This document shows, piece by piece, positions 1 through 64,000 of a DNA stretch of 64,000 nt. Source of the stretch: Oribacterium sinus (GTDB taxonomy: Bacteria; Bacillota; Clostridia; Lachnospirales; Lachnospiraceae); assembly GCF_014202695.1 (NCBI RefSeq), contig NZ_JACHHH010000006.1, forward strand, positions 62,001-126,000, in the 5' to 3' direction. Position 1 is the first letter of the stretch. Each line of letters begins with the position of its first letter. A model generated the notes under the pieces. That model saw nothing but the letters and a program-made list of their open reading frames with translations, searched no databases and was not told where the DNA came from. Position numbers and translations under genes: made by a program.

Positions 1-1103
1 TGGACACCGAAAACAGGGTTACAATAAGCTCCCACACGTTTTCCGTCATTTTCCTTGGCATCAATCCAATATTCGGAATAAGCTTTTTTCAAAAGCTCCT
101 GATAGTCCTCTCCCAAAGGCTTGAGACCCTTTAAAATCACTTCCTTGGCTTCCTCAAAATCAATATGGTATTCGTAATCCTTTACCATGGGAGCGTAGAC
201 GTCATACATGGAAAGGTCTTCTAAGCCAAGCATTTCCTTTCGAAGAGATACATAATCATGGAAGGCGGAAATCTTCTTGTGAACGGCAGAAATCAAATGC
301 TCCCAAACCTTTTCCGAAACATCCACTTCTCCTACGGAAGCGGCAAAGGCTGTAGGATAATTTCTGGCTTTGGCAAAGAAATACTGTTGCTTCAGTTGTG
401 CATCAAACAAAGCGGCAAAGGTGTTTCTATGCTCCTGATAAACCTTGTAAAAAGCTTCATAGACTGCTTTACGTAATGCTCGGTTATTGCCGGTCTGTAA
501 GGGAACAAAACGGGCATTACTGACGGGAATTTCTTCCCCGTTCATTTCTACGGAAGGAAATTGAAGATCGGCATTTTGCAGCATGGAAAATGCCTGATAA
601 GGACCACTGGCCATGGACTGAGCCGATGCCAAAAGCTTTTCGGCATTCTTATCCAAAGTATGCTCTTTTAATCTTCTAACGTCCTTAATATAAACGGAAT
701 ACTTCTCCAGTTCCCTACATTCTGTAAATGCTCTATCTAGATATTCCGAAGACAAGGAAAGAATCTCCGGATCGAAAAATGCCAATTTCTCTCCGTTTCG
801 AACCTCTACAGCCATTGCTCTTTGATTTAAGCTTAAGGCTTCCTGATCTTTGGTATCCACATCGCTTTTCATCATGCTGTAAGCCAAAAAGTGGCTGGAT
901 AATAAGGACAATGCCTCTTTCTTCTTCAAAGCCTTCAATAAAACTTCTGGAGAACTGCCGAGACGTCCCTCATAGGAAGCAATTTCTGTTGCTTTCTCTT
1001 CGGATTCCGCCAATGCCTTTAAAAATGTTTCGTCATTGGCATATAAATCATCAAAGTGCCAAACTTCTTCTCTACTTAGCTCCTGTCTTTTTACACTTTT
1101 CAT
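1..1103 (-). CDS. pepF: Oligoendopeptidase F, M3 family (C-terminal part lost at window edge)
   Basis: The reverse strand is open from an ATG at 1103 to the left edge, giving about 367 residues that begin MKSVKRQELSREEVWHFDDLY. The helical N-terminal region and the phrase resembling GNNRALRKAVYEAFY are typical of PepF/M3 oligoendopeptidases, which cut short peptides in the cytoplasm. The HEXXH zinc site normally lies in the C-terminal half and is outside the window, so catalytic competence cannot be judged. The full family length is about 600 residues, so roughly 230 are missing. The start lies 13 bases downstream of the rsfS stop, so the gene probably ends the nadD-yqeK-rsfS transcription unit. 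The family call is secure; the symbol is by family resemblance. Confidence 0.85.
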   Translation of the reverse strand, partial: MKSVKRQELSREEVWHFDDLYANDETFLKALAESEEKATEIASYEGRLGSSPEVLLKALKKKEALSLLSSHFLAYSMMKSDVDTKDQEALSLNQRAMAVEVRNGEKLAFFDPEILSLSSEYLDRAFTECRELEKYSVYIKDVRRLKEHTLDKNAEKLLASAQSMASGPYQAFSMLQNADLQFPSVEMNGEEIPVSNARFVPLQTGNNRALRKAVYEAFYKVYQEHRNTFAALFDAQLKQQYFFAKARNYPTAFAASVGEVDVSEKVWEHLISAVHKKISAFHDYVSLRKEMLGLEDLSMYDVYAPMVKDYEYHIDFEEAKEVILKGLKPLGEDYQELLKKAYSEYWIDAKENDGKRVGAYCNPVFGV

Positions 1104-1116
1104 GCTATAGCCTTTC

Positions 1117-1446
1117 TTATAATTCTACTCTCTTGGCATCAGACCAGATTTTTTCCAGGTTGTAAAAGGATCTGGTTTCCTTGTCAAAAAGATGCACGAT
1201 AACGTCCTTATAATCTAAAAGAATCCAGCCGGAGCTGCTCTCTCCCTCTGCTTTACGGTTATCCAAATGAACGGTTTCTTCCAAAGCATCCTTCAGGGCG
1301 TCCAGCTGTCTTACATTATCTGCAGAAACTAGCACAAAATAATCCGATAACACGGAAATTTCGGAAATGTCCAGAATAATTATGTCACTTCCTTTTTTCT
1401 CGTCTAAAACAGATACAATTTTTTTACATAAGTCCAAAGATTCCAT
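1117..1446 (-). CDS. rsfS: Ribosomal silencing factor RsfS
   Basis: This is a 109-residue protein of the RsfS/Iojap (DUF143) family, which binds ribosomal protein L14 and blocks 30S-50S joining when nutrients are short. The family signatures are visible: an N-terminal helix, the ISEISVLSDYFVLVSADNVRQ segment, and GWILLDYKDVIVHLFDKETRSFYNLEKIW near the C-terminus. Length matches the family. The ATG at 1446 directly abuts the yqeK stop (TAA then ATG), so the two genes are translationally coupled. The nadD-yqeK-rsfS arrangement is standard in Bacillota. Confidence 0.95.
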   Translation of the reverse strand: MESLDLCKKIVSVLDEKKGSDIIILDISEISVLSDYFVLVSADNVRQLDALKDALEETVHLDNRKAEGESSSGWILLDYKDVIVHLFDKETRSFYNLEKIWSDAKRVEL

Positions 1447-2040
1447 TTATACCTCCTTTTTCTCTTGATAGTATGCTAACGCATCCAGGGATAAAGAGCA
1501 ACAATGCTGTCCTTTTTCTTTTACATAGGCAATACTTGCTTCCAAACAGAGCATTACCGCCAAATCCAAATCTTTAAAGGCAATTTCCCGAATAGCTGTT
1601 AAGTCCTCCCGATTCCCTCTTCTTACCTCAATATAATCAGCCAAATATACAATCTTTTCCAGAGTGGTCATCGCCGGTTTTCCCAGAGTATGGTAGTAAA
1701 TGGCGGAGAGTATTTCTTCATTATCGATTTGAAAATGTTTTTTGGCATAACAGGCACCGTAAATACCGTGAAGAACCTGTGGCGCCTCCAAATACTCGGG
1801 AAGCAGAGGGATATGATCTCTTTGACAAGCTTCCAATAATTCTTTTTTACCCATGTATTTCGCGCAATCATGGCAAAGCCCTGCAAGCTCCGCCTTTTGG
1901 AGATCCACCCCGTGGGCCATAGCCAGACAAATGCTGGTAAAGGCAACACTTAGAGAATGTTCATATCGCTCCTTCTTTAAATGCTCCTGTAAATGCTTTC
2001 GAATTTCTTCGATTTTCTGCATAAATTCTTTTTCTTCCAT
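1447..2040 (-). CDS. yqeK: YqeK-type HD-domain hydrolase
   Basis: A 197-residue HD-domain protein with His28, the His57-Asp58 pair in LCHDCAK, and a later AIYYHTLG helix, which together form a metal site. Family members hydrolyse symmetrical dinucleoside tetraphosphates (Ap4A) to two ADP; this activity is inferred from the family. It sits between nadD and rsfS as in other Bacillota. The ATG at 2040 is preceded by AAAGAGGAATC, an SD core at good spacing. The reading frame stays open upstream through the 18-bp repeat array, but no ATG, GTG or TTG occurs there, so 2040 is the start. Confidence 0.93.
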   Translation of the reverse strand: MEEKEFMQKIEEIRKHLQEHLKKERYEHSLSVAFTSICLAMAHGVDLQKAELAGLCHDCAKYMGKKELLEACQRDHIPLLPEYLEAPQVLHGIYGACYAKKHFQIDNEEILSAIYYHTLGKPAMTTLEKIVYLADYIEVRRGNREDLTAIREIAFKDLDLAVMLCLEASIAYVKEKGQHCCSLSLDALAYYQEKKEV

Positions 2041-2057
2041 GATTCCTCTTTGATATT

Positions 2058-2129
2058 GATATCCTCTTCGATAAAGATATCCTCTTCGATAAAGATATCC
2101 TCTTCGATAAAGATATCCTCTTCGATAAA
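2058..2129 (-). repeat. 18-bp tandem repeat, four exact units, upstream of yqeK
   Basis: Four identical copies of GATATCCTCTTCGATAAA (plus strand) lie head to tail at 2058-2075, 2076-2093, 2094-2111 and 2112-2129. A degenerate unit follows at 2131-2148 and a degenerate 17-base relative at 2041-2057 contains the yqeK ribosome binding site. In the sense strand each unit carries GAAGAGGATATC, so each has a GAGG Shine-Dalgarno-like core. The array occupies the leader between nadD and yqeK. There are no spacers, so it is not CRISPR. It probably arose by replication slippage. Confidence 0.95.
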
Positions 2130-2143
2130 AGATATCCTTTTCG

Positions 2144-2161
2144 ATAGAGATATATCTCTAT
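2144..2161. repeat. Perfect 18-bp palindrome in the nadD-yqeK gap
   Basis: The sequence ATAGAGATATATCTCTAT is perfectly self-complementary and overlaps the degenerate end of the 18-bp tandem array. It could be a protein-binding dyad or a weak RNA hairpin. It has no GC-rich stem and no T-run, so it does not look like a terminator. Confidence 0.6.
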
Positions 2162-2174
2162 ATGATCTCCTTCT

Positions 2175-2780
2175 TCAACGGTAGAAGCCCTTTTTTAATA
2201 TGTACTCTTCCACCGACTTAGGAAGCATTCCATGGATGGACTTTCCTTCTTTCAGCCGATTCCGAATCTCCGTACTGGAAAGATCGATAGCCGGCATGGA
2301 AAACAACTTACAATGTAAAGAAAATTCTTTCTCCAAAGCTTCCTTTTCCTTTTGGAATGTTGATAACGCCATCTCCCCGTTTCGATTGGCAATATAAAAA
2401 TCCACTAGTTTCCCAAGTTCTGCAATCTTATGCCAGGAACGAAGGGTTAAAAACTGATCGGTACCGATTAATAGACTATAAGATTCTGTCGGATTCTGTC
2501 GTAGCAGTTCTCTTACCGTATCGAAGGTGTAAGAATTTCCCTCCCGTTCCCCCTCAATGGGAGAGAAAGCAAAATCCGGACAATTTTCAATAGCCAGTTC
2601 CAAAAGCTTCAGCCTATCGGAAAAGGGAAGTAAAGACTTCTGCTCTTTGTGATAGGGGGTGCCGGTGGGAATAAAAAGAACCTTGGAAAAATGACTGCTT
2701 TCCATGGCGGCTTCCGCCATTTTTAAATGTCCGTAATGCACCGGATTAAAGCTTCCCCCTAAAATGGCTATGGGTTTCAT
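2175..2780 (-). CDS. nadD: Nicotinate-nucleotide adenylyltransferase
   Basis: A 201-residue NadD, which adenylylates nicotinate mononucleotide to deamido-NAD in NAD synthesis. Residues 8-18 form the GGSFNPVHYGH nucleotidyltransferase signature (HxGH type), and the C-terminal SSTEIRNRL is the second ATP-binding signature (ISSTxIR). GTDQF matches the conserved middle motif. The start overlaps the yhbY stop by four bases (ATGA), so it is cotranscribed with yhbY and obgE. Length is normal. Confidence 0.96.
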   Translation of the reverse strand: MKPIAILGGSFNPVHYGHLKMAEAAMESSHFSKVLFIPTGTPYHKEQKSLLPFSDRLKLLELAIENCPDFAFSPIEGEREGNSYTFDTVRELLRQNPTESYSLLIGTDQFLTLRSWHKIAELGKLVDFYIANRNGEMALSTFQKEKEALEKEFSLHCKLFSMPAIDLSSTEIRNRLKEGKSIHGMLPKSVEEYILKKGFYR

Positions 2781-3082
2781 AGAGAGAATTTCCTGTCTTT
2801 TTCTTCTTTTGCCGGCTTGTATAAAACAATCATACGACCGATAATCTGTACCAGCTCCGTTCCGGAACGCTCTGCAATGGTGTTTCCCAGTTCCCGTAAA
2901 TCATCAATACAATTTTTTAAAACATGAATCTTCATTAACTCATGCTTTTCCATATATTCCCTTACCGCTTCAATAAATTCAGGAGTAATGGAATTCTTTC
3001 CCAAAGAAAGGGTTGGTTCTATCTTCTGTGCAGCTCCTTTTAAAGCGGAACGCATTTTACTGTCTTTGATGTAGGATTTCAT
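2777..3082 (-). CDS. yhbY: YhbY/CRM-domain RNA-binding protein
   Basis: A 101-residue single CRM-domain protein. The LRSALKGAAQKIEPTL-like N-terminus, the segment with KIHVLKNCIDD and the C-terminal TGAELVQIIGRMIVLYKP-like strand (here SGTELVQIIGRMIVLYK) are diagnostic. Members associate with pre-50S ribosomal particles. It overlaps both neighbours by four bases, placing it inside an obgE-yhbY-nadD transcription unit, the usual order in Clostridia. Confidence 0.93.
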   Translation of the reverse strand: MKSYIKDSKMRSALKGAAQKIEPTLSLGKNSITPEFIEAVREYMEKHELMKIHVLKNCIDDLRELGNTIAERSGTELVQIIGRMIVLYKPAKEEKDRKFSL

Positions 3083-4383
3083 TCCTCGTCCTCCGTGTCA
3101 TAATATTCAAATTCGTGGGTATAAATCTTGATGGTATCTCCTTCTTTTAGGCCCATTTTCTTTAATTCTTTAATAATACCCTGCTCTACCATAAAACGCT
3201 GGAAGAAAAGGAAGCCCTTCTCCGCTTCCAGGTTGGTATAGCCCAGCATCTTCTCCATTTTTGGACCTTCCACGACAAAAACACCCTCTTCCGGATGATC
3301 ATAGCTGATAGCCAGCATTTCTACCGCACCAAGATTGTCCAGATCAACTTCGCTTTCATAGACTACAGCCTGCTCTTTATTTTCCTCCAATAGCTCCCAG
3401 GTTTTCTCTAATATCGGTAAAATTCCTTGATTGGAAGCTGCGGAAAGACGGAAAAAGGGAAGCTTATGCTCTGTACAATACTTCTCCAAAAGGACCAGAT
3501 TCTCTTCCTGCTCCTCGCTTTGTACCAGCTCTATCTTGTTAGCAGCCACAATCATAGGCTTACGGAGAATTTCCTCATCATATTCTTCACATTCCTTTTG
3601 AATTTGTAAAAAATCCTCCAGAGGCTTTCGGCCTTCCGTTCCTGCGGCATCCACCATATGAATTAAAACTCTGGAACGATGAATATGACGAAGGAATTGA
3701 AAACCCAGCCCGACACCGGAGGAGGCACCTTCTATAATGCCCGGAATATCCGCCATAACAAAGCTTCTGTCTCCCTTTAAATTCACCACACCAAGGTGGG
3801 GATTCAAGGTAGTGAAATGATAGTTGGCAATTTCCGGTCTGGCATTACTGCACATGGAAAGTAAGGTGGACTTTCCCACATTGGGATAGCCCACTAATCC
3901 CACATCCGCGATTACCCGTAATTCCATACGCAGAGTAATCTCTCTGGCTTCTTCTCCCGGCTGAGCAAACTTCGGTGCCTGCATGGCGGGGGTGGCAAAA
4001 TGCATATTGCCCAGGCCTCCTTTACCGCCCTTTAATAAGATCATTCGCTGATTCTCTCCGCTCATATCCGCAATCAGCTTACCGGTCTCCTCATCCTTTA
4101 AGAGTGTTCCTTCCGGAACCTTTAAGATAAGATCCTTGCCGTTCTTTCCATGCATCTTTCTGCCGTCTCCCTCCTGTCCGGGTTCTGCGGCATATTTTGT
4201 TTTATGACGGAAGGGTTCCAGGCTGTTCAGCCCCTTGTCCACTTCTACAATAATGTCTCCACCCTTTCCGCCGTCTCCACCGTCCGGGCCTCCTGCAGGA
4301 ACAAACAATTCTCTACGAAAGGATACATGGCCGTTGCCACCTTTTCCGCTTTTAACATAAATTTTTGCAATATCTGCAAACAT
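3079..4383 (-). CDS. obgE: Obg family GTPase
   Basis: A 434-residue GTPase that takes part in 50S subunit assembly and stress control. The glycine-rich Obg fold covers roughly residues 1-158 (GGKGGDGGKGG-like turns). The G domain follows, with GYPNVGKST at 165-173, DIPGIIEGA as switch II and a NKIEL-type specificity motif. The last ~70 residues are the OCT domain found in Gram-positive Obg proteins. It lies downstream of rplU-rpmA, but a hairpin terminator separates it from rpmA, so only part of the transcripts probably reach it. Confidence 0.97.
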   Translation of the reverse strand: MFADIAKIYVKSGKGGNGHVSFRRELFVPAGGPDGGDGGKGGDIIVEVDKGLNSLEPFRHKTKYAAEPGQEGDGRKMHGKNGKDLILKVPEGTLLKDEETGKLIADMSGENQRMILLKGGKGGLGNMHFATPAMQAPKFAQPGEEAREITLRMELRVIADVGLVGYPNVGKSTLLSMCSNARPEIANYHFTTLNPHLGVVNLKGDRSFVMADIPGIIEGASSGVGLGFQFLRHIHRSRVLIHMVDAAGTEGRKPLEDFLQIQKECEEYDEEILRKPMIVAANKIELVQSEEQEENLVLLEKYCTEHKLPFFRLSAASNQGILPILEKTWELLEENKEQAVVYESEVDLDNLGAVEMLAISYDHPEEGVFVVEGPKMEKMLGYTNLEAEKGFLFFQRFMVEQGIIKELKKMGLKEGDTIKIYTHEFEYYDTEDEE

Positions 4384-4445
4384 GAATACTCCTTTTTCTA
4401 AAAAGAAGCAGGACGATTTCCTGCAAAATATTTTTTCCTTTACTA

Positions 4446-4480
4446 TAGGAAAACCCCACGCCGGATAACCAGCATGGGGT
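4446..4480 (-). terminator. Hairpin terminator/attenuator between rpmA and obgE
   Basis: Arms CCCCACGC (4454-4461) and GCATGGGG (4472-4479) pair over an 10-base loop with one G-T pair. On the minus strand a TTTTCC run follows. It begins 12 bases after the rpmA stop and lies about 70 bases before the obgE start, so it should lower expression of the downstream GTPase relative to L21 and L27. Confidence 0.8.
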
Positions 4481-4490
4481 TAATGTTTCC

Positions 4491-4748
4491 TTATGCCTTT
4501 GGAAGTACAGATACTTGCTTGCGATCTCTTCCTAGACGGCCAAATTTAACGACTCCGTCCACCTTTGCAAATAAGGTGAAATCATTTCCCAAGCCTACAT
4601 TCAGACCTGGATGAATTCTGGTTCCGTTCTGCTTGTACAGAATGTTTCCAGCCTTAACGAACTGACCATCTGCTCTCTTTTGACCAAGTCTTTTCGACTC
4701 GGAATCTCTACCGTTTTTGGTAGAGCCCATACCCTTATGATGAGCCAT
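4491..4748 (-). CDS. rpmA: 50S ribosomal protein L27 (no N-terminal extension)
   Basis: An 85-residue L27 with the family signature [15 protein letters not shown] and the peptidyl-transferase-facing tail starting directly at [15 protein letters not shown]. In most Bacillota, L27 is made with a short extension ending near LQLFAHKKG that protease Prp removes. Here an in-frame TAG lies four codons upstream of the ATG, so no extension is possible, and no prp gene is found in the 26 bases between rpmA and rplU. An AGGAAAGG Shine-Dalgarno core precedes the start. The protein is therefore made in mature form. Confidence 0.97.
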
Positions 4749-4774
4749 GTAATTTACCTATCCTTTCCTAAAAA

Positions 4775-5080
4775 TTAACCGATCTTGTCAATTTTTACTT
4801 CTGTAAAAAGCTGTCTGTGACCATTCTTCTTGTGGTATCCGGACTTTCTCTTGTAACGGTAAACGATAACCTTCTTACCCTTACCATTCTGAAGAACAGT
4901 TCCGCTAACCTTTGCATTGGCAACAGTAGGTGTACCAATCTTCAAAGAACCGTCATTGAGAAGAAGAACCTGATCAAAAGTAATCTTTGCTCCCTCTTCT
5001 ACTTCCAACTTCTCCACACGGATTACATCGCCTTCACTGACTTTGTACTGCTTTCCGCCACTTACAATTACTGCGTACAT
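4775..5080 (-). CDS. rplU: 50S ribosomal protein L21
   Basis: A 101-residue L21 that binds 23S rRNA with L20. MYAVIVSGGKQYKVSEGD at the start and KRKSGYHKKNGHRQLFTEVKI at the end are the family signatures. The ATG at 5080 follows a strong TAGGAGGATTCCT ribosome binding site. It is the first gene of its unit, with a promoter and a probable L21 leader RNA directly upstream, and rpmA follows after 26 bases without the usual prp gene. Confidence 0.97.
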   Translation of the reverse strand: MYAVIVSGGKQYKVSEGDVIRVEKLEVEEGAKITFDQVLLLNDGSLKIGTPTVANAKVSGTVLQNGKGKKVIVYRYKRKSGYHKKNGHRQLFTEVKIDKIG

Positions 5081-5153
5081 TAGGAATCCTCCTATAAAAA
5101 TTTACTCGCTAGCTATGGTGAGACATGCTTCTTAAACCTCGCTAGGCGGCATC
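5081..5153 (-). promoter_or_regulatory. Probable L21 leader RNA
   Basis: The approximately 72-base untranslated leader between the predicted transcription start and the rplU ATG contains CTAG-ATGCCGC-CTAG and a later GCTAGCGAG block and GTCTCACC segment that can fold. Its position and these blocks resemble the L21 leader known from Bacillota, thought to mediate autogenous control. The resemblance is from memory and was not tested with a covariance model. Confidence 0.55.
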
Positions 5154-5159
5154 TAGGTT

Positions 5160-5188
5160 ACTTTACAGTAAACTGCCTTCTTCGTCAA
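5160..5188 (-). promoter_or_regulatory. rplU-rpmA promoter
   Basis: On the minus strand TTGACG (-35, 5183-5188), a 17-base spacer and TAAAGT (-10, 5160-5165). The -35 starts only a few bases after the stop of the upstream NlpC/P60 gene, and the predicted start point leaves room for the L21 leader. Confidence 0.75.
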
Positions 5189-5193
5189 GCTTT

Positions 5194-7170
5194 TTATGGC
5201 AAAATACTGCGATAATAAGGATAATTTGCCTGTACTTCATCTACGGAAATATTTCCGGCTGTACCGTTTTCATGGACTGCCAGCATCTTTCCGTCCTTTG
5301 TCCACTTAATAAAGACCACAACATGGCTTTCTCCGCTGGGTTGGATAATCAAATCACCCGCTTTTAATTCACTCCGTTTGATTTTCTGGCCTTTTCCGAT
5401 TAATTCCTGGGTGCTGGAAGCAAAATCCAAGCTTCTGTCCACACTGGACCAGTAAGCCCATTGTACAAAGCCGGAGCAATCTAAGCCCTTTCGATTTCTT
5501 CCTTTATAGTCCGAAGAAGAAATGGTGGCTCCGAAGTGGTTTCCTTCCAAGCCCTTTACCCCGGCTTTCCCTCCGTAAAAATAGGGAACCTTTCCCACCG
5601 ATGATAAGGCAAAATGAATCAAAGCCTTTCTTTCCTCACTAAGATCCTTCGGTAAATCCTTCATATAAGAAGATATTTCTTCCTCCGTAAGAGGAGACTT
5701 CTTTTCTACGGAAGAGATACTGAGACCGTAGTCTTTAAACCAGTCCTGTTCCTTCAAACGCTTTACAGCAGCAATGGTATAGTCATTCCAGCCATGCCAA
5801 CGACTTCCCGGTTTTTGATCCTGTTCCTCCAAATCCTTAATAGAATCCAGTTGAATATTTCTGAGTCCGTTTTCATCATCGAAACCGACTACAGTGATTT
5901 TAATGGTTAAATCCACGTGTCCGGGACAATAATTTTTGGGTAATTTTTTCTGATCTTGAATACTGCTTGCTTTCTGCTCTGCCTTTGTTCCCGTTGTTTC
6001 TTTTGTGACTTTACTTTCCTTCGGCAGATTTGAGGCACTTAGTTCTGCATGTAGGGAGGTGCTGTTCTCCTTATTTTCACTAGACTTTTCTGCCTGCTCC
6101 GGCAGTGCTTTGGATTCGGAGCTACTCTCTCCCGCTTCTCCGGCAGTGCTCTTTTGGTTGTTCTCCTGATTTGATTTTGTTTCCTGGGTTTGCTTACTTT
6201 CTTGTGCTTGTTTACTTCCCTGTGCCTGTTTACTCTCCTTTGTAGCGTTTGTGTCCTGATTTGCTTTGCTGTCAGTCACTGTTTCGGAGGGCTTTTCTGA
6301 AGTACTTTCCGCCTTGCTTTCTTCGCTTGCTTTTGTTTCTCCGCCCGGGGGAGCATCGGTATTGGCGGCCTCTTCCGCCAGCATTTCCTCCTTGGCATCC
6401 TTATGAATACAGCCCTGGTCGTAATAGACCGGACCGATGCTTATGCTATAGGAATGAGACTTTGTATATAGCTCATTAACAATGGCACGAAAACGCTCTT
6501 CGTCCAGATAATTATGCTGATAGGTATAGACACTGGCCATAGCCAAAATATCCTTTACATTACTGGATTCCTGGATTTCCTTTCCGTCTCCGTTATAGTA
6601 TCTATAATGGATATTTTTAAAATAAGGGATTGCCCAGCTATTTTTTTGCTCCGGAGATTGGCCGGCTGCCTGAGGATTGTAACTTCCCAGAATAGCGGAA
6701 CGCTTCAGTCCCAAAAGCTTTGCAGTATGTTCCGGGGTGTCTCCTGTACTATCGTAGATTTTGGCCAGGTCCGCACTTTCCCTTTCCATCAGTTCCTGAT
6801 AAATCCTCCCCCCAACAGAGTCCAGGGGATTTCCGTCCTGGCGGATATCCACAAGATTATACCGGTCAATAAAGGGACGAGGATTTATAAATTCGTCTTC
6901 CTTACGCTCCGTATGAATAGTATTGGTCCATTTTCCTTTCTGCATTACACTACTGCTGGTAATGTCGTCCCTTAGAAGGCTGTCACTGCTCTTGTGTAAA
7001 GCATTTTGTCTGTCATGCATTTTTGGGGCGTATACGATGGAGAGGCATAAGATCATAAACAAAGAAAGAAAGAAGAGCAAAAAACTTTCCTTCTTCTTGC
7101 TCTTCAAAAATATCTTAGCTTTTTCTATAGCCGGTTTCCATTTTCCTTTTTTCTTTCTACTCTTTGACAA
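5194..7170 (-). CDS. Membrane-anchored NlpC/P60 cell-wall hydrolase with long low-complexity linker
   Basis: A 658-residue protein with a basic N-terminus, one membrane segment at about residues 28-48, an extracellular region, a Ser/Glu/Lys/Gln-rich stretch at about 265-400, and a C-terminal NlpC/P60 domain. Catalytic Cys565 lies in GLDCSGFVQWAY, His616 in SGESHVVVF and a third polar residue near AVHENG, so a gamma-D-glutamyl peptidase acting on peptidoglycan stem peptides is predicted. The linker contains repeated short units such as SKQAQESKQTQE. The domain is intact. The gene ends just before the rplU promoter; 34 bases separate it from the upstream rluD-family gene. The specific cellular role is unknown. 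Confidence 0.85.
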   Translation of the reverse strand: MSKSRKKKGKWKPAIEKAKIFLKSKKKESFLLFFLSLFMILCLSIVYAPKMHDRQNALHKSSDSLLRDDITSSSVMQKGKWTNTIHTERKEDEFINPRPFIDRYNLVDIRQDGNPLDSVGGRIYQELMERESADLAKIYDSTGDTPEHTAKLLGLKRSAILGSYNPQAAGQSPEQKNSWAIPYFKNIHYRYYNGDGKEIQESSNVKDILAMASVYTYQHNYLDEERFRAIVNELYTKSHSYSISIGPVYYDQGCIHKDAKEEMLAEEAANTDAPPGGETKASEESKAESTSEKPSETVTDSKANQDTNATKESKQAQGSKQAQESKQTQETKSNQENNQKSTAGEAGESSSESKALPEQAEKSSENKENSTSLHAELSASNLPKESKVTKETTGTKAEQKASSIQDQKKLPKNYCPGHVDLTIKITVVGFDDENGLRNIQLDSIKDLEEQDQKPGSRWHGWNDYTIAAVKRLKEQDWFKDYGLSISSVEKKSPLTEEEISSYMKDLPKDLSEERKALIHFALSSVGKVPYFYGGKAGVKGLEGNHFGATISSSDYKGRNRKGLDCSGFVQWAYWSSVDRSLDFASSTQELIGKGQKIKRSELKAGDLIIQPSGESHVVVFIKWTKDGKMLAVHENGTAGNISVDEVQANYPYYRSILP

Positions 7171-7204
7171 GTGTTTTCCTCTACTTTTTCTTAAATTGAA
7201 GTTT

Positions 7205-8116
7205 TTATTTTTTTCTCAGCTTTTCCAATAAAGCTTGAAAATCCGCAGGATAAGGAGCCGAAAATTCCATATATTCCCCGGTTCTGGGATGCCGGAACCC
7301 CAGTATCATGGCATGTAAGGCCTGTCCGGAAATCCCATCCTTTCTGTTTTTCAGTCCGTATACCGGATCTCCCAAAAGGGGATGGCCTATGCTCTTCATG
7401 TGCACACGGATCTGATGGGTACGACCGGTTTCCAAACGGCACTCTACCAGAGTAGAGTCGGAAAAACGTTCCAAAACCTTATAATGGGTTACCGCCTCCT
7501 TACCGTGTTTGTATGATATGGCTTGTTTTTTTCTATCTTTTTCATCCCGACCTATAGGCGCGGAAATGATGCCATCTTCCTCTTTGATTTTTCCAAAAAC
7601 CAAGGCATGATAGCGTCTTGTGATACTATGCTCCTCTAATTGCTTCGCAAGACTTTGGTGACTTAAGTCATTTTTACAGATTAAAAGGAGACCTGTGGTG
7701 TCCTTATCAATGCGATGGACGATTCCGGGACGATTCACGCCGTTAATGGAGGAAAGAGATGAGCCTGCATGGGCTAACACGGCATTTACCAATGTACCGC
7801 TGTAATGTCCCGCTGCAGGATGGACCACCATTCCCCTTTCTTTATTGACCACCAAAAGATCATCGTCTTCGTAGACGATATCCAAGGGAATAGCTTCCGG
7901 AAGGACCTCCGGATCCTTTTGTTCGGGAATATCAAAGTCTATCCGGTCTCCCGCCTTTACCTTTAGAGAGGCCTTGGCTTTTTCTCCGTTAACAGAAACA
8001 CAGCCCTCCTGAATACATTTTCCCAGATAGGAACGACTGAAATCATGATCTTTCTGTTCAGACAAATATTTATCCAGACGTTGTCCTTCTTTTTCCTTTG
8101 CAACTTCCCAAATCAT
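7205..8116 (-). CDS. RluD-family ribosomal large subunit pseudouridine synthase
   Basis: A 303-residue RluA/RluD-type synthase. An S4 RNA-binding domain covers roughly residues 12-62 (RLDKYLSEQ, GCVSVNGEKAKASLKVKAGD). The catalytic domain has HRIDKDTTGLLL with catalytic Asp137, then GRTHQIRVHMKSIGHPLLGDPVYG near the C-terminus. It isomerises uridines in 23S rRNA. The start overlaps the lspA stop by four bases, the usual lspA-rluD pairing in Bacillota. The exact target uridines cannot be read from sequence, so no numbered Rlu symbol is given. Confidence 0.95.
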   Translation of the reverse strand: MIWEVAKEKEGQRLDKYLSEQKDHDFSRSYLGKCIQEGCVSVNGEKAKASLKVKAGDRIDFDIPEQKDPEVLPEAIPLDIVYEDDDLLVVNKERGMVVHPAAGHYSGTLVNAVLAHAGSSLSSINGVNRPGIVHRIDKDTTGLLLICKNDLSHQSLAKQLEEHSITRRYHALVFGKIKEEDGIISAPIGRDEKDRKKQAISYKHGKEAVTHYKVLERFSDSTLVECRLETGRTHQIRVHMKSIGHPLLGDPVYGLKNRKDGISGQALHAMILGFRHPRTGEYMEFSAPYPADFQALLEKLRKK

Positions 8117-8616
8117 TTCTTCTCCTTCAAGAAGGAAAACTCCTCTTCTTTATAGTAAAAGAAGAATAAAAACAGAAGGAAAAAACAAGCCCCGGTTACA
8201 TAGATGTCTGCAAGATTGAAGACGGGAAAATCAATGGGACGAAAATAAATGAAATCCACTACATAGGCTTGTCTTTGTCGATCAATACAATTTCCGATAG
8301 CTCCGGAAAAAACCAAGAGAAGGGAAAAAAGAAAGGGCAGATACCTTTTTTTTATCGGCGTTTTGTGAAAAATAATCAGGACGCCTGCCAGCACAATAAT
8401 CGTAATAAGCAGGAAAATGATTTGTTGACCGTGAAGGATGCCAAAGGCTGCTCCGGCATTTTCCACATAGAGTAAGGAGAGAATATTGGGAATCAGTTGT
8501 ATTTCTTTTCCGCTCTTTAAATATTCCACTGCCAATGCCTTGGTCCACTGGTCCAGAAAAATCAACAGGGCACTGCACAGGAAGAAAACAATCCATGATG
8601 TTCCTTTTTTACTCAT
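8113..8616 (-). CDS. lspA: Lipoprotein signal peptidase II
   Basis: A 167-residue integral membrane aspartyl protease that removes signal peptides from prolipoproteins. Four hydrophobic segments are visible. The catalytic aspartates lie in GAIGNCIDR and FNLADIYV, both matching the family motifs, and YVENAGAAFG is the conserved N-terminal loop. It overlaps rluD and aroB by four bases each. Substrates in this window include the lipoproteins LivK and the DacA-type carboxypeptidase. Confidence 0.97.
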   Translation of the reverse strand: MSKKGTSWIVFFLCSALLIFLDQWTKALAVEYLKSGKEIQLIPNILSLLYVENAGAAFGILHGQQIIFLLITIIVLAGVLIIFHKTPIKKRYLPFLFSLLLVFSGAIGNCIDRQRQAYVVDFIYFRPIDFPVFNLADIYVTGACFFLLFLFFFYYKEEEFSFLKEKK

Positions 8617-9701
8617 ACTTCCTCACTTCTCATATACTGCTTCAATACCGCTTCAATGCGCTCTTTACTGATATCCTCTTCAATATAAGGACTGCAAAGA
8701 TGATGGAGCAAAACAAATTGGAGATGCTGATTTTTTTGTTTTTTATCCTTGGATAAGGCTTCAAAAATATCTTCATGCTTTAAAGCCTTGCAATGGGTTT
8801 CCAAGCCCATATCTTCCATCAGCTCCTGTACCTTTAAAATATCTTCTTTAGCAATATTTTTGCATAGAGACAGTGCCATAAGGCTTCCGAAGGCCACACA
8901 TTGCCCATGACTATAGGAAAAATCCGCAACCTTTTCAATGGCATGTCCTAAGCTGTGTCCGAAGTTTAAAAACTTTCTGTCCCCATGCTCATAGGGATCT
9001 TTTTCTACAAAATATTTCTTGATACGATTACTTTGATAAATCGTCTCCAAGAGAATTTCAGGATTCCTCTCCTGCAAAGCTTCTTTATGCTCCAGGAGGT
9101 AAGGCAGATATTTTTCGTTATGAATTAAAGCATGCTTAATGATTTCTCCCATGCCGGAAGCATACTGTACCTTCGGTAAAGATAAAAGACAATGCATGGA
9201 GGAATACACCAGCTTAGGCATATGAAAGGCACCGATTAAATTCTTATAATGATAAAAATCAACACCGGTCTTTCCGCCGATGGAAGAATCCACCTGGGCT
9301 AAAAGCGTGGTGGGAATCTGAATAAAATCAATTCCCCGGAGATAGCTGGCAGAGGCGAAGCCGGTCATATCTCCTACCACTCCTCCACCCAGGGCAATCA
9401 TCATGTCCTTTCTTTCCAATTCCATATCCAATGCAGCCTGATAGATTTTTTGGATATGCTCTAAATCTTTAAACTCTTCTCCTGCCGGAAGTACACATAC
9501 GCTTATAGCGGAAAAAGAGTCCTCTATGGTATTTTTTAAATCCTCCAAAAAAAGTTTGGCAACCTGGTCGTCAGTAACAATCAGTGCTTTTTTCTTTTTG
9601 GAAGATACAGAGTTTAAACGCTCCGGTAATGCCGAAAAATCCTTTTCTAAAAAGATACTGTAGATTAATGAATCTTCCTGATAAATGTCTAACTTTCTCA
9701 T
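8613..9701 (-). CDS. aroB: 3-dehydroquinate synthase
   Basis: AroB converts DAHP to 3-dehydroquinate, the second step of the shikimate pathway. The NAD-binding GGGVVGDMTGFAS, the PTTLLAQVDSSIGGKTGVD block and the metal ligands in GHSLGHAIE are all present. The frame extends upstream to a TTG at 9737, but the ATG at 9701 (MRKLDIYQ) is preferred because AGGGGAAG lies seven bases before it. The product is 362 residues. It overlaps lspA by four bases. No other aro genes are in the window. Confidence 0.94.
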   Translation of the reverse strand: MRKLDIYQEDSLIYSIFLEKDFSALPERLNSVSSKKKKALIVTDDQVAKLFLEDLKNTIEDSFSAISVCVLPAGEEFKDLEHIQKIYQAALDMELERKDMMIALGGGVVGDMTGFASASYLRGIDFIQIPTTLLAQVDSSIGGKTGVDFYHYKNLIGAFHMPKLVYSSMHCLLSLPKVQYASGMGEIIKHALIHNEKYLPYLLEHKEALQERNPEILLETIYQSNRIKKYFVEKDPYEHGDRKFLNFGHSLGHAIEKVADFSYSHGQCVAFGSLMALSLCKNIAKEDILKVQELMEDMGLETHCKALKHEDIFEALSKDKKQKNQHLQFVLLHHLCSPYIEEDISKERIEAVLKQYMRSEEV

Positions 9702-9783
9702 GCCAATTCTTCCCCTTAATCTATTACTTAAAAACAAATAAGAATATTAAAGCTTTCCGAGCTTGACAGAAATCCCGGAAAGA

Positions 9784-9813
9784 CAAAAAAAGGCATACCC
9801 CATAGGATATGCC
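9784..9813 (-). terminator. sepF terminator
   Basis: On the minus strand GGCATATCC and GGTATGCC pair (plus-strand span 9792-9813), with a short loop and then a TTTTTTT run at 9784-9791. It begins about 14 bases after the sepF stop and precedes aroB, separating the cell-division unit from the aroB-lspA-rluD unit. Confidence 0.88.
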
Positions 9814-9826
9814 TTAATAAACGAGA

Positions 9827-10342
9827 TTACATATTCAGATGAATGCCGTTATACTCTGCGTTAGAGGAGAATACACTTCCTGCAAAGTCACCGGATAATT
9901 CCACATCCTCTGGGCCAGCGATGAAAATATAAGTGGAAATCTTCTTGATATCTCCGCCAATGGCATATACTGTTCCGGAAACAATATCAATAATTCGCTG
10001 AGCAATTTCAGTATGAAGGCCTTCCATATTCAATAAAACAGAGGTGCCATCCAAAAGATAATCACTGACGTTGATTGCATCTCCCAAAGAGCTGGGCTTC
10101 ATCATAACAACCTGCATACTGGCTGATTTAGGCTCTACCTTTTCTTTGGACTTACCAAACAATCGAATCTTTGGTTCAGCCGACTCTTCCTCTTCTCTTC
10201 TAGAGAAGAAAGAGCTTCTCTTTGGTGCTGCTTCCTCTTCTTCCTCGTACTCGTCCTCAAAATCATAATCCTGATCTAAGTCATCGTACTCATCTTCACG
10301 ATCCAAATTCATTTTCTTCATTAAATTGCTAAAAAAGCTCAT
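9827..10342 (-). CDS. sepF: Cell division protein SepF
   Basis: A 171-residue SepF that links FtsZ to the membrane and aligns Z-ring filaments. The N-terminus has an amphipathic helix (MSFFSNLMKKMNL) followed by an acidic stretch of Asp/Glu/Tyr at about 15-40. The globular domain from about residue 78 has VVMMKPSSLGDAINVSDYLLDGTSVLLNMEGL and ends with VYAIGGDIKKISTYIFIAGPEDVELSG, as in the family. It has its own strong promoter and a terminator. In many Clostridia yggS precedes sepF; it is absent from this position. Confidence 0.96.
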   Translation of the reverse strand: MSFFSNLMKKMNLDREDEYDDLDQDYDFEDEYEEEEEAAPKRSSFFSRREEEESAEPKIRLFGKSKEKVEPKSASMQVVMMKPSSLGDAINVSDYLLDGTSVLLNMEGLHTEIAQRIIDIVSGTVYAIGGDIKKISTYIFIAGPEDVELSGDFAGSVFSSNAEYNGIHLNM

Positions 10343-10377
10343 ATCGATCTCCCAATTTGGTCTAATTAAACAAGATT

Positions 10378-10405
10378 ATTTTACTCAATTTTAAGATATT
10401 GTCAA
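10378..10405 (-). promoter_or_regulatory. sepF promoter
   Basis: On the minus strand a perfect TTGACA (10400-10405), 16-base spacer and TAAAAT (10378-10383). The predicted transcript begins about 30 bases before the sepF ATG at 10342. This indicates that sepF is transcribed separately from the adaptor and ATPase genes upstream. Confidence 0.85.
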
Positions 10406-10473
10406 GCTTAAAAAATATCAATTTTCCTGAATATTTTAAGACTGAAATTCAGTTCCCGGATAAAAGCGCAGGA

Positions 10474-11850
10474 TCAATAGATAATCTGCCCATCCGTGAC
10501 CATATTTCCCTGTAAAACAATATGGTCATAAACGGAAATGCCGTTTTTACTGTGGGAATCTACTATCAGATAATCATCATTTTTTTCTATCACCTGAATA
10601 GGATGGAAAATTGCATAGCCTCGATTAATATCATAGACACCTTCCAGTGCTTTCCTTGGTCCAACCACAAAGGAAGCATTTCCCGACTCCTTTACCAGAA
10701 CATTTCCGCTTTGGATATCCTGGGCCGAGGGGTTGGTTTCAATTTTTAAATAGCAATATTGATCATCTGTCATATAAATATCGGTAGAAAGAAATTCTCT
10801 ACTGCCATCAGCTTTTTGACGATAAAAACCGCTACTCTTATCCGGTCCCTGCCTTAAAAATTCCTTTGGGACAATATAAAAGTCTTTATTGACTACAGAA
10901 GAAAGCGGAATCTTTAATCCGCTTTCTTCCTTTTCCTGCATGGAGAAGGTCACAAAGCGGGAATCCAGAAAGTAGTCCAAATAATCGTCCAGCTTAATAT
11001 CCCCATAGATTTTGCCGTCTTCTCCTCGATATAGAGAAAAGCTTCCCTGCAAATCCATGGAATTTACCGGAAAATGAATATTTACCGTAGTGGTATTTTC
11101 CATCTTCTTGGCATCTCCTTCCTCCAAAGGAAATAAAATTTCCCATTGGGAGGAGGTAATTATTTTATATAAAGGATTGCCGGCTTCTACACGAACGCCG
11201 TTTTGGGCATAGTTTACAGAGCTTTGGGCATTTTGCAGAATCTCCGCCGTAAGTTTTTCTTTTTGAAAGTCCTCATAACCGTCAATGGTATAAGAGACAA
11301 TACCGGCTTCTTCCGCATCCATCACGGTATAGGAAATCCCTAACTGGGAAAGAGCCTTTTGTACCGTATTTTCTCCCTCTTCCGTATTAAATAAGAGAGT
11401 GTTTTGAAGACTGCCCTGAAGGGTATACAGCCCGGTAAACTGATTGTTTTGAAAGCTGCCTGCAAAGTCCTGAAGACGAAGGCGAATATCTTCTATCTGT
11501 TGCTGCGTAAATTCTCCTAAAAGTTCGGGGTGTTCCTGTAAATACTTCTCCAGATTTCCGGTTTCGTCAATAAAGTACAGCTCTCCTCCCTTACTGACTC
11601 TTCTTCCGTCCGCTACGGAAAAATGCACATAACCGGACTCTTTGGCGGAATAGCTTTTTTCTTCCCGAATGATCAATCCGGTATACTGTTTTTCTCTCAC
11701 GAGACTACCCTCTCCCACTTCATAAAAACGAAGGCTTTGTCTTCGGCTGTAGGAAAATACACTAAAAAGAATATAGAGAGCAATAATCACAAAGATTATT
11801 CCCTCTATATTCCACATGCTATTCTTTTTGCTCTTTCTTGAACTTGGCAT
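10474..11850 (-). CDS. HlyD-like membrane adaptor protein (sepF neighbour)
   Basis: A 458-residue protein with one N-terminal membrane segment at about residues 13-30 and a long extracytoplasmic part. The early segment with EESYSAKESGYVHFSVADGRRVSKGGELYFID resembles the barrel-sandwich (lipoyl-like) portion of HlyD-type adaptors, with later beta-rich domains. No ATPase or permease partner of an export system is adjacent. Proteins of this type are commonly found beside sepF in Clostridia, so a role linked to division or envelope biogenesis is possible, but function is not established. It is two bases downstream of the P-loop ATPase gene, so the two are cotranscribed. Confidence 0.75.
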   Translation of the reverse strand: MPSSRKSKKNSMWNIEGIIFVIIALYILFSVFSYSRRQSLRFYEVGEGSLVREKQYTGLIIREEKSYSAKESGYVHFSVADGRRVSKGGELYFIDETGNLEKYLQEHPELLGEFTQQQIEDIRLRLQDFAGSFQNNQFTGLYTLQGSLQNTLLFNTEEGENTVQKALSQLGISYTVMDAEEAGIVSYTIDGYEDFQKEKLTAEILQNAQSSVNYAQNGVRVEAGNPLYKIITSSQWEILFPLEEGDAKKMENTTTVNIHFPVNSMDLQGSFSLYRGEDGKIYGDIKLDDYLDYFLDSRFVTFSMQEKEESGLKIPLSSVVNKDFYIVPKEFLRQGPDKSSGFYRQKADGSREFLSTDIYMTDDQYCYLKIETNPSAQDIQSGNVLVKESGNASFVVGPRKALEGVYDINRGYAIFHPIQVIEKNDDYLIVDSHSKNGISVYDHIVLQGNMVTDGQIIY

Positions 11851-11852
11851 AG

Positions 11853-12272
11853 TTACAGTGCAATCGCAATATGGTCTCTTAATTCAAGTGGAACATCTTC
11901 TTTGTCCATGGACAAACTGCTGATGATGTTAATCTTGTATTTTTCGGACAAAGCATCCAATTTACGTACACAGTCTCCGATAGGCTTTCCTTCCAGACTG
12001 GCCAGCTTTAAAAAACTATCTAAAATCAAATATTCCAAATCATGATCCTGAGAAATAATTCCACTGATAAAGCCGACAAACTCATCCTCCGACTCCAACT
12101 GGAATTCATTGACATTAATCAAACGTACCTTGTTGTTAAGCTCATACATATGCTGAGAGGAGCGATCCAAAAAATCCACCGTTCCCTTTGCTTCCGTAAC
12201 GGCTTTGTTCGCCCGATCAATGAGCTGTTTTGTCTTTCCTTTTCCTCTTTGTCCTACAATAAACTGAACCAT
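11853..12272 (-). CDS. Small P-loop protein upstream of the HlyD-like gene
   Basis: A 139-residue protein starting MVQFIVGQRGKGKTK, with Walker A GQRGKGKT at residues 7-14. LEYLILDS around residue 96 may be a Walker B strand. It is too short to hold other recognisable domains; homologues are sometimes labelled PilT-like, but no pilus genes are near. The ATG at 12272 is chosen because AAAGGAGG ends seven bases before it; the frame is open further upstream to a TTG. It is directly followed by the HlyD-like gene, suggesting an ATPase working with that membrane protein. Function unknown. Confidence 0.75.
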   Translation of the reverse strand: MVQFIVGQRGKGKTKQLIDRANKAVTEAKGTVDFLDRSSQHMYELNNKVRLINVNEFQLESEDEFVGFISGIISQDHDLEYLILDSFLKLASLEGKPIGDCVRKLDALSEKYKINIISSLSMDKEDVPLELRDHIAIAL

Positions 12273-12352
12273 ATGCATTCCTCCTTTAATTCTGAACAAG
12301 AAACGATAGCCTATGCTACAATGCCCTGCTTTTTATAAAAAGTATAGACTAT

Positions 12353-13360
12353 TCATGAAATCTTATCAAGTAAGTTTGTCATATTCTCATATAGATTCTC
12401 TTTATTTGTCCCCTTCATTACAACAGAATAATAGGGGATAGCAGTGGAAGCTTTGTCCACAGTTAAGGCTAAGCAATAGCCTGCTTTTTTGGTGGTTCCT
12501 GTTTTTGCCGCCAAGATTTCCAAACCGTCGGGAAGCTCCTTCTCTCCGGTAGAATATAAATTTGTTGCCTTCCATACCTGGGACTTGGAAATACCGTTTT
12601 TATCTTTGTATTGTACCTGAATTTCTTTTGTGGCCAGAATTTCCCGTAAGCTGTCATATTTCATGCATTCTTTTAAAATGAGGTAGATATCATAGGGAGA
12701 AGTATAATGATTATCATCCGGCAAACCGTGGGGATTGGTAAAATGGCTGGAAAGGCAACCTAGTTCCAAAGCTTTCTCATTCATCCTGTCTACAAAAGCG
12801 GAAACAGAACCTGCCGTAGCCTCTGCCACAGCGACAGCTGCATCATTTCCGGAGGGGAGAAGCATACCGTATAAGAGATTTCTGATGCTAAGACTCTCTC
12901 CAACCTGTAAAAATGCAGTGGAAGAACCTGCTTCTTTGATTACGGAGGAGCCGGAAACCACAAATTCCTGATCTAGATTTTCCACGGAAGATACACAAAC
13001 CAGAGCAGTCATTAATTTGGTGATGCTGGCGGGATAAGTTCTGTCATAGGGATGATTAAAGGAGATAGCCCGATCCCCTTCCTTACCGTCTTCTTCCACC
13101 AAAAGAAAATATTCCGCGTCCATATCCTGGATTTGCGCGCTTGTATCTGAAGGAATAGCCAAATCCTTGGCAAAGCTTTTGGTGCTGTTCTGAATATCCT
13201 CTTCCACGGTAATGGAAGATAATCTTTGTATACTTTGTTCTTCCTGAAAGGCCTTTTCCAGCTTCGGTTTACAGGAGCTAAGGCAAAGAGGAAAAATACA
13301 CAGCAAAAGAAAGGCTTTTTTCCTTCTTAAAAAAGTACTCAAAGCCTTTCTTCTAGCCAA
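12353..13360 (-). CDS. D-alanyl-D-alanine carboxypeptidase, lipoprotein form
   Basis: A 335-residue serine peptidase S11 (DacA/DacF class, low-molecular-weight penicillin-binding protein) that trims the terminal D-Ala from peptidoglycan pentapeptides. The three active-site motifs are present: Ser112-x-x-Lys115 in ASITKLMT, SGNDAAV, and AKTGTT near residue 285. The N-terminus is basic and hydrophobic and ends in LCLSSC, a lipobox with Cys30, so it is likely a lipoprotein. The start is TTG at 13360 after GTGGAGG; a later TTG at 13342 is an alternative. It follows mgsA directly. Confidence 0.92.
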   Translation of the reverse strand: MARRKALSTFLRRKKAFLLLCIFPLCLSSCKPKLEKAFQEEQSIQRLSSITVEEDIQNSTKSFAKDLAIPSDTSAQIQDMDAEYFLLVEEDGKEGDRAISFNHPYDRTYPASITKLMTALVCVSSVENLDQEFVVSGSSVIKEAGSSTAFLQVGESLSIRNLLYGMLLPSGNDAAVAVAEATAGSVSAFVDRMNEKALELGCLSSHFTNPHGLPDDNHYTSPYDIYLILKECMKYDSLREILATKEIQVQYKDKNGISKSQVWKATNLYSTGEKELPDGLEILAAKTGTTKKAGYCLALTVDKASTAIPYYSVVMKGTNKENLYENMTNLLDKIS

Positions 13361-13745
13361 TATTCCTCCACTCTAACTCACCACGTTCCAGAGCGTGAAT
13401 TAATAATTCTCCTGTTGCCAGATTTGTGGCAATAGGAATATTGTAAATATCGCATAATCTGACTACGGAATTTACTTCCGGTTCCGTATCCCTTACCGGA
13501 GAGGGATCTCTTAAGAAAATTACCATATCCAAATTTCCCTGTTCAATCTGAGATGCCAGTTGTCTGGCTCCTCCGGTTTCTCCCGGGAGAAACTTATGGA
13601 TTTTCAGATTGGTAACTTCCTCTACCAAAGTGCCTGTAGTTCCGGTTGCATATAATTCATGTCTAGTCAGGATACCTCTGTAAGCAATACAGAAATTTTG
13701 CATGAGCTTCTTCTTGGAATCATGCGCAATTAAACCTACCTTCAT
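13353..13745 (-). CDS. mgsA: Methylglyoxal synthase
   Basis: MgsA converts dihydroxyacetone phosphate to methylglyoxal and phosphate, a bypass that relieves sugar-phosphate build-up. The 130-residue protein starts MKVGLIAHDSKK and has the phosphate-binding ATGTTGTLV loop, catalytic FLRDPSP and IPIATNLATGE. The ATG at 13745 is preferred over an upstream TTG at 13781 because GTAGGAGGGTAGAG directly precedes it and it avoids overlap with rodA. Its placement after rodA is common in Clostridia. Confidence 0.95.
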   Translation of the reverse strand: MKVGLIAHDSKKKLMQNFCIAYRGILTRHELYATGTTGTLVEEVTNLKIHKFLPGETGGARQLASQIEQGNLDMVIFLRDPSPVRDTEPEVNSVVRLCDIYNIPIATNLATGELLIHALERGELEWRNIG

Positions 13746-13755
13746 CTCTACCCTC

Positions 13756-14895
13756 CTACGTCTTCCTTTGTAAAGCAACATTTAAGACTATTCCGAAACC
13801 AAAGTATACGGACAGCAGGGAACTAACGCCTCGCGAAAAAAAGGGAAGTGTAATTCCGGTATTCGGAAACAGTCCGGTTGCCACCGCGATATTTGTATAG
13901 GTCTGAAATCCGATCCAGGCCATAACGCCTACACATATTAGCCGACCACTTAAGGTTTTTGCTCTATAGGCTATTATAAGACATTCTAAGATAATCAACA
14001 AGAAGATTATAATAATTATTAAAGATCCTCGAAAGCCTAATTCTTCTCCGATTACCGCGAAAATGAAGTCATTATCCTCCTCAACCAGAAAGTTTCCGTT
14101 TTTCACGGAGAAGATGGAATTATTAAAAAGTCCCTTTCCGTTAAACATTCCGGAGCCTATGGCCATAATGGACCACATTTGTTGGTAATAATCATTGCTG
14201 TTTTCTGAAGGATTTAAAAAGGTCAAAATTCTTTGTACCTGATAGCCCTGTAAAATGGGAATCTTATCATAGAGCCCTGAGGAAAAAAGGTAGAAAAGAA
14301 GACCCAAAACTACCACTACCACTCCTAAAAAGGCAAAAATCCATTTTAATTTCAGGGGAGAAGCAAAGGTCATGGCGGCAACGATGACCGTCATAATAAT
14401 GGTTGTGGATAGATTCGGCTGAATCATGACAAGTCCCACGGGAATGGAAAAGTAAAGTGCTTCCATTAATAAGGCATGAGGGTGATTGATATCCTCCTTC
14501 AGCTTCTGCAGGTAATCCGCAAAGAATAGAATCAATCCCACCTTTACGAACTCCGAGGGCTGTACCTTTCCCAAGACCGGAACGGTAATCCATCTGGTAG
14601 CACCGTGTCCGGAAGCTGTTCCGTAGATTTTAACACCGGCTAAAATCAGGACGGAGAGAACATAAATCCAGGGAGACCATTTACAAATCTTCCGGTAATC
14701 AATTAAAGAGATTCCCACACACATGGCCAGTCCTACAAAGGAGCCGAGAATCTGTCGTACCACAAGGGGATCCTTAAAGCTTTCCGCCGATGTTGCAGAG
14801 CGGACGATAAAGATTCCGATGGTATTTAAGGCAATCATGTATAGGACAAGCCGAAAATCATATTGCTTAAAGTCATAATCTAATTTCCACTTCAT
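13756..14895 (-). CDS. rodA: Rod-shape SEDS protein RodA
   Basis: A 379-residue SEDS-family membrane protein with about ten transmembrane segments. SEDS proteins polymerise glycan strands from lipid II together with a class B penicillin-binding protein. The conserved VQPSEFVKVGLILF, MIQPNLSTT and GEELGFRG-type motifs are visible, and the C-terminal NTGITLPFFSRGVSSLLS is typical. It sits 14 bases downstream of mrdA, its predicted transpeptidase partner, so this is RodA rather than FtsW. Confidence 0.95.
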   Translation of the reverse strand: MKWKLDYDFKQYDFRLVLYMIALNTIGIFIVRSATSAESFKDPLVVRQILGSFVGLAMCVGISLIDYRKICKWSPWIYVLSVLILAGVKIYGTASGHGATRWITVPVLGKVQPSEFVKVGLILFFADYLQKLKEDINHPHALLMEALYFSIPVGLVMIQPNLSTTIIMTVIVAAMTFASPLKLKWIFAFLGVVVVVLGLLFYLFSSGLYDKIPILQGYQVQRILTFLNPSENSNDYYQQMWSIMAIGSGMFNGKGLFNNSIFSVKNGNFLVEEDNDFIFAVIGEELGFRGSLIIIIIFLLIILECLIIAYRAKTLSGRLICVGVMAWIGFQTYTNIAVATGLFPNTGITLPFFSRGVSSLLSVYFGFGIVLNVALQRKT

Positions 14896-14909
14896 ATCAT
14901 CTCTTTCTC

Positions 14910-17780
14910 TTAGTCACTGACATTGACCAATAAAATGGAGCTGGCATCTCTTTGTAAAATGGTATCCATACTGAGTTTTCCGAAACAATAGTCATAAACC
15001 ATATTGGCCAGACTGGCTGCGTTACCGGAGGAATATCCAAAGGGAATAGTTACCGTAACGGAGATTTGAGGATCTTCATAAGGAGCATAGGAAACGAACA
15101 CCGCATGGTTACCTCTATCCTCTCTTTCCTGTGCAGTTCCGGTTTTACCGGCAACGGTGATGTTTTGTCCCAAGAATACATTCTTGGCCACACCCTCGGT
15201 AATGATCTTTCGGAGACCTTCATGGACCGCATTCCAGGTGCTGTCCGCATAATCCAAATGTCTCAATAGAGATGCGCCCACCTCTTCCACTGTCTTTCCC
15301 TTGGGGTCTGCAATCTTATCTACGATGGAAAGATTGTAAAGATTTCCTCCATTGGCAACAGCAGTGATGTACTTTGCCAGCTGTGCCGTGTTAAAGGCAT
15401 GGTTTCCCTGTCCAATAGCGGAACGTTCCGGATCATAGTCGGAAATTCTGGGTTCAGCTTCATCCAATTCAATACCGGACTTTTCGTTTAAGCCAAAGTC
15501 GCTTGCATATTTCCGGATTCTTTCCATTCCCAGTTCCGCATTGTAATTTCCCTCTGCATCCGTTGCCAAACGATGTCCTAAATCCGCAAAGAAATAGTTA
15601 CAGGAATTTTTGATACCATCCACCAAGGTTTCATTTCCGTGGTGGGAAGGCCAAATCCAGCAACGAATATTCGGTGTAACTTCCTCATATTTACCGGTAC
15701 AGTCAATGACAGTGCTTAAATCCAATACCTTTTCTTCCAAGGAAGCAATGGAGCTAATGGGCTTAAAGGAGGAACCGGGAGCCAACTGGGTTTGGGTTGC
15801 ACCGTTAAGCAGCGGTAAGGATAAGTCTTCATTACATTTTTTTAAATAAGCGGCATCATTAATCCGATTGTTGTCAAAGCCGGGATAGCTGACCAAAGCA
15901 CGAACCTTTCCGGTCTTTACATCCGTCACCACCACGGAACCGTTACAGGGATCCAGAGCGAACTGTGCCGGAGTAAGCTGCAGCTTTCTGATTTTGTCAA
16001 TCAGGAAGGTATAGGCAAAATGACTGTCTCCCCGGGCTAAAGCATCATAGGAAGCGGCATCCTGGGGCAATACGTTTTGTTCAAAAAGAGCCATCAAAAG
16101 AAGATTGCCTCTTATTTTTTGATTTGCGATAGCGTACTTGTATAGCAGCTTTTCGAATCCGGAATCCTCTCGTAAAAAGCTCATGATTTTGTTGACAAAG
16201 AGCTGATAAATCTGTGTACTGTCCGAATATTCTTCCGATAAGTCCAGCTTGGTCGTGTCAATCCATCCCTCTTCTATTCCTTTTTTAATAAAATCATGGA
16301 GGGATATGCTGTCGCTTTTCCAAGACGCCAGGGCCTGGGAGGCTTTAAATCGGGAGTCCTCAGGATTTACGATTCCGCCTTCTTTTCCTAATAGGTAATC
16401 GTAGATATAAACCATATAGCCCTGCATTTCCTGGGGAAGAGCGGATAATTCTCCGCCGCTATCCTGCATAAGGACAGCTTCCACTTGAGAAAGCACGGCC
16501 TCTTTATTTTCCTGAAAGAGAGACCCGATCTGCTTTTCTGCATTTCCGGCATCCTCTGCGGTAAAATGCTCTTTATTCAGGACATTGTTATTAATGAGCT
16601 GGTAATAAGCGTCCTTTACGGGAATCATCAGCTGGGACTGCTTCAAAGCACTTTGGTCCAGCTCATTCTGCTCCGTAATCTTGGATGCCAAAATTCCGGC
16701 TAATTCCTGTTCCAAAAGATGGTATATGGAAATCTGGTCGTTAGCGGAAATGGTGGTATAAATATCATTTCCCGCTCCGGGCTTTTCCTCGGAGATCACT
16801 TCCATAATACTTCCCACGTTGTTCAGATACATTTCCTTGTATCCTTTTTTTCCTTTTAAGACAAGATCCTCACTCTTTTCCAGTCCCCAAACGCCGACCA
16901 CATCATTTACCGCATAGGAGCTGTCCAGCTTTTGTAAATCCGCCAGCTGATTTTCCTGTACCTGACCGGTATATCCTACGATATGGGAAAGGTAAGGGGC
17001 ATAATTGTATTTTCGAACAGAGACATTTTCAATATCCACGCCGGGGAGATCATACTTGGATTCCAGAATCTCCGCCATACATTCCCGGGAAACATTGTCC
17101 ACAATGGTGGTGCTCATATAACGCTGATAGGAGGTCAGTCTAAGGGTATAAATAATACCGATCATATCCAGGGTAGTTTCATCCGACAAAGTAATGGGCT
17201 TCCCGTCCTCATCCGTAAGCTTGCTAAAGTTATATAATTTTTTTGCCTGTAAGAAGCATTGCTCAGCGGTACTGTTGGCTTCCTTTTCACTTAATTTCTC
17301 CGGCGTTTTTCGGAAAACATTGGCAATGAGGCGTCGTCTGTCCTGATCGCTTGTGGTGGTATAGACAAAGCTTCCGTCTTCCTGCTTTTGTACTTTAAAC
17401 TGACTTTTAACGGGATATTGATACTTTTCAATAATTTCCGCCAGCTTTTTTAACATTAAATTTCGTTTATTGATTCCGGCACTGGTTCCTGAGAAGCTTC
17501 CGGTTTCCGCAATCGTTATGTTGTATTGTAATTCATTGTAAGCCAAAAGCTTTCCGTCTTTATCGTAAATATTTCCTCTGGTTCCGGGAATCACCAAATC
17601 CTGTCTGGTGTTTTTTTGGTATTCCTGCAAATAATCATTTCCATGCAATATCTGCAGACGAAAAAGATGCAGTGTTAAAACGGAAAATAAAAGAAAAAAA
17701 ACAATGGATAATGCAAAGAGTCTGGAGGAAAACAGGCGGTTTAGCATTTCTTTGAGAAAACCAAATAACTCTTTCATCAT
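14910..17780 (-). CDS. mrdA: Penicillin-binding protein 2 (elongasome transpeptidase) with large insertion
   Basis: A 956-residue class B penicillin-binding protein, much longer than the ~620-650 typical of PBP2 in Gram-negatives. One membrane segment lies at about 20-42, followed by the GTRGNIYDKDGKLLAYN dimerisation-domain signature. The transpeptidase motifs are GSSFKPIS near residue 670, SCN in NSCNYFFADLG near 735, and GKTGTAQ near 885. A helical, Gln/Glu-rich insertion of roughly 190 residues lies before DPCNGSVVVTDVKTG. It overlaps mreD by four bases and precedes rodA. Beta-lactams would acylate the first Ser. Confidence 0.94.
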   Translation of the reverse strand: MMKELFGFLKEMLNRLFSSRLFALSIVFFLLFSVLTLHLFRLQILHGNDYLQEYQKNTRQDLVIPGTRGNIYDKDGKLLAYNELQYNITIAETGSFSGTSAGINKRNLMLKKLAEIIEKYQYPVKSQFKVQKQEDGSFVYTTTSDQDRRRLIANVFRKTPEKLSEKEANSTAEQCFLQAKKLYNFSKLTDEDGKPITLSDETTLDMIGIIYTLRLTSYQRYMSTTIVDNVSRECMAEILESKYDLPGVDIENVSVRKYNYAPYLSHIVGYTGQVQENQLADLQKLDSSYAVNDVVGVWGLEKSEDLVLKGKKGYKEMYLNNVGSIMEVISEEKPGAGNDIYTTISANDQISIYHLLEQELAGILASKITEQNELDQSALKQSQLMIPVKDAYYQLINNNVLNKEHFTAEDAGNAEKQIGSLFQENKEAVLSQVEAVLMQDSGGELSALPQEMQGYMVYIYDYLLGKEGGIVNPEDSRFKASQALASWKSDSISLHDFIKKGIEEGWIDTTKLDLSEEYSDSTQIYQLFVNKIMSFLREDSGFEKLLYKYAIANQKIRGNLLLMALFEQNVLPQDAASYDALARGDSHFAYTFLIDKIRKLQLTPAQFALDPCNGSVVVTDVKTGKVRALVSYPGFDNNRINDAAYLKKCNEDLSLPLLNGATQTQLAPGSSFKPISSIASLEEKVLDLSTVIDCTGKYEEVTPNIRCWIWPSHHGNETLVDGIKNSCNYFFADLGHRLATDAEGNYNAELGMERIRKYASDFGLNEKSGIELDEAEPRISDYDPERSAIGQGNHAFNTAQLAKYITAVANGGNLYNLSIVDKIADPKGKTVEEVGASLLRHLDYADSTWNAVHEGLRKIITEGVAKNVFLGQNITVAGKTGTAQEREDRGNHAVFVSYAPYEDPQISVTVTIPFGYSSGNAASLANMVYDYCFGKLSMDTILQRDASSILLVNVSD

Positions 17781-18310
17781 AAGACTTTTTCCTCCAATTT
17801 CTTGCTGGCACTAAAGAAAAAACGATATAAAACTACGGTAAGTAAAAAGGAAAATACAATAGAGGGAAGGACAATATGCAGGGCATAATAAGGAATGTTC
17901 CCCTTTCCCCGAACGGCAAAACGGAAAATATAAATATACAGATGATAAATAAGACCGCTGACTACACAAAGAAACAATGGTAGGGTAATGTACTCTTCGT
18001 AATAATAATGATGAAAATATCCATTACCATAACCGATTAAAACAAAAATCAGGGAATAGAAACCAAAGGGGCCGGAATAAAACAAATCCATTAAAAGTCC
18101 GGCACAAAGTCCATAAAACATTCCCGGTAAAGAGCCATAATAAAAACCGAAGGAAAAGCAGAGGATCAAAAGCAGGTTAGGGCTTGCGGACAAAAAGGGA
18201 AGCAGGGGAAATACACTGGTTTGCAATAAAAATGCCAGAATCAAAAGGGCAAAGTAAAACATTGCCATGATTCTTTTTGCGCTTGCCTTTCCTACTTTCT
18301 TATTCTGCAA
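17777..18310 (-). CDS. mreD: Rod shape-determining protein MreD
   Basis: A 177-residue, very hydrophobic protein with about five to six transmembrane segments and no enzymatic motifs. The pattern of PNLLLILCFSFGFYYGSLPGMFYGLCAGLLMDLFY matches MreD. It belongs to the elongasome with MreC, RodA and PBP2. It overlaps mreC by 11 bases and mrdA by four, so all are cotranscribed. Confidence 0.93.
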   Translation of the reverse strand: MQNKKVGKASAKRIMAMFYFALLILAFLLQTSVFPLLPFLSASPNLLLILCFSFGFYYGSLPGMFYGLCAGLLMDLFYSGPFGFYSLIFVLIGYGNGYFHHYYYEEYITLPLFLCVVSGLIYHLYIYIFRFAVRGKGNIPYYALHIVLPSIVFSFLLTVVLYRFFFSASKKLEEKVL

Positions 18311-19160
18311 GGTCCTTACTCTCCTTTTGAAAACGATCGTCTTTTCGCTCTTTCAGCACCAAGACTTCCCTTAAATCCGTAAAATCCGCGGCAGGAATCA
18401 GATAGCCGTTTTTCATTAAACGCTTTTCATCCTCTTCTATACCGATGGCATAGCCTACCAAAATGCCGGGAAGAAATTTAGAAGAAATATTGGAGGTGAC
18501 AATACGATCTCCATCCTGAATTACCGCTTCTTTCTTCATATTGGTAATTCTGAGTCTTCCCTCTTCAAAAAGCTGTAAATCGCCGGCCACGATACAGGTA
18601 TCACTGGACTGAATTCCCATGCAGGAAACTCTGGACTCATCATCTATGATGGAACGTACGGTGGCATAATTCAGGCCTACATCCGTAACAATCCCTACCA
18701 GGCCGCCCTTGGCCATAACATTTTGATCTACCATAATGCCGTCCTTGGAGCCCTTGTCAATACGGAAGACTTGGAACCAGTTTTCCGAGTCCTTGGCAAT
18801 GACTCTGGCGGCTACTTTATCATATTGTAAATATTGCTGATCCAAAGAATATAAATCCCGCAGGCGTTTTAATTCTTCATCATTCTGCTTTAGGATATTG
18901 TTTTCTTCTGTTAATAAATCAATTTTTGCCGTAAGCTTCTCATTTTCCGCTTCAGCTTCCAAAAGGGTTTTATACTTTTCCCAACGGGAATATAGCTTAT
19001 AGCCTACATAATTCACACCGGACTGTATAGGAACCAAAACGGTTCCTACAGCATTCCGAAGAGGATTCATAAAGCCATCCTTAACAGACGACAAGACGAT
19101 CATCATAATGCATAAGACCGTTAAGAGTATAAAAATATATTGATTTTTCTTCTGCTCCAC
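18300..19160 (-). CDS. mreC: Rod shape-determining protein MreC
   Basis: A 286-residue MreC with one N-terminal membrane segment at about 10-25, a coiled coil at about 60-100 (LEAEAENEKLTAKIDLLTEENNILK) and a beta-rich extracytoplasmic domain including GLVGIVTDVG and a TSNISSKFLPGILVGY-type stretch. It organises PBP2 and RodA along the cylinder wall. It starts with GTG, which overlaps the radC stop (TAGTG). No mreB lies between radC and mreC, unlike the usual radC-mreB-mreC-mreD order. Confidence 0.94.
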   Translation of the reverse strand: MEQKKNQYIFILLTVLCIMMIVLSSVKDGFMNPLRNAVGTVLVPIQSGVNYVGYKLYSRWEKYKTLLEAEAENEKLTAKIDLLTEENNILKQNDEELKRLRDLYSLDQQYLQYDKVAARVIAKDSENWFQVFRIDKGSKDGIMVDQNVMAKGGLVGIVTDVGLNYATVRSIIDDESRVSCMGIQSSDTCIVAGDLQLFEEGRLRITNMKKEAVIQDGDRIVTSNISSKFLPGILVGYAIGIEEDEKRLMKNGYLIPAADFTDLREVLVLKERKDDRFQKESKDLAE

Positions 19161-19849
19161 TATATTTTCCCCTGTTCCTTAAAACTGTAATATTGATTAT
19201 CTCCGATAATAATGTGATCCATTAAGTGTATTCCCAGATACTCTCCCGCCTTATAGATTTCTTCCGTAGCCCGTTCATCCTCTCTGGAGGGGTGAGGATC
19301 CCCGGAGGGATGATTATGCACCAAAATAAAACAAACGGAAGCTGCCCTAAGAGCCTCCATAAAGATTTCCCTTCCGGAAAGAATGGATGCATTAGAGCTA
19401 CCTTTGGACAAAAGAAAATCCTTTAGCAGTTGAGCTTTTGTGTCCAAAAATAAGACATGAACCTCCTCATGGGCCAAATGCCTTAATTCCTCTTTGAAAT
19501 ACTGAAGCACAGAGCCGGGAGCACGAAAGGAAAGTACTTCCTCCCGAATTTTTCTGTTCCAAATTCTTTTGGCCAGTTCTCCCACAGCCTGTAGCTCTAT
19601 GGCCTTGCTTAGTCCTACTCCTTTAATGCTTTGCAGTTCTTCCAGACTATACTGCATAAGCCCCACCAAGCCGTCGTAAACCGGACTCAGATGCAAAACC
19701 TTATCAGCAAGCCTCAAAACACTTTCTTCCTTTGTTCCGGTTCGTAGAATTACAGCCAGTAGCTCCTCATCCCTTAAAGCGGAAACGCCTAAACGAAGCG
19801 CCTTTTCTCTGGGCAATTCCTGCCCGGATTCTTTTAGTGTTAAATGCAT
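19160..19849 (-). CDS. radC: RadC-family JAB/MPN domain protein
   Basis: A 229-residue RadC-like protein. The N-terminal half has a helix-hairpin-helix (LQSIKGVGLSKAIELQAVGELAKR). The C-terminal half holds the JAMM metal motif HNHPSGDPHPSREDE. The biological role of RadC is uncertain despite the old DNA-repair name. A TTAAAAT element upstream (near 19890) may be the -10 of the radC-mreC-mreD-mrdA-rodA-mgsA-dacA unit, but its -35 is weak. The ATG follows ATAGGAGGAAAAT. Confidence 0.93.
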   Translation of the reverse strand: MHLTLKESGQELPREKALRLGVSALRDEELLAVILRTGTKEESVLRLADKVLHLSPVYDGLVGLMQYSLEELQSIKGVGLSKAIELQAVGELAKRIWNRKIREEVLSFRAPGSVLQYFKEELRHLAHEEVHVLFLDTKAQLLKDFLLSKGSSNASILSGREIFMEALRAASVCFILVHNHPSGDPHPSREDERATEEIYKAGEYLGIHLMDHIIIGDNQYYSFKEQGKI

Positions 19850-20025
19850 ATTTTCCTCCTATCCGGAGGAGTCTACAGAGGATTCTATTTTAACACGCTT
19901 TCCCCTTTAGGAGCAAAAACTTTTCTTAAGCTTTGGCTATTTTTATTCTTTCAAAAGTAAAGCCTTTATTCTGAACAAGCGGCATAAGGGACACTTGAGA
20001 TTTCTCGTAAGATTTACTTGGGTAT

Positions 20026-21315
20026 TTATTCCTTTGGAATTTTTACAAGTCCTGCCTTAAAAATATTATCCAGAGCCTTGATCACACCGAATTTTCCGTG
20101 GGCAAAGGTCAGACCGCCCTGAAAATATACGGAATAGGGCTCTCTTAGGGGGGCATCTGCGGATAATTCAATGCTGGAGCCGGAAATAAAGGCCCCTGCA
20201 GCCATGACCACCGGATCTTCATAGCCCGGCATATCCCAGGGTTCCGGGCGAACAAAGGAATCTACCGGAGAAGCTTCTTGAATTCCTCTACAAAAAGCCA
20301 GCAAAGCTTCTCCATTGCCCATACGAATTTCCTGAATAATATCGTTTCTTGGACTGTCCGCTTTAGGGTGACAGGAATAGCCCAGGGATTCAAAAAGACT
20401 TGCAGCAAATATCGCACTTTTTTCCGCTGAAGCGGTAACAGTAGGTGCCAGGAAAAAGCCTTGGAAGAAATCCTTGTTACAGTGTAAGGAAGGGCCAAGC
20501 TCCTTTCCTAAGCCGGGAGCAGTCAGTCGCACCGCTGCCCTTTCAATACATTCTTTGCTTCCGGCAATATAGCCTCCGATGGGAGCCAGTCCTCCGCCGG
20601 GGTTTTTAATGAGGGATCCTACCACCATATCGGCTCCGTAGTCACTGGGCTCTTCCGTGCATACAAATTCACCATAGCAGTTATCCACCATGCAGATCAA
20701 ATCCTTCTTACAGCCCTTGATAAAGCGAATCAAGTCTCCAATTTCCTTAGGACTGAAGCTCTTTCTATCGCTATAGCCCTTGGAACGTTGAATTTCCACC
20801 AATCTGGTTTTTTCGGAAATGGCATTTTTAATGCCCTCATAATCAAAGGAACCATCCGGCAGTAAAGCGACCTCTTTGTAGCTCACACCAAATTCCTTCA
20901 AGGAGCCTAGGGAGTCTCTGATTCCGATAACCTCGTCCAAGGTGTCGTAGGGCTTACCTACCGGAGATAAAATTTCATCTCCCGGACGAAGGTTTCCCTG
21001 CAGGGCTATAGCCAAAGCATGGGTTCCGCAGACAATCTGGGAACGAACCAAGGCATCCTCCGTATGAAAATAATTGGCATAAACCTCTTCCAAGGCATCT
21101 CTTCCAATATCGTTGTAGCCGTAGCCGGTGCTTCCTAGCAAATGGGCCTCTGAAACCTTTGCCTTTTGCAGAGCCTGTAAAACCTTTAATTGGTTGATTT
21201 CCGCAATTTCATCAATATCTTTGAAACGGCCCTCCAGATTTTTTAATATTTTTTCACTATAGGCAATTACTTCCGGAGAAATGCCCATTTCTTCATAGAT
21301 TCTTTGATAATCCAT
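20026..21315 (-). CDS. PLP enzyme of the aluminium-resistance / methionine gamma-lyase family
   Basis: A 429-residue cystathionine-type PLP enzyme of the family annotated as aluminium resistance protein or methionine gamma-lyase-like (YnbB). The likely PLP lysine is in GSLIKNPGGGLAPIGGY. STGYGYNDIGRDALEEVYANYFHTE and IVCGTHALAIALQGNLRPGDE are typical. The substrate is not known. It overlaps the end of miaA by 49 bases; the ATG at 21315 is supported by an AAGGAGG ribosome binding site ten bases before it, so the overlap appears real. It is the last gene of the miaB-mutS-mutL-miaA unit. Confidence 0.88.
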   Translation of the reverse strand: MDYQRIYEEMGISPEVIAYSEKILKNLEGRFKDIDEIAEINQLKVLQALQKAKVSEAHLLGSTGYGYNDIGRDALEEVYANYFHTEDALVRSQIVCGTHALAIALQGNLRPGDEILSPVGKPYDTLDEVIGIRDSLGSLKEFGVSYKEVALLPDGSFDYEGIKNAISEKTRLVEIQRSKGYSDRKSFSPKEIGDLIRFIKGCKKDLICMVDNCYGEFVCTEEPSDYGADMVVGSLIKNPGGGLAPIGGYIAGSKECIERAAVRLTAPGLGKELGPSLHCNKDFFQGFFLAPTVTASAEKSAIFAASLFESLGYSCHPKADSPRNDIIQEIRMGNGEALLAFCRGIQEASPVDSFVRPEPWDMPGYEDPVVMAAGAFISGSSIELSADAPLREPYSVYFQGGLTFAHGKFGVIKALDNIFKAGLVKIPKE

Positions 21316-22241
21316 TCTATTCTTTCCTCCTTACCCTCTGCAAATTCCTCCTCAGAGAGGAAAATGGTATTTTTCTCTCTTCTAAACCAGGTCATCTGCC
21401 TTTTGGCATAGTTTCTGGAATGCTGCTGAATTTTTTCGATACACTCATCTTCTGTGTATCGTCCCTCTAAATAAGCAAAAACCTCCTTATAGCCTATAGC
21501 ATTACAGCCCGGCATATTTTCCCGATAGCCCTGCTCATAAAGCGCCTGAACCTCTTGAAACAAGCCCTCTTCCTTCATTTGCAGAACACGGTCATGGATA
21601 CCCTGATACAATTTCTCCCGTTCTCTACACAATACTATAAATAGAGCATCATAGAGAGATTCTTTTTTTTGCTCTTCCTGATTATGTTGGGAAATGGGAC
21701 TTTTATGCAGATAGTAATATTCCAAGGCACGGATGATTCTCTGCTTGTTGTTTTCATGGATAGCCTTTGCCGCTTCCGGATCTACTTGGGACAGCTCCTG
21801 GTGAAGAGGAATCGTCCCTTCTCTCTCCAGCCTGTCCGTAAGCTCCCTTCGGATTCTATCCTTTTCTTCCTGATTCTCCTCCTGAAAGTCTATATCATAG
21901 AGCATGGCTTGAATATAGAATCCGGTTCCCCCCACCAAAATGGGAAGTTTTTCTCTACTGTAAAGCTCGGCAATTTTTTCCCTTGCCATCCTTTGAAATA
22001 GGCTGGCATCATAATTCTCAGAAGGATTAAGGATATCCAGAAGATGGTGGGGAATTCCCTGCTTCTCTTCTTCTTTCACCTTACCGGAACCGATATCCAG
22101 TCCTTTGTAAACCTGAACAGAGTCAGCGGAAATACATTCTCCGTCCAAAGCCTTGGCTAAGGCGATGGAGGTACCGGTTTTTCCTACCGCAGTAGGACCT
22201 GCCAAAATCAATAAGGGTTTATGTTTTTCCCAAAGATTCAT
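21267..22241 (-). CDS. miaA: tRNA dimethylallyltransferase
   Basis: A 324-residue MiaA, which adds an isopentenyl group to N6 of A37 in tRNAs that read codons starting with U. Residues 14-21 are the GPTAVGKT P-loop; SADSVQVYKGLDIGSGK and VGGTGFYIQAMLY are family signatures, and the C-terminal RNYAKRQMTWFR is the tRNA-binding end. It directly abuts mutL. The partner miaB, which methylthiolates the same base, is in the same operon. Its last 49 bases overlap the PLP-enzyme gene. Confidence 0.96.
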   Translation of the reverse strand: MNLWEKHKPLLILAGPTAVGKTGTSIALAKALDGECISADSVQVYKGLDIGSGKVKEEEKQGIPHHLLDILNPSENYDASLFQRMAREKIAELYSREKLPILVGGTGFYIQAMLYDIDFQEENQEEKDRIRRELTDRLEREGTIPLHQELSQVDPEAAKAIHENNKQRIIRALEYYYLHKSPISQHNQEEQKKESLYDALFIVLCREREKLYQGIHDRVLQMKEEGLFQEVQALYEQGYRENMPGCNAIGYKEVFAYLEGRYTEDECIEKIQQHSRNYAKRQMTWFRREKNTIFLSEEEFAEGKEERIEWIIKESMKKWAFLRK

Positions 22242-24347
22242 TTACACAATCCTCTTAAACATTTTTTCCAAATCCTGCTTTTTGAAGGCCACTATTGTAG
22301 GCCGGCCATGGGGGCAGGCATAAGGATTTTCCAAGGTAAAAAGCTTCTGTACCAAAGCCTCTGCCTCCTGAAAGCTAAGGAGCTGATTCCCCTTTACAGA
22401 TGCCTTGCAGGACATGGACGCAATTTTATTATAGACGCTCTCCGCTTCGGAAAGATTCCCTTCTTCTGCAAGTGCATCCAGAATTTCATGGAAAAGCATT
22501 TCCGCATCCAAAGACGGAAAGTCCGCAGGGATTCCTTCTAAGGCATATCGCTTCTCTTCTTCCTTTCGGATTCTATAGCCAAGATGGGTAAAATAGTCCT
22601 TGGTCTTTTCATAGAGCTCTTCCTCTTTCGCATTAAAGACCATGGTTTTAGGAAGGATTCCCTGACTGATTCCCGGCTTTTCCAGGTAATTCTTTCGCAT
22701 TTTTTCAAAGTTCACCTTCTCATGGGCAGCATGCTGGTCCATAATAAAGAGTTCCTTTTGAAATTCTATCAACCAGTAAGTCTGAAAAACCTGCCCAATC
22801 AGGCGGAATTCCCTTTCTCCCTCTTCGGAGAAAAAGGAAGTAGAAAATAGACTTTCCTGTTCTGCTGATGGGAGATTTTCCGATTCGGTGAAAAGCTGCT
22901 CTTCCTTTGGGATAGTATTCTCTTCCTTTGGGATAGTATTCTCTTCCTTTTCAGAAGCCTTTTCTTCTTCCTCTAAACGAATCCCCTTTGTTAAGTCAAA
23001 CTCTTCATAAATAAGCTTCTCTTCCCTTGTTTCTGCTTTCTGCTGATTCAGCTCCGGAACTTCTATTCTAAACGGAGCCTTTTCTGAAGCCTCTCCTATA
23101 GGGTACCTTTGATTTACAGCTTCAGCTTTTTCTTTCTCTTGCTCTTTTATTGCAGAAATCTGTTCGGCACTTTGCTTATCGTTTTGATCACTTCTAACTG
23201 CTTCTTCGGGAATATCATTTTTATTCTCTTTTTTCTCCTCTTTTTTCTCCCAAAGCTGACTGGAAGGGGAAAGAAATGTCGTACTCTTCTCCTCCTTCTC
23301 CTTTTGGAAAAGGGAAAGGGGACTATGGTCAATCAAGTCTGCCTTGGATAAAGTCTTGCTTACACAGTCAAAGAGTGCCTGATAAATTTTTTCTCGATTC
23401 TGAAAACGCACCTCCAGCTTTTGTGGATGCACATTCACATCCACAAGATTGGGGCTTAGGTGTAAAAAGACGATGGCAAAGGGAAACTTATGCTGCATCA
23501 AAAAGGGTTTATAGGCGTCCTCCAAGGCTCTACTTAGTAAAGAATCCCGCACAAAACGACCATTCACGAAGAAAATTTCATATTGCCTGTTGGAACGGGT
23601 AAGGCTTGGCTTTCCCAAAAGCCCCTCAATATGCAGGGTAGCCAATCCTGTTAGGCTGGATGGATAATAGGATTCCTTTATTTCCAGGCTATCCTTGGCA
23701 AAGCTCTTTCCGTAAATACCGAATACCACATCGGAAAGCTTCCCTCCTCCCAGGGTTTGGAATCGACTTTTTCCATCCTTTACAAAATGAAAAGAAATGC
23801 CCGGATTGGCTAGAGCCAGCTTTTCCACCATTTCCTCAACCCTACTGGCTTCCGTGCTTTCACTTAATAAAAACTTTTTTCTGGCAGGCACATTGTAGAA
23901 AAGATCCCGCACTAATATACTGGTACCGTCCATTCCCCCTACTTCTTCTACCGGAGAGAAGCTACCTCCCTCCACAAGAATTCTGTGGGCAAGAAAATCT
24001 TCCTGCCTTTTGCTGATACATTCTACCTTAGCCACGGAGGCAATAGAAGCCAAGGCCTCTCCACGGAAGCCGAAGCTTAAAATCTCTTCCAAGTCTTTGG
24101 GATTTTGGATCTTACTGGTGGCATGGGGCATAAAGGCCCTCTCCAAATCCTCAGAAAAGATTCCCTCTCCGTTATCACTTACCCGAAGAAAGCTGATTCC
24201 GCCCCCCTTAATCTCTATGGATATTGCCGTAGCTTTAGCATCCAAAGCATTTTCCACCAGCTCTTTTACGATACTGCTGGGACGCTCCACCACTTCTCCT
24301 GCGGCAATTTGATTGATGCACTCCTGGCTTAATAGGTGAATTTTCAA
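22242..24347 (-). CDS. mutL: DNA mismatch repair protein MutL
   Basis: A 701-residue MutL. The GHKL ATPase domain has ELVENALDAKA, DNGEGI and GFRGEAL. A charged, low-complexity linker covers about 350-490, with a 21-base in-frame duplication (22900-22941). The C-terminal domain carries DQHAAHEKVNFE, matching the DQHA(X)2E(X)4E metal-binding endonuclease motif, and ACPHGRP at the end, so this MutL should nick DNA itself, as expected where MutH is absent. It overlaps the mutS stop by four bases. Confidence 0.97.
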   Translation of the reverse strand: MKIHLLSQECINQIAAGEVVERPSSIVKELVENALDAKATAISIEIKGGGISFLRVSDNGEGIFSEDLERAFMPHATSKIQNPKDLEEILSFGFRGEALASIASVAKVECISKRQEDFLAHRILVEGGSFSPVEEVGGMDGTSILVRDLFYNVPARKKFLLSESTEASRVEEMVEKLALANPGISFHFVKDGKSRFQTLGGGKLSDVVFGIYGKSFAKDSLEIKESYYPSSLTGLATLHIEGLLGKPSLTRSNRQYEIFFVNGRFVRDSLLSRALEDAYKPFLMQHKFPFAIVFLHLSPNLVDVNVHPQKLEVRFQNREKIYQALFDCVSKTLSKADLIDHSPLSLFQKEKEEKSTTFLSPSSQLWEKKEEKKENKNDIPEEAVRSDQNDKQSAEQISAIKEQEKEKAEAVNQRYPIGEASEKAPFRIEVPELNQQKAETREEKLIYEEFDLTKGIRLEEEEKASEKEENTIPKEENTIPKEEQLFTESENLPSAEQESLFSTSFFSEEGEREFRLIGQVFQTYWLIEFQKELFIMDQHAAHEKVNFEKMRKNYLEKPGISQGILPKTMVFNAKEEELYEKTKDYFTHLGYRIRKEEEKRYALEGIPADFPSLDAEMLFHEILDALAEEGNLSEAESVYNKIASMSCKASVKGNQLLSFQEAEALVQKLFTLENPYACPHGRPTIVAFKKQDLEKMFKRIV
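22900..22941 (-). repeat. 21-bp direct duplication inside mutL linker
   Basis: TCTTCCTTTGGGATAGTATTC occurs twice exactly, at 22900-22920 and 22921-22941, followed by a partial third copy. The period is seven codons and gives a repeated EENTIPK peptide in the disordered linker of MutL, so the frame is kept. Confidence 0.9.
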
Positions 24348-26989
24348 CGAAGTTTCTCCTTTAAACTAAACAACAGATTGATGGCTTCCAAGGGACTCAT
24401 GCTTTCAAAGGAATCATTTCGAATACAGTCTAAAACTTCTTTTTCTTCCTTTCTTAGCTCTGAAGCAAAATTTTTCCTTCCTCTTTCTTCGAGTTTTAAG
24501 GTTTTTTCCGGAAAATCCTCTACAAATTTTTCTTCCGGGGCCTCTTCAAAATCTAAATGCTGAAGACGAAGGTCCTTTTCATTTAAGAAGCTGGAGATTT
24601 CTCTGGCTCTGTCCAATACGGGCGCCGGAACACCCGCTAGCTTGGCCACATCAATACCATAACTTTCGTCTGCCCCTCCCGGCATAATCTTACGAAGGAA
24701 CTGTATTTCCCCCTGCTCCTTGGATACCGCTATACAGTAGTTCTTCACATTTTCCAGCTTCCCCTCTAGTACACTTAACTCATGATAGTGGGTGGCAAAG
24801 AGGGTTTTGGCTTTGATTTCCCTGGCAAGATATTCCACCACTGCCCAGGCTATGGAAAGGCCGTCAAAGGTGGAGGTACCTCTTCCGATTTCATCCAAAA
24901 TCAACAGAGAATTTTCTGTAGCATTTCGTAAAATATTGGAAACCTCACTCATTTCCACCATAAAGGTGGATTGACCGGAGGCCAAATCATCGGAAGCTCC
25001 CACTCTGGTAAAGATTCTGTCGCAGATAGGAATATCCGCCTGCTTTGCCGGCACAAAGGAGCCGATGGAAGCCATCAGAACGATTAAGGCAACTTGTCGC
25101 ATATAAGTGGATTTTCCTGCCATATTGGGACCGGTTATAATCGCTATTTTTTCCTCTTTGCCAAGACTTGCATCATTGGGGACAAAGCTTTGGTCCTGTA
25201 AAAGTTTTTCCACCACCGGATGACGACCATCCACAATTGTTAAATTACCTTCTTCATTGATTTTTGGACGAACATACTGCTCCTGCATAGCTACCTTGGA
25301 AAGAGAAAGGCAGGCATCCAAAAAGGCAATTTCCTTGGCGGTTTTTTGCATTCTCCCAAGCTCCCGGGAAAGCTCTTCCCGCAAATTTACAAAGAGACTG
25401 TATTCCAGCTGCTGTAAATTTTCAGCCGCTCCCAAGATTTTATTCTGTAAATCCTGTAATTCTACGGTTGTGTATCGTTCCGCCTGGGCCAAAGTCTGTC
25501 TTCTAATAAAATAGTCGGGGATTTCCCCCTGATAGGACTTGGAGATTTCAAAGCAGTAGCCGAAAATACGGTTATATTTGATTTTCAGATTTTTAATTCC
25601 GCTTTTTTCTCTTTCCTGCTCTTCCAGCCGGTTCAGCCATTCTTTCCCATGCTCCCCCGCTTCCCGGAAAAGTCGCACCTCTTCATGGAAGGAAGACTTA
25701 ATGATTCCTCCCTCCTTAATGCTAAGGGGGGGATCCTCTTCAATACATTCATCAATCCTGGTATAAAGCTCCTCCAGTGCATCCATTTTCTGTCCTAAGC
25801 CCTGTAAAAGCTTTCCGGAAAAGGAGCTTAAAGTTCTTTTTATCACCGGCAGGAATTGTAAAGAGGATTTTAAAGCCAGCATATCTCTGGCATTGGCGGA
25901 GGAAATGCTGATTTTCCCAATCAGTCTTTCCATATCGTAGATGGAATCCAGATATTCTCTAAGCTCTTCTCCGTCAATATAACGCTGACAAAGCTCTTCT
26001 ATACAATCTAAACGCTCCTCCATTTTCTTTCTTTCCCGAAGCGGTCGTTCCAGAAAATGGCGAAGCATACGACTTCCCATGGCGGTATGGGTTTTGTCCA
26101 GTACCCAAAGCAGGCTTCCTCGCTTTTTCTTGTCTCTAAGGGTTTCCCAAAGCTCCAGATTTCTCTGGGTGGAAAGGTCCAAAAGCATATAGTCTTCCCG
26201 ATGAAAGCGCTCTATATGCCGAATATGGGATAAAATATTCTTCTGGGTATCATAAAGATAGCGTAGGCAGGCACCTAAAGCCCTTCTTTCCAAAGGGGCA
26301 TGCTCTAGCCCTAAGCCGGGGATGGAAGAAGAAAAATGGGAAGAAAGAATCTTATCCGCCTCTTCCTTTCCAAAATAATCCTTCTCCTTTTCTGTAATGC
26401 TTAAGCTAAAGCGACTGTCCAAGGCAGAGCTTAATTCTTTATCCTCTAAAAAGCCTATGGGACAGAGAATCTCCTTTGGGGAAAAACGGGAGATTTCATC
26501 CAGAAACTCCTTGTTATCGGAAACACTTAAACTGTATAGCTCTCCGGTACTGATATCCACGGTAGCAAGACCGATGCCGCTGTTTCCCGGATAAATAGCG
26601 GAAAGATAGTTATTTTTTCCTTCCTCTAAAGCAGTTTCCTCGGTCTGGGTTCCGGGAGTAATCACTCGGATAATCTCCCGTTTTACCAGTCCTTTAGCAA
26701 GCTTTGGATCCTCTACCTGTTCTCCTATGGCGACCTTAAAGCCCTGGGAAACCAATTTACTGACATAGGAATCCGCCGCATGATAAGGAATTCCGCACAT
26801 GGGGGCCCTTTCCTCCAGACCGCAATCCTTCCCTGTAAGCACCAAATCCAAAGCCTTGGAGGCTTTGATAGCATCCTCAAAGAACATTTCATAAAAATCT
26901 CCAATGCGGTAAAAGAGTAGGGCATCAGGTACCTCCTTCTTGCTCTCCAAATATTGCCGCATCATAGGGGATAATTTTGCTTCATCCAT
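24344..26989 (-). CDS. mutS: DNA mismatch repair protein MutS
   Basis: An 881-residue MutS1 that recognises mismatches. The N-terminal mismatch-binding domain has YRIGDFYEMFFEDA, containing the Phe-x-Glu wedge motif in the form FYEMF. The C-terminal ABC-type ATPase has GPNMAGKST, the STFMVEMSE signature region and ILDEIGRGTSTFDG as Walker B. Length is normal. The start overlaps the miaB stop by one base (TAATG) and the end overlaps mutL. Confidence 0.98.
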   Translation of the reverse strand: MDEAKLSPMMRQYLESKKEVPDALLFYRIGDFYEMFFEDAIKASKALDLVLTGKDCGLEERAPMCGIPYHAADSYVSKLVSQGFKVAIGEQVEDPKLAKGLVKREIIRVITPGTQTEETALEEGKNNYLSAIYPGNSGIGLATVDISTGELYSLSVSDNKEFLDEISRFSPKEILCPIGFLEDKELSSALDSRFSLSITEKEKDYFGKEEADKILSSHFSSSIPGLGLEHAPLERRALGACLRYLYDTQKNILSHIRHIERFHREDYMLLDLSTQRNLELWETLRDKKKRGSLLWVLDKTHTAMGSRMLRHFLERPLRERKKMEERLDCIEELCQRYIDGEELREYLDSIYDMERLIGKISISSANARDMLALKSSLQFLPVIKRTLSSFSGKLLQGLGQKMDALEELYTRIDECIEEDPPLSIKEGGIIKSSFHEEVRLFREAGEHGKEWLNRLEEQEREKSGIKNLKIKYNRIFGYCFEISKSYQGEIPDYFIRRQTLAQAERYTTVELQDLQNKILGAAENLQQLEYSLFVNLREELSRELGRMQKTAKEIAFLDACLSLSKVAMQEQYVRPKINEEGNLTIVDGRHPVVEKLLQDQSFVPNDASLGKEEKIAIITGPNMAGKSTYMRQVALIVLMASIGSFVPAKQADIPICDRIFTRVGASDDLASGQSTFMVEMSEVSNILRNATENSLLILDEIGRGTSTFDGLSIAWAVVEYLAREIKAKTLFATHYHELSVLEGKLENVKNYCIAVSKEQGEIQFLRKIMPGGADESYGIDVAKLAGVPAPVLDRAREISSFLNEKDLRLQHLDFEEAPEEKFVEDFPEKTLKLEERGRKNFASELRKEEKEVLDCIRNDSFESMSPLEAINLLFSLKEKLR

Positions 26990-28422
26990 TAAAGAACACT
27001 CCCATAGTAATAAAAGCCCATAGATTTATCCAAACGAACCGGAACAATTTCTCCGATTAAGCGCTCTCCACCTTCAAAGTGAACCAGCACATTGTTGCTC
27101 AGTCTTCCGGTCAGCATATTCTCGGACTCTTTGTCCTTTTCTTCCACTAAAACTTCCATGACCTTACCCAGGTCTCTTCCTTCTCTCTCCTCGGAATGAA
27201 GACGAATATGCTCTAAAAGACGCTGGAAACGCTCCTTTACCACATCCTCAGGAACTGCCTCCCACTTAGCGGCCGGAGTTCCCGTACGCTTGGAATACTG
27301 GAAGGTAAAGGCGGAATCAAACTTGGAGTAGGCAACCACCTCCATGGTATCCTGAAAATCCTCTTCCGTCTCCCCGGGGAAACCTACAATAATGTCTGTC
27401 GTTAGGCTCACATCCGGCAAAACTTCTCTTATCTTTTTCACCAAAGCCATATAGGATTCTTTACTGTAATGCCGGTTCATCCTCTTTAAAATAGCCGTAG
27501 AGCCGGATTGTAGGGGCAGGTGAATATGATTGCAAATGTTTTCATTTTCCTTCATAACCTGTAAAAGCTCATCGGAAAAATCCTTGGGATTAGGGGTCAT
27601 GAAACGGAGTCGCTTAAGACCGGGAAGCTTTGCAATTTTTGCCAAAAGCTCCGGAAAGGAACATTCCTCCTTCTTGTCCAAGCCATAGGAATTCACATTT
27701 TGCCCAAGGAGCATGATTTCTTTTACGCCGTCGGCAACCAATGCCTCACATTCTTTCAAAATTTCCTGAGAATCTCTGGACTTTTCTCTTCCTCTCACGT
27801 AGGGCACAATACAATAAGTACAGAAATTATTGCAGCCAAAGCTGATATTTACGGCTGCTCTAAAGCTATATTTCCTCTTGGAGGGAAGATTTTCCACGAT
27901 TTCCGCACTATCCTCCAAAAGCTCTACCTTCTTCTCCTTGGAGAGCATGGTTTCTAAAAGATACTCTGCCAGCTTATAGATATTGTGGGTACCGAAAATC
28001 AGATGCACATAGGGATATTTTCTCTGAATGGTTTCCACCTCATCCTTTTCCTGCATCATACAACCGGTAATTCCAATGATTAAGTCCTTATTTCTTTGAT
28101 AGAGATGCTTAAGCTGTCCGATACGACCATAAAGCTTTTGATTGGCATTCTCCCGGACGGTACAGGTGGTAAAGAGGATTACATCCGCTTCCTCTTCCTT
28201 CTCCGTAATGCTATAGCCTGCTTCCTGTAAAATTCCCTGAAGCTTTTCTCCGTCCTTGGCAGACATCTGGCAACCGATGACGGTCACCATGGCCTTGGCC
28301 TCATAGCCCTCTCCCTTTTTTACATCCAACAGGGCTTTGATTTGTTCTATAAAGTAAAACTGGCGCTCCGGCTCATTGGCAGGTGCGTTTTCCAATATTT
28401 CCGTAAATAACTTGTTTCCCAC
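26989..28422 (-). CDS. miaB: tRNA methylthiotransferase MiaB
   Basis: A 477-residue radical-SAM enzyme that converts i6A37 to ms2i6A37 in tRNA. The N-terminal UPF0004 domain has three cluster cysteines (VIGCQMS, TTCTVRENA, TGCMMQEKDEV); the radical-SAM domain has CNNFCTYC; a TRAM domain closes the protein (about 410-470). The start is GTG at 28422 after GTGAGGG. It opens the miaB-mutS-mutL-miaA operon. The 83-base gap before it is AT-rich, with TAGCTATCTAGCTA repeats, and probably holds a promoter, but no clear pair of boxes was found. Confidence 0.96.
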   Translation of the reverse strand: MGNKLFTEILENAPANEPERQFYFIEQIKALLDVKKGEGYEAKAMVTVIGCQMSAKDGEKLQGILQEAGYSITEKEEEADVILFTTCTVRENANQKLYGRIGQLKHLYQRNKDLIIGITGCMMQEKDEVETIQRKYPYVHLIFGTHNIYKLAEYLLETMLSKEKKVELLEDSAEIVENLPSKRKYSFRAAVNISFGCNNFCTYCIVPYVRGREKSRDSQEILKECEALVADGVKEIMLLGQNVNSYGLDKKEECSFPELLAKIAKLPGLKRLRFMTPNPKDFSDELLQVMKENENICNHIHLPLQSGSTAILKRMNRHYSKESYMALVKKIREVLPDVSLTTDIIVGFPGETEEDFQDTMEVVAYSKFDSAFTFQYSKRTGTPAAKWEAVPEDVVKERFQRLLEHIRLHSEEREGRDLGKVMEVLVEEKDKESENMLTGRLSNNVLVHFEGGERLIGEIVPVRLDKSMGFYYYGSVL

Positions 28423-28505
28423 AATTCCCTCACATTTCTATTTTTGTAGCATAGCTAGATAGCTAGTTTTATATCTGTATAAGAATATAATATGGCAAGG
28501 CTATA

Positions 28506-30107
28506 TTATTTCCCTAAGGAACGGATATAGGCCTCTGCCACCTTCATGCCGTCCATGGCGGCACTCATAATTCCTCCGGCATAGCCGGCGCCCTCTCCAC
28601 AAGGGTAAATCTCCTTCTCCATACAGCGGAGTTCTTCATCCCTTAAAATTCTAAGGGGAGAAGAGGTTCTGCTCTCCACGCCGTAAATCAGGGTATTTCC
28701 CTTGGAAAAGCCCCTCATCTTTCCTTCAAAGGCTTCCATGGATTCAATAAAATCCTCCTTGATATTGCCAAGCTTTGGATAGTTTTCAAAGTGGAATAGA
28801 GGGCTTAAATCACATTCCTTGCTCTGCCCCTTCAGCATAAGTTCTAAATTCTCCGCATCACTAGCGACATTTTTAATTTTGTCGTATCTGCTGTAGGGCA
28901 CTCTTCCCTTACCAAGTTGAAAAGCCTTCTCTTCCCAGTATTCCTGCAAAGCAATTCCGGCAAGGGGATTATTTACTCCCCCGTATTCCTCTTTTTTTAT
29001 CGTGAATATGATGGCGGAGTTGGCATAGCCGCTGTCTCTTTTGCTATAGCTCATACCGTTCACACAAAGTCGTCCCTCCTCCGAAGAAGAGTTTACCACA
29101 TATCCTCCCGGACACATACAGAAGCTGTAAAAAGAACGATGCTTTGCCTGATGACTGATTTTATAGGCGGAGGCTCCCAGCTTTTCTCTTAATTCCTCGG
29201 GAATCTCACCGTATAACGCGGCATCGATATCCCTTTGGCTATGCTGAACTCTAAAGCCCATGGCAAAATCCTTAGCCACAATGGGATAAGAAAGGGCGTA
29301 AAGCTCCCGAAAGCTGTCTCTTGCGCTATGGCCGATGGCGATAATTAAGGGGTGCCTTTCCTCCTTTTGAAAATGATACTGCTGTCCGAAGTGGATTTCT
29401 CCCCCAAGACTCTCTATTTCCTTTCTAATGGAGGAAACAATGGAAATCAGGGCATCCGTTCCCACATGGGGTTTGGCATCATAGAGGATTTCTTCCTTGG
29501 CACCATGCCGGATAAATTCCTGAAGAACAAAACGGGAGCGACCATGTTGATCCTTTACCAGGGTATTCAGCTTTCCGTCAGAAAAAGTTCCTGCTCCTCC
29601 TTCCCCAAATTGGGGATTAGATTCCTTGATTAAAATCCCCTTCTCCCATAGGGCTTCCACATCCTTTGCTCTTTCCTCCACAGCCTTTCCCCTTTCATAA
29701 ACAATGGGGCGACAGCCGGCTTTGGCCAAGAGTAGACTTGCAAAGATTCCTGCCGGTCCAAAGCCCACCACGATGGGACGATGCTCTTCCGACTGAAAGA
29801 AATCCTCCACAGCCTTTCCTTGAATCCTATCAGGACACTTAGGCTCCTGATACAGAACAGGAGTAAAGCTTTGAATATCTTTATTTTTCAGTTTGGCAAG
29901 GAGCTTCTTCTCGGAAACTCCCCTTAGCTCCACTGAAACCGTATAAACATAAAAGAGCTGGGACTTTTTTCTGGCATCCAAAGAACGGCGAAGAATCTGA
30001 TAGGAAGAAATCTCCTCCTTTTTCAGCTTTAGGCACTTCGCAATGGCCGGTAGAAGGGCATCCTCTTCCTTCTCTATAGCTAATTTCAACTGTCCGATTT
30101 TAATCAT
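28506..30107 (-). CDS. NAD(P)/FAD-dependent dehydrogenase of the COG2509 type
   Basis: A 533-residue flavoprotein starting MIKIGQLKLAIEKEED. The first ~100 residues form a small N-terminal domain, followed by the dinucleotide-binding VVGFGPAGIFASLLLAKAG, then NPQFGEGGAGTFSDGKLNT, which is characteristic of this uncharacterised dehydrogenase family. The C-terminal GEGAGYAGGIMSAAMDG is the FAD-contacting end. The ATG at 30107 is preferred over an upstream in-frame start because GGGGAAG precedes it. It overlaps the end of the next FAD gene by eight bases. The substrate is unknown. Confidence 0.88.
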   Translation of the reverse strand: MIKIGQLKLAIEKEEDALLPAIAKCLKLKKEEISSYQILRRSLDARKKSQLFYVYTVSVELRGVSEKKLLAKLKNKDIQSFTPVLYQEPKCPDRIQGKAVEDFFQSEEHRPIVVGFGPAGIFASLLLAKAGCRPIVYERGKAVEERAKDVEALWEKGILIKESNPQFGEGGAGTFSDGKLNTLVKDQHGRSRFVLQEFIRHGAKEEILYDAKPHVGTDALISIVSSIRKEIESLGGEIHFGQQYHFQKEERHPLIIAIGHSARDSFRELYALSYPIVAKDFAMGFRVQHSQRDIDAALYGEIPEELREKLGASAYKISHQAKHRSFYSFCMCPGGYVVNSSSEEGRLCVNGMSYSKRDSGYANSAIIFTIKKEEYGGVNNPLAGIALQEYWEEKAFQLGKGRVPYSRYDKIKNVASDAENLELMLKGQSKECDLSPLFHFENYPKLGNIKEDFIESMEAFEGKMRGFSKGNTLIYGVESRTSSPLRILRDEELRCMEKEIYPCGEGAGYAGGIMSAAMDGMKVAEAYIRSLGK

Positions 30108-31470
30108 TTTTCTTCCCCATGGCTCTTCCCGCCAAAATTCCCGATCCAAAGGCAAAATGAAGATTATAGCCTCCACAAATGCCGTCCACATCCAAGACTT
30201 CCCCGGCAAAGTATAAATCCGGATTCTTTTTACTTTGAAATTCCGGAATGAAAATTTCCGATATATTCACCCCTCCTGCCGTACATTGGGCTCTTTGAAA
30301 ATCTCCGATTCTTTCCGGATGAAAAGGAAAATGCAGGCAAAGCTGACATAGTTCCAATATTTTTTGATCCGAAATATCCTGAATCTTTTGCTTTAGAGGA
30401 AAGGCTGTCCTTTCGTAAAGCACTAGACTCAGTTTTTCCGGAAATAGTCCAAGCAAAAAGGCTTCTCCTCTCTCCTCTTCCAAAAGCTCTTTTCTTTTAA
30501 GAAAATAGTTTTTGGCCTCCTCCTCTTCAAATTTCGGAAGGAAGGACAGTTCCAAAGAAAACTTTGCTTTTTCTTCCAAAAGCCTATGCACCAGGCGACT
30601 CATTTGAAAAACAATAATACCGGATATCCCGTAATCCGTGCATTGCAGTTCTCCCTCATCCTGAAAAACTAAATCCTGCTCCTTATAAAGCCCGGCCCTC
30701 ACATCCACTCTGACACCGGACCAAAGCTTAACATAGTCTTCCTTGGTATAGATGGGGACAAGGCTGGGGAAAAGAGGAGAAACCGTATGGGATAAAGTTT
30801 TCGCAAAACCATAGCCCTCACCGGAAGCTCCAAGAGCTTCCATGGCCAGTCCTCCGCTGGCAATTAAAAGCTTCCTCCCTTGTAGAGAAAACTCTTTTTC
30901 TTCCCATTCCATTTTTTCTTTTTTATTCTTTTCCTTTTTTCTGTTTTTTTCTTTACTTCCGGAGACAAGAGTATAGTCGGAAAAATGATCCTTGTGAAAG
31001 GAAGAATCATCTCCTCTCTTAGGCAGAAGCTTTTTTCCTTTTAAGAAAAAGCCCTCTTTCTCAGTCCAAGAAATTGCTTCAACCCTATGTTGCAGACAGA
31101 TTTCTACGCCTAGCTTGTAAAGAGCGTTTTCCAGGCATTGCACCAGACTCTTTGCCTGGTCGGAATAGGGATAGACATAGTCGCCTCTGAATTTTGGGTA
31201 TATTCCCAAGGATTTAAAATACTCTAAGGAATCCTTGCTATCAAACTGTGCTAAAAAGGGAGGAATGCATTCCGGATGATTGCTGCGATAGGCAGAAATC
31301 GGCATAGAAAGATTGGTAAAATTGGCTCTTCCGTTTCCGGTCTGACTTAACTTCTTACCAAGGCAAGATTGTTTTTCCACTAAAAGAACCGACTTTGCAC
31401 CGGCTCTTTTTGCTTCTATGGCAGCCACCATACCGGCAGCTCCTCCTCCCACAATGATACAATCCTTCAT
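30100..31470 (-). CDS. HI0933-like (YhiN-type) flavoprotein with charged insertion
   Basis: A 456-residue FAD-binding protein of the HI0933/aminoacetone oxidase-like family. It begins with the dinucleotide-binding IVGGGAAGMVAAIEAKRAGA, has GNGRANFTN, and ends with LYFAGEVLDVDGICGGYNLHFAFGSG, all typical. It is longer than the usual ~400 residues because of a Lys/Glu-rich insert of about 45 residues near position 150-195 (KEKNRKKEKNKKEKMEWEE). The physiological reaction is not known. The downstream FAD gene overlaps it, so the two are coexpressed. Confidence 0.88.
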   Translation of the reverse strand: MKDCIIVGGGAAGMVAAIEAKRAGAKSVLLVEKQSCLGKKLSQTGNGRANFTNLSMPISAYRSNHPECIPPFLAQFDSKDSLEYFKSLGIYPKFRGDYVYPYSDQAKSLVQCLENALYKLGVEICLQHRVEAISWTEKEGFFLKGKKLLPKRGDDSSFHKDHFSDYTLVSGSKEKNRKKEKNKKEKMEWEEKEFSLQGRKLLIASGGLAMEALGASGEGYGFAKTLSHTVSPLFPSLVPIYTKEDYVKLWSGVRVDVRAGLYKEQDLVFQDEGELQCTDYGISGIIVFQMSRLVHRLLEEKAKFSLELSFLPKFEEEEAKNYFLKRKELLEEERGEAFLLGLFPEKLSLVLYERTAFPLKQKIQDISDQKILELCQLCLHFPFHPERIGDFQRAQCTAGGVNISEIFIPEFQSKKNPDLYFAGEVLDVDGICGGYNLHFAFGSGILAGRAMGKKND

Positions 31471-31546
31471 ATTGCCCCTATTCTTTTCTATATCCTTTGA
31501 TTATATTTCATCTTTTTAATTTTAAGCTTATTTATAGTTTTCGATT

Positions 31547-33226
31547 TTAATCCTTGATAAATCTCTTTAAACGTCCCCCCATAGGCATTTCATCCAGGTC
31601 TTCTTTGGAAAAGGCATTCATCTTCAGAAGACTTCCAAAGTAGAGAACCACCGCAACGAAAATCGCCGGAAGTAAAGACAGGGCGGAACCGATTCTTCCC
31701 TTCCCAAGCTTCTCCGGAAGAAGGAAATGAATCAAGAAATAGCAGCCAAATGCAAAAATTCCCATAATGAGAGAAGCTAAAATAGGATATCCTATGGTTT
31801 TTCCCCAGTCTATTACGCATCTGGTATGGCGTTTTATAGCGGCCTGATTTAAGATGCACATCATGATGGCAAAAAGGATATTGGAAACAACTACTCCGTA
31901 GATGCCTGTTTTTCCATATAAGAGAAGTAACAAACTGGCCAAATGAAATACCAAAGAAATGACGGAATGCTTAAGAGGCAGATTCAGATGTCCCAATCCC
32001 TGTAAAATGGCATTACTGATGGTGGACAGAGAATAGAACAAGACCGCTAAGGCTCCGATTCTGGTCACATTAATCAAAAGCATTACATTTTTTCCGGGGA
32101 AAAGCATTCTGCATAGAGGCTCCGCCAAAATACACATCCCCACCGTACAGGGCACGGCAATCAGCATACTGAAGCGAATACTGGTCTGGATTTGTCCAAG
32201 GGTCTTTTTCCGATCATGGGAAGCAACTGCCGCAGTAAGACTGGGAATCAAAGAGGAGGATAAGGCATTGGCCAAGGCCACGGGAATATTAAAGAGAATA
32301 TGATATTCCCCGAAAATTCCCCACTCCATTACAATCCGCTTGGTGGGAATCTGAAGCTTAGTCATAATGCTGGAATAAAAATAATCATCTAAAACGGAGG
32401 AAATATTGTATACCGTACTGGAAATCAGGATAGGAACCATAGTTGAAAACAACAATAAGGCGGAGCGCTCGTAGCTTTCCACCATACTGCTATCCTTCTT
32501 GGCTCTCTTTCTAAGTCTTGGTCTTTGATAGGAATAAAGCATCAAAAAGAACAGCAGGGCAATAAAAGCTCCCACACCGGTTCCGATAGCTCCTCCCATA
32601 GCACCGAATGCATAGGAATACTCCGTGTTATTGTATAGCAAATTGGCTTCTTTTCCCTTAGCGAAAAGAAGGTATGCCATTAAAACGGAAAAAACGGCAT
32701 TGGCAATCTGTTCCAGGATTTGAGAAATAGCTGTAGGAATCATATTTCCCATGCCCTGAAAGTACCCGCGCAAAAGTCCGAGATAGGCCATAATCCAAAC
32801 GGTTGGAGCCAAGGCCCTAAGGGCATAAGAAGCAAAGGGCTTTTTCAAGGCTCCGGCTATGGCATCCGCCCCGAAGAAGAGCACAAAAGCCATAACTGCT
32901 CCCATAATGGAAGCATAAACAAAAGAAACCCTTAAAACTCTTTCCGTATTTTTAAAACGTTTCGCCGCCAAATTCTGAGAAATCAGCTTGGAAATGGCAA
33001 TGGGCATGGAATAACTGGATAAAATCAGGAGTAGGGTATAAATAGAAAAGGCTGAGGTATAATAACCATTTCCCTCATCGGAAATAATTGCGGAAAGTGG
33101 AATTCGGTAAACCATGCCGATAAGGCGAACCAGAATTCCGGCAACTGCAAGAAGAGATCCCTGCAGAACAAAATTATTTCCGCTTGATCTTCTTTTTGTG
33201 GAGACTTGTCTTCTGCCTTCTCTCAT
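31547..33226 (-). CDS. MurJ/SpoVB-like lipid flippase (polysaccharide transporter superfamily)
   Basis: A 559-residue membrane protein with about 14 transmembrane segments, starting MREGRRQVSTKRRSSGNNFVLQGSLLAVAGILVRLIGMVYRIPL, a typical start for the SpoVB/MurJ-like MOP superfamily in Clostridia. Such proteins flip lipid-linked cell-wall precursors; SpoVB itself works in spore cortex synthesis, but the role here cannot be decided. The gene overlaps the ybeY stop by four bases and has a GAGG ribosome binding site. A 76-base gap separates it from the next gene. Confidence 0.85.
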   Translation of the reverse strand: MREGRRQVSTKRRSSGNNFVLQGSLLAVAGILVRLIGMVYRIPLSAIISDEGNGYYTSAFSIYTLLLILSSYSMPIAISKLISQNLAAKRFKNTERVLRVSFVYASIMGAVMAFVLFFGADAIAGALKKPFASYALRALAPTVWIMAYLGLLRGYFQGMGNMIPTAISQILEQIANAVFSVLMAYLLFAKGKEANLLYNNTEYSYAFGAMGGAIGTGVGAFIALLFFLMLYSYQRPRLRKRAKKDSSMVESYERSALLLFSTMVPILISSTVYNISSVLDDYFYSSIMTKLQIPTKRIVMEWGIFGEYHILFNIPVALANALSSSLIPSLTAAVASHDRKKTLGQIQTSIRFSMLIAVPCTVGMCILAEPLCRMLFPGKNVMLLINVTRIGALAVLFYSLSTISNAILQGLGHLNLPLKHSVISLVFHLASLLLLLYGKTGIYGVVVSNILFAIMMCILNQAAIKRHTRCVIDWGKTIGYPILASLIMGIFAFGCYFLIHFLLPEKLGKGRIGSALSLLPAIFVAVVLYFGSLLKMNAFSKEDLDEMPMGGRLKRFIKD

Positions 33227-33720
33227 CGGTAATATCCTCTATTCTCTAATATCTCTTCCTGCTTCTGCTCCATCTCTTTACGTTCCTCTTCCTCCATGTG
33301 ATCATAGGAGAAAAGGTGTAATAGGGAATGTGCAACTAAAAAGGCAAGCTCTCGCTCCAAAGAATGGCCGTAGCTCTCCGCCTGTTCCTTTACCTTGTCC
33401 CAGTTTAGGACAATATCTCCCAGCATCAGCTCTCCGGTTTCCGGATCAAAATTCCCCCATTCCTCTTCCAAGCTTTCAGGAAAGCTTCCCGGAGGATCTA
33501 AAGACAATAAAGGAAAAGACAGAACATCCGTTGCATAATCAATTCCTCTTTGGCTTAGATTTAATTCCCGCATCTCCTCTGACTCTATAAAGCTTACGGA
33601 GAGGGAAACATCATAGGGACAGGAAACATAATCAAGACTTTCCTCCACGATATCCTGAATGATTTTTTCGTAATCCAGACTTGTTTGTTCCTTCACTTCC
33701 CACTGAATGTCTATTTGCAT
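33223..33720 (-). CDS. ybeY: Endoribonuclease YbeY
   Basis: A single-domain metal-dependent RNase for 16S rRNA maturation and ribosome quality control. The zinc motif is present as HSLLHLFSYDHMEEEE. ATDVLSFPL and GDIVLNWDKVKEQAESYGHSLERELAFLVAHS are also conserved. The ATG at 33720 (MQIDIQWEV) is chosen because AAGGATAAAT precedes it, giving 165 residues; the frame extends upstream to 33762. The first ~89 bases overlap the end of phoH out of frame. Confidence 0.94.
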   Translation of the reverse strand: MQIDIQWEVKEQTSLDYEKIIQDIVEESLDYVSCPYDVSLSVSFIESEEMRELNLSQRGIDYATDVLSFPLLSLDPPGSFPESLEEEWGNFDPETGELMLGDIVLNWDKVKEQAESYGHSLERELAFLVAHSLLHLFSYDHMEEEERKEMEQKQEEILENRGYYR

Positions 33721-34693
33721 ATTTATCCTTCTTTTTTCTTTCTTCGTCCTTTTCGTAGGCATTAACGATTCTTTGCACTAAGGGGTGACGAACCACGTCT
33801 TCACTGGTAAGGGTGGAAAATGCTATTCCCTCCACATTTTTTAAAACATGGATAGCATCCTCCAAACCGGATTTCTTTCCTTCTTCCAAATCCTTCTGGG
33901 TTAAATCTCCGGTAACCACCACCTTGGAGCCGAAGCCTATTCTGGTTAAGAACATCTTCATCTGCGCAGGAGTGGTATTCTGGGCTTCATCCAGGATAAT
34001 ATAGGCATTATCCAAGGTTCTACCACGCATATAGGCCAAGGGAGCAACTTCGATAAGGCCCTTCTCCGCATTGGCCAGATATTGTTCCGGTCCCATAATC
34101 TGGTACAGAGCATCATATAAAGGACGAAGATAGGGATCCACCTTGGACTGTAAATCTCCCGGTAAAAATCCAAGCTTCTCTCCCGCCTCTATAGCAGGTC
34201 TTGTCAGGATAATTCGGGAAACCTCCTCTTCACGAAAGGCGGAAATAGCCATAGCCATGGCCAGATAGGTTTTTCCGGTTCCCGCAGGACCGATGCCAAA
34301 GGTAATCATATTTTTCCGTATGGCATCCACATAGGCCTTTTGCCCTAAAGTCTTAGGCTTTACAGGTTTTCCCAAAGCGGTTCTTGCCAGTAAATCCTCA
34401 TCCAAATGCAGGAGAGCATCTCCCTTTCCTTCCTTAACCGTCAAGGAAATGGCATAGTTTACATTTTGCTCATTAATGGCAGTCCCCTTTTGAGATAACT
34501 TCAAAAGGGAAAGAAGCACTTCCTTAGCTTTATTTGCAGCGTCTTCTTCCCCTATGATTTTCAATAATCCGTCCCGGTCAATAATACTGACTTGAAACTG
34601 TTTTTGAATTTTATTTAAATTTTGATCCATCTGTCCCAGAATGTTCATTTCATGTTCCAGAGGAATATCTAATAGTAATTCTCTTTCCGCCAT
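33632..34693 (-). CDS. PhoH-like ATPase
   Basis: A 353-residue PhoH family protein. The P-loop is GPAGTGKTYLA near residue 138; LDEAQNTTPAQMKMFLTRIGFGSK is the Walker B region and TGDLTQKD the sensor. An N-terminal KH-like segment is predicted. PhoH genes usually precede ybeY in Bacillota, and the PhoH partner may act in RNA metabolism. Most homologues end soon after the VNAYE motif; this one continues with about 37 basic residues that overlap ybeY in another frame. Confidence 0.93.
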   Translation of the reverse strand: MAERELLLDIPLEHEMNILGQMDQNLNKIQKQFQVSIIDRDGLLKIIGEEDAANKAKEVLLSLLKLSQKGTAINEQNVNYAISLTVKEGKGDALLHLDEDLLARTALGKPVKPKTLGQKAYVDAIRKNMITFGIGPAGTGKTYLAMAMAISAFREEEVSRIILTRPAIEAGEKLGFLPGDLQSKVDPYLRPLYDALYQIMGPEQYLANAEKGLIEVAPLAYMRGRTLDNAYIILDEAQNTTPAQMKMFLTRIGFGSKVVVTGDLTQKDLEEGKKSGLEDAIHVLKNVEGIAFSTLTSEDVVRHPLVQRIVNAYEKDEERKKKDKYANRHSVGSEGTNKSGLRKNHSGYRGGKS

Positions 34694-34717
34694 GGGACTC
34701 CTTTTTTGAAAGAAAAT

Positions 34718-34745
34718 AGCCCTAATTCATTGCTGAATCAGGGCT
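34718..34745 (-). terminator. rpsU terminator
   Basis: AGCCCTAATTCA (34718-34729) pairs with TGAATCAGGGCT (34734-34745) with one mismatch and a four-base loop; on the minus strand ATTTTCTTTC follows. It lies about 18 bases after the rpsU stop and before the phoH start at 34693, dividing the two units. Confidence 0.85.
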
Positions 34746-34762
34746 AACATCTAAGCTATAAA

Positions 34763-34939
34763 TTAGTTGAACTTACGCTTTCTAGCCGCTTCAGACTTCT
34801 TCTTACGTCTTACTGATGGCTTCTCGTAATGCTCTCTCTTACGAATTTCTTGCTGGATTCCTGCCTTAGCACAGTTTCTTTTGAATCTGCGTAAAGCACT
34901 GTCCAAAGACTCGTTTTCTTTTACGATGACATTTGACAT
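34763..34939 (-). CDS. rpsU: 30S ribosomal protein S21
   Basis: A 58-residue S21, [27 protein letters not shown] followed by a very basic C-terminus ([14 protein letters not shown]). The ATG at 34939 is the family start; the frame is open ten codons further upstream, but that stretch is the ribosome binding site region (GGGAGG). It has its own promoter and terminator, so it is monocistronic. Confidence 0.97.
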
Positions 34940-34979
34940 GCGATACCCCAAACCTCCCTTCGGGCACAAACTAGTGTAT

Positions 34980-35007
34980 ATTATAGCACCAATATTTCAT
35001 TCGTCAA
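34980..35007 (-). promoter_or_regulatory. rpsU promoter
   Basis: On the minus strand TTGACG (35002-35007), a 16-base spacer and perfect TATAAT (34980-34985). The start point is predicted about 35 bases before the rpsU ATG. The AT-rich segment just upstream (35011-35045) repeats CTATAGTT and may carry the end of the alaS transcript. Confidence 0.85.
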
Positions 35008-35052
35008 TGCTTTTTTTAGAACTATAGCTATTTTTTAACTATAGCTTTCTTC

Positions 35053-37698
35053 TTATCCAAGCTGTTTCTTCATGCTCTCCAAGGACTGCTTTAAAGCTTC
35101 CTCCAGCTTTGCGCTGTCCTTGCCGCCGGCCTGAGCCATCTGAGGCTTACCGCCTCCCCCACCCCCAAGGATAGGCGCAATCTCTTTAATCAGATTTCCG
35201 GCATGAGCACCAAGCTTTACTGCACCGTCACTGGCTGTGGCCATAAGAATCGGCTTTCCGTCTTCTACAGAGGCCAGGAGGATAAAGGCATTCTTATGCT
35301 TATCCTTTAAGCTGTCTCCCAGATTTCTCAGAGCATTTCTGTCCATACCCGGAATATTGGTGGCAATCAGAGAACAATCCTTGTATTCTACCACTGCCAA
35401 GTCTTCCACTTCCGCATTGGCCAGCTTCGCCTTTAACTGCTCGCACTGGGAACGGCTTTCCTTTAATTCTTTCTCTAAACTCTCTACCCTGGCCAATAAG
35501 TGCTCCGGATCTGCCTTTAATTTTCCGCTAAGACTCTTTAACAGTTCCTCCTCATGGTGGAAGTAATCAAAGAGGTTCTGGGAGGTAATGGCTTCAATTC
35601 TTCTGACTCCGGCAGCAACACCCTGCTCGGAAAGAATCTTAAAGGCCTGGATGGAGGAGGAATTCTCTACATGGGTTCCACCGCAAAGCTCAATAGAGAA
35701 ATCGCCTACGGAAACCACTCTTACGGTGTCACCGTACTTTTCTCCGAATAATGCGGTAGCGCCGGATTTTTTAGCTTCCTCAATGGGCATTTCCCGTGTA
35801 AGCACCACGTCAGCTCTGGCAATTTCTTCATTAACCAAATTCTCAACCTTCTCAAGCTCTTCTTTGGTCAAGGCGGTAAAGTGGGTAAAGTCAAAACGAA
35901 GTCGCTTGTCATCATAGTAAGCTCCCGCCTGCTCCACATGACTGCCCAGAGTTTCCTTCAGAGCCTTTTGTAAAAGGTGGGTAGCGGTGTGGTTTCTTGC
36001 GGTCAGGGCACGCTTTTTAGCATCTACGACTAATCTTACGGAATCGCCTACGGAAAAACCTCCCTGCTCTACTGTTCCCAGGTGAGCCAGTTTTCCCCCC
36101 TGTAAGTGAATAGTCTCTTCCACTATGAATACGGATGTACCGGAACAAATCTTTCCCTGATCTCCCTGTTGTCCACCCATGGTTCCATAGAAGGGGCTAC
36201 GGTCGGTGATTACTGCGGCACGGTTTCCTGCTTCCACGGAAGGACGAATTTCATCCTCATCTCCGTTATCTGCAAGATATACAAGAGCAGTAATCTTTCC
36301 TTCACATTCCAGCTGCTCATAGCCCACAAACTCTGTCTGTAAGGAAGCTTCAAGATTCTGATAAACGTCATCTCTTCCCATATAGTTGGTGCTTTTTCTT
36401 GCCGCCCTTGCGGTTTCTCTTTGCACCTTCATAGCCTGCTGGAAAGCCTCTTCATCTACGGTAATACCGCTGTCTTCCAGAATTTCCTTGGTTAAATCCA
36501 GAGGGAAACCGTAGGTGTCATAGAGACGGAAGGCATCTTCTCCGGAAAGAAGCTTCTCTCCATTTTTCTGTAAGTCTTCCTTTAAGCCCTGTAAAATAGC
36601 AAGACCGTTATCAATAGTCTTGTTGAAACGATCTTCTTCCTCAGAAATAACCCGAAGAATCATATCCTTCTTCTCGGAAAGCTCGGGATATCCGTCAGAG
36701 GACAAGGCAATAGCCTTTTCGGAAAGCTTGGATAAACTTCCTGCAGGAATTCCCAGAATACGTCCATGTCTTGCCGCTCTTCTTAAAAGTCTACGGAAAA
36801 CATAGCCTCTTCCCTCATTGGAAGGCATAATACCGTCGGAAGCCATAAAGGTACAGCTCTTTACATGGTCTGCAATAATACGGAAGGAAACATCTGCTGT
36901 TTTATCTTCCAAATATTTTTTTCCGGAAAGACGCTCAATCTCTGTCATCATGGCCTGGTTGGTATCCACATCAAACAAAGAAGGTACATCCTGGCAAACT
37001 ACCGCAAGACGCTCCAGTCCCATTCCGGTATCAATGTTCTTCTGAATGAGGTCGGTGTAATTTCCTTTGCCGTCATTGTTAAACTGAGAGAATACCACGT
37101 TCCATACCTCTAAGAAACGATCGCCCTCTCCTCCCATTACATCCTCAGGACCTGTACCGTACTTCTCTCCACGGTCGTAGTAAATCTCGGAACAGGGACC
37201 ACAGGGTCCAACACCGTGCTCCCAGAAATTATCTTTCTTGCCAAAGCGGTAGATGCGATCCGCAGGAATGCCGATTTCCTCATTCCATACCTTGAAAGCC
37301 TCTTCGTCCTCCAAGTAAATACTGGGATAAAGACGATCCTTCTCAAGACCTACTCTCTCTGTCAAAAATTCCCAGGCAAAATGTAAGGCCTCGGACTTAA
37401 AGTAATCTCCGAAGGAGAAATTGCCCAGCATCTCAAAGAAGGTACCGTGTCTTGCGGTCTTTCCGATATTCTCAATATCTCCCGTACGGATACACTTCTG
37501 ACAGGTAGCCACTCTTCTCTTAGGCGGAATTTCCTGACCGGTAAAATAAGGCTTTAAAGGTGCCATTCCTGAGTTGATTAACAATAAGCTATTATCATTA
37601 TGGGGAACCAAGGAAAAGCTTTTCATTACCAAATGTTCCTTCTCCTGAAAATAGGCTAAAAACATTTTTCTTAATTCGTTAACACCATATTTCTTCAT
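35053..37698 (-). CDS. alaS: Alanyl-tRNA synthetase
   Basis: An 881-residue class II synthetase starting MKKYGVNELRKMFLAYFQEKEH. The aminoacylation domain has the class II motifs, the editing domain has HTATHLLQKAL and the later CGGTH zinc/editing motif, and the C-terminal glycine-rich IAPILGGGGGGKPQMAQAGG is typical. The ATG at 37698 follows AGGGAG; the frame continues upstream into the leader. A promoter and a hairpin-bearing leader precede it, but no T-box was recognised. Confidence 0.97.
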   Translation of the reverse strand: MKKYGVNELRKMFLAYFQEKEHLVMKSFSLVPHNDNSLLLINSGMAPLKPYFTGQEIPPKRRVATCQKCIRTGDIENIGKTARHGTFFEMLGNFSFGDYFKSEALHFAWEFLTERVGLEKDRLYPSIYLEDEEAFKVWNEEIGIPADRIYRFGKKDNFWEHGVGPCGPCSEIYYDRGEKYGTGPEDVMGGEGDRFLEVWNVVFSQFNNDGKGNYTDLIQKNIDTGMGLERLAVVCQDVPSLFDVDTNQAMMTEIERLSGKKYLEDKTADVSFRIIADHVKSCTFMASDGIMPSNEGRGYVFRRLLRRAARHGRILGIPAGSLSKLSEKAIALSSDGYPELSEKKDMILRVISEEEDRFNKTIDNGLAILQGLKEDLQKNGEKLLSGEDAFRLYDTYGFPLDLTKEILEDSGITVDEEAFQQAMKVQRETARAARKSTNYMGRDDVYQNLEASLQTEFVGYEQLECEGKITALVYLADNGDEDEIRPSVEAGNRAAVITDRSPFYGTMGGQQGDQGKICSGTSVFIVEETIHLQGGKLAHLGTVEQGGFSVGDSVRLVVDAKKRALTARNHTATHLLQKALKETLGSHVEQAGAYYDDKRLRFDFTHFTALTKEELEKVENLVNEEIARADVVLTREMPIEEAKKSGATALFGEKYGDTVRVVSVGDFSIELCGGTHVENSSSIQAFKILSEQGVAAGVRRIEAITSQNLFDYFHHEEELLKSLSGKLKADPEHLLARVESLEKELKESRSQCEQLKAKLANAEVEDLAVVEYKDCSLIATNIPGMDRNALRNLGDSLKDKHKNAFILLASVEDGKPILMATASDGAVKLGAHAGNLIKEIAPILGGGGGGKPQMAQAGGKDSAKLEEALKQSLESMKKQLG

Positions 37699-37736
37699 AC
37701 AATCTCCCTTTATGCAGTATAGAAATTTTGAAATCC

Positions 37737-37765
37737 CCTTACTAAGCACGGCAAAATCAGTAAGG
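37737..37765 (-). promoter_or_regulatory. Hairpin in the alaS leader
   Basis: CCTTACT (37737-37743) and AGTAAGG (37759-37765) form a seven-base-pair stem with a 15-base loop in the ~110-base untranslated leader. On the minus strand GGATTTC follows without a clear T-run. A T-box signature (AGGGTGGNACCGCG) was not found. Confidence 0.45.
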
Positions 37766-37815
37766 TACTCATAAAGCAAGAAGGCCTGCAATACCTTCTC
37801 CACACAATCTTCCAA

Positions 37816-37844
37816 ATTATACAGTACTTAGGGCTAGGAGGCAA
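37816..37844 (-). promoter_or_regulatory. alaS promoter
   Basis: On the minus strand TTGCCT (37839-37844), a 17-base spacer and perfect TATAAT (37816-37821). It overlaps the last codons of the alpha/beta hydrolase gene and would give a leader of about 110 bases before the alaS ATG. Confidence 0.75.
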
Positions 37845-38748
37845 GGGAGGACAAAAAGTCTTTCAGCTTTTCTGTATAGAGGCTTTTGTTTACAAAAACC
37901 GATTCCGCATGACCTGCCTTTGGTACCAACAACAAATCTCTCTTTCCCTTGGTAGCTTCATACAATCTTTCACTATTTGCCGGCAAAATGTATTGGTCAG
38001 CTGCTCCATGGATAAAAAGGATAGGCACCTGATTTTTTGCCAAAGAGTCGATGGGGCGCATGGCGGAAATAGGAATACCGAAACGAAGCTTGGCATATTG
38101 GTTCATGACCGGGCCGATAGCTGTTGGAATGTGACTGTATCGCCAGATTACCTCCAAAACATTTTCAATATCGGAAAAACCGCAGTCAGCTACAGCGAAG
38201 GAAACATTTTGTACATCTTTCAATGAGGCAATTGTTGTGGCAGCTCCAAGAGATTCTCCATGCAAGCCAATCTCCGCATTCCTTCCCAGTTTTGCCTGAA
38301 AAAAATGTACTATTTCCGCCAAATCCTTTCCTTCCCTCACACTGTAGCTGCAAAAAGTCCTTCTATTTGCTCCATGCCCTCGTAAATCATAAATAATACA
38401 ATTATAGCCTAAGGAAAGATAGATAGAGGCATACTTTAAACTTCCATATCGAGTATCATAATGACCATGACTTATAATAACATATTTAGAAGAAGGGGTC
38501 GGGTTCTTTAAAATTTCTCCATGGAGCACATAAGAATCATAGCTTTTAACAGTAAACTCTTCTTTTTGCAAACCATTATAAAAGGAAGTATCATAATGTT
38601 CGCTTTGCCATTCCATAGACTCTTCCAGGCTTTGTCCTTCACCGTAGAATATATTTTTGCCAAGCATAGAGACAAAAGCTAAAAATAAAATTAAAATACT
38701 GATAAAAATCACAGCAAGGATAGATATATTAATATTTTTAATTATCAT
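37834..38748 (-). CDS. Membrane-anchored alpha/beta hydrolase
   Basis: A 304-residue serine hydrolase. Residues ~5-28 are a membrane anchor (ISILAVIFISILILFLAFV). ISHGHYDTRYGS is the oxyanion-side motif, GLHGESLGAAT holds the nucleophile Ser in GESLG, LFIHGAADQYI the acid and PKAGHAESVF the His, so the triad is complete. Related proteins are annotated as esterases or peptidases; the substrate is unknown. It ends inside the alaS promoter. The upstream neighbour is a 185-residue unknown protein, 25 bases away. Confidence 0.85.
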   Translation of the reverse strand: MIIKNINISILAVIFISILILFLAFVSMLGKNIFYGEGQSLEESMEWQSEHYDTSFYNGLQKEEFTVKSYDSYVLHGEILKNPTPSSKYVIISHGHYDTRYGSLKYASIYLSLGYNCIIYDLRGHGANRRTFCSYSVREGKDLAEIVHFFQAKLGRNAEIGLHGESLGAATTIASLKDVQNVSFAVADCGFSDIENVLEVIWRYSHIPTAIGPVMNQYAKLRFGIPISAMRPIDSLAKNQVPILFIHGAADQYILPANSERLYEATKGKRDLLLVPKAGHAESVFVNKSLYTEKLKDFLSSLAS

Positions 38749-38773
38749 AATTTGCTCCTTTTAATGAAAAGGA

Positions 38774-39331
38774 CTAGCCGTCCTGATCTTCAAAAATCTT
38801 CTCCAATAAAACAGAACACCTAGCCTTTGTCAGCTGAATATATTTTTTTAAGTAGTCGATATTTTCCTCTACACCGGTTTTCTCCATGCTTAGCTCTTTT
38901 TTACTCTCCATGCTTCTTTGACTCAAAAACACACTTTGCTCGGCAAAAAAGTTTTCCCGCTCATTTCCGGTGATATTTCTGCTGTAATAGCTTACCAGAC
39001 GCTGCATTTCTTTATCGTAGAGTTCTCCGATTTTTTCATATCGTCTTCGCAGAGAGAGGTTTTTCTGCCAGCTTTCATCCTCTTCTATCTGATTCAATAG
39101 CTGAAATTCATTTTGAAAACGAAGATAGCTGTCGGAATCCGGCTCCTCCTCATCCTCTTCACTGGGAAGCAGGGAAAGGGGCTCTTGAACTTCTTCTCTG
39201 CTATTCCTGTTCTCCTCATAGCTTTTTAGAGCATTTTTCCAATGCCTGTGCAGGCCAAAGCTGACAAGGCTCAGAAATAGGAAAAGAAGCAATAAAATCT
39301 TAAGATAAGCCATAAATTGTTTTCTGGGCAT
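38774..39331 (-). CDS. Unknown protein with N-terminal membrane segment
   Basis: A 185-residue protein not assigned to a family. Residues ~8-27 are hydrophobic (YLKILLLLFLFLSLVSFGL), followed by an acidic region (SEEDEEEPDSD) and a helical, highly charged C-terminus likely to form a coiled coil. It has no cysteine pair or catalytic motif. It sits three bases downstream of livF and 25 bases upstream of the hydrolase gene, so it may be cotranscribed with the branched-chain amino acid transporter, yet no homologous transporter subunit is known to look like this. Confidence 0.65.
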   Translation of the reverse strand: MPRKQFMAYLKILLLLFLFLSLVSFGLHRHWKNALKSYEENRNSREEVQEPLSLLPSEEDEEEPDSDSYLRFQNEFQLLNQIEEDESWQKNLSLRRRYEKIGELYDKEMQRLVSYYSRNITGNERENFFAEQSVFLSQRSMESKKELSMEKTGVEENIDYLKKYIQLTKARCSVLLEKIFEDQDG

Positions 39332-39333
39332 AA

Positions 39334-40047
39334 TTATTCCGATAAATAAGCCGCTCTTACCTGAGGATCGGAAAGTAAGTCTCCGGCTTTTCCTTCTAAT
39401 CGAATGTTTCCGGTTTCCAATACATAAGCTCTGTCTGCAATCATTAAAGCCTTGTTGGCATTTTGCTCTACCAGGAGTACGGTCACCCCTGACTCATGAA
39501 TCTTTTGAATAATATCAAAGATTTCGTTTACGTAAATGGGAGAAAGGCCCATGGATGGTTCATCCAGTAAAATCATCTCCGGCTTGGACATCAGGGCTCT
39601 TCCCATGGCCAGCATCTGCTGTTCTCCTCCGGAAAGGGTTCCGGCTACCTGATTTTTTCTTTCCAAAAGACGGGGAAAATGATGATAGATCATATTCAGA
39701 CTTTCTTCAATTTCCTTTGAGTCCTTTCTGGTGTAGGCACCCAGCATCAGATTTTGATATACCGTAAGACTGGCAAAAACTCTTCTCCCCTCCGGAACAT
39801 GGGCAAGTCCCTTGGAAACCAGCTTATATCCGGGAAGCTTGCTGACATTTTCCCCTCTATAAATGATTTCTCCCTGGGAATGGGGAATTAAGCCGGTAAT
39901 CGTTTGCAGGGTACTGGTCTTTCCGGCGCCGTTGGCCCCGATTAAGGTTACGATTTCTCCTTTGTTCACATGGAAATCCAAGCCTTTAATGGCATGGATC
40001 ATCCCATAATGTACATGAAGATTCTTTACCTCTAAAATTTGTTCCAT
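39334..40047 (-). CDS. livF: Branched-chain amino acid ABC transporter ATPase LivF
   Basis: A 237-residue ATPase with Walker A GANGAGKTST, signature LSGGEQQMLAMGRAL, Walker B ILLDEPSMGLSP and the switch His in LLVEQN. The sequence order and the ELGNIRLEG-type end fit LivF rather than LivG. It is the second ATPase of the LivFGMHK importer for leucine, isoleucine and valine. It starts two bases after livG ends. Confidence 0.93.
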   Translation of the reverse strand: MEQILEVKNLHVHYGMIHAIKGLDFHVNKGEIVTLIGANGAGKTSTLQTITGLIPHSQGEIIYRGENVSKLPGYKLVSKGLAHVPEGRRVFASLTVYQNLMLGAYTRKDSKEIEESLNMIYHHFPRLLERKNQVAGTLSGGEQQMLAMGRALMSKPEMILLDEPSMGLSPIYVNEIFDIIQKIHESGVTVLLVEQNANKALMIADRAYVLETGNIRLEGKAGDLLSDPQVRAAYLSE

Positions 40048-40049
40048 AA

Positions 40050-40808
40050 TTACTCTCCTAAATAAGCCTTGATAACCTTTTCGTCATGCAACACTTCCTG
40101 GGTCTTCCCTTCTGTAAGGACTTGCCCGAAGTTCAGTACGGTAAGGCGATCACAGATGCCGGATACCAGCTTCATATCATGTTCAATCAATAAAATGGTC
40201 ATATCAAAACGATCTCGAACCAGTCTTATAGTGTCCATCAGTTCTTCCGTTTCATTGGGATTCATTCCCGCTGCAGGCTCATCCAATAAAAGTAAGGAAG
40301 GATTGGTTGCCAAAGCTCTTGCAATTTCCAGCTTTCTTTGTTTTCCGTAGGGAAGATTTCCCGCTAAGTCCAAAGCATGCTCTTCCAGGTGAAAAACAGA
40401 AAGTAAATCCAGAGCTCTATCCGACATTTCTTTTTCTTTTTGAAAATACCGGGGCAGTCTAAAAATCCCTTCAATAAAAGAATAGGAATTTTCCTGGAAA
40501 AATCCTGCTTTTACATTGTCCAATACTGTCAGCTTATCGAATAATCGGATATTCTGAAAGGTTCTGGCAATTCCCTTTTTGTTAATCTCAATACAGGAGC
40601 TCCCTACAATATTTTCCCCATTTAAAAGAATTTCTCCTGTGTTGGGCTGGTAAACTCCGGTAAGCAGGTTAAATACTGTGGTTTTCCCTGCACCGTTAGG
40701 TCCGATTAAACCGTACAACTCTTTTTTCTCAATAGAGATATGGAACTGATCTACCGCCTTCAGACCTCCAAAGGAAATGCCTAAGGCATTCACTTCTAAA
40801 AGACTCAT
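40050..40808 (-). CDS. livG: Branched-chain amino acid ABC transporter ATPase LivG
   Basis: A 252-residue ATPase with Walker A GPNGAGKTT, signature NLPYGKQRKLEIARAL, Walker B LLLDEPAAGMNP and H-loop LLIEHDMK. The form of the signature and the ARTFQNIRLF motif are typical of LivG. It overlaps livM by four bases. Confidence 0.93.
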   Translation of the reverse strand: MSLLEVNALGISFGGLKAVDQFHISIEKKELYGLIGPNGAGKTTVFNLLTGVYQPNTGEILLNGENIVGSSCIEINKKGIARTFQNIRLFDKLTVLDNVKAGFFQENSYSFIEGIFRLPRYFQKEKEMSDRALDLLSVFHLEEHALDLAGNLPYGKQRKLEIARALATNPSLLLLDEPAAGMNPNETEELMDTIRLVRDRFDMTILLIEHDMKLVSGICDRLTVLNFGQVLTEGKTQEVLHDEKVIKAYLGE

Positions 40809-41863
40809 GCATTCACCTCCTTACGGAACAAACGATGAAGAATATTCTCCCGAAAAGCAATAAAGCCGGGGGCGGAAGTAAATAGCATCATCACAATCAA
40901 AACAACGGCATAAATCAACATTCTGTAGTCATTTAAGGAACGAAGAAGTTCAGGAAGCAGAGTAAGAACAACAGCGGCCAAGATAGAGCCGCGCATATTG
41001 CCTATTCCGCCTAAAACTACAAATACCAGAATCATAATAGACTGATTGTATCCAAAGTTTTTTGGCAAAGCTTGTAAAGAGCTTAAATTATGGGCATACA
41101 GTACTCCGGCAATTCCCGCGATGGCCGCAGAAATCGTAAAGCAAAGCAACTTCAGTTTTGAAGCGGGTAACGCAATACTCTCCGCCGCAATACGATTATC
41201 TCGAATTGCCATAACCGCTCTTCCCGTTCTGGAATGAATAAAATGCTGAATAAAGAGCATAGAAAGTAAAAGAAGAATTATCCCTACAGTAAAATTACTA
41301 TATTTCGGCGTACCGGTAATTCCCTGTGCGCCTTTAATGATCCACTTTCCCCCTTCTCCCAAAGCAACAGCTGTACCGTCCTTTAAGGAAAAATGCCAAC
41401 CATTCTTATCCACCCCAAAATACAGAGCATTAATAATGTTTTTGATAATTTCTCCGAAAGCCAAAGTTACGATGGCTAAATAGTCTCCTTTCAGTCTTAA
41501 AACCGGAATACCGATTAAAAAGCCGAAGAACCCGGCTGAAATAGCACCAATGCACAGGGCGATAAAGAAAATAAGCATAGGAGGAAGAGAGCTTCCCTTT
41601 AAAAGCATGGAACAGCTGGCGGAGAAGAAGGCTCCTACGCACATAAAGCCCGCATGTCCCAGAGACAATTCTCCGGAAATACCCACCACAAGGTTTAGGC
41701 TTATGGCCAAAATAGAATAAATACACAGAGGAACCAAAAGTCCCTTCATCAGGGAACTTACGGAACCGGATTTTAGGAATAGCTGAACAACAAAGTACAG
41801 GATAAGAATGACTCCGTAATTCAAAAAAATATCTTTGATTTTGTTCTTTTGTACATTCTTCAT
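40805..41863 (-). CDS. livM: Branched-chain amino acid ABC permease LivM
   Basis: A 352-residue permease with about nine to ten transmembrane segments. GISGELSLGHAGFMCVGAF and IAAESIALPASKLKLLCFTISAAIAGIAGVLYA, containing the ATPase-contacting loop, are characteristic of LivM. It overlaps livG by four bases and lies one base after livH. Confidence 0.92.
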   Translation of the reverse strand: MKNVQKNKIKDIFLNYGVILILYFVVQLFLKSGSVSSLMKGLLVPLCIYSILAISLNLVVGISGELSLGHAGFMCVGAFFSASCSMLLKGSSLPPMLIFFIALCIGAISAGFFGFLIGIPVLRLKGDYLAIVTLAFGEIIKNIINALYFGVDKNGWHFSLKDGTAVALGEGGKWIIKGAQGITGTPKYSNFTVGIILLLLSMLFIQHFIHSRTGRAVMAIRDNRIAAESIALPASKLKLLCFTISAAIAGIAGVLYAHNLSSLQALPKNFGYNQSIMILVFVVLGGIGNMRGSILAAVVLTLLPELLRSLNDYRMLIYAVVLIVMMLFTSAPGFIAFRENILHRLFRKEVNA

Positions 41864-41864
41864 C

Positions 41865-42785
41865 TTACACCTTCTCCATAATCTTCTTTCCTAAAATTCC
41901 GCTTGGTTTAATGAGTAATACAATAATTAATACAGAAAAAACAATAGCATCCGACAATTTGGAAGAAATATAGGCCTTGGACAGATTTTCCAATACGCCA
42001 AGTAATATTCCGCCGATAAATGCTCCGGGAATAGAACCGATTCCTCCCAATACGGCAGCAACAAAGGCCTTAATGCCGGGCATGGCTCCTGTTGTTGGGG
42101 TAAGGGTAGGATAGGCAGAGCAAAGAAGGATTCCGGCCACACTGGCTAAAGCGGAACCAATAGCAAAGGTAAGGGCAATGGTACCATTTACATTTACTCC
42201 CATCAAAGTGGCTGCACCCTTGTCCTCGGATACCGCCAGCATAGCCTGTCCTGCCCTGGTTTTATGGATGAACAATAATAAAACAACGGCAACTAAAATT
42301 CCCACCAAAATGGTGACCATAGTTTCTCCGGAAATGACCAGCTGTCCTCCCGCCAGCTTTAATGCAGGAAGCTTTACAAAGGACTGAAAGCTTTTCGGAT
42401 TTGCTCCGAAAAGCAATAAAGCAAGATTTTGTAAAAGATAAGACACACCGATGGCGGTAATCAGTACAGCCAAAGAATTCGCTGAACGAAGGGGCTTATA
42501 AGCTACCCTTTCCACTAAAACGCCAAGAGCGGTACAGATTGCCATACTAAAAAGAATAGATAAGGGAATACCAAGTCCCATCTGGTTAAAAGCGAGAAAA
42601 GCGGCATAGCCTCCCACCATCAAAATATCTCCATGGGCAAAATTCAGCATTTTTGCAATGCCGTAAACCATGGTATAACCTAGGGCAATGATGGCATACA
42701 CCGAGCCCAAACTGATTCCGTTTAAAAGATAGGAAATAAAACTCATCTTTTTCTCACTTTCTCTTGATGTAAATAGAAAGGGCAA
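41865..42785 (-). CDS. livH: Branched-chain amino acid ABC permease LivH
   Basis: A permease with about eight transmembrane segments and the LivH signatures GYTMVYGIAKMLNFAHGDI and IAYKPLRSANSLAVLITAIGVSYLLQ. The frame opens at 42785 but the better start may be ATG at 42746 (MSFISYLLNGISLGSVYA) after the sequence GAGAAAGTGAG, giving about 293 residues. The intercistronic hairpin at 42776-42804 overlaps the upstream candidate start, which favours 42746. Confidence 0.92.
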   Translation of the reverse strand: MPFLFTSRESEKKMSFISYLLNGISLGSVYAIIALGYTMVYGIAKMLNFAHGDILMVGGYAAFLAFNQMGLGIPLSILFSMAICTALGVLVERVAYKPLRSANSLAVLITAIGVSYLLQNLALLLFGANPKSFQSFVKLPALKLAGGQLVISGETMVTILVGILVAVVLLLFIHKTRAGQAMLAVSEDKGAATLMGVNVNGTIALTFAIGSALASVAGILLCSAYPTLTPTTGAMPGIKAFVAAVLGGIGSIPGAFIGGILLGVLENLSKAYISSKLSDAIVFSVLIIVLLIKPSGILGKKIMEKV

Positions 42786-42804
42786 GCCTCAGCATTGCCC
42801 TTTC
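42776..42804 (-). promoter_or_regulatory. Intercistronic hairpin between livK and livH
   Basis: GAAAGGGCAA (42776-42785) and TTGCCCTTTC (42795-42804) pair perfectly over ten bases with a nine-base loop. On the minus strand TATTTACATC follows, not a true T-run, so it may act as an mRNA-protecting hairpin or partial terminator that keeps binding-protein levels higher than permease levels. Confidence 0.7.
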
Positions 42805-42912
42805 CATAATTCTTACCGGTGGCCCAGGCGAAGCCTTTGACTTCCGGTGTATAACGACTTCTTAACTAAAGATTCAGGCATGGCCTGTAATCTCCCATTT
42901 ATAAGACAATCA

Positions 42913-44118
42913 TTATTCGGCAGATACGTAAGCTCCGTCCTTGATAATGACAGCCTTAGGCTCCTTATCCACGTCTCCGGCCTCATTCCACTTCATGCCG
43001 GTACCGGTAAGTCCATCCAGGCTAATCTCTGTCATAGCCTTCTCCATTGCAGTACCTAAATCGGAAACACTCTGATCAGGAGTTAAGCCGGCCTTCTCTA
43101 CAGCTGCCTTAATAGCATATACTGCGTCATAAGCATCCGCTGCGAACTGAATCGGAGTCTCCTTATACTTTTCTTTGTAGTTCTTTACAAAGTTAACGGT
43201 TAAATCATCCTTTGCATCGGCAGCAAAGGGAGTTAAAAGCATCAGACCTTCTGCCAGAGAAACATCAAAGTTCTCCACGTTTAAGATACCGTCCATACCG
43301 TCACATCCGAAGAAGGTCGGCTTGAAGCCCATGGTATTGGCCTGAGTAAGTACTAAAGCAGCCTCACTGTAGTAGAAGGGTAAGAATACCAGCTCAGCAC
43401 CGGAATCCTTCATCTTCTGCAGCTGTGTGGAGAAGTCCTTGTTGGAATCAGCGGTAAACTGCTCATCCGCAACAACTTCCAATCCCTGCTTAGGCGCTTC
43501 TGCAACAAAGGAATCATGAATTCCGGAAGAATATACGTCAGAAGAATCATAAATAATTCCAATCTTCTTGCCTAAATTATGGCTTCCGATGTACTCTGCA
43601 GACTTTGTTCCCTGTGCAGGATCGGAAAAGCATACTCGGAATACATTCTTAGGAGCGGTAACCTCCACTGCGGATCCGGAGGGAGAAAGAAGAAACATAT
43701 TGTCCCCTTCCGCTTCCGTTCCTACTGCGATAGCAGGAGCACTTGTGGTCGGTCCTACAAGGAACTGCATTCCCCAGTCCTTTAAGCTGTTGTATGCATT
43801 GATAGCCTTTTCCTGATCATGCTCATCGTCAGCCTTCTTGTATTCAATCTGGTATCCGTTGATTCCGCCATTTGCGTTAATCTCATCAATAGCAATTTCC
43901 GCACCGTTTACTACGGCATTACCATATACTGCAGCGCCGCCGGTTAAAGGTCCCTGTCCTCCGATTTTCCAAGTTAATCCGCTCTTCTCGGCTCCGGAGC
44001 TTTCTGCATTTGCCTTAGATTCCGCTTCTGTAGCTTTCTTCTCTCCGCTTGCGCCTCCGCAGGCTACTAAAGATGCTGCCATTAATGCGGCCAAAACCAT
44101 AGATAATTGTTTTTTCAT
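42913..44118 (-). CDS. livK: Branched-chain amino acid ABC substrate-binding lipoprotein LivK
   Basis: A 401-residue periplasmic-binding-protein-like receptor. A signal peptide ends in LVACGG with lipobox Cys20, followed by an Ala/Glu/Ser-rich linker. IGGQGPLTGGAAVYGNAVVNGAEIAIDEINANGGINGY is the ligand-binding start of the family. It probably binds Leu/Ile/Val, but related proteins bind other amino acids. It is the first gene of the operon, with a near-perfect promoter upstream and a hairpin downstream. Confidence 0.94.
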   Translation of the reverse strand: MKKQLSMVLAALMAASLVACGGASGEKKATEAESKANAESSGAEKSGLTWKIGGQGPLTGGAAVYGNAVVNGAEIAIDEINANGGINGYQIEYKKADDEHDQEKAINAYNSLKDWGMQFLVGPTTSAPAIAVGTEAEGDNMFLLSPSGSAVEVTAPKNVFRVCFSDPAQGTKSAEYIGSHNLGKKIGIIYDSSDVYSSGIHDSFVAEAPKQGLEVVADEQFTADSNKDFSTQLQKMKDSGAELVFLPFYYSEAALVLTQANTMGFKPTFFGCDGMDGILNVENFDVSLAEGLMLLTPFAADAKDDLTVNFVKNYKEKYKETPIQFAADAYDAVYAIKAAVEKAGLTPDQSVSDLGTAMEKAMTEISLDGLTGTGMKWNEAGDVDKEPKAVIIKDGAYVSAE

Positions 44119-44160
44119 GTTAATCCTCCCTTATTTCACTATCAGTAAAATACTTTCCGT

Positions 44161-44189
44161 ATTATAGGGAGAAGTTCTTTTCTTGTCAA
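44161..44189 (-). promoter_or_regulatory. livK operon promoter
   Basis: On the minus strand perfect TTGACA (44184-44189), a 17-base spacer and perfect TATAAT (44161-44166). It lies about 40 bases upstream of the livK ATG. No operator was identified. Confidence 0.92.
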
Positions 44190-44212
44190 TTCTTTTTATA
44201 ACAATTTAACAT

Positions 44213-44250
44213 AAAAAAAGAGGTAGATATAACTAAAAGTAATACCTACC
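44213..44250 (-). terminator. gpsA terminator
   Basis: GAGGTAGATATAAC and GTAATACCTACC form an imperfect stem (44220-44250), followed on the minus strand by a TTTTTTT run (44213-44219). It starts 13 bases after the gpsA stop and separates it from livK. Confidence 0.88.
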
Positions 44251-44262
44251 ATGAATAATATA

Positions 44263-45267
44263 CTATGGGAAGCTAACTCCCGGACTTTCCGCCCGACTAT
44301 CCCTAAGCATAAGATCCATTACAGCCTGCTTCGGGTTCTTTCCCTCAAATAATACCCTGTTTACTTCATGGACTATGGGCAGGTCTACACCATACTTTGC
44401 GCCTAAAGCCAGAGCAGCCTTGGCTGCGTATACCCCTTCTACCACCTGTCCCACTTCCTTCATAGCTTCTTCATAGCTTAATCCTTCGCCAATCAAGAAG
44501 CCTGCCTTACGATTTCTGGAATGCTTGGAGGCACAGGTTACAATCAGATCGCCGATTCCGGAAAGCCCGGCAAAGGTCTCCAAATGCCCTCCCATAGCCT
44601 GTCCCAGCCTTGCAATCTCTGCTATACCTCTGGTAATCAGTGCAGCCTTGGTATTGTCTCCGTAGCCTAAACCGTCTGCAATTCCGGCCGCTAATGCAAT
44701 GACATTCTTTAATGCGGCACCGATTTCCACTCCCAGAACATCCTTATTGATATAAACGCGAAAGCTGTCAGATTGGAAAGTTTTTTGTATGGTTTTCGCA
44801 CAGCTTTCTTCTGCTGCAGCACATACAATAGTGGTAGGCAGGAAACGGGATACTTCCTCCGCATGGGAAGGGCCCGAAAGAACCGCCACAGGATTTTCCG
44901 GAAAAATCTCTTCCAATATCTGGGACATGGTCAGTAAGGTCTTTTCTTCTATCCCCTTGGATACCGTTAGAAGAATTTGATCTTTTTGAATATAGTCCTT
45001 TACCTGCTCTCCTACAGATCGGGTAAACAAAGAAGGCACCGCAAAAATGACCATTTCCTTATCCTTTAGTGCCCTTTCCAAAGAGGAGGTGATTTCGATA
45101 TCTTCAGCAAAACTTGTACCCGGAAGATTCTTCGGTTCTCGGGTTTTTTTCAGTTCTGCTTCCTCCTCTTTAGAATAGGTCCATAAGCTTAAGCTGTGAT
45201 TGTTTTTTCTTAGCGTTATGGCTAAGGCGGAACCCCAGGTTCCGATACCCAGAATAGCAATCTTCAT
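44263..45267 (-). CDS. gpsA: Glycerol-3-phosphate dehydrogenase (NAD(P)+)
   Basis: A 334-residue enzyme that makes sn-glycerol 3-phosphate for phospholipid synthesis. The NAD(P)-binding start is GIGTWGSALAITL; VSKGIE, SGPSHAEEV and NVIALAAGIADGLGYGDNTKAALITRG with the catalytic Lys are all present. It lies downstream of der and plsY, which uses its product, so the pair forms a lipid-synthesis unit. Confidence 0.96.
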   Translation of the reverse strand: MKIAILGIGTWGSALAITLRKNNHSLSLWTYSKEEEAELKKTREPKNLPGTSFAEDIEITSSLERALKDKEMVIFAVPSLFTRSVGEQVKDYIQKDQILLTVSKGIEEKTLLTMSQILEEIFPENPVAVLSGPSHAEEVSRFLPTTIVCAAAEESCAKTIQKTFQSDSFRVYINKDVLGVEIGAALKNVIALAAGIADGLGYGDNTKAALITRGIAEIARLGQAMGGHLETFAGLSGIGDLIVTCASKHSRNRKAGFLIGEGLSYEEAMKEVGQVVEGVYAAKAALALGAKYGVDLPIVHEVNRVLFEGKNPKQAVMDLMLRDSRAESPGVSFP

Positions 45268-45358
45268 GAAGACTCCTTTGTATGAAAATGAAATTTTATA
45301 TTGAGAAATCCTTATTCAAGAAAAAAACTTAATCTTACAAGTTACTCTTTCCGCTTTT

Positions 45359-46006
45359 CTATTTATTCTTGCCAAATTTATTTTCCGTACCATTCATTAA
45401 TCGTTTCATATTTTCCCTATGCTGAAACAAACAAAGTAAGGCCAAAAATAGACTTAATCCGCACATCGGCAGATAAATAGCTTCCGAAAACGGAAAAAGA
45501 ATTCCTGATTTTCCCATAAGAAGCACGGATAAAAAGAAGACAAAAACGGAAAGAACAGAGCCTAAGCTGACATATTTCGTTGTTAAAACAATCAGGATAA
45601 AAAAGCATAAAAGTTCCAGGGTATATAAGGGAGCCAAAGCAATCAACAAAGCACCGGTGCAAGCCACACCTTTACCTCCCTTTACCCCGGGGAGGATAGG
45701 GAAATTATGTCCCAGAATGGCTCCAATACCGGTAAGCATTAAAATCAAGGTTTTCTGATCTTCATTTGCCGGCTTCCAAAATAAAATCATCAGAAATATA
45801 GGAACCATACATTTCGCAATATCCATTAAAAGAACCGTGATGCCGGCTCTTTTCCCCAAGGTTCGTAAAACATTGGTACTTCCCGGATTGCCTGAGCCCT
45901 GATGATAAATATCTACTCCCTGAGATTTCGCATAGAGATACCCATTGGGTATATTTCCGAAAATATAGCCCAGGATAAAGCAAACACAAAGTTGAACTAT
46001 ACTCAT
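45359..46006 (-). CDS. plsY: Acyl-phosphate:glycerol-3-phosphate acyltransferase
   Basis: A 215-residue membrane acyltransferase that forms lysophosphatidic acid. Conserved loops GSGNPGSTNVLRTLGKRAG and GVKGGKGVAC, plus the FPILPG segment, match PlsY, and several transmembrane segments alternate with them. It ends 91 bases before gpsA with no clear terminator, and begins five bases after der. Confidence 0.95.
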   Translation of the reverse strand: MSIVQLCVCFILGYIFGNIPNGYLYAKSQGVDIYHQGSGNPGSTNVLRTLGKRAGITVLLMDIAKCMVPIFLMILFWKPANEDQKTLILMLTGIGAILGHNFPILPGVKGGKGVACTGALLIALAPLYTLELLCFFILIVLTTKYVSLGSVLSVFVFFLSVLLMGKSGILFPFSEAIYLPMCGLSLFLALLCLFQHRENMKRLMNGTENKFGKNK

Positions 46007-46011
46007 GACAA

Positions 46012-47334
46012 TTAATCTTCTCCTCTTTCCCGGATAATAAAGCGAATAGGGGTTCCTCTAAAGCCGAAATTTTCCCGAATTTGATTTTCAATATATCTGG
46101 TATAGGAAAAATGCATCAACTCCCTGTCATTAACAAAGATTACAAAGGTGGGAGGCGCAACGGAAGCCTGGGTAATATAGAAAAGCTTTAATCTCTTTCC
46201 CTTATCGGAGGGGGGCTGTTTCATGGCTGTTGCTCTTGCCAGAATTTCATTTAAAACACCGGTTTTAATCCGCATTACCTGATTGTCGTGAATCATATTC
46301 ACCAATTCATAAATCTTATGAATTCTCTGTCCGGTTTCCGCAGAAATAAAGAGATACTCCGCATAGTCCATGTAAGCAAATTTCTCTTTCAGTTGCTTTG
46401 TAAATTCCTGCATGGTTTTATCGTTCTTCTCCACCAAATCCCACTTATTAACGGCAATAATAACACCCTTTCCGGATTCATGGGCAATACCGGCAATGCG
46501 GGTATCCCCATCGGTAATTCCCTCTACGGCATCAATCAAAACTATACAAATATCAGCCCTGTCCACTGCGGCAACGGTTCGGATCACAGAATATCGCTCA
46601 ATATCTTCCGTTACCTTACCCTTTCTTCTCAGACCGGCGGTATCAATAAAGATATAGGGTGTACCGTTATAGGTCACTTCCGTATCAATAGCATCTCTGG
46701 TGGTGCCGGCTATATCCGATACAATGACACGATTTTCCCCTAAAAGCTTATTGGTTAAAGAGCTTTTTCCCACATTGGGCTTTCCGATAAGCGCAATTTT
46801 TAAGGTACCGTCCTCTTCCTCTTCCAGTCCCTCCTTCGGAAAATGCTTTACGACCTCATCCAGAAGATCACCAAGACCTAAGTGGTTGGCGGCGGATACC
46901 GGGAATGGCTCTCCCAGTCCCAGCTGGTAGAACTCATAAATATCATTACCATACTTTTTGATGCTATCCACCTTGTTTACACAAAGAACAATAGGCTTCT
47001 TGGAACGGCGAAGCATCTCCGCCACCTCATAATCCGCATCCACCACACCGGACTTCACATCGGTAACAAAAATAATCACATCCGCAGTTTCAATAGCCAA
47101 TTCCGCTTGAGAACGCATCTGCTTTAACAAGACATCATCGGAAATCGGCTCGATACCTCCGGTATCCACCATGGTAAAATAATAATTCAACCAGTTTCCC
47201 TCCGCATAAATACGGTCTCTGGTTACTCCCGGAGTATCCTGAACAATGGAAATCTGCTTTCCGGCAATCGTATTAAAAAGGGTGGACTTTCCCACATTCG
47301 GTCTTCCGACCACTGCTACTATAACTTTTCTCAA
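46012..47334 (-). CDS. der: GTPase Der (EngA)
   Basis: A 440-residue GTPase with two tandem G domains, [11 protein letters not shown] near residue 10 and [11 protein letters not shown] near residue 183, and a C-terminal KH-like domain. It acts in 50S assembly. The start is TTG at 47334 after GGGAGGGGCAAA. AT-rich sequence with a TAAAAT box upstream may be its promoter. plsY follows directly. Confidence 0.96.
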
Positions 47335-47396
47335 TTTGCCCCTCCCATAAATTCCTACAACAAATGGAGATATTTTACCATTTTTTCTCCTATAAG

Positions 47397-47424
47397 AAAA
47401 GAGGAAAGGCCTAAGCCTCTCCTC
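47397..47424 (-). terminator. nifJ terminator
   Basis: GAGGAAAGGC (47401-47410) pairs with GCCTCTCCTC (47415-47424) with one mismatch, and TTTTCTTAT follows on the minus strand. A T-run is also present on the plus-strand side. It lies about 90 bases after the PFOR stop. Confidence 0.85.
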
Positions 47425-47516
47425 TTTTTATACTTCCTCTATGCCGTATACAATAAACAACATTTTATTTCCGGCAAGCTTCTTCGGCAAAAGCTAAAAT
47501 TCTTGCCTTCTGTACA

Positions 47517-50500
47517 TTAGTTATTGTACAGATCAACCATCTTCTTCAGCTTCTCATAACGCTCTCTAGCTTCCTGCTCGTTCTGCAGATCTAAAGCCTT
47601 TGCGCGCTCCGGATTCTTAAGGGAAAGAGATAAGTAACGAACTTCGCCCTTTAAGAATTCCTGATAAGATTCGAAGTTAGGCTCCTTGGAATTCAAGGTA
47701 AACTTCTTGTCTCCACCAAGTGGGTTGTAAATGAAGTTGTTCCAATATCCGGCCTCTACAGCCAGCTTCTCTTCTGTCTGTGCCTTAGCCATGCCCTTCT
47801 TAATACCATGGTTGATACATGGAGAATAAGCGATGATTAAGGATGGTCCCGGATAAGCCTCAGCCTCGGAAATTGCCTTAACAGTCTGGGCCATATCAGC
47901 ACCCATAGCAATATGTGCTACATATACATAGCCGTAGGACATAGCAATTCCTGCAAGATCCTTCTTCTTAGTCTCCTTACCGCCGGCAGCAAACTGTGCT
48001 ACTGCACCGGTAGGAGTAGCCTTGGAAGACTGTCCACCTGTGTTGGAGTAAACCTCGGTATCGAATACCATTACGTTGATGTCCTTACCGGAAGCAAGAA
48101 CGTGGTCAAGTCCACCGAAACCGATATCATAAGCCCAACCGTCTCCACCGAAGATCCACTGGCTCTTCTTGGAAAGGAAGTCTTTGTTCTTTAATAAATC
48201 TACAGCAACCGCATCTGTCTTACCGGACAATGCTGCCACTAACTTATCTGTAGCTGTTCCGTTTGTAGCACCGATGGAGAAGGTATCCAAATATTCCTTA
48301 GCTGCCTCTACAAGAGCGGCATCCTTATTTTCTTCTACAAGCTTCTCAACCTGCTTCTTTAATCTGTCACGGATAGCATTCTGTGCCAAAAGCATTCCGT
48401 ATCCAAACTCCGCATTATCCTCAAAGAGAGAGTTATCCCATGCAGGACCCTGTCCCTTAGCATTTACGGTGTAAGGAGTGGATGGAGAAGAGTTACCCCA
48501 GATAGAAGAACATCCGGTTGCGTTACTGATGTACATTCTCTCTCCGAAGAGCTGGGTAATTAACTTCGCATAAGGAGTCTCTCCACATCCGGGACATGCG
48601 CCGGAGAACTCGAAGAGTGGCTTCTTAAACTGAGATCCCTTAACGGTAGTCTCCTTAAACTTCGCAATAACTTCCTGCTTCTCAGGAAGCTCAACAGCGT
48701 AATCGAAGTACTTCTGGCGATCCAGGTTATCCTCGATTGGGGACATTACAAGAGCCTTCTCGCCCTTCATTCCGGGACAAACGTTTGCGCAGGATCCGCA
48801 ACCAACACAGTCTAATACGGAAACCTTAATACCGAACTTGTAGTTAGGCATTCCGTTCATAGCCTTCTGCTGATCTGCTTCCGGAGCCTTAGCTGCCTCA
48901 TCCTCGGTGTATGCAAATGCACGAATTGCTGCGTGAGGACATACATAAGAACAGAAGTTACACTGGATACAGTTATCAGGGTTCCATGCAGGAACGTTTA
49001 CGGCAATACCACGCTTCTCATAAGCAGCAGATCCTACAGGAGTAGAACCGTCTACATAATCAGCAAATGCGGAAACGGGAAGATTGTTTCCTTCCTGTGC
49101 GGAAACATAGTTCTGGATATTGTTTACGAAATCCAAAACATCCTTTCTTCCGGCCGTCTTGGTCTTGAACTCAAGTCCCTCATCGGCACAGTTGCTCCAT
49201 TCCTTCTTTACTTCTACTTCTTCGAAGGCATTTGCACCGGCATCGATAGCTGCCCAGTTCTTCTTTACAACGTCCTCACCCTTACGACCGTAGGTCTTCT
49301 GAGCGGCATCCTTCATTAACTTGTTAGCCTGCTCCTTAGGGATGATTCCGGTTAAAGTAAAGAATGCGGACTGAAGGATGGTGTTGATACGGGTTGGTCC
49401 CATTCCTGTCTCAATACCAATCTTAACACCGTTGATGATGTAGAACTTGATATTGTGGTCAGCCATATACTTCTTAACCTGTCCGGGGATGTGATTCTCC
49501 ACCTCATCCTTGGACCAAGTACAGTTCAATAAGAAGGTTCCGCCGTCTACAAGCTCCTGAACCATGTTGAACTTGGTCATGTAGGAAGGATTGTGACAAG
49601 CTACGAAGTTAGCTCTCTTAATCAGGTATGTGGACTTAATCGGCTGATCTCCAAAACGAAGGTGAGACATGGTAACACCGCCGGACTTCTTGGAGTCATA
49701 ATCAAAGTAAGCCTGTGCGTACTTATCTGTGTTATCTCCGATAATCTTGATGGAGTTCTTATTCGCACCAACAGTACCGTCTGCTCCCAGTCCCCAGAAC
49801 TTACAGTTTACAGTTCCCTTTGGAGTGGTAACGATGGATGGTCCTTCCTGTAAGGAAAGGTGAGTTACATCATCGTTGATACCGATGGTAAATCTCTTCT
49901 TATCGGTATTGTTGTATACAGCTACGATCTGTGCAGGAGTAGTATCCTTGGAACCTAAGCCGTAACGTCCGGAAAGAACGGTTACATTCTTAAACTCGCT
50001 GGTGGAAAGAGCAGCTACAACGTCTAAGTATAAAGGTTCACCGATAGATCCGGGCTCCTTTGTACGGTCCAATACGGAAATAGTCTTTACTGTCTTTGGA
50101 ATAGCCTTTAAGAAAGCGTCAACAGCAAATGGACGATACAGTCTAACCTTGATAAGTCCAAGCTTTCTGCCTTCCTTCTCAGCCAAATAATCGATGGTCT
50201 CTTCAATGGTCTCGTTTACAGAACCCATAGCAATAATTACGTGCTCTGCATCCGGAGCTCCATAGTAGTTAAAGAGCTGATAATTGGTTCCGATCTTCTT
50301 ATTAACCTTGTCCATGTACTCCTGAACGATAGCAGGAAGTGCATCATAATAAGGGTTGGAAGCCTCTCTTGCCTGGAAGAAAATATCAGGGTTCTGAGCG
50401 GAACCTCTCTCTACAGGGTGATTCGGGTTTAATGCGTTCTGACGGAATGCATCTACATACTCCCAATCCACCATATCCTTCAAGTCTTCGTAATCCCACT

Positions 50501-51053
50501 CTTCAATCTTCTGAATCTCATGGGAAGTACGGAATCCGTCAAAGAAGTTGATGAAAGGAATACGTCCCTTTAATGCTGCAAGGTGAGCTACAGGAGTTAA
50601 GTCCATAACTTCCTGAACGGAAGACTCACAAAGTAAAGCGGCACCGGTCTGACGACAAGCCATAACGTCGGAGTGATCACCGAAGATGGAAAGGGCGTGG
50701 CTGGCAACAGCTCTTGCAGAAACATCAAATACACCGGGAAGCTGCTCTCCGGCAACCTTATAAATATCAGGAATCATCAATAAAAGACCCTGAGATGCTG
50801 TAAATGTAGTAGTTAAAGCGCCGGCAGCTAAAGCACCATGCACAGCACCTGCAGCACCTGCCTCAGACTGCATCTCAGTAACCTGAACAGTCTCCCCTAA
50901 AATATTCTGTCTTCCCTCTGTTGCCCACTCATCCATATGCTCAGGCATAACGGAAGAAGGAGTAATTGGGAAAATCGCAGCGACCTCTGAGAACGCATAG
51001 GACGCATGAGCAGCAGCCTGATTACCGTCCATGGTCTTCATTTTTCTTGCCAT
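47517..51053 (-). CDS. nifJ: Pyruvate:ferredoxin (flavodoxin) oxidoreductase
   Basis: A 1178-residue single-chain PFOR, which oxidises pyruvate to acetyl-CoA and CO2 and reduces ferredoxin. Two [4Fe-4S] ferredoxin motifs, CIQCNFCSYVCPHA and CVGCGSCANVCPG, lie near residues 690 and 750. The thiamine diphosphate domain has GGDGWAYDIGFGGLDHV, and CPGCGETPYAKL precedes it; YSNTGGQ is also typical. Length fits the family. It has its own promoter and terminator. Reduced ferredoxin would be the main low-potential electron carrier in this organism. Confidence 0.97.
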   Translation of the reverse strand: MARKMKTMDGNQAAAHASYAFSEVAAIFPITPSSVMPEHMDEWATEGRQNILGETVQVTEMQSEAGAAGAVHGALAAGALTTTFTASQGLLLMIPDIYKVAGEQLPGVFDVSARAVASHALSIFGDHSDVMACRQTGAALLCESSVQEVMDLTPVAHLAALKGRIPFINFFDGFRTSHEIQKIEEWDYEDLKDMVDWEYVDAFRQNALNPNHPVERGSAQNPDIFFQAREASNPYYDALPAIVQEYMDKVNKKIGTNYQLFNYYGAPDAEHVIIAMGSVNETIEETIDYLAEKEGRKLGLIKVRLYRPFAVDAFLKAIPKTVKTISVLDRTKEPGSIGEPLYLDVVAALSTSEFKNVTVLSGRYGLGSKDTTPAQIVAVYNNTDKKRFTIGINDDVTHLSLQEGPSIVTTPKGTVNCKFWGLGADGTVGANKNSIKIIGDNTDKYAQAYFDYDSKKSGGVTMSHLRFGDQPIKSTYLIKRANFVACHNPSYMTKFNMVQELVDGGTFLLNCTWSKDEVENHIPGQVKKYMADHNIKFYIINGVKIGIETGMGPTRINTILQSAFFTLTGIIPKEQANKLMKDAAQKTYGRKGEDVVKKNWAAIDAGANAFEEVEVKKEWSNCADEGLEFKTKTAGRKDVLDFVNNIQNYVSAQEGNNLPVSAFADYVDGSTPVGSAAYEKRGIAVNVPAWNPDNCIQCNFCSYVCPHAAIRAFAYTEDEAAKAPEADQQKAMNGMPNYKFGIKVSVLDCVGCGSCANVCPGMKGEKALVMSPIEDNLDRQKYFDYAVELPEKQEVIAKFKETTVKGSQFKKPLFEFSGACPGCGETPYAKLITQLFGERMYISNATGCSSIWGNSSPSTPYTVNAKGQGPAWDNSLFEDNAEFGYGMLLAQNAIRDRLKKQVEKLVEENKDAALVEAAKEYLDTFSIGATNGTATDKLVAALSGKTDAVAVDLLKNKDFLSKKSQWIFGGDGWAYDIGFGGLDHVLASGKDINVMVFDTEVYSNTGGQSSKATPTGAVAQFAAGGKETKKKDLAGIAMSYGYVYVAHIAMGADMAQTVKAISEAEAYPGPSLIIAYSPCINHGIKKGMAKAQTEEKLAVEAGYWNNFIYNPLGGDKKFTLNSKEPNFESYQEFLKGEVRYLSLSLKNPERAKALDLQNEQEARERYEKLKKMVDLYNN

Positions 51054-51121
51054 AAGTTTCCTCCTAAACTGAAATAAACAAAACCTCTACCTTTCCCCTT
51101 TTAGGGAAATCATACAAGGGA

Positions 51122-51150
51122 ATACTAATCTATCCCCATGCTAAAATCAA
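51122..51150 (-). promoter_or_regulatory. Probable nifJ promoter
   Basis: On the minus strand TTGATT (51145-51150), a 17-base spacer and TAGTAT (51122-51127), about 70 bases before the PFOR ATG. A second -10-like TATGAT follows nearby, so the exact start is uncertain. The ATG follows AGGAGGAAACTT. Confidence 0.5.
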
Positions 51151-51202
51151 GGAAAACGCTTACCGTTTTTGATTTAGTACAATAGCTATTTTTTCGCTTT
51201 TT

Positions 51203-51256
51203 AAAGAAAAAAGCAGCCTTGAATTCCTTGACAATTGCCAAAAAATTCAAAGCTGC
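51203..51256 (-). terminator. Terminator of the VanW gene
   Basis: GCAGCCTTGAATT (51213-51225) and AATTCAAAGCTGC (51244-51256) form a 13-base-pair stem with one G-T pair, then TTTTTTCTTT follows on the minus strand. It begins nine bases after the gene's stop. Confidence 0.88.
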
Positions 51257-51264
51257 CGTAAACC

Positions 51265-53178
51265 TTAGGTTCCGGGACCGCCGGAAATAACATCCGCTTC
51301 CGTAGTGGGAACACTGTTATTCCCTACAGGTCCGTCATTGGAAACAACAGGATTCTCAGAAGTCTTTGTGGTACTCTGGGTTTTACTCTCCTGTGCCTTG
51401 GTCTCTGAAGCCTTACTTTCCGTGCTTGCCGCACTGCTTGCTGCCGTGCTTTCCGCTGCACTACTGCTTTCTACTGCATTTGCACTGTACTTCTTAGGAG
51501 TATGTCCCTTATAGCTGACATAATGATCTTTTACCTTCTCAGTCTTGCCGTCCTTAGTAATAATCTTATAGGCCTGCCATTCGGAACCGGCGGAACCGTT
51601 GCTCTCCTTACCCTGCTGTGGAGTAATTACCTGCACTGCCGGAACGGGAAGGTCTTTAATCTTCTCGGATTCCAATTCCCACTTCACTCCGCTGGGAAGT
51701 ACAGGAATTCCGTAGATCTGTACTGTAGCGGTTTGGTTGGAATACCAGGCACGAATACCGATGGCATGCTTGGAATCATTCACAAACTTAAAATCCGGTC
51801 CGGGCCAAGATACCGTAGCATCCGTACCCGGAGTTACATAGTTAGGGGCAAAGGTGTGGGATCTGCGATAGGTCGTGGTTAATCCGGAGCGGAATACCGC
51901 ATTGTATAGAGTGGAAGAAATCTGGCAGATTCCTCCTCCTACCTCTTCTACAACTTCTCCCTGATTATAAGCCGCAGCCGCCTTATAGCCCTTTTCTGCA
52001 GTTCTCTGCCCTACTACACCGTTAAAGGAAAACTCCTCTCCGGGCTGAAGAACAGTACCGTTTACCGCCTCTGCCGCAAGACGAACATTGGTATTTCTCA
52101 GTTCATTGGAAGTAGTTTTGGTGGTAAAGCTGGCAATAATCTTATACTGATCCTTAATGGATGCGGTGGATGCGGGAACCTTCTCTCCCTCAGTACTAAT
52201 CTCGGAGGAAAATTCTTTATTGTTCAGGGCGTTCAGAATATCCTGCGCGGTAGCATCCACATTAATGGCATAACCGTCCTTGCTGCCGCCAAATTCAAAT
52301 TCTCCGGTAGATTTATTGTACTTGGTAATGTCTCCATTTTTCGGAGCCATCTTCCAAACAATCGCAAGCTGATTCACATAGTCTTTAATTTTATCGCTAA
52401 AATCGGGAAGCTGCAGAATATAATCCGCCTGAATGGCAGTTGAACTTTCCGCAGTGGTTTCTTCCGCCTTTTTCTTCTTCTTTTTCTTCTCTGTGGAGCT
52501 CTCCTCCGTACTGCTTTCCGAAGCCTTCTCTTCCTGATACTTGGTATAAATCTGGTCTACAAAATCTGTAATGCTGTCGGATAAGATATCCGGAATTTCA
52601 TAGTCACTCTTATTGGGACGAATGGTTACATCGGAAAGGGTATTCTTAACCTTTACCACTTCCTCCGTTCCTTGATCATCAATACCGTCTTCGCTTTTAT
52701 TGTCTTCCGCCTTTGGAAATTCCGGCATGGAAAAATAATCAATATTAGGATTGGCGTTTTTTACCACAAGATGCCAAGTGTAAGATTTCTTCAAGACATC
52801 AATTACCTGCTCCTTGGTCATTCCCTTTAGATTTAAAAGCTCCGCTCCCGGTTTAAAGGCGGAATAATCCAAATACAAATCCTCATGAATTGCATTGGGA
52901 TCTATGTACTCCGTTTCCGTAGCAGTGGTCTCCGCTTCATGAAAAAAGCCGGCATTCCGGCTTAAAGCAAAGACTGCAGCTGCACTTCCGAACAGGGCTA
53001 CTGCGGCTATAATGATAGGAAGATGACCATTGTTCTTGGGGCGTCGTCCACCGCTTCTACCATTACTTCGTCCACTACGTGCCCCTTTATCGCCATAGCT
53101 GTACTGGGCACTTCTGCTTCTTGAACCACCCTTTGCTCTACTGATTCCTTGAGATAATCTTCTTTCGCTGGCTATCAT
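51265..53178 (-). CDS. VanW-family cell-envelope protein
   Basis: A 637-residue protein with a basic Ser/Arg/Gly-rich N-terminus and one membrane segment, then extracytoplasmic putative peptidoglycan-binding (PG_binding_4-like) repeats, and a VanW domain at about 400-535 (AEAVNGTVLQPGEEFSFN, GGGICQISSTLYNAVF). The tail is Ser/Ala/Glu-rich. VanW has no defined activity; its name comes from vancomycin-resistance clusters but no resistance genes are here. The ATG at 53178 (MIASERRLS) follows AAAGGATGG; the frame is open upstream to 53325, but a leuS terminator lies in that stretch. Confidence 0.88.
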   Translation of the reverse strand: MIASERRLSQGISRAKGGSRSRSAQYSYGDKGARSGRSNGRSGGRRPKNNGHLPIIIAAVALFGSAAAVFALSRNAGFFHEAETTATETEYIDPNAIHEDLYLDYSAFKPGAELLNLKGMTKEQVIDVLKKSYTWHLVVKNANPNIDYFSMPEFPKAEDNKSEDGIDDQGTEEVVKVKNTLSDVTIRPNKSDYEIPDILSDSITDFVDQIYTKYQEEKASESSTEESSTEKKKKKKKAEETTAESSTAIQADYILQLPDFSDKIKDYVNQLAIVWKMAPKNGDITKYNKSTGEFEFGGSKDGYAINVDATAQDILNALNNKEFSSEISTEGEKVPASTASIKDQYKIIASFTTKTTSNELRNTNVRLAAEAVNGTVLQPGEEFSFNGVVGQRTAEKGYKAAAAYNQGEVVEEVGGGICQISSTLYNAVFRSGLTTTYRRSHTFAPNYVTPGTDATVSWPGPDFKFVNDSKHAIGIRAWYSNQTATVQIYGIPVLPSGVKWELESEKIKDLPVPAVQVITPQQGKESNGSAGSEWQAYKIITKDGKTEKVKDHYVSYKGHTPKKYSANAVESSSAAESTAASSAASTESKASETKAQESKTQSTTKTSENPVVSNDGPVGNNSVPTTEADVISGGPGT

Positions 53179-53292
53179 ATTCCATCCTTTGTATATGTTT
53201 ATTAACTGATAATCCGGATAGGACAGGCTTTGCCTATACCATCGGCTCATAAGAAGATACCGCTCATTTTGCAGGCGATATTCTTCAAGAAT

Positions 53293-53319
53293 AAAAGGTG
53301 CTGAAACACAGCACCTTTT
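53293..53319 (-). terminator. leuS terminator
   Basis: AAAAGGTGCTG (53293-53303) and CAGCACCTTTT (53309-53319) pair perfectly over 11 bases with a five-base loop, and TTTTATT follows on the minus strand. It lies in the possible upstream extension of the VanW frame and therefore argues for the later VanW start at 53178. Confidence 0.85.
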
Positions 53320-53407
53320 TATCATACCATAATCTTTTCATTTGTATAGAAAAGAATCCTAAAAAAAATCTATAGGGCTTTACAAAAATGTAAGAAAAAT
53401 TCTTCTG

Positions 53408-55822
53408 TTATTTGACAACAAAGTTCACGATTTTTCCGGGAATATACACTTCCTTTACGAGAGTGCCGCCCAACTTATCCCCTAAACATTCCTTAGCCTT
53501 AGCAAGAATTTCTTCTTTGCTTAAATCCTTGGGAAGCTCCAGTACCGCCTTTACTTTTCCGTTTACCTGTAAAGGAAGCTTAATTTCATCCGCCTCCATA
53601 GCTTTATCATCGTACTCAGGCCAGCCGGCGGCAAATACACTGCCTTCTCCCTTTGCCAAATGATAACACTCCTCTGCAATATGGGGAGCAAATGGAGCCA
53701 AAAGCACGGAGAAGCTGCGAAGGGTTTCCAAATCTACGCCCCCTTCTTTCTTTGCCAGATCCAAGAGGCTGTTATTGTACTCCATAAAGCCGGAAACAAC
53801 AGTATTTAAGTTGAAGCTGTCAAAACGAAGCTGAATATCATGAATTAAGTTATGCCGTACACGAATCATTTCTTTTGTAGGACTGATGTTCTTATCCTTG
53901 GATTCTTCCACAAGATTATAGAAACGATTCAGGAAACGATAAACTCCATCAATTCCTCTGTCATCCCATTCCGCATCCAACTCGGGAGGACCTACAAAAA
54001 GCTCATAAAGTCTAAGAGCATCACAACCGTAATCCCTAACCAGATCATCGGGAGAAACTACATTTCCCATGGACTTGGACATCTTAATACCGTTTTGTCC
54101 TAAAATCATTCCCTGATTAAAGAGCTTTACAAAGGGCTCCTTAAATCCTACCACACCGATATCATAGAGGAATTTGGTCCAGAAACGGGAATACAGAAGG
54201 TGTAATACTGCATGCTCCACGCCTCCGATATACATATCCACCGGCAAATATTTATCAGCCTTCTCTCTGCTGACCAAAGCCTTGTCATCATGATTATCAA
54301 CATAACGCAAGAAATACCAGGAAGATCCTGCCCACTGAGGCATTGTATTAGTCTCCCGCTTTGCCGGACCTCCACACTTTGGACAAGTGCAGTTTACCCA
54401 GTCAGTAATGCCGGCCAAGGGAGATTCTCCCGTTCCGGTAGGCTCATAGTTTTCTACCTCAGGCAGCTTTAAAGGAAGCTCTTCCACCGGTACCGCTACA
54501 TTTCCGCATTTCTCACAATGTACGATAGGAATCGGCTCTCCCCAGTATCTTTGTCTGGAGAAAACCCAGTCTCTGAGCTTAAAGCTTACGGTCTTCCGGC
54601 CGAAGCCTCTTTTCTCCACTTCATTAGCCGCTTCCACCTTTAATTCGGAGGACTCTCTTCCATTCCATTCTCCGGAGTTAATCATAATACCGGAGGCTTC
54701 TGTATATGCCTCTTCCAATACCTCTTCCTTCCCGTCCTTGGAAATAACCTGAACAATGGGAAGGTCAAACTTCTTGGCAAAAGCAAAGTCCCTGGCATCA
54801 TGAGCAGGTACACACATAATGGCTCCGGTTCCGTGATCTGCCAATACATAGTCGGAAATCCAAATAGCACACTTCTCCCCGTTTAAAGGATTAATGGCAT
54901 AGGCTCCGGTAAACTCTCCGGTTTTATCCTTGTCATTCACCGCCATTCTTTCCACGTTGGACTTATTGGCTGCCATGGAAATATATGCTTCTACCTTTTC
55001 TCTTTGGGCATCCGTACAAATCTTCTGAACCATAGGATGCTCCGGTGCAAGAACAAGGAAGGTGGCTCCGTAAAGCGTGTCAGGTCTTGTGGTGAAAACA
55101 GTAATCTTATCTTCTCTTCCCTCTAAGGCAAAGTCCACCTCCGCTCCGTAGGAACGACCAATCCACTCTGCCTGCATCTTCTTAACCTTTTCCGGCCAAT
55201 CCAATTCCTGCAAATCATCCAATAAGCGATCTGCATATTCGGTAATCTTCAGCATCCACTGTCTTAAATTCTTCTTGGTAACTGCCGTACCGCAACGTTC
55301 ACACTTACCATCCACTACTTCCTCATTGGCAAGTCCTGTTTTACAGCTTGGACACCAGTTAATAGGGAACTCCTTTTCATAAGCCAGTCCCTTCTCAAAC
55401 ATTTTCACAAAAATCCACTGGGTCCACTTATAGAAGTTGGGATCAGTAGTATTCACTTCCATATCCCAATCGTAAATGGCATTAATCTGCTGTAACTGTC
55501 GCTTAATGTTCTCCACATTTTTCTTTGTGGTGATAGAAGGATGAATTCCCATCTTAATGGCATAGTTTTCAGCAGGCAAGCCGAAGGCATCCCAGCCCAT
55601 GGGATGAATCACATACTTTCCCTTAATGACCTGATAACGTGACCAAGCATCGGAAATCACGTAGCCTCTCCAGTGTCCTACATGCAGTCCGGAACCGGAG
55701 GGATAAGGGAACATATCTAAGCAATAGTATTTTTCTTTCTTCTCGTCCTTTGGGTTAATGGGATTTTTCTCCCAAAATTCCTGCCACTTCTTCTCTACGG
55801 CAGCATGATTATATCTAGCCAT
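53408..55822 (-). CDS. leuS: Leucyl-tRNA synthetase
   Basis: An 804-residue class I synthetase. The HIGH motif appears as HVGH in PYPSGSGLHVGHWRGY, the KMSKS motif as KMSKSMGN, and a CP1 editing domain contains ALYG and TGAIMCVPAHDARD. Zinc-type CxxC pairs occur in the CPSCKTGLANEEVVDGKCERCG region. Length is normal for the bacterial enzyme. It begins 47 bases downstream of the selB stop and may be cotranscribed; a terminator follows it. Confidence 0.98.
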   Translation of the reverse strand: MARYNHAAVEKKWQEFWEKNPINPKDEKKEKYYCLDMFPYPSGSGLHVGHWRGYVISDAWSRYQVIKGKYVIHPMGWDAFGLPAENYAIKMGIHPSITTKKNVENIKRQLQQINAIYDWDMEVNTTDPNFYKWTQWIFVKMFEKGLAYEKEFPINWCPSCKTGLANEEVVDGKCERCGTAVTKKNLRQWMLKITEYADRLLDDLQELDWPEKVKKMQAEWIGRSYGAEVDFALEGREDKITVFTTRPDTLYGATFLVLAPEHPMVQKICTDAQREKVEAYISMAANKSNVERMAVNDKDKTGEFTGAYAINPLNGEKCAIWISDYVLADHGTGAIMCVPAHDARDFAFAKKFDLPIVQVISKDGKEEVLEEAYTEASGIMINSGEWNGRESSELKVEAANEVEKRGFGRKTVSFKLRDWVFSRQRYWGEPIPIVHCEKCGNVAVPVEELPLKLPEVENYEPTGTGESPLAGITDWVNCTCPKCGGPAKRETNTMPQWAGSSWYFLRYVDNHDDKALVSREKADKYLPVDMYIGGVEHAVLHLLYSRFWTKFLYDIGVVGFKEPFVKLFNQGMILGQNGIKMSKSMGNVVSPDDLVRDYGCDALRLYELFVGPPELDAEWDDRGIDGVYRFLNRFYNLVEESKDKNISPTKEMIRVRHNLIHDIQLRFDSFNLNTVVSGFMEYNNSLLDLAKKEGGVDLETLRSFSVLLAPFAPHIAEECYHLAKGEGSVFAAGWPEYDDKAMEADEIKLPLQVNGKVKAVLELPKDLSKEEILAKAKECLGDKLGGTLVKEVYIPGKIVNFVVK

Positions 55823-55869
55823 TTTTTCACCTCGAACTTTCTATGATAACGAATGCCATTTTATAACCC

Positions 55870-57867
55870 CTACTCTGTCTCGTCAAGCTTAGGATAGGGC
55901 TTCCTTGCACTTTCAAAGCCGTTGTCCTTGGTAATATGCAATCGATCACAAGCTTTAAAAAATAGTTTACTGTTTTTTCTGGATAAGGAAAATTCTTCTC
56001 TCAAGTCCTCTACAGTGATTTCTCCCTTGCTCTGTAATTTTTCCAAAGTAAATTCTTTTAACTTGGAAAATAAATTACCCAAAGTATAATATTCCCCTTC
56101 CAGTTGCACCAGGGTTCCCTTCTCTTCCAAACAAGCAACGATATCCAACAGGATTTTTTCTTCCTCCTTGCTCCATAAGGGCTCCGTAATTTTCGGGAAA
56201 GAAAATTTAGACTTTTGCATTAGAGTAATCAAGGTATTGGCAATATTGGTGTATTTTTCATCCTTTTTCATCTTATAATCTTTTATGGCTAGAATATCAT
56301 GAGATATTCTGAAAATTTCCTTTTCACGCCAATATTCCAGAAGTGCTTTATAAATGTTTCTGTTGTAAGAGCTAAAAAAACGACTGTACAATACCGATGT
56401 TTTTTCTCCAATTTTATAAGGATTTCTTTGATAAAAATCCTTCATATAGTATTGAATTTGCTTTTCCTTCTCTTCCAAATCTTCCCCGGGAATCAGATAC
56501 TTTTCTCCTTGCAAAAGGATGCTGATAAGTTCTCCCTTTTCTTCCTTATCTCTTAAGGCATTTTCGATATTGCCATATCCGGGAAAAGCTTTTCGAATAG
56601 CGGAGAGAGCCAAAAAAATGCCTTTTTTCTTGTGAAAAAAATTCTGAAGCAAACTTCCTTCATCCGCATCTTCCAGGCTTCTCAGTCGTTCCGTTTGAAA
56701 ACGCCCTCTTCTATGCCTCCCCCTTGGTAAAGGATCTATCACTTTTCCCCCGCCAATGCTTAGCTTTTGGGATTCGTCTCTTAGAATAAATCGGTCTCCG
56801 CTTAAGGCTACAACAGGCTCTTCACACTGCAACTGAACCAAGGCTGAGCTCTTATTGGGGATTTCCTCCCCCTCCAAGCAGACAAGCTTGCAGAGCACAT
56901 GTCTTGTCCCTAAAAGAAGTTCCAGCTTTCTGTTGTTTTTTATGGATTGTTCTAAGGCATTGTCTACTTGAACTCTGCAATCCAATAAAGAACTGGGATA
57001 AAGTAAGTCCTTCTCCGCCAGCACATCTCCTTTTTGACAAAGAGACTTATCTATTGAGGATAAATTCACGGCAACTCTCTCTCCGCCCACCGCAAAGTCA
57101 CTGTCTTTGCCATGAACCTGAAGATTTCTGACTTTTATCGGTAAATTCTTCGGATAGAGGGCATACTCTTTTTTTAACTCTATTCTTCCGGACATTGCCG
57201 TTCCGGTAAGAACGGTTCCTGCCCCGGCAATGGAAAACACCCGATCCACAAACATTCTGAAAATTCCTTGTTCCGGCTTCCCTTGAATAAATTCATGTAA
57301 AGTAGATAGATATTTTATTAAATCCGGAATCCCTTCTTTGCTAAAAGAAGAAAGGGGAAAAATCGGTACGGTAAAAGAAAATTGCTTCTCCAGATACTCG
57401 GTAATTTCCATTTTTCTTTGTTCCACTTCTTCCGGAGAAACAAGATCAATCATAGTTAGACAGATAATAAAATTCTTGATTCCAAGAAGAGACAGAATGC
57501 TTAGATGCTCTCTGGTTTGGGGCATAATCCCTTCCTTGGCGGAGATAACCACCATAACCAAATCCATTCCCACAGCTCCGGCTACCATGGTTTTTACAAA
57601 TTTTTCATGTCCGGGAGTATCAACGATTCCAATTTTCTGCCCGTCCGGAAGAGATAATGAGGTAAAGCCCAGCTCAATGGTCATACCTCTCTTTTTTTCT
57701 TCTTCCAGTCGATCCGCATCATATCCGGTTAATGCCTTAATTAAGGCGGTTTTTCCATGATCAATATGCCCTGCAGTTCCGATAATCAGATGCTTCGATT
57801 CTTTCTTTTCCTCAGGCTTTTCTACTTTGAAGGATTGGTGAAAATCAAGATTCTGCGTACTCTCCAT
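55870..57867 (-). CDS. selB: Selenocysteine-specific elongation factor SelB
   Basis: A 665-residue GTPase that delivers Sec-tRNA(Sec) to UGA codons with a SECIS element. The G1 motif GTAGHIDHGKT is at residues 30-40, with DTPGHEKF and TMID following. The C-terminal ~300 residues form the winged-helix mRNA-binding region of SelB. The N-terminus is about 25 residues longer than usual and no internal ATG offers a shorter start. The gene sits just downstream of the prd operon, whose prdB needs it. selA, selD and the tRNA(Sec) gene were not found in this window. Confidence 0.96.
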   Translation of the reverse strand: MESTQNLDFHQSFKVEKPEEKKESKHLIIGTAGHIDHGKTALIKALTGYDADRLEEEKKRGMTIELGFTSLSLPDGQKIGIVDTPGHEKFVKTMVAGAVGMDLVMVVISAKEGIMPQTREHLSILSLLGIKNFIICLTMIDLVSPEEVEQRKMEITEYLEKQFSFTVPIFPLSSFSKEGIPDLIKYLSTLHEFIQGKPEQGIFRMFVDRVFSIAGAGTVLTGTAMSGRIELKKEYALYPKNLPIKVRNLQVHGKDSDFAVGGERVAVNLSSIDKSLCQKGDVLAEKDLLYPSSLLDCRVQVDNALEQSIKNNRKLELLLGTRHVLCKLVCLEGEEIPNKSSALVQLQCEEPVVALSGDRFILRDESQKLSIGGGKVIDPLPRGRHRRGRFQTERLRSLEDADEGSLLQNFFHKKKGIFLALSAIRKAFPGYGNIENALRDKEEKGELISILLQGEKYLIPGEDLEEKEKQIQYYMKDFYQRNPYKIGEKTSVLYSRFFSSYNRNIYKALLEYWREKEIFRISHDILAIKDYKMKKDEKYTNIANTLITLMQKSKFSFPKITEPLWSKEEEKILLDIVACLEEKGTLVQLEGEYYTLGNLFSKLKEFTLEKLQSKGEITVEDLREEFSLSRKNSKLFFKACDRLHITKDNGFESARKPYPKLDETE

Positions 57868-58059
57868 AAGTTAATTCACTCCATAGCATTTCCAAAAACT
57901 TTGTTCCGAATATAAGTTAATCAGTTTTTTACTAAATCTTTCTACTGTAATATAATATCCATTTGTATCTGCTTCCGATATCTTTTATACATGTCTTTAT
58001 GATACCTGTTTATCATACAAGATAATCATTGGAAAATCGATAGAATGCTTAAAAAAGGG
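57868..58059 (-). other. selB upstream region (no gene recognised)
   Basis: This stretch is AT-rich between the prd terminator and selB. It may contain the selB promoter (TATTAT-like and TATAAT-like boxes are present without a convincing -35). No ORF of useful length and no tRNA-like fold were recognised. Confidence 0.5.
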
Positions 58060-58102
58060 AAAAAGAAAAATCCCCATAGGAACTTTCTATGTTCCATTGG
58101 GA
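58060..58102 (-). terminator. prd operon terminator
   Basis: TCCCCATAGGAAC (58071-58083) and GTTCCATTGGGA (58091-58102) form a long stem with a small interior mismatch and a seven-base loop. On the minus strand TTTTTCTTTTT follows (58060-58070). It stops transcription of prdE and separates the prd unit from selB. Confidence 0.88.
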
Positions 58103-58149
58103 ATTTATTCTAAAAGGCAGTAAATAATCAAAATAATAAAGAAATTTTC

Positions 58150-58471
58150 GGCAATATAGGTCTGAATATGGGGTAGTCTAAGCCCGATACTTGCCAAAAT
58201 CCGGCGAAGTGAAGAACTGTGAAAATCAATAAATGAAGCGAATAATGCAGTATAGGTCTATAATAGGGGCAATCTGAGCCCGTCAGTACTTACTGAAAGC
58301 GAGCAAGGCGAAGCTTGAAGTTAGTACTGTTACGAAGGCGAGGTTAGCGGGAGCGTGCCCCAATTATAGACCTATACTGCATTAGAGCGCATTTTTATAA
58401 TTAATATAGTCCTTCAATACATAGGATTAAGCTAACGAGAGCTTGCCCTGATTTCAGACTTATATTAATTA
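58150..58471. repeat. Diverged palindromic repeat element interrupted by a second copy
   Basis: The left part (58153-58240) begins AATATAGGTCTGAA and the right part (about 58420-58471) ends with TTTCAGACTTATATT, its near reverse complement. The left half resembles the left half of the inner element, including GTCTAAGCCCG. The best explanation is an older copy of the same element family interrupted by the inner copy at about 58243. A separate reading is that 58400-58471 is a third, deleted copy, since TAATTAATATAGTC there pairs with GACTTATATTAATTA. Confidence 0.6.
58244..58383. repeat. 140-bp palindromic element with perfect 21-bp terminal arms
   Basis: AATGCAGTATAGGTCTATAAT (21 bases; 58244-58264) and its exact reverse complement at 58363-58383 bound the element. 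After one mismatch, six more bases pair (GGGGCA with TGCCCC). An internal stem of 11 bases with one mismatch pairs 58283-58293 with 58320-58330. The whole unit can fold into a long hairpin or cruciform. It encodes no protein and lies in the 3' untranslated region of the prd transcript. It resembles a non-autonomous miniature transposable element. Confidence 0.85.
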
Positions 58472-58530
58472 GAAAATTATTTTGATTTACATCCTCTTTT
58501 TATAGATCTTCATATGTTCTTACAAGGCGA

Positions 58531-59001
58531 TTATCTTTTCACTGCCCTCATTTTCAGCTTCAAAAGTGCCTTTGCCTTCTTTGCATCTTGAGCAACGATA
58601 TTATTTTCTCCGACAACGTTGGTTTCAATGCCTTCTTCACTCTTGTTAAAATCCACAATAGTGTTCATATATTGATTCGTAACCACAAAGGCACCCTGGG
58701 TTCCCACAAAGGAAACTCCTACAACCGCAATATCTCTTTTACCGATTTCTTCAATGGCTTGAGCAAAATCCACGTTGCTGTTTCCCCAGCTGTCCTCACT
58801 GACAATTGCCCCTTTTACACGAAGGGCTTCAGCCCAGGCACCTACACGACTACCGGTAAAAAGTTTATTAACGTTATCCTGTGGAATTCCGGCAATTATA
58901 ATACCTACAAAGTCCAAGTCAGTATCATCGCAAAGCTCTTCTACCAGAGGGTCACGAAAATGATGCAAGGTGGTTTCTTTGGTTGATGGTCCAATTCCCA
59001 T
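58531..59001 (-). CDS. prdE: Proline reductase-associated protein PrdE (C-terminal-half PrdA paralogue)
   Basis: A 156-residue protein aligning by eye with PrdA residues 418 to about 572: GIGPSTKETTLHHFRDPLV against CIGPASKEMSRHYWREPLV, and IGKRDIAVVGVSFVGTQGAFVV against IGKRGIKVVGMSFCANQGALVV. The cysteine that PrdA converts into pyruvoyl is Gly2 here, so no pyruvoyl group can form. The ATG at 59001 follows GAGGAGGAGC and lies 12 bases after prdD. In other prd operons PrdE has an unproven role; with PrdD it may form a structural partner of the reductase. Confidence 0.88.
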   Translation of the reverse strand: MGIGPSTKETTLHHFRDPLVEELCDDTDLDFVGIIIAGIPQDNVNKLFTGSRVGAWAEALRVKGAIVSEDSWGNSNVDFAQAIEEIGKRDIAVVGVSFVGTQGAFVVTNQYMNTIVDFNKSEEGIETNVVGENNIVAQDAKKAKALLKLKMRAVKR

Positions 59002-59013
59002 AAGCTCCTCCTC

Positions 59014-59790
59014 TTAATATAATGCTCGAATAGCGCCATCACGATATTCATTGGGAGAAATAATCATCGGCGCACCGGTAATATCAATAATTGAATGAGA
59101 TCCTATAAATCCGGAAGGTTCATCCGGAAGAAATCTGGTATCATACATAGCTCCTTGACCGGAAACCATCTTCACCAAAACCACTTTATCCTTACCCGGA
59201 CGTTCTACATCCTTAAAATCATGACGCTCCGTACAGAAGGAACCATTGGTTTTCTTCAATACTTCGCGAATTTCCTGACAGAAATGATCACATAGTCTAT
59301 GGCAGGCATCAGGCCCCGGTCTGGAATATCCGGCCTTCGCTTGTAATACCACATCCATTAGAATGATGATATCCTCAGGTCCCGGAGTCCCGGCACGGCC
59401 AAATACCACCTGCTCATCTAAAAATCCGTCGGAATTACCAAAAGCGGAGACATAATTTCCTTCCGTATCCGTAGCAGTAAGGATTACATACACTCCGGTT
59501 AAAGTATGGCTAATTCCTTCTCCTATTTTACCCAATACTTTGGTAGAAATAGGCATTATATCCATAATAGAATTAATGGGAATGTGTCTTTCATTTTTAT
59601 GAATGATTTTTAGACTGCAATCTTCAATCAGCTCTTCCTGCTTAGCGAAGTCCTTTAAACGATTGGGATTAATCACCAAGCTATATTCTTTATTTTCCTC
59701 TTTTTTTAAGGAGACTTTCTCTCCCTCTGAAACAGCACGAACATGAAAAGCTTTAATCGCTAACTGTCTCAATACTCTTTCTTCACTCAT
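59014..59790 (-). CDS. prdD: Proline reductase-associated protein PrdD (N-terminal-half PrdA paralogue)
   Basis: A 258-residue protein aligning by eye with PrdA residues ~164-417. Shared phrases include DIMPISTK/DVQPIATK, YVSAFGNSDGFLDEQVVFGRAGTPG, RPGPDACHRLCDHF and GQGAMYDTRFLPDEPSGFIGSHSIIDI, ending at DGAIRALY, equivalent to PrdA DGCIHALT. The start ATG at 59790 (MSEERVLRQL) follows TTGGAGGATAGA; the open frame runs upstream to 59856 but crosses a strong terminator hairpin, so that start is rejected. Function unproven. Confidence 0.88.
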   Translation of the reverse strand: MSEERVLRQLAIKAFHVRAVSEGEKVSLKKEENKEYSLVINPNRLKDFAKQEELIEDCSLKIIHKNERHIPINSIMDIMPISTKVLGKIGEGISHTLTGVYVILTATDTEGNYVSAFGNSDGFLDEQVVFGRAGTPGPEDIIILMDVVLQAKAGYSRPGPDACHRLCDHFCQEIREVLKKTNGSFCTERHDFKDVERPGKDKVVLVKMVSGQGAMYDTRFLPDEPSGFIGSHSIIDITGAPMIISPNEYRDGAIRALY

Positions 59791-59812
59791 TCTATCCTCC
59801 AAGGAAATTTTA

Positions 59813-59846
59813 GAAAAAAATGGAAGCATGAAGATCATGCTTCCAT
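59813..59846 (-). terminator. Strong hairpin terminator/attenuator between prdB and prdD
   Basis: ATGGAAGCATGA (59820-59831) and TCATGCTTCCAT (59835-59846) form a perfect 12-base-pair stem with a three-base loop, directly followed on the minus strand by TTTTTTTC. It lies ten bases after the prdB stop and before the prdD ribosome binding site, so it should limit prdDE transcription relative to prdA and prdB. Confidence 0.92.
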
Positions 59847-59855
59847 TTCTTGGCA

Positions 59856-60581
59856 TTATACCTTCGCAACGTATTCATATGGCAAAGGAACAATCTTACC
59901 GGCAGACTCGATTTCCTCAAGCTGCTCTAAGGTATCCTTTACGATATTGTATTGCATTTCTCTGTTGTTTGGCTCTCCGGCATTTGCACCCATCGGAACG
60001 AGAGGAGCAACTGCTCTGGGGGAACCGGTCTGTCTTACGACAGGAGGTAACGCAGCAATGATAATTGTAGGAATTCCTGCGGCCTCAATAGCTCTCTGCA
60101 CAAGCACGGCAGAACGATGGCAAGTTCCTCAGCCAGCGGTGAGGATTACGGCGTCTACGCCCTCCTCTTTCAGCTGTCTGGCAATTTCAGGACCTGTCTC
60201 GTTTTTGAACTTTTCCTGGTTTCCACCACCGCCCATGAATCCGAAGTGTACAGGAGCTACCCCCTTAATTACACCATCTTTAGCCAACTCATGAAGACGA
60301 TCAATTGGGAACATACAGTTGATATCTTTGTTAACGTCACCGTTATCGTAACCACCATGTGATACCATTAGTTCGCTAGAAGGCATTGTATCCTTGATAA
60401 CTCTAAAGGTAAAATCACCAGCCAGGTTAAAACGCTTGTCATCTTTATGGTGCACACCTGCGGCCGTTGCAATGGCAATAACCATATCCTTTAACGGCTT
60501 TGTGACAGGAGCCCATACAGGTGGAGGAGTAACAGGTACGAAGATTTCAGACTGCATCCCTTTTACTACAGTATTACCCAT
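59856..60581 (-). CDS. prdB: D-proline reductase selenoprotein subunit PrdB
   Basis: PrdB is the 26-kDa subunit that carries the selenocysteine attacking proline; with PrdA it reductively opens D-proline to 5-aminovalerate in Stickland fermentation. The 241-residue product reads through TGA at 60129-60131 (residue 151) in the motif ILTAG-Sec-GTCHRSAV, matching known PrdB proteins. Upstream and downstream of TGA are in the same frame and both match the family, so it is not a frameshift. A SECIS-like stem follows. selB lies 2 kb downstream. A standard translation would split this gene. Confidence 0.95.
60094..60114 (-). promoter_or_regulatory. Candidate bacterial SECIS stem-loop in prdB
   Basis: TTCTGC and GCAGAG (minus strand; plus-strand arms 60109-60114 and 60094-60099) pair over six bases with one G-U pair and a nine-base loop (CGTGCTTGT). 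It starts 14 bases after the TGA, the distance range expected for bacterial SECIS elements. The fold was judged by eye. Confidence 0.6.
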
Positions 60582-60617
60582 GTCTTTCTCCTTTCATAAA
60601 TTTTTTATGTAATTATT

Positions 60618-60863
60618 CTACGGCTCTTGGCGCTTTTGAATATTACTAATGTATTTTTCATTTACATCCGGACTTAATTGCTCAATAAAACTCATATTGA
60701 AACCAACCTCCTGACCGACTTTAATTTCATAATCGGAAATGAGCATCCGCATGGGAATTTTTAAAAAGCCCAAACGACCTTTTAAGTCAATCCCCACGGC
60801 ACCATCATGAACCTCCACGATAATGCCTTCCATGTAAATAATCTTATCTGTGTATTTAGCCAT
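60618..60863 (-). CDS. Small conserved prd-operon protein (CBO2463/CBO2479-like)
   Basis: An 81-residue protein lying between prdA (two bases away) and prdB (36 bases away), the position of the small conserved protein in other proline reductase operons; the family is known as CBO2463/CBO2479. Its pattern (GIIVEVHDGAVGIDLKGRLGFLKIP, then a second strand region) suggests a small beta-barrel. It has no cysteine, no signal peptide and no membrane segment. Its role is not established. The family name is from memory. Confidence 0.8.
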   Translation of the reverse strand: MAKYTDKIIYMEGIIVEVHDGAVGIDLKGRLGFLKIPMRMLISDYEIKVGQEVGFNMSFIEQLSPDVNEKYISNIQKRQEP

Positions 60864-60865
60864 AA

Positions 60866-62731
60866 TTATGCGTTCATGTACTTCTCTTTGAACTTATCAC
60901 TCATTGGAAGAGAAGTTTCATTCTCAACAAGCTCAATGGGCTTTCCGGTAACATTGGAAACCAACTCAATGTTCTGGGTCTTTACGTTTGGATTCCACTT
61001 ACGTTCAGCCTTCTTCACCTCTTCGCCTGCCATCTCAGCCTTCAACATGCTTAATGCACGGATAGCGTCCTCAGTACAAAGGGTGTTGTTAGCAAGAATC
61101 TCGTTCTCAATTCCGCCTTCAGATTTGTTGTTATCTACCATGCTGGTCATGTACTTGTTACCTACAACCAGAGCACCCTGGTTAGCACAGAAGGACATAC
61201 CTACAACCTTGATTCCTCTCTTACCGATCTGCTCGATGTGAGAAGCAAAGTCAATGTGGTTGTTTCCGAATCCCTCAGTGGTTACAAATGCACCATCCGG
61301 TCCGATAGCCTCTAAGGTCATACCTACACGACGGGATACATAGAACTTCTCAGCGTTAATCTGTGGAGATCCAACCAATACAACACCGGTTAAATCCACT
61401 TCATGATCATGAAGAACCTCTAATACCAACGGCTCTCTCCAGTAGTGACGAGACATCTCCTTAGATGCAGGTCCGATACAGGTTAATGCATGGATACATC
61501 CATCAAGAATCTCTAATGGAGAAACTACTACCGGAACGTTTCCGATATCAACGTTAGGCTTAGCACCAAGTACACCAACAGGCTCAACAGGAAGGAGTAA
61601 GTTATCATGCATCGCTCCCTGTCCCATGATTTCCTTAACGATAACAACCTTCTTCTTACCCGGTCTTCTTACCTGGTTAAAGGTCTCAGTATCAACAACC
61701 AAGCTCTCATCAGCCTTCTTTAATACCTTACGAATTTCATCGGTGATTAAGTCAGTTGCTGTGTGAGCAGCCAATGGTCCCGGACGCTCCATGTTAGTCT
61801 TCTCTTTGATGGTTACATTGGTCTTAATGAAGATATCTCCCTTGTCAGGACAACCGGGACGTCCCCACATAATATTCTCATCAAGGTATCCTTCGGAGGA
61901 TCCGAACTCACCAATCTGAACACCATTCTCATCAGTTCCGGAAACCACCATAACAACGCCGTCTAATACACGGGTTGTTCCGGTTCCAACTTCATCATCA
62001 CCCTCTTTGGTTGCGATAGGCTGAACATCCATGATGGTGTTGGAGTAGGTATGATATTGATCCGGAGTAATGATATCAATCTTCAGATCCACTACAAGCT
62101 TCTGAGAATCAACACATTCCTTTTCAATGCCTTCGCGAATGGTAAGAACGGTACCCTCTAACTTGGTTTCAGGACCTCTCTTAACTTCAGTAATCTTGAA
62201 GTGCTTTCTGGTAAGACTGCGAACTACCACTTCCTCATCTGTAGCAACCGCTCCGGGAGCTGCAACACCTGCATTACCTGCTACAGCCTGTGCTGCATTA
62301 GATACTACAGGAACGCCGGATGTGCCGCCTAAAGCACCTACAGGAATCTGAATGTCGATTCCCTTACCTTCACCAATGTGAATCTTCAAGCTTCCTCCTA
62401 AGGCAGGTGCTGCTACTGCTCCTACTGAAGCTGCCGGGGCTACTACTGCCGGAGCCTCTTCTTTAGCTGCCTCTGCAGGCTTATCGGCAAGCGCTACTAA
62501 ATCTTTTGTAAGAGGTGTGAGAGAATCACAGGTCTTTAAAAGCTTAGCCCCTAAAACATCGCCAATGGTTAAACAACCATCCAACTTCAACAATCCCTGA
62601 TCTACCAAATCATCAAAGATTTCAGGATCCTCCAAGTTGTGGCTGGAGAGAACTACTCCCTCCTCAGCCCTACAGCATAACACCGCCGGACTGCTCTTGT
62701 GCTCTTCTGCATACTCTGCTGAAATAGACAT
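60866..62731 (-). CDS. prdA: D-proline reductase proprotein PrdA (pyruvoyl-forming)
   Basis: PrdA is a 621-residue proprotein that cleaves itself to give a larger beta and a smaller chain with an N-terminal pyruvoyl group; the pyruvoyl forms the Schiff base with proline. By the known Clostridium sticklandii site (ALTC within DGCIHALTCIGP), cleavage should occur before Cys418, codon 61478-61480. Two Ala/Pro/Val-rich linkers occur near residues 85-115 and 145-163. The ATG at 62731 lies 16 bases after the prdC stop. PrdD and PrdE are its cut paralogue. Confidence 0.95.
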   Translation of the reverse strand: MSISAEYAEEHKSSPAVLCCRAEEGVVLSSHNLEDPEIFDDLVDQGLLKLDGCLTIGDVLGAKLLKTCDSLTPLTKDLVALADKPAEAAKEEAPAVVAPAASVGAVAAPALGGSLKIHIGEGKGIDIQIPVGALGGTSGVPVVSNAAQAVAGNAGVAAPGAVATDEEVVVRSLTRKHFKITEVKRGPETKLEGTVLTIREGIEKECVDSQKLVVDLKIDIITPDQYHTYSNTIMDVQPIATKEGDDEVGTGTTRVLDGVVMVVSGTDENGVQIGEFGSSEGYLDENIMWGRPGCPDKGDIFIKTNVTIKEKTNMERPGPLAAHTATDLITDEIRKVLKKADESLVVDTETFNQVRRPGKKKVVIVKEIMGQGAMHDNLLLPVEPVGVLGAKPNVDIGNVPVVVSPLEILDGCIHALTCIGPASKEMSRHYWREPLVLEVLHDHEVDLTGVVLVGSPQINAEKFYVSRRVGMTLEAIGPDGAFVTTEGFGNNHIDFASHIEQIGKRGIKVVGMSFCANQGALVVGNKYMTSMVDNNKSEGGIENEILANNTLCTEDAIRALSMLKAEMAGEEVKKAERKWNPNVKTQNIELVSNVTGKPIELVENETSLPMSDKFKEKYMNA

Positions 62732-62746
62732 ATTTTGCTTCCTTTC

Positions 62747-64000
62747 TTATGAAAATTCTATATGAATATCTTGGCCTTCCTCCACATGGATATGGAATAA
62801 TCCATCATCCAGCATGGTAGAAAAGCTGAATTCCTGCTCCACTGCCTGCTCTGTCTTTTCCTCTTCCTTCGGGAAAGGAAGCTGGCGACCCTTATCATCT
62901 ACCGGTAGCTGCTCTACAACCTTGGACTTGGTTAAGTAACGCATAGGCTCCATACCCACGGTTTCAAAGATATGATCAGTCTGATGATGAACATTCAGAT
63001 TCATCTTCGGTGCAGATCCCATAACCGTGTTGGTACAGTCACTACAGTTTCCGATAATGACATCGGTACATCCTGCATTCTTGAAGTGTAAAATCTTCTG
63101 TGCCTGTCCGGGGCAGTTTCCGGGGTTCTGGCACTTCAGTGTTCCTCGAACATCTTCAGCCTGCTTACAAGCCTGTACATCCGTAACCACGGCATTGTAC
63201 TTCTTGCACAAATCTTCCATTCTCTCCAGATTTCCGCCACAGGCACAAAGAAGAATACCCATCTTTGCTCCCTTTAAATCCTTAAAGGGTTCTGTAACCA
63301 GGATTCCACCGCTGGTTTTGGTAATCGGTGTAGAAAGATCAACAGCATGTCCGGTGAAAGGACCTCCTAAAACGATTTCTCCGTATTCCCCGTCAATACC
63401 GCCGGCCATCTCGATAAGCTCACCTACGGTAGTGCCTACAGGAACATCCATAAAGACCTGAGTCTTAGTTCCCTTCTTTAGCTTTCCGCCAACGGAAATA
63501 TTCTTTAAGAAGCAAGGCTTCTTATCCTCAATTGCCTCTGCTATGCGAAGACAGGTCTCTACGTTAATAACAACGGAGTCAGCTTCTGAAGGAAGGGAAG
63601 TGGGAGGAAGTAATTTACCAAGAACCTCACGAACAACAGCTCTTTCTTCTCCCATCGGGTAGATATCCGGTAGTAGATGAATGGAAATATTCGGGAATTT
63701 GTCCTGTAAAGAAAGAAGAACTTTAATTTCTTCCTCATGCTTCTTTTTAATGGCGATTACACCCTTAGCAGCATTGGTCACCTTCATACAGTAATCAATA
63801 CCCCGCATGGTTTTTTCAGGCTGTTCCATAATCTGCTTCATGTTATGCTCCAGCAAAGGTTCACACTCCGCTGCATTCACCAGAATATATCCGCCCTTCA
63901 AGTCGATATTCAACTTCACAGCTGTAGGGAATCCTGCACCGCCCATTCCCACAATTCCTGCGGCTTTAATCAAGTCAAGAGTATTCTCGCCCTCAATCTT
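62747..64000 (-). CDS. prdC: PrdC, RnfC-like electron transfer protein (5' end beyond window)
   Basis: At least 417 residues are visible, open to the right edge. GIVGMGGAGFPTAVKL and the SBB-like middle region are typical of RnfC/PrdC-type NADH-linked proteins. The C-terminal part has several Cys (CACGGN, CKQAEDVRGTLKCQNPGNCPGQ, IGNCSDCTNTV). PrdC is thought to pass electrons to proline reductase. Some PrdC proteins have been described as selenoproteins; in the visible part only cysteine codons are seen. prdR, found next to prdC in Clostridioides difficile, is not between prdC and prdA. Confidence 0.88.
   Translation of the reverse strand, partial: KIEGENTLDLIKAAGIVGMGGAGFPTAVKLNIDLKGGYILVNAAECEPLLEHNMKQIMEQPEKTMRGIDYCMKVTNAAKGVIAIKKKHEEEIKVLLSLQDKFPNISIHLLPDIYPMGEERAVVREVLGKLLPPTSLPSEADSVVINVETCLRIAEAIEDKKPCFLKNISVGGKLKKGTKTQVFMDVPVGTTVGELIEMAGGIDGEYGEIVLGGPFTGHAVDLSTPITKTSGGILVTEPFKDLKGAKMGILLCACGGNLERMEDLCKKYNAVVTDVQACKQAEDVRGTLKCQNPGNCPGQAQKILHFKNAGCTDVIIGNCSDCTNTVMGSAPKMNLNVHHQTDHIFETVGMEPMRYLTKSKVVEQLPVDDKGRQLPFPKEEEKTEQAVEQEFSFSTMLDDGLFHIHVEEGQDIHIEFS

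Follow-up and report, generated by a model that had tools for sequence, protein, structure and literature searches.

The window, by which we mean the whole 64,000-nucleotide stretch of Oribacterium sinus DNA analyzed here, carries a prd operon on its minus strand, in which prdC, prdA, a small CBO2463-domain gene, prdB, prdD, and prdE follow one another (table 1). From prdA through the small gene and prdB to prdD and prdE this order runs on one strand, and the A-D-E order recurs on 85 locus strands of the loci that we collected, a score that does not take in prdB. The prdD product is a member of TIGR04482 (350.5 bits vs. a cut-off of 320, profile positions 1–245 of 246). Its ORF opens at 59856, and the ATG at 59790, which lies behind GGAGG, was taken as the start; the resulting protein of 258 residues agrees with the start chosen in the initial annotation, and the stop codon is TAA. 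The in-frame TGA of prdB was read as Cys for the family search. After prdE, on the same strand, lies a 665-residue ORF (window 55870–57867) that resembles GTP-binding translation factors and that we take to be most likely selB; it adjoins a selenoprotein operon. Also downstream of prdE, positions 58140–58470 hold a repeat element with 29-nt inverted arms (97%). This 331-nt element has at least 87 matches in the genome (40 of 148 candidates were scored), several of which are 79–90% identical over nearly its full length, and it belongs to a dispersed repeat family.

Table 1. Genes and features of the prd operon in the window.
Feature	Position	Strand	Description
prdE	58531..59001	-	156 aa; Met1-Gly2-Ile-Gly-Pro; corresponds to the small, pyruvoyl-bearing chain of PrdA (418 to about 567), with Gly where that chain has Cys
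prdD-prdE gap, 12 nt	59002..59013	-	prdD stop to prdE start; contains prdE ribosome site AGGAGG
prdD	59014..59790	-	258 aa; counterpart of PrdA 166-417; C-terminal end exactly at P1
prdB	59856..60581	-	selenoprotein subunit; in-frame TGA
small CBO2463-domain gene, 81 aa	60618..60863	-	between prdA and prdB; NF041553 match
prdA	60866..62731	-	621-aa proprotein; active paralogue; TIGR04480
PrdA cleavage site ALT|CIGP, Thr417 and Cys418 codons	61478..61483	-	from coordinates and Cys418
prdC	62747..64000	-	electron-transfer protein, TIGR04481; runs past the window edge

The initial annotation regarded PrdD and PrdE as a paralogue of PrdA, with PrdD matching PrdA residues of about 164–417 and PrdE matching 418 onward, and both the homology and these extents are borne out by alignment. 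PrdD aligns to PrdA 166–416 (39% identity, E 4e-56), and its last residue, a Tyr, stands opposite PrdA Thr417, the P1 residue. Residues 3–151 of PrdE align to PrdA 419–567 (46% identity, E 2e-45), and Gly2 of PrdE stands opposite PrdA Cys418, the P1' residue, which leaves Met1 as the sole extra residue. On the PrdA model TIGR04480, PrdD spans profile positions 158–412 and PrdE spans 415–565, so that the pairwise alignments and the profile both confirm the proposed break between Thr417 and Cys418. PrdD does not contain the N-terminal ~165 residues of PrdA. At 241.6 and 179.2 bits, respectively, PrdD and PrdE stay below the TIGR04480 cut-off of 700 bits, and Gly takes the place of the cleavage Cys. 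Against PF09338, PrdE scores 47.6 bits (cut-off 22.2) and PrdD falls just under the cut-off at 19.4 bits; scans of the two proteins with Pfam and NCBIfam showed no other domain. Cys418 was taken as the cleavage residue on the basis of literature on Clostridium difficile PrdA, whose small chain begins with a pyruvoyl peptide that covers PrdA 421–427 (PMC9908766). The CIGPASK motif of four C. difficile loci has its Cys at residue 417–421.

The coincidence of the break with this site could be undone by homologues that are split elsewhere, and none was found in a survey of 134 sources, that is, the window and the loci fetched. A scan of named genomes supplied the best 77 of 352 confirmed stretches, ranked by likeness to the PrdE of the window, and the other loci were hand-picked among the matches listed in our searches; some loci share one genome. 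Across these sources, all 100 distinct split PrdD sequences end exactly at P1, all 103 distinct PrdE sequences open with a start codon followed by Gly at P1', and Cys occupies P1' in 121 of 121 distinct PrdA sequences. Three of the 103 are PrdE2 proteins of the C. difficile group, whose start is GTG as read or an ATG three codons upstream. These counts exclude one PrdD and one PrdE cut by contig ends, a start-less PrdE2 ORF (L091), two PrdA fragments, identical sequences, one D ORF shorter than 150 residues, and four E-type ORFs that start after profile column 2. The other ends, which served as a control, vary: the C-termini of PrdE fall into eight lengths in 99 rows, and the small chain of PrdA spans 173 to 299 residues. 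The ends are exact even in five Peptoniphilaceae loci where about 9–15 kb separates D from E. On the evidence of these alignments, the observation that the PrdD/PrdE break coincides with the PrdA cleavage site is confirmed.

The short gap between prdD and prdE might suggest that the two ORFs make one protein through frameshifting or readthrough, or that a sequencing error divides them. Among 95 distinct D/E pairs, the gap ranges from 8 to 113 nt, TAA, TAG, and TGA all serve as stops, and a motif resembling a ribosome site precedes E in 77 pairs. The pairs occur in all three relative frames and therefore represent two genes. Given this variation in frames, stops, and gaps, and the distant genes of the Peptoniphilaceae, we reject the single-protein explanation as extremely improbable. 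The loss of the Cys and the absence of the pair from some genomes could also be taken to mean that PrdDE is a decaying duplicate that was split and lost its Cys by neutral change. We likewise reject neutral decay, to which we give very little credence, because dN/dS is low and the ends are invariant in the 100 and 103 distinct sequences; the pair is also conserved across families and after refusion of its genes (see below). Where dS was finite, dN/dS was 0.062–0.183 for D, 0.050–0.088 for E, and 0.033–0.183 for D, E, and the fusions together, ranges in which dS is often above 1 and several dS values are saturated. Judged by these ratios, PrdD and PrdE are under purifying selection. A table of PMC6311696 gives expression values for PrdD and PrdE of C. 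difficile.

In the aligned set, Gly stands opposite Cys418 in 85 of 85 split DE sequences, 9 of 9 fusions, and all 6 members of a group closer to PrdA, and Cys is found in 107 of 107 PrdA sequences. The Cys of PF09338 that forms the pyruvoyl group is absent accordingly from PrdE, and the earlier claim that PrdDE cannot carry the cofactor is supported throughout this set as far as a pyruvoyl group derived from Cys or Ser is concerned. Many of the fold positions of PrdA are kept in DE. Several positions that are invariant in PrdA, namely H375, E367, M369, R428, and Y430, are altered in most DE sequences; H375 is changed in 80 of the 85 split DE sequences and kept in the other five. Our guess is that these five positions may be active-site residues. 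DE has a signature of its own as well. It comprises MG[IVL]GPS, with a Ser facing Ala422, and, in 84 of the 85 split DE sequences, a Trp where PrdA has Phe488 and a Lys where PrdA has Arg558. Such a signature would fit the view that PrdDE is a second enzyme or binding protein with a substrate of its own, such as another imino acid, or with an inhibitor or sensor site, rather than a partner of PrdA. We regard this as improbable given that carbonyl chemistry needs a group derived from Cys or Ser, which is absent from all aligned DE rows, and that the domain scans yielded nothing further.

The group closer to PrdA consists of six genomes (L161, L162, L166, L168, L169, and L170) in which D keeps both H375 and E367, and the loss of the active-site signature is therefore incomplete there. 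D of these genomes also keeps Thr at P1 and scores like PrdA, and E carries the usual PrdE signature. We considered that the six may represent either an early branch or an independent second fission. In a tree rooted with GrdE, from which L034, L176, L177, and L178 were left out, a single origin of all DE including these six has only 74% support because the GrdE root branch, with a length of 10, is saturated. Separately, we noted stand-alone ORFs that resemble only the first ~130–140 residues of PrdA (L043 5270–5737, L048 2029–2469, and L051 10632–11072); they adjoin prd clusters, and the N-terminal module of PrdA thus also exists as a separate gene.

Some prd clusters outside the window encode a protein of ~415 residues in which the PrdE part comes first and the PrdD part second. 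We count 21 distinct copies, 20 in the survey and one on plasmid pCR1A of Enterococcus gilvus, the latter annotated as "glycine/sarcosine/betaine reductase component B subunit." All 21 have the order E-D and all 21 end at P1; 20 of the 21 start with Met or GTG followed by Gly at P1', and the sole exception (L185 13209–14450) has an altered start. It is the first of two permuted fusions that lie in tandem at that locus (13209–15809), and its N-terminus is degenerate. In the genus of this locus, represented by three genomes (L183–L185), no D/E partner other than the permuted fusion was found, and that fusion lies about 10–11 kb from a PrdA gene of ~647 codons. We saw no fusion of PrdD and PrdE in the order of PrdA, and the Cys is present in every unpermuted full-length ORF (111 in number, 107 of them distinct). 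Refusion in the order of PrdA would close the cleavage site; only the swapped order, which leaves the site open, was observed. As for related second prd sets outside C. botulinum, those of some genomes include the permuted fusion and those of others have no D/E partner. For the second prd set of C. botulinum itself, a 2010 paper states in excerpt that PrdD and PrdE are absent (PMC3091704).

In a phylogenetic tree with 20 fusion rows, these proteins group as a single clade (SH-aLRT 100) that is nested within split DE beside Clostridium sequences; another tree, with nine fusion rows, likewise placed them as one clade inside split DE. The 20-row tree contains just 12 of the PrdA sequences and leaves out the degenerate fusion of L185 (13209–14450), L190 and L191 (copies of L108 and L100), and L176, which has a long branch. 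Two members of its fusion clade, L034 and E. gilvus, also lie on long branches, and their placement is therefore unsure. The permuted fusion is now found in several families, including that of Enterococcus. Based on these trees and alignments, it seems likely that a duplication of PrdA was followed by loss of the Cys and fission and then by one refusion in swapped order. An AlphaFold model of one fusion is confident (pLDDT 87.7, pTM 0.88), although its first seven residues are poorly ordered, and its helices and strands are those of a PrdA model (pLDDT 78.4, pTM 0.68) in permuted order, with the E part offset by 415–417 residues. Foldseek searches with the PrdA or the fusion model gave no match at E up to 0.001; among solved structures, PrdA had no related chain at E up to 0.1 and PrdE only matches at the level of chance.

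The initial annotation had also proposed that PrdDE might be a chaperone of PrdA maturation, and the distribution of the genes bears on this. Thirteen genomes were chosen rather than drawn, 11 because earlier searches had given PrdA without PrdD and 2 as positive controls, and searches for PrdE outside PrdA found none in the 11 and detected it in both controls (G091 and G301). All 11 carry PrdA with its Cys. In five of them only four candidates were scored for PrdD, and the absence of PrdD is for that reason less sure there than the absence of PrdE. Since these 11 genomes have PrdA and show no PrdE, a DE partner is not needed everywhere. Among the kin of the window, PrdD exceeds its cut-off in 4 of 41 genomes, that of the window included. 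The small CBO2463-domain gene is present in 104 of 107 PrdA loci irrespective of the state of DE (split, fused, or not found), and all 85 split-DE loci with PrdA contain it. Outside the window, a relative of the gene immediately follows 106 of 110 PrdA ORFs. We infer that this gene may be PrdH and regard it as a candidate maturation factor of PrdA. For C. difficile, the excerpted literature names PrdH as the enzyme that matures Prd.

A transient role in assembly or maturation, in which PrdDE would hold PrdA (or PrdB) in a cleavable state and stay outside the final enzyme, is consistent with its place in the same operon as PrdA, with the company of the small gene in every split-DE locus that has PrdA, and with its likeness to PrdA, which would let it occupy the place of a subunit. 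Fonknechten 2010, in the excerpted text, proposed an indirect, "protein-stabilizing role" for the two proteins and already stated their likeness to parts of PrdA (PMC3091704). The 11 genomes with PrdA and no PrdE, together with the report on PrdH, make an obligate maturation chaperone unlikely, and a chaperone alone would leave the open break after refusion unexplained. Prd purified from C. sticklandii reportedly has three subunit sizes, none of them that of PrdD or PrdE. This makes it harder to see PrdDE as a subunit bound tightly and in fixed stoichiometry; the same exclusion of PrdD and PrdE from the subunits said to make up the enzyme speaks for a chaperone. We treat the transient chaperone as an unlikely alternative. 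A general chaperone of PrdA maturation, as first proposed, is disfavored by the 11 genomes, by the presence of the small gene in nearly all PrdA loci, and by the report on PrdH.

We favor, with confidence slightly above even, the hypothesis that PrdDE is a dead PrdA core, pre-cut at the level of its genes, that partners PrdA/PrdB in the manner of a prozyme. Met-Gly is a standard substrate of methionine aminopeptidase, and the start Met would probably be removed from PrdE to leave an N-terminal Gly. With Met1 removed, PrdD and PrdE would therefore together comprise the residues of the mature PrdA core, except for a Gly where PrdA has pyruvate. The pair would fold like mature rather than uncut PrdA, the C-terminus of PrdD presumably lying close to the N-terminus of PrdE, and would dock where a PrdA core would in a mixed PrdA/PrdB assembly. 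Once docked, it could stabilize or activate PrdA/PrdB, as the prozyme does for AdoMetDC, and its free ends may be kept since the mature fold or a docking surface needs them. Because the split and the permuted forms both keep these ends, we infer that PrdDE mimics PrdA in its mature form and that its fold or its docking depends on the ends. More tentatively, and with somewhat less than even confidence, we suggest that PrdDE may be a pseudoenzyme fixed by its genes in the state after cleavage, with fission having taken over from the cutting of a proprotein, that its function needs the open ends rather than a given order of the chains, and that it takes places equivalent to those of PrdA and switches on or stabilizes PrdA/PrdB through those ends. 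The interpretation given in the initial annotation is thus supported in part. An inactive, structural pseudo-subunit would fit the change of Cys to Gly and the fixed split, and the idea that gene fission reproduces the posttranslational cleavage of PrdA stands for the covalent structure of the chains, where the permuted fusions with their open site strengthen it; a dead, pre-cut PrdA appears right, and the maturation chaperone is the weaker part.

None of the excerpts of the literature searched was found to mention that the break falls precisely at the cleavage site, that Cys has changed to Gly, or that a permuted E-D fusion exists. The permuted fusion and the exact split site appear to be new relative to that literature. 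In pyruvoyl enzymes, the cofactor and the new chain ends arise in one cleavage step, so that their roles are hard to separate. PrdDE may serve as a control, supplied by nature, for what the cut itself does, as it has no cofactor and keeps the same ends to the residue in the relatives surveyed, even after rejoining. Our hypothesis also assigns a function that can be tested to two genes that have names but no explanation in a main energy pathway of Stickland fermenters. Furthermore, the annotation "component B subunit" on a protein of ~415 residues can denote a circularly permuted partner and not a reductase.

The genes of the window are members of the PrdD (TIGR04482) and PrdE families of clostridial prd operons. 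By sequence, PrdDE has the same core as PrdA (TIGR04480) and corresponds to the two mature chains minus the N-terminal ~165 residues, whereas it differs from PrdA in having no cleavage Cys, in being encoded by two genes, and in changes to several residues that are invariant in PrdA. GrdE and its kin, the proproteins of the glycine, sarcosine, and betaine reductases (PF09338), belong to the same superfamily, and the Cys of GrdE falls in the same column (16 sequences); GrdE is unsplit and has the Cys, whereas PrdDE is split and has none. The prozyme of AdoMetDC is eukaryotic and its fold is not known to be related to that of PrdDE, and we know of no prozyme that is genetically split and pre-cut. 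In trypanosomes, according to an excerpt of PMC5201418, this catalytically dead prozyme heterodimerizes with its paralogue AdoMetDC, a pyruvoyl enzyme, and thereby activates it. PrdDE resembles it in being a paralogue that has lost its cofactor residue and is under purifying selection, and by analogy it may work alike.
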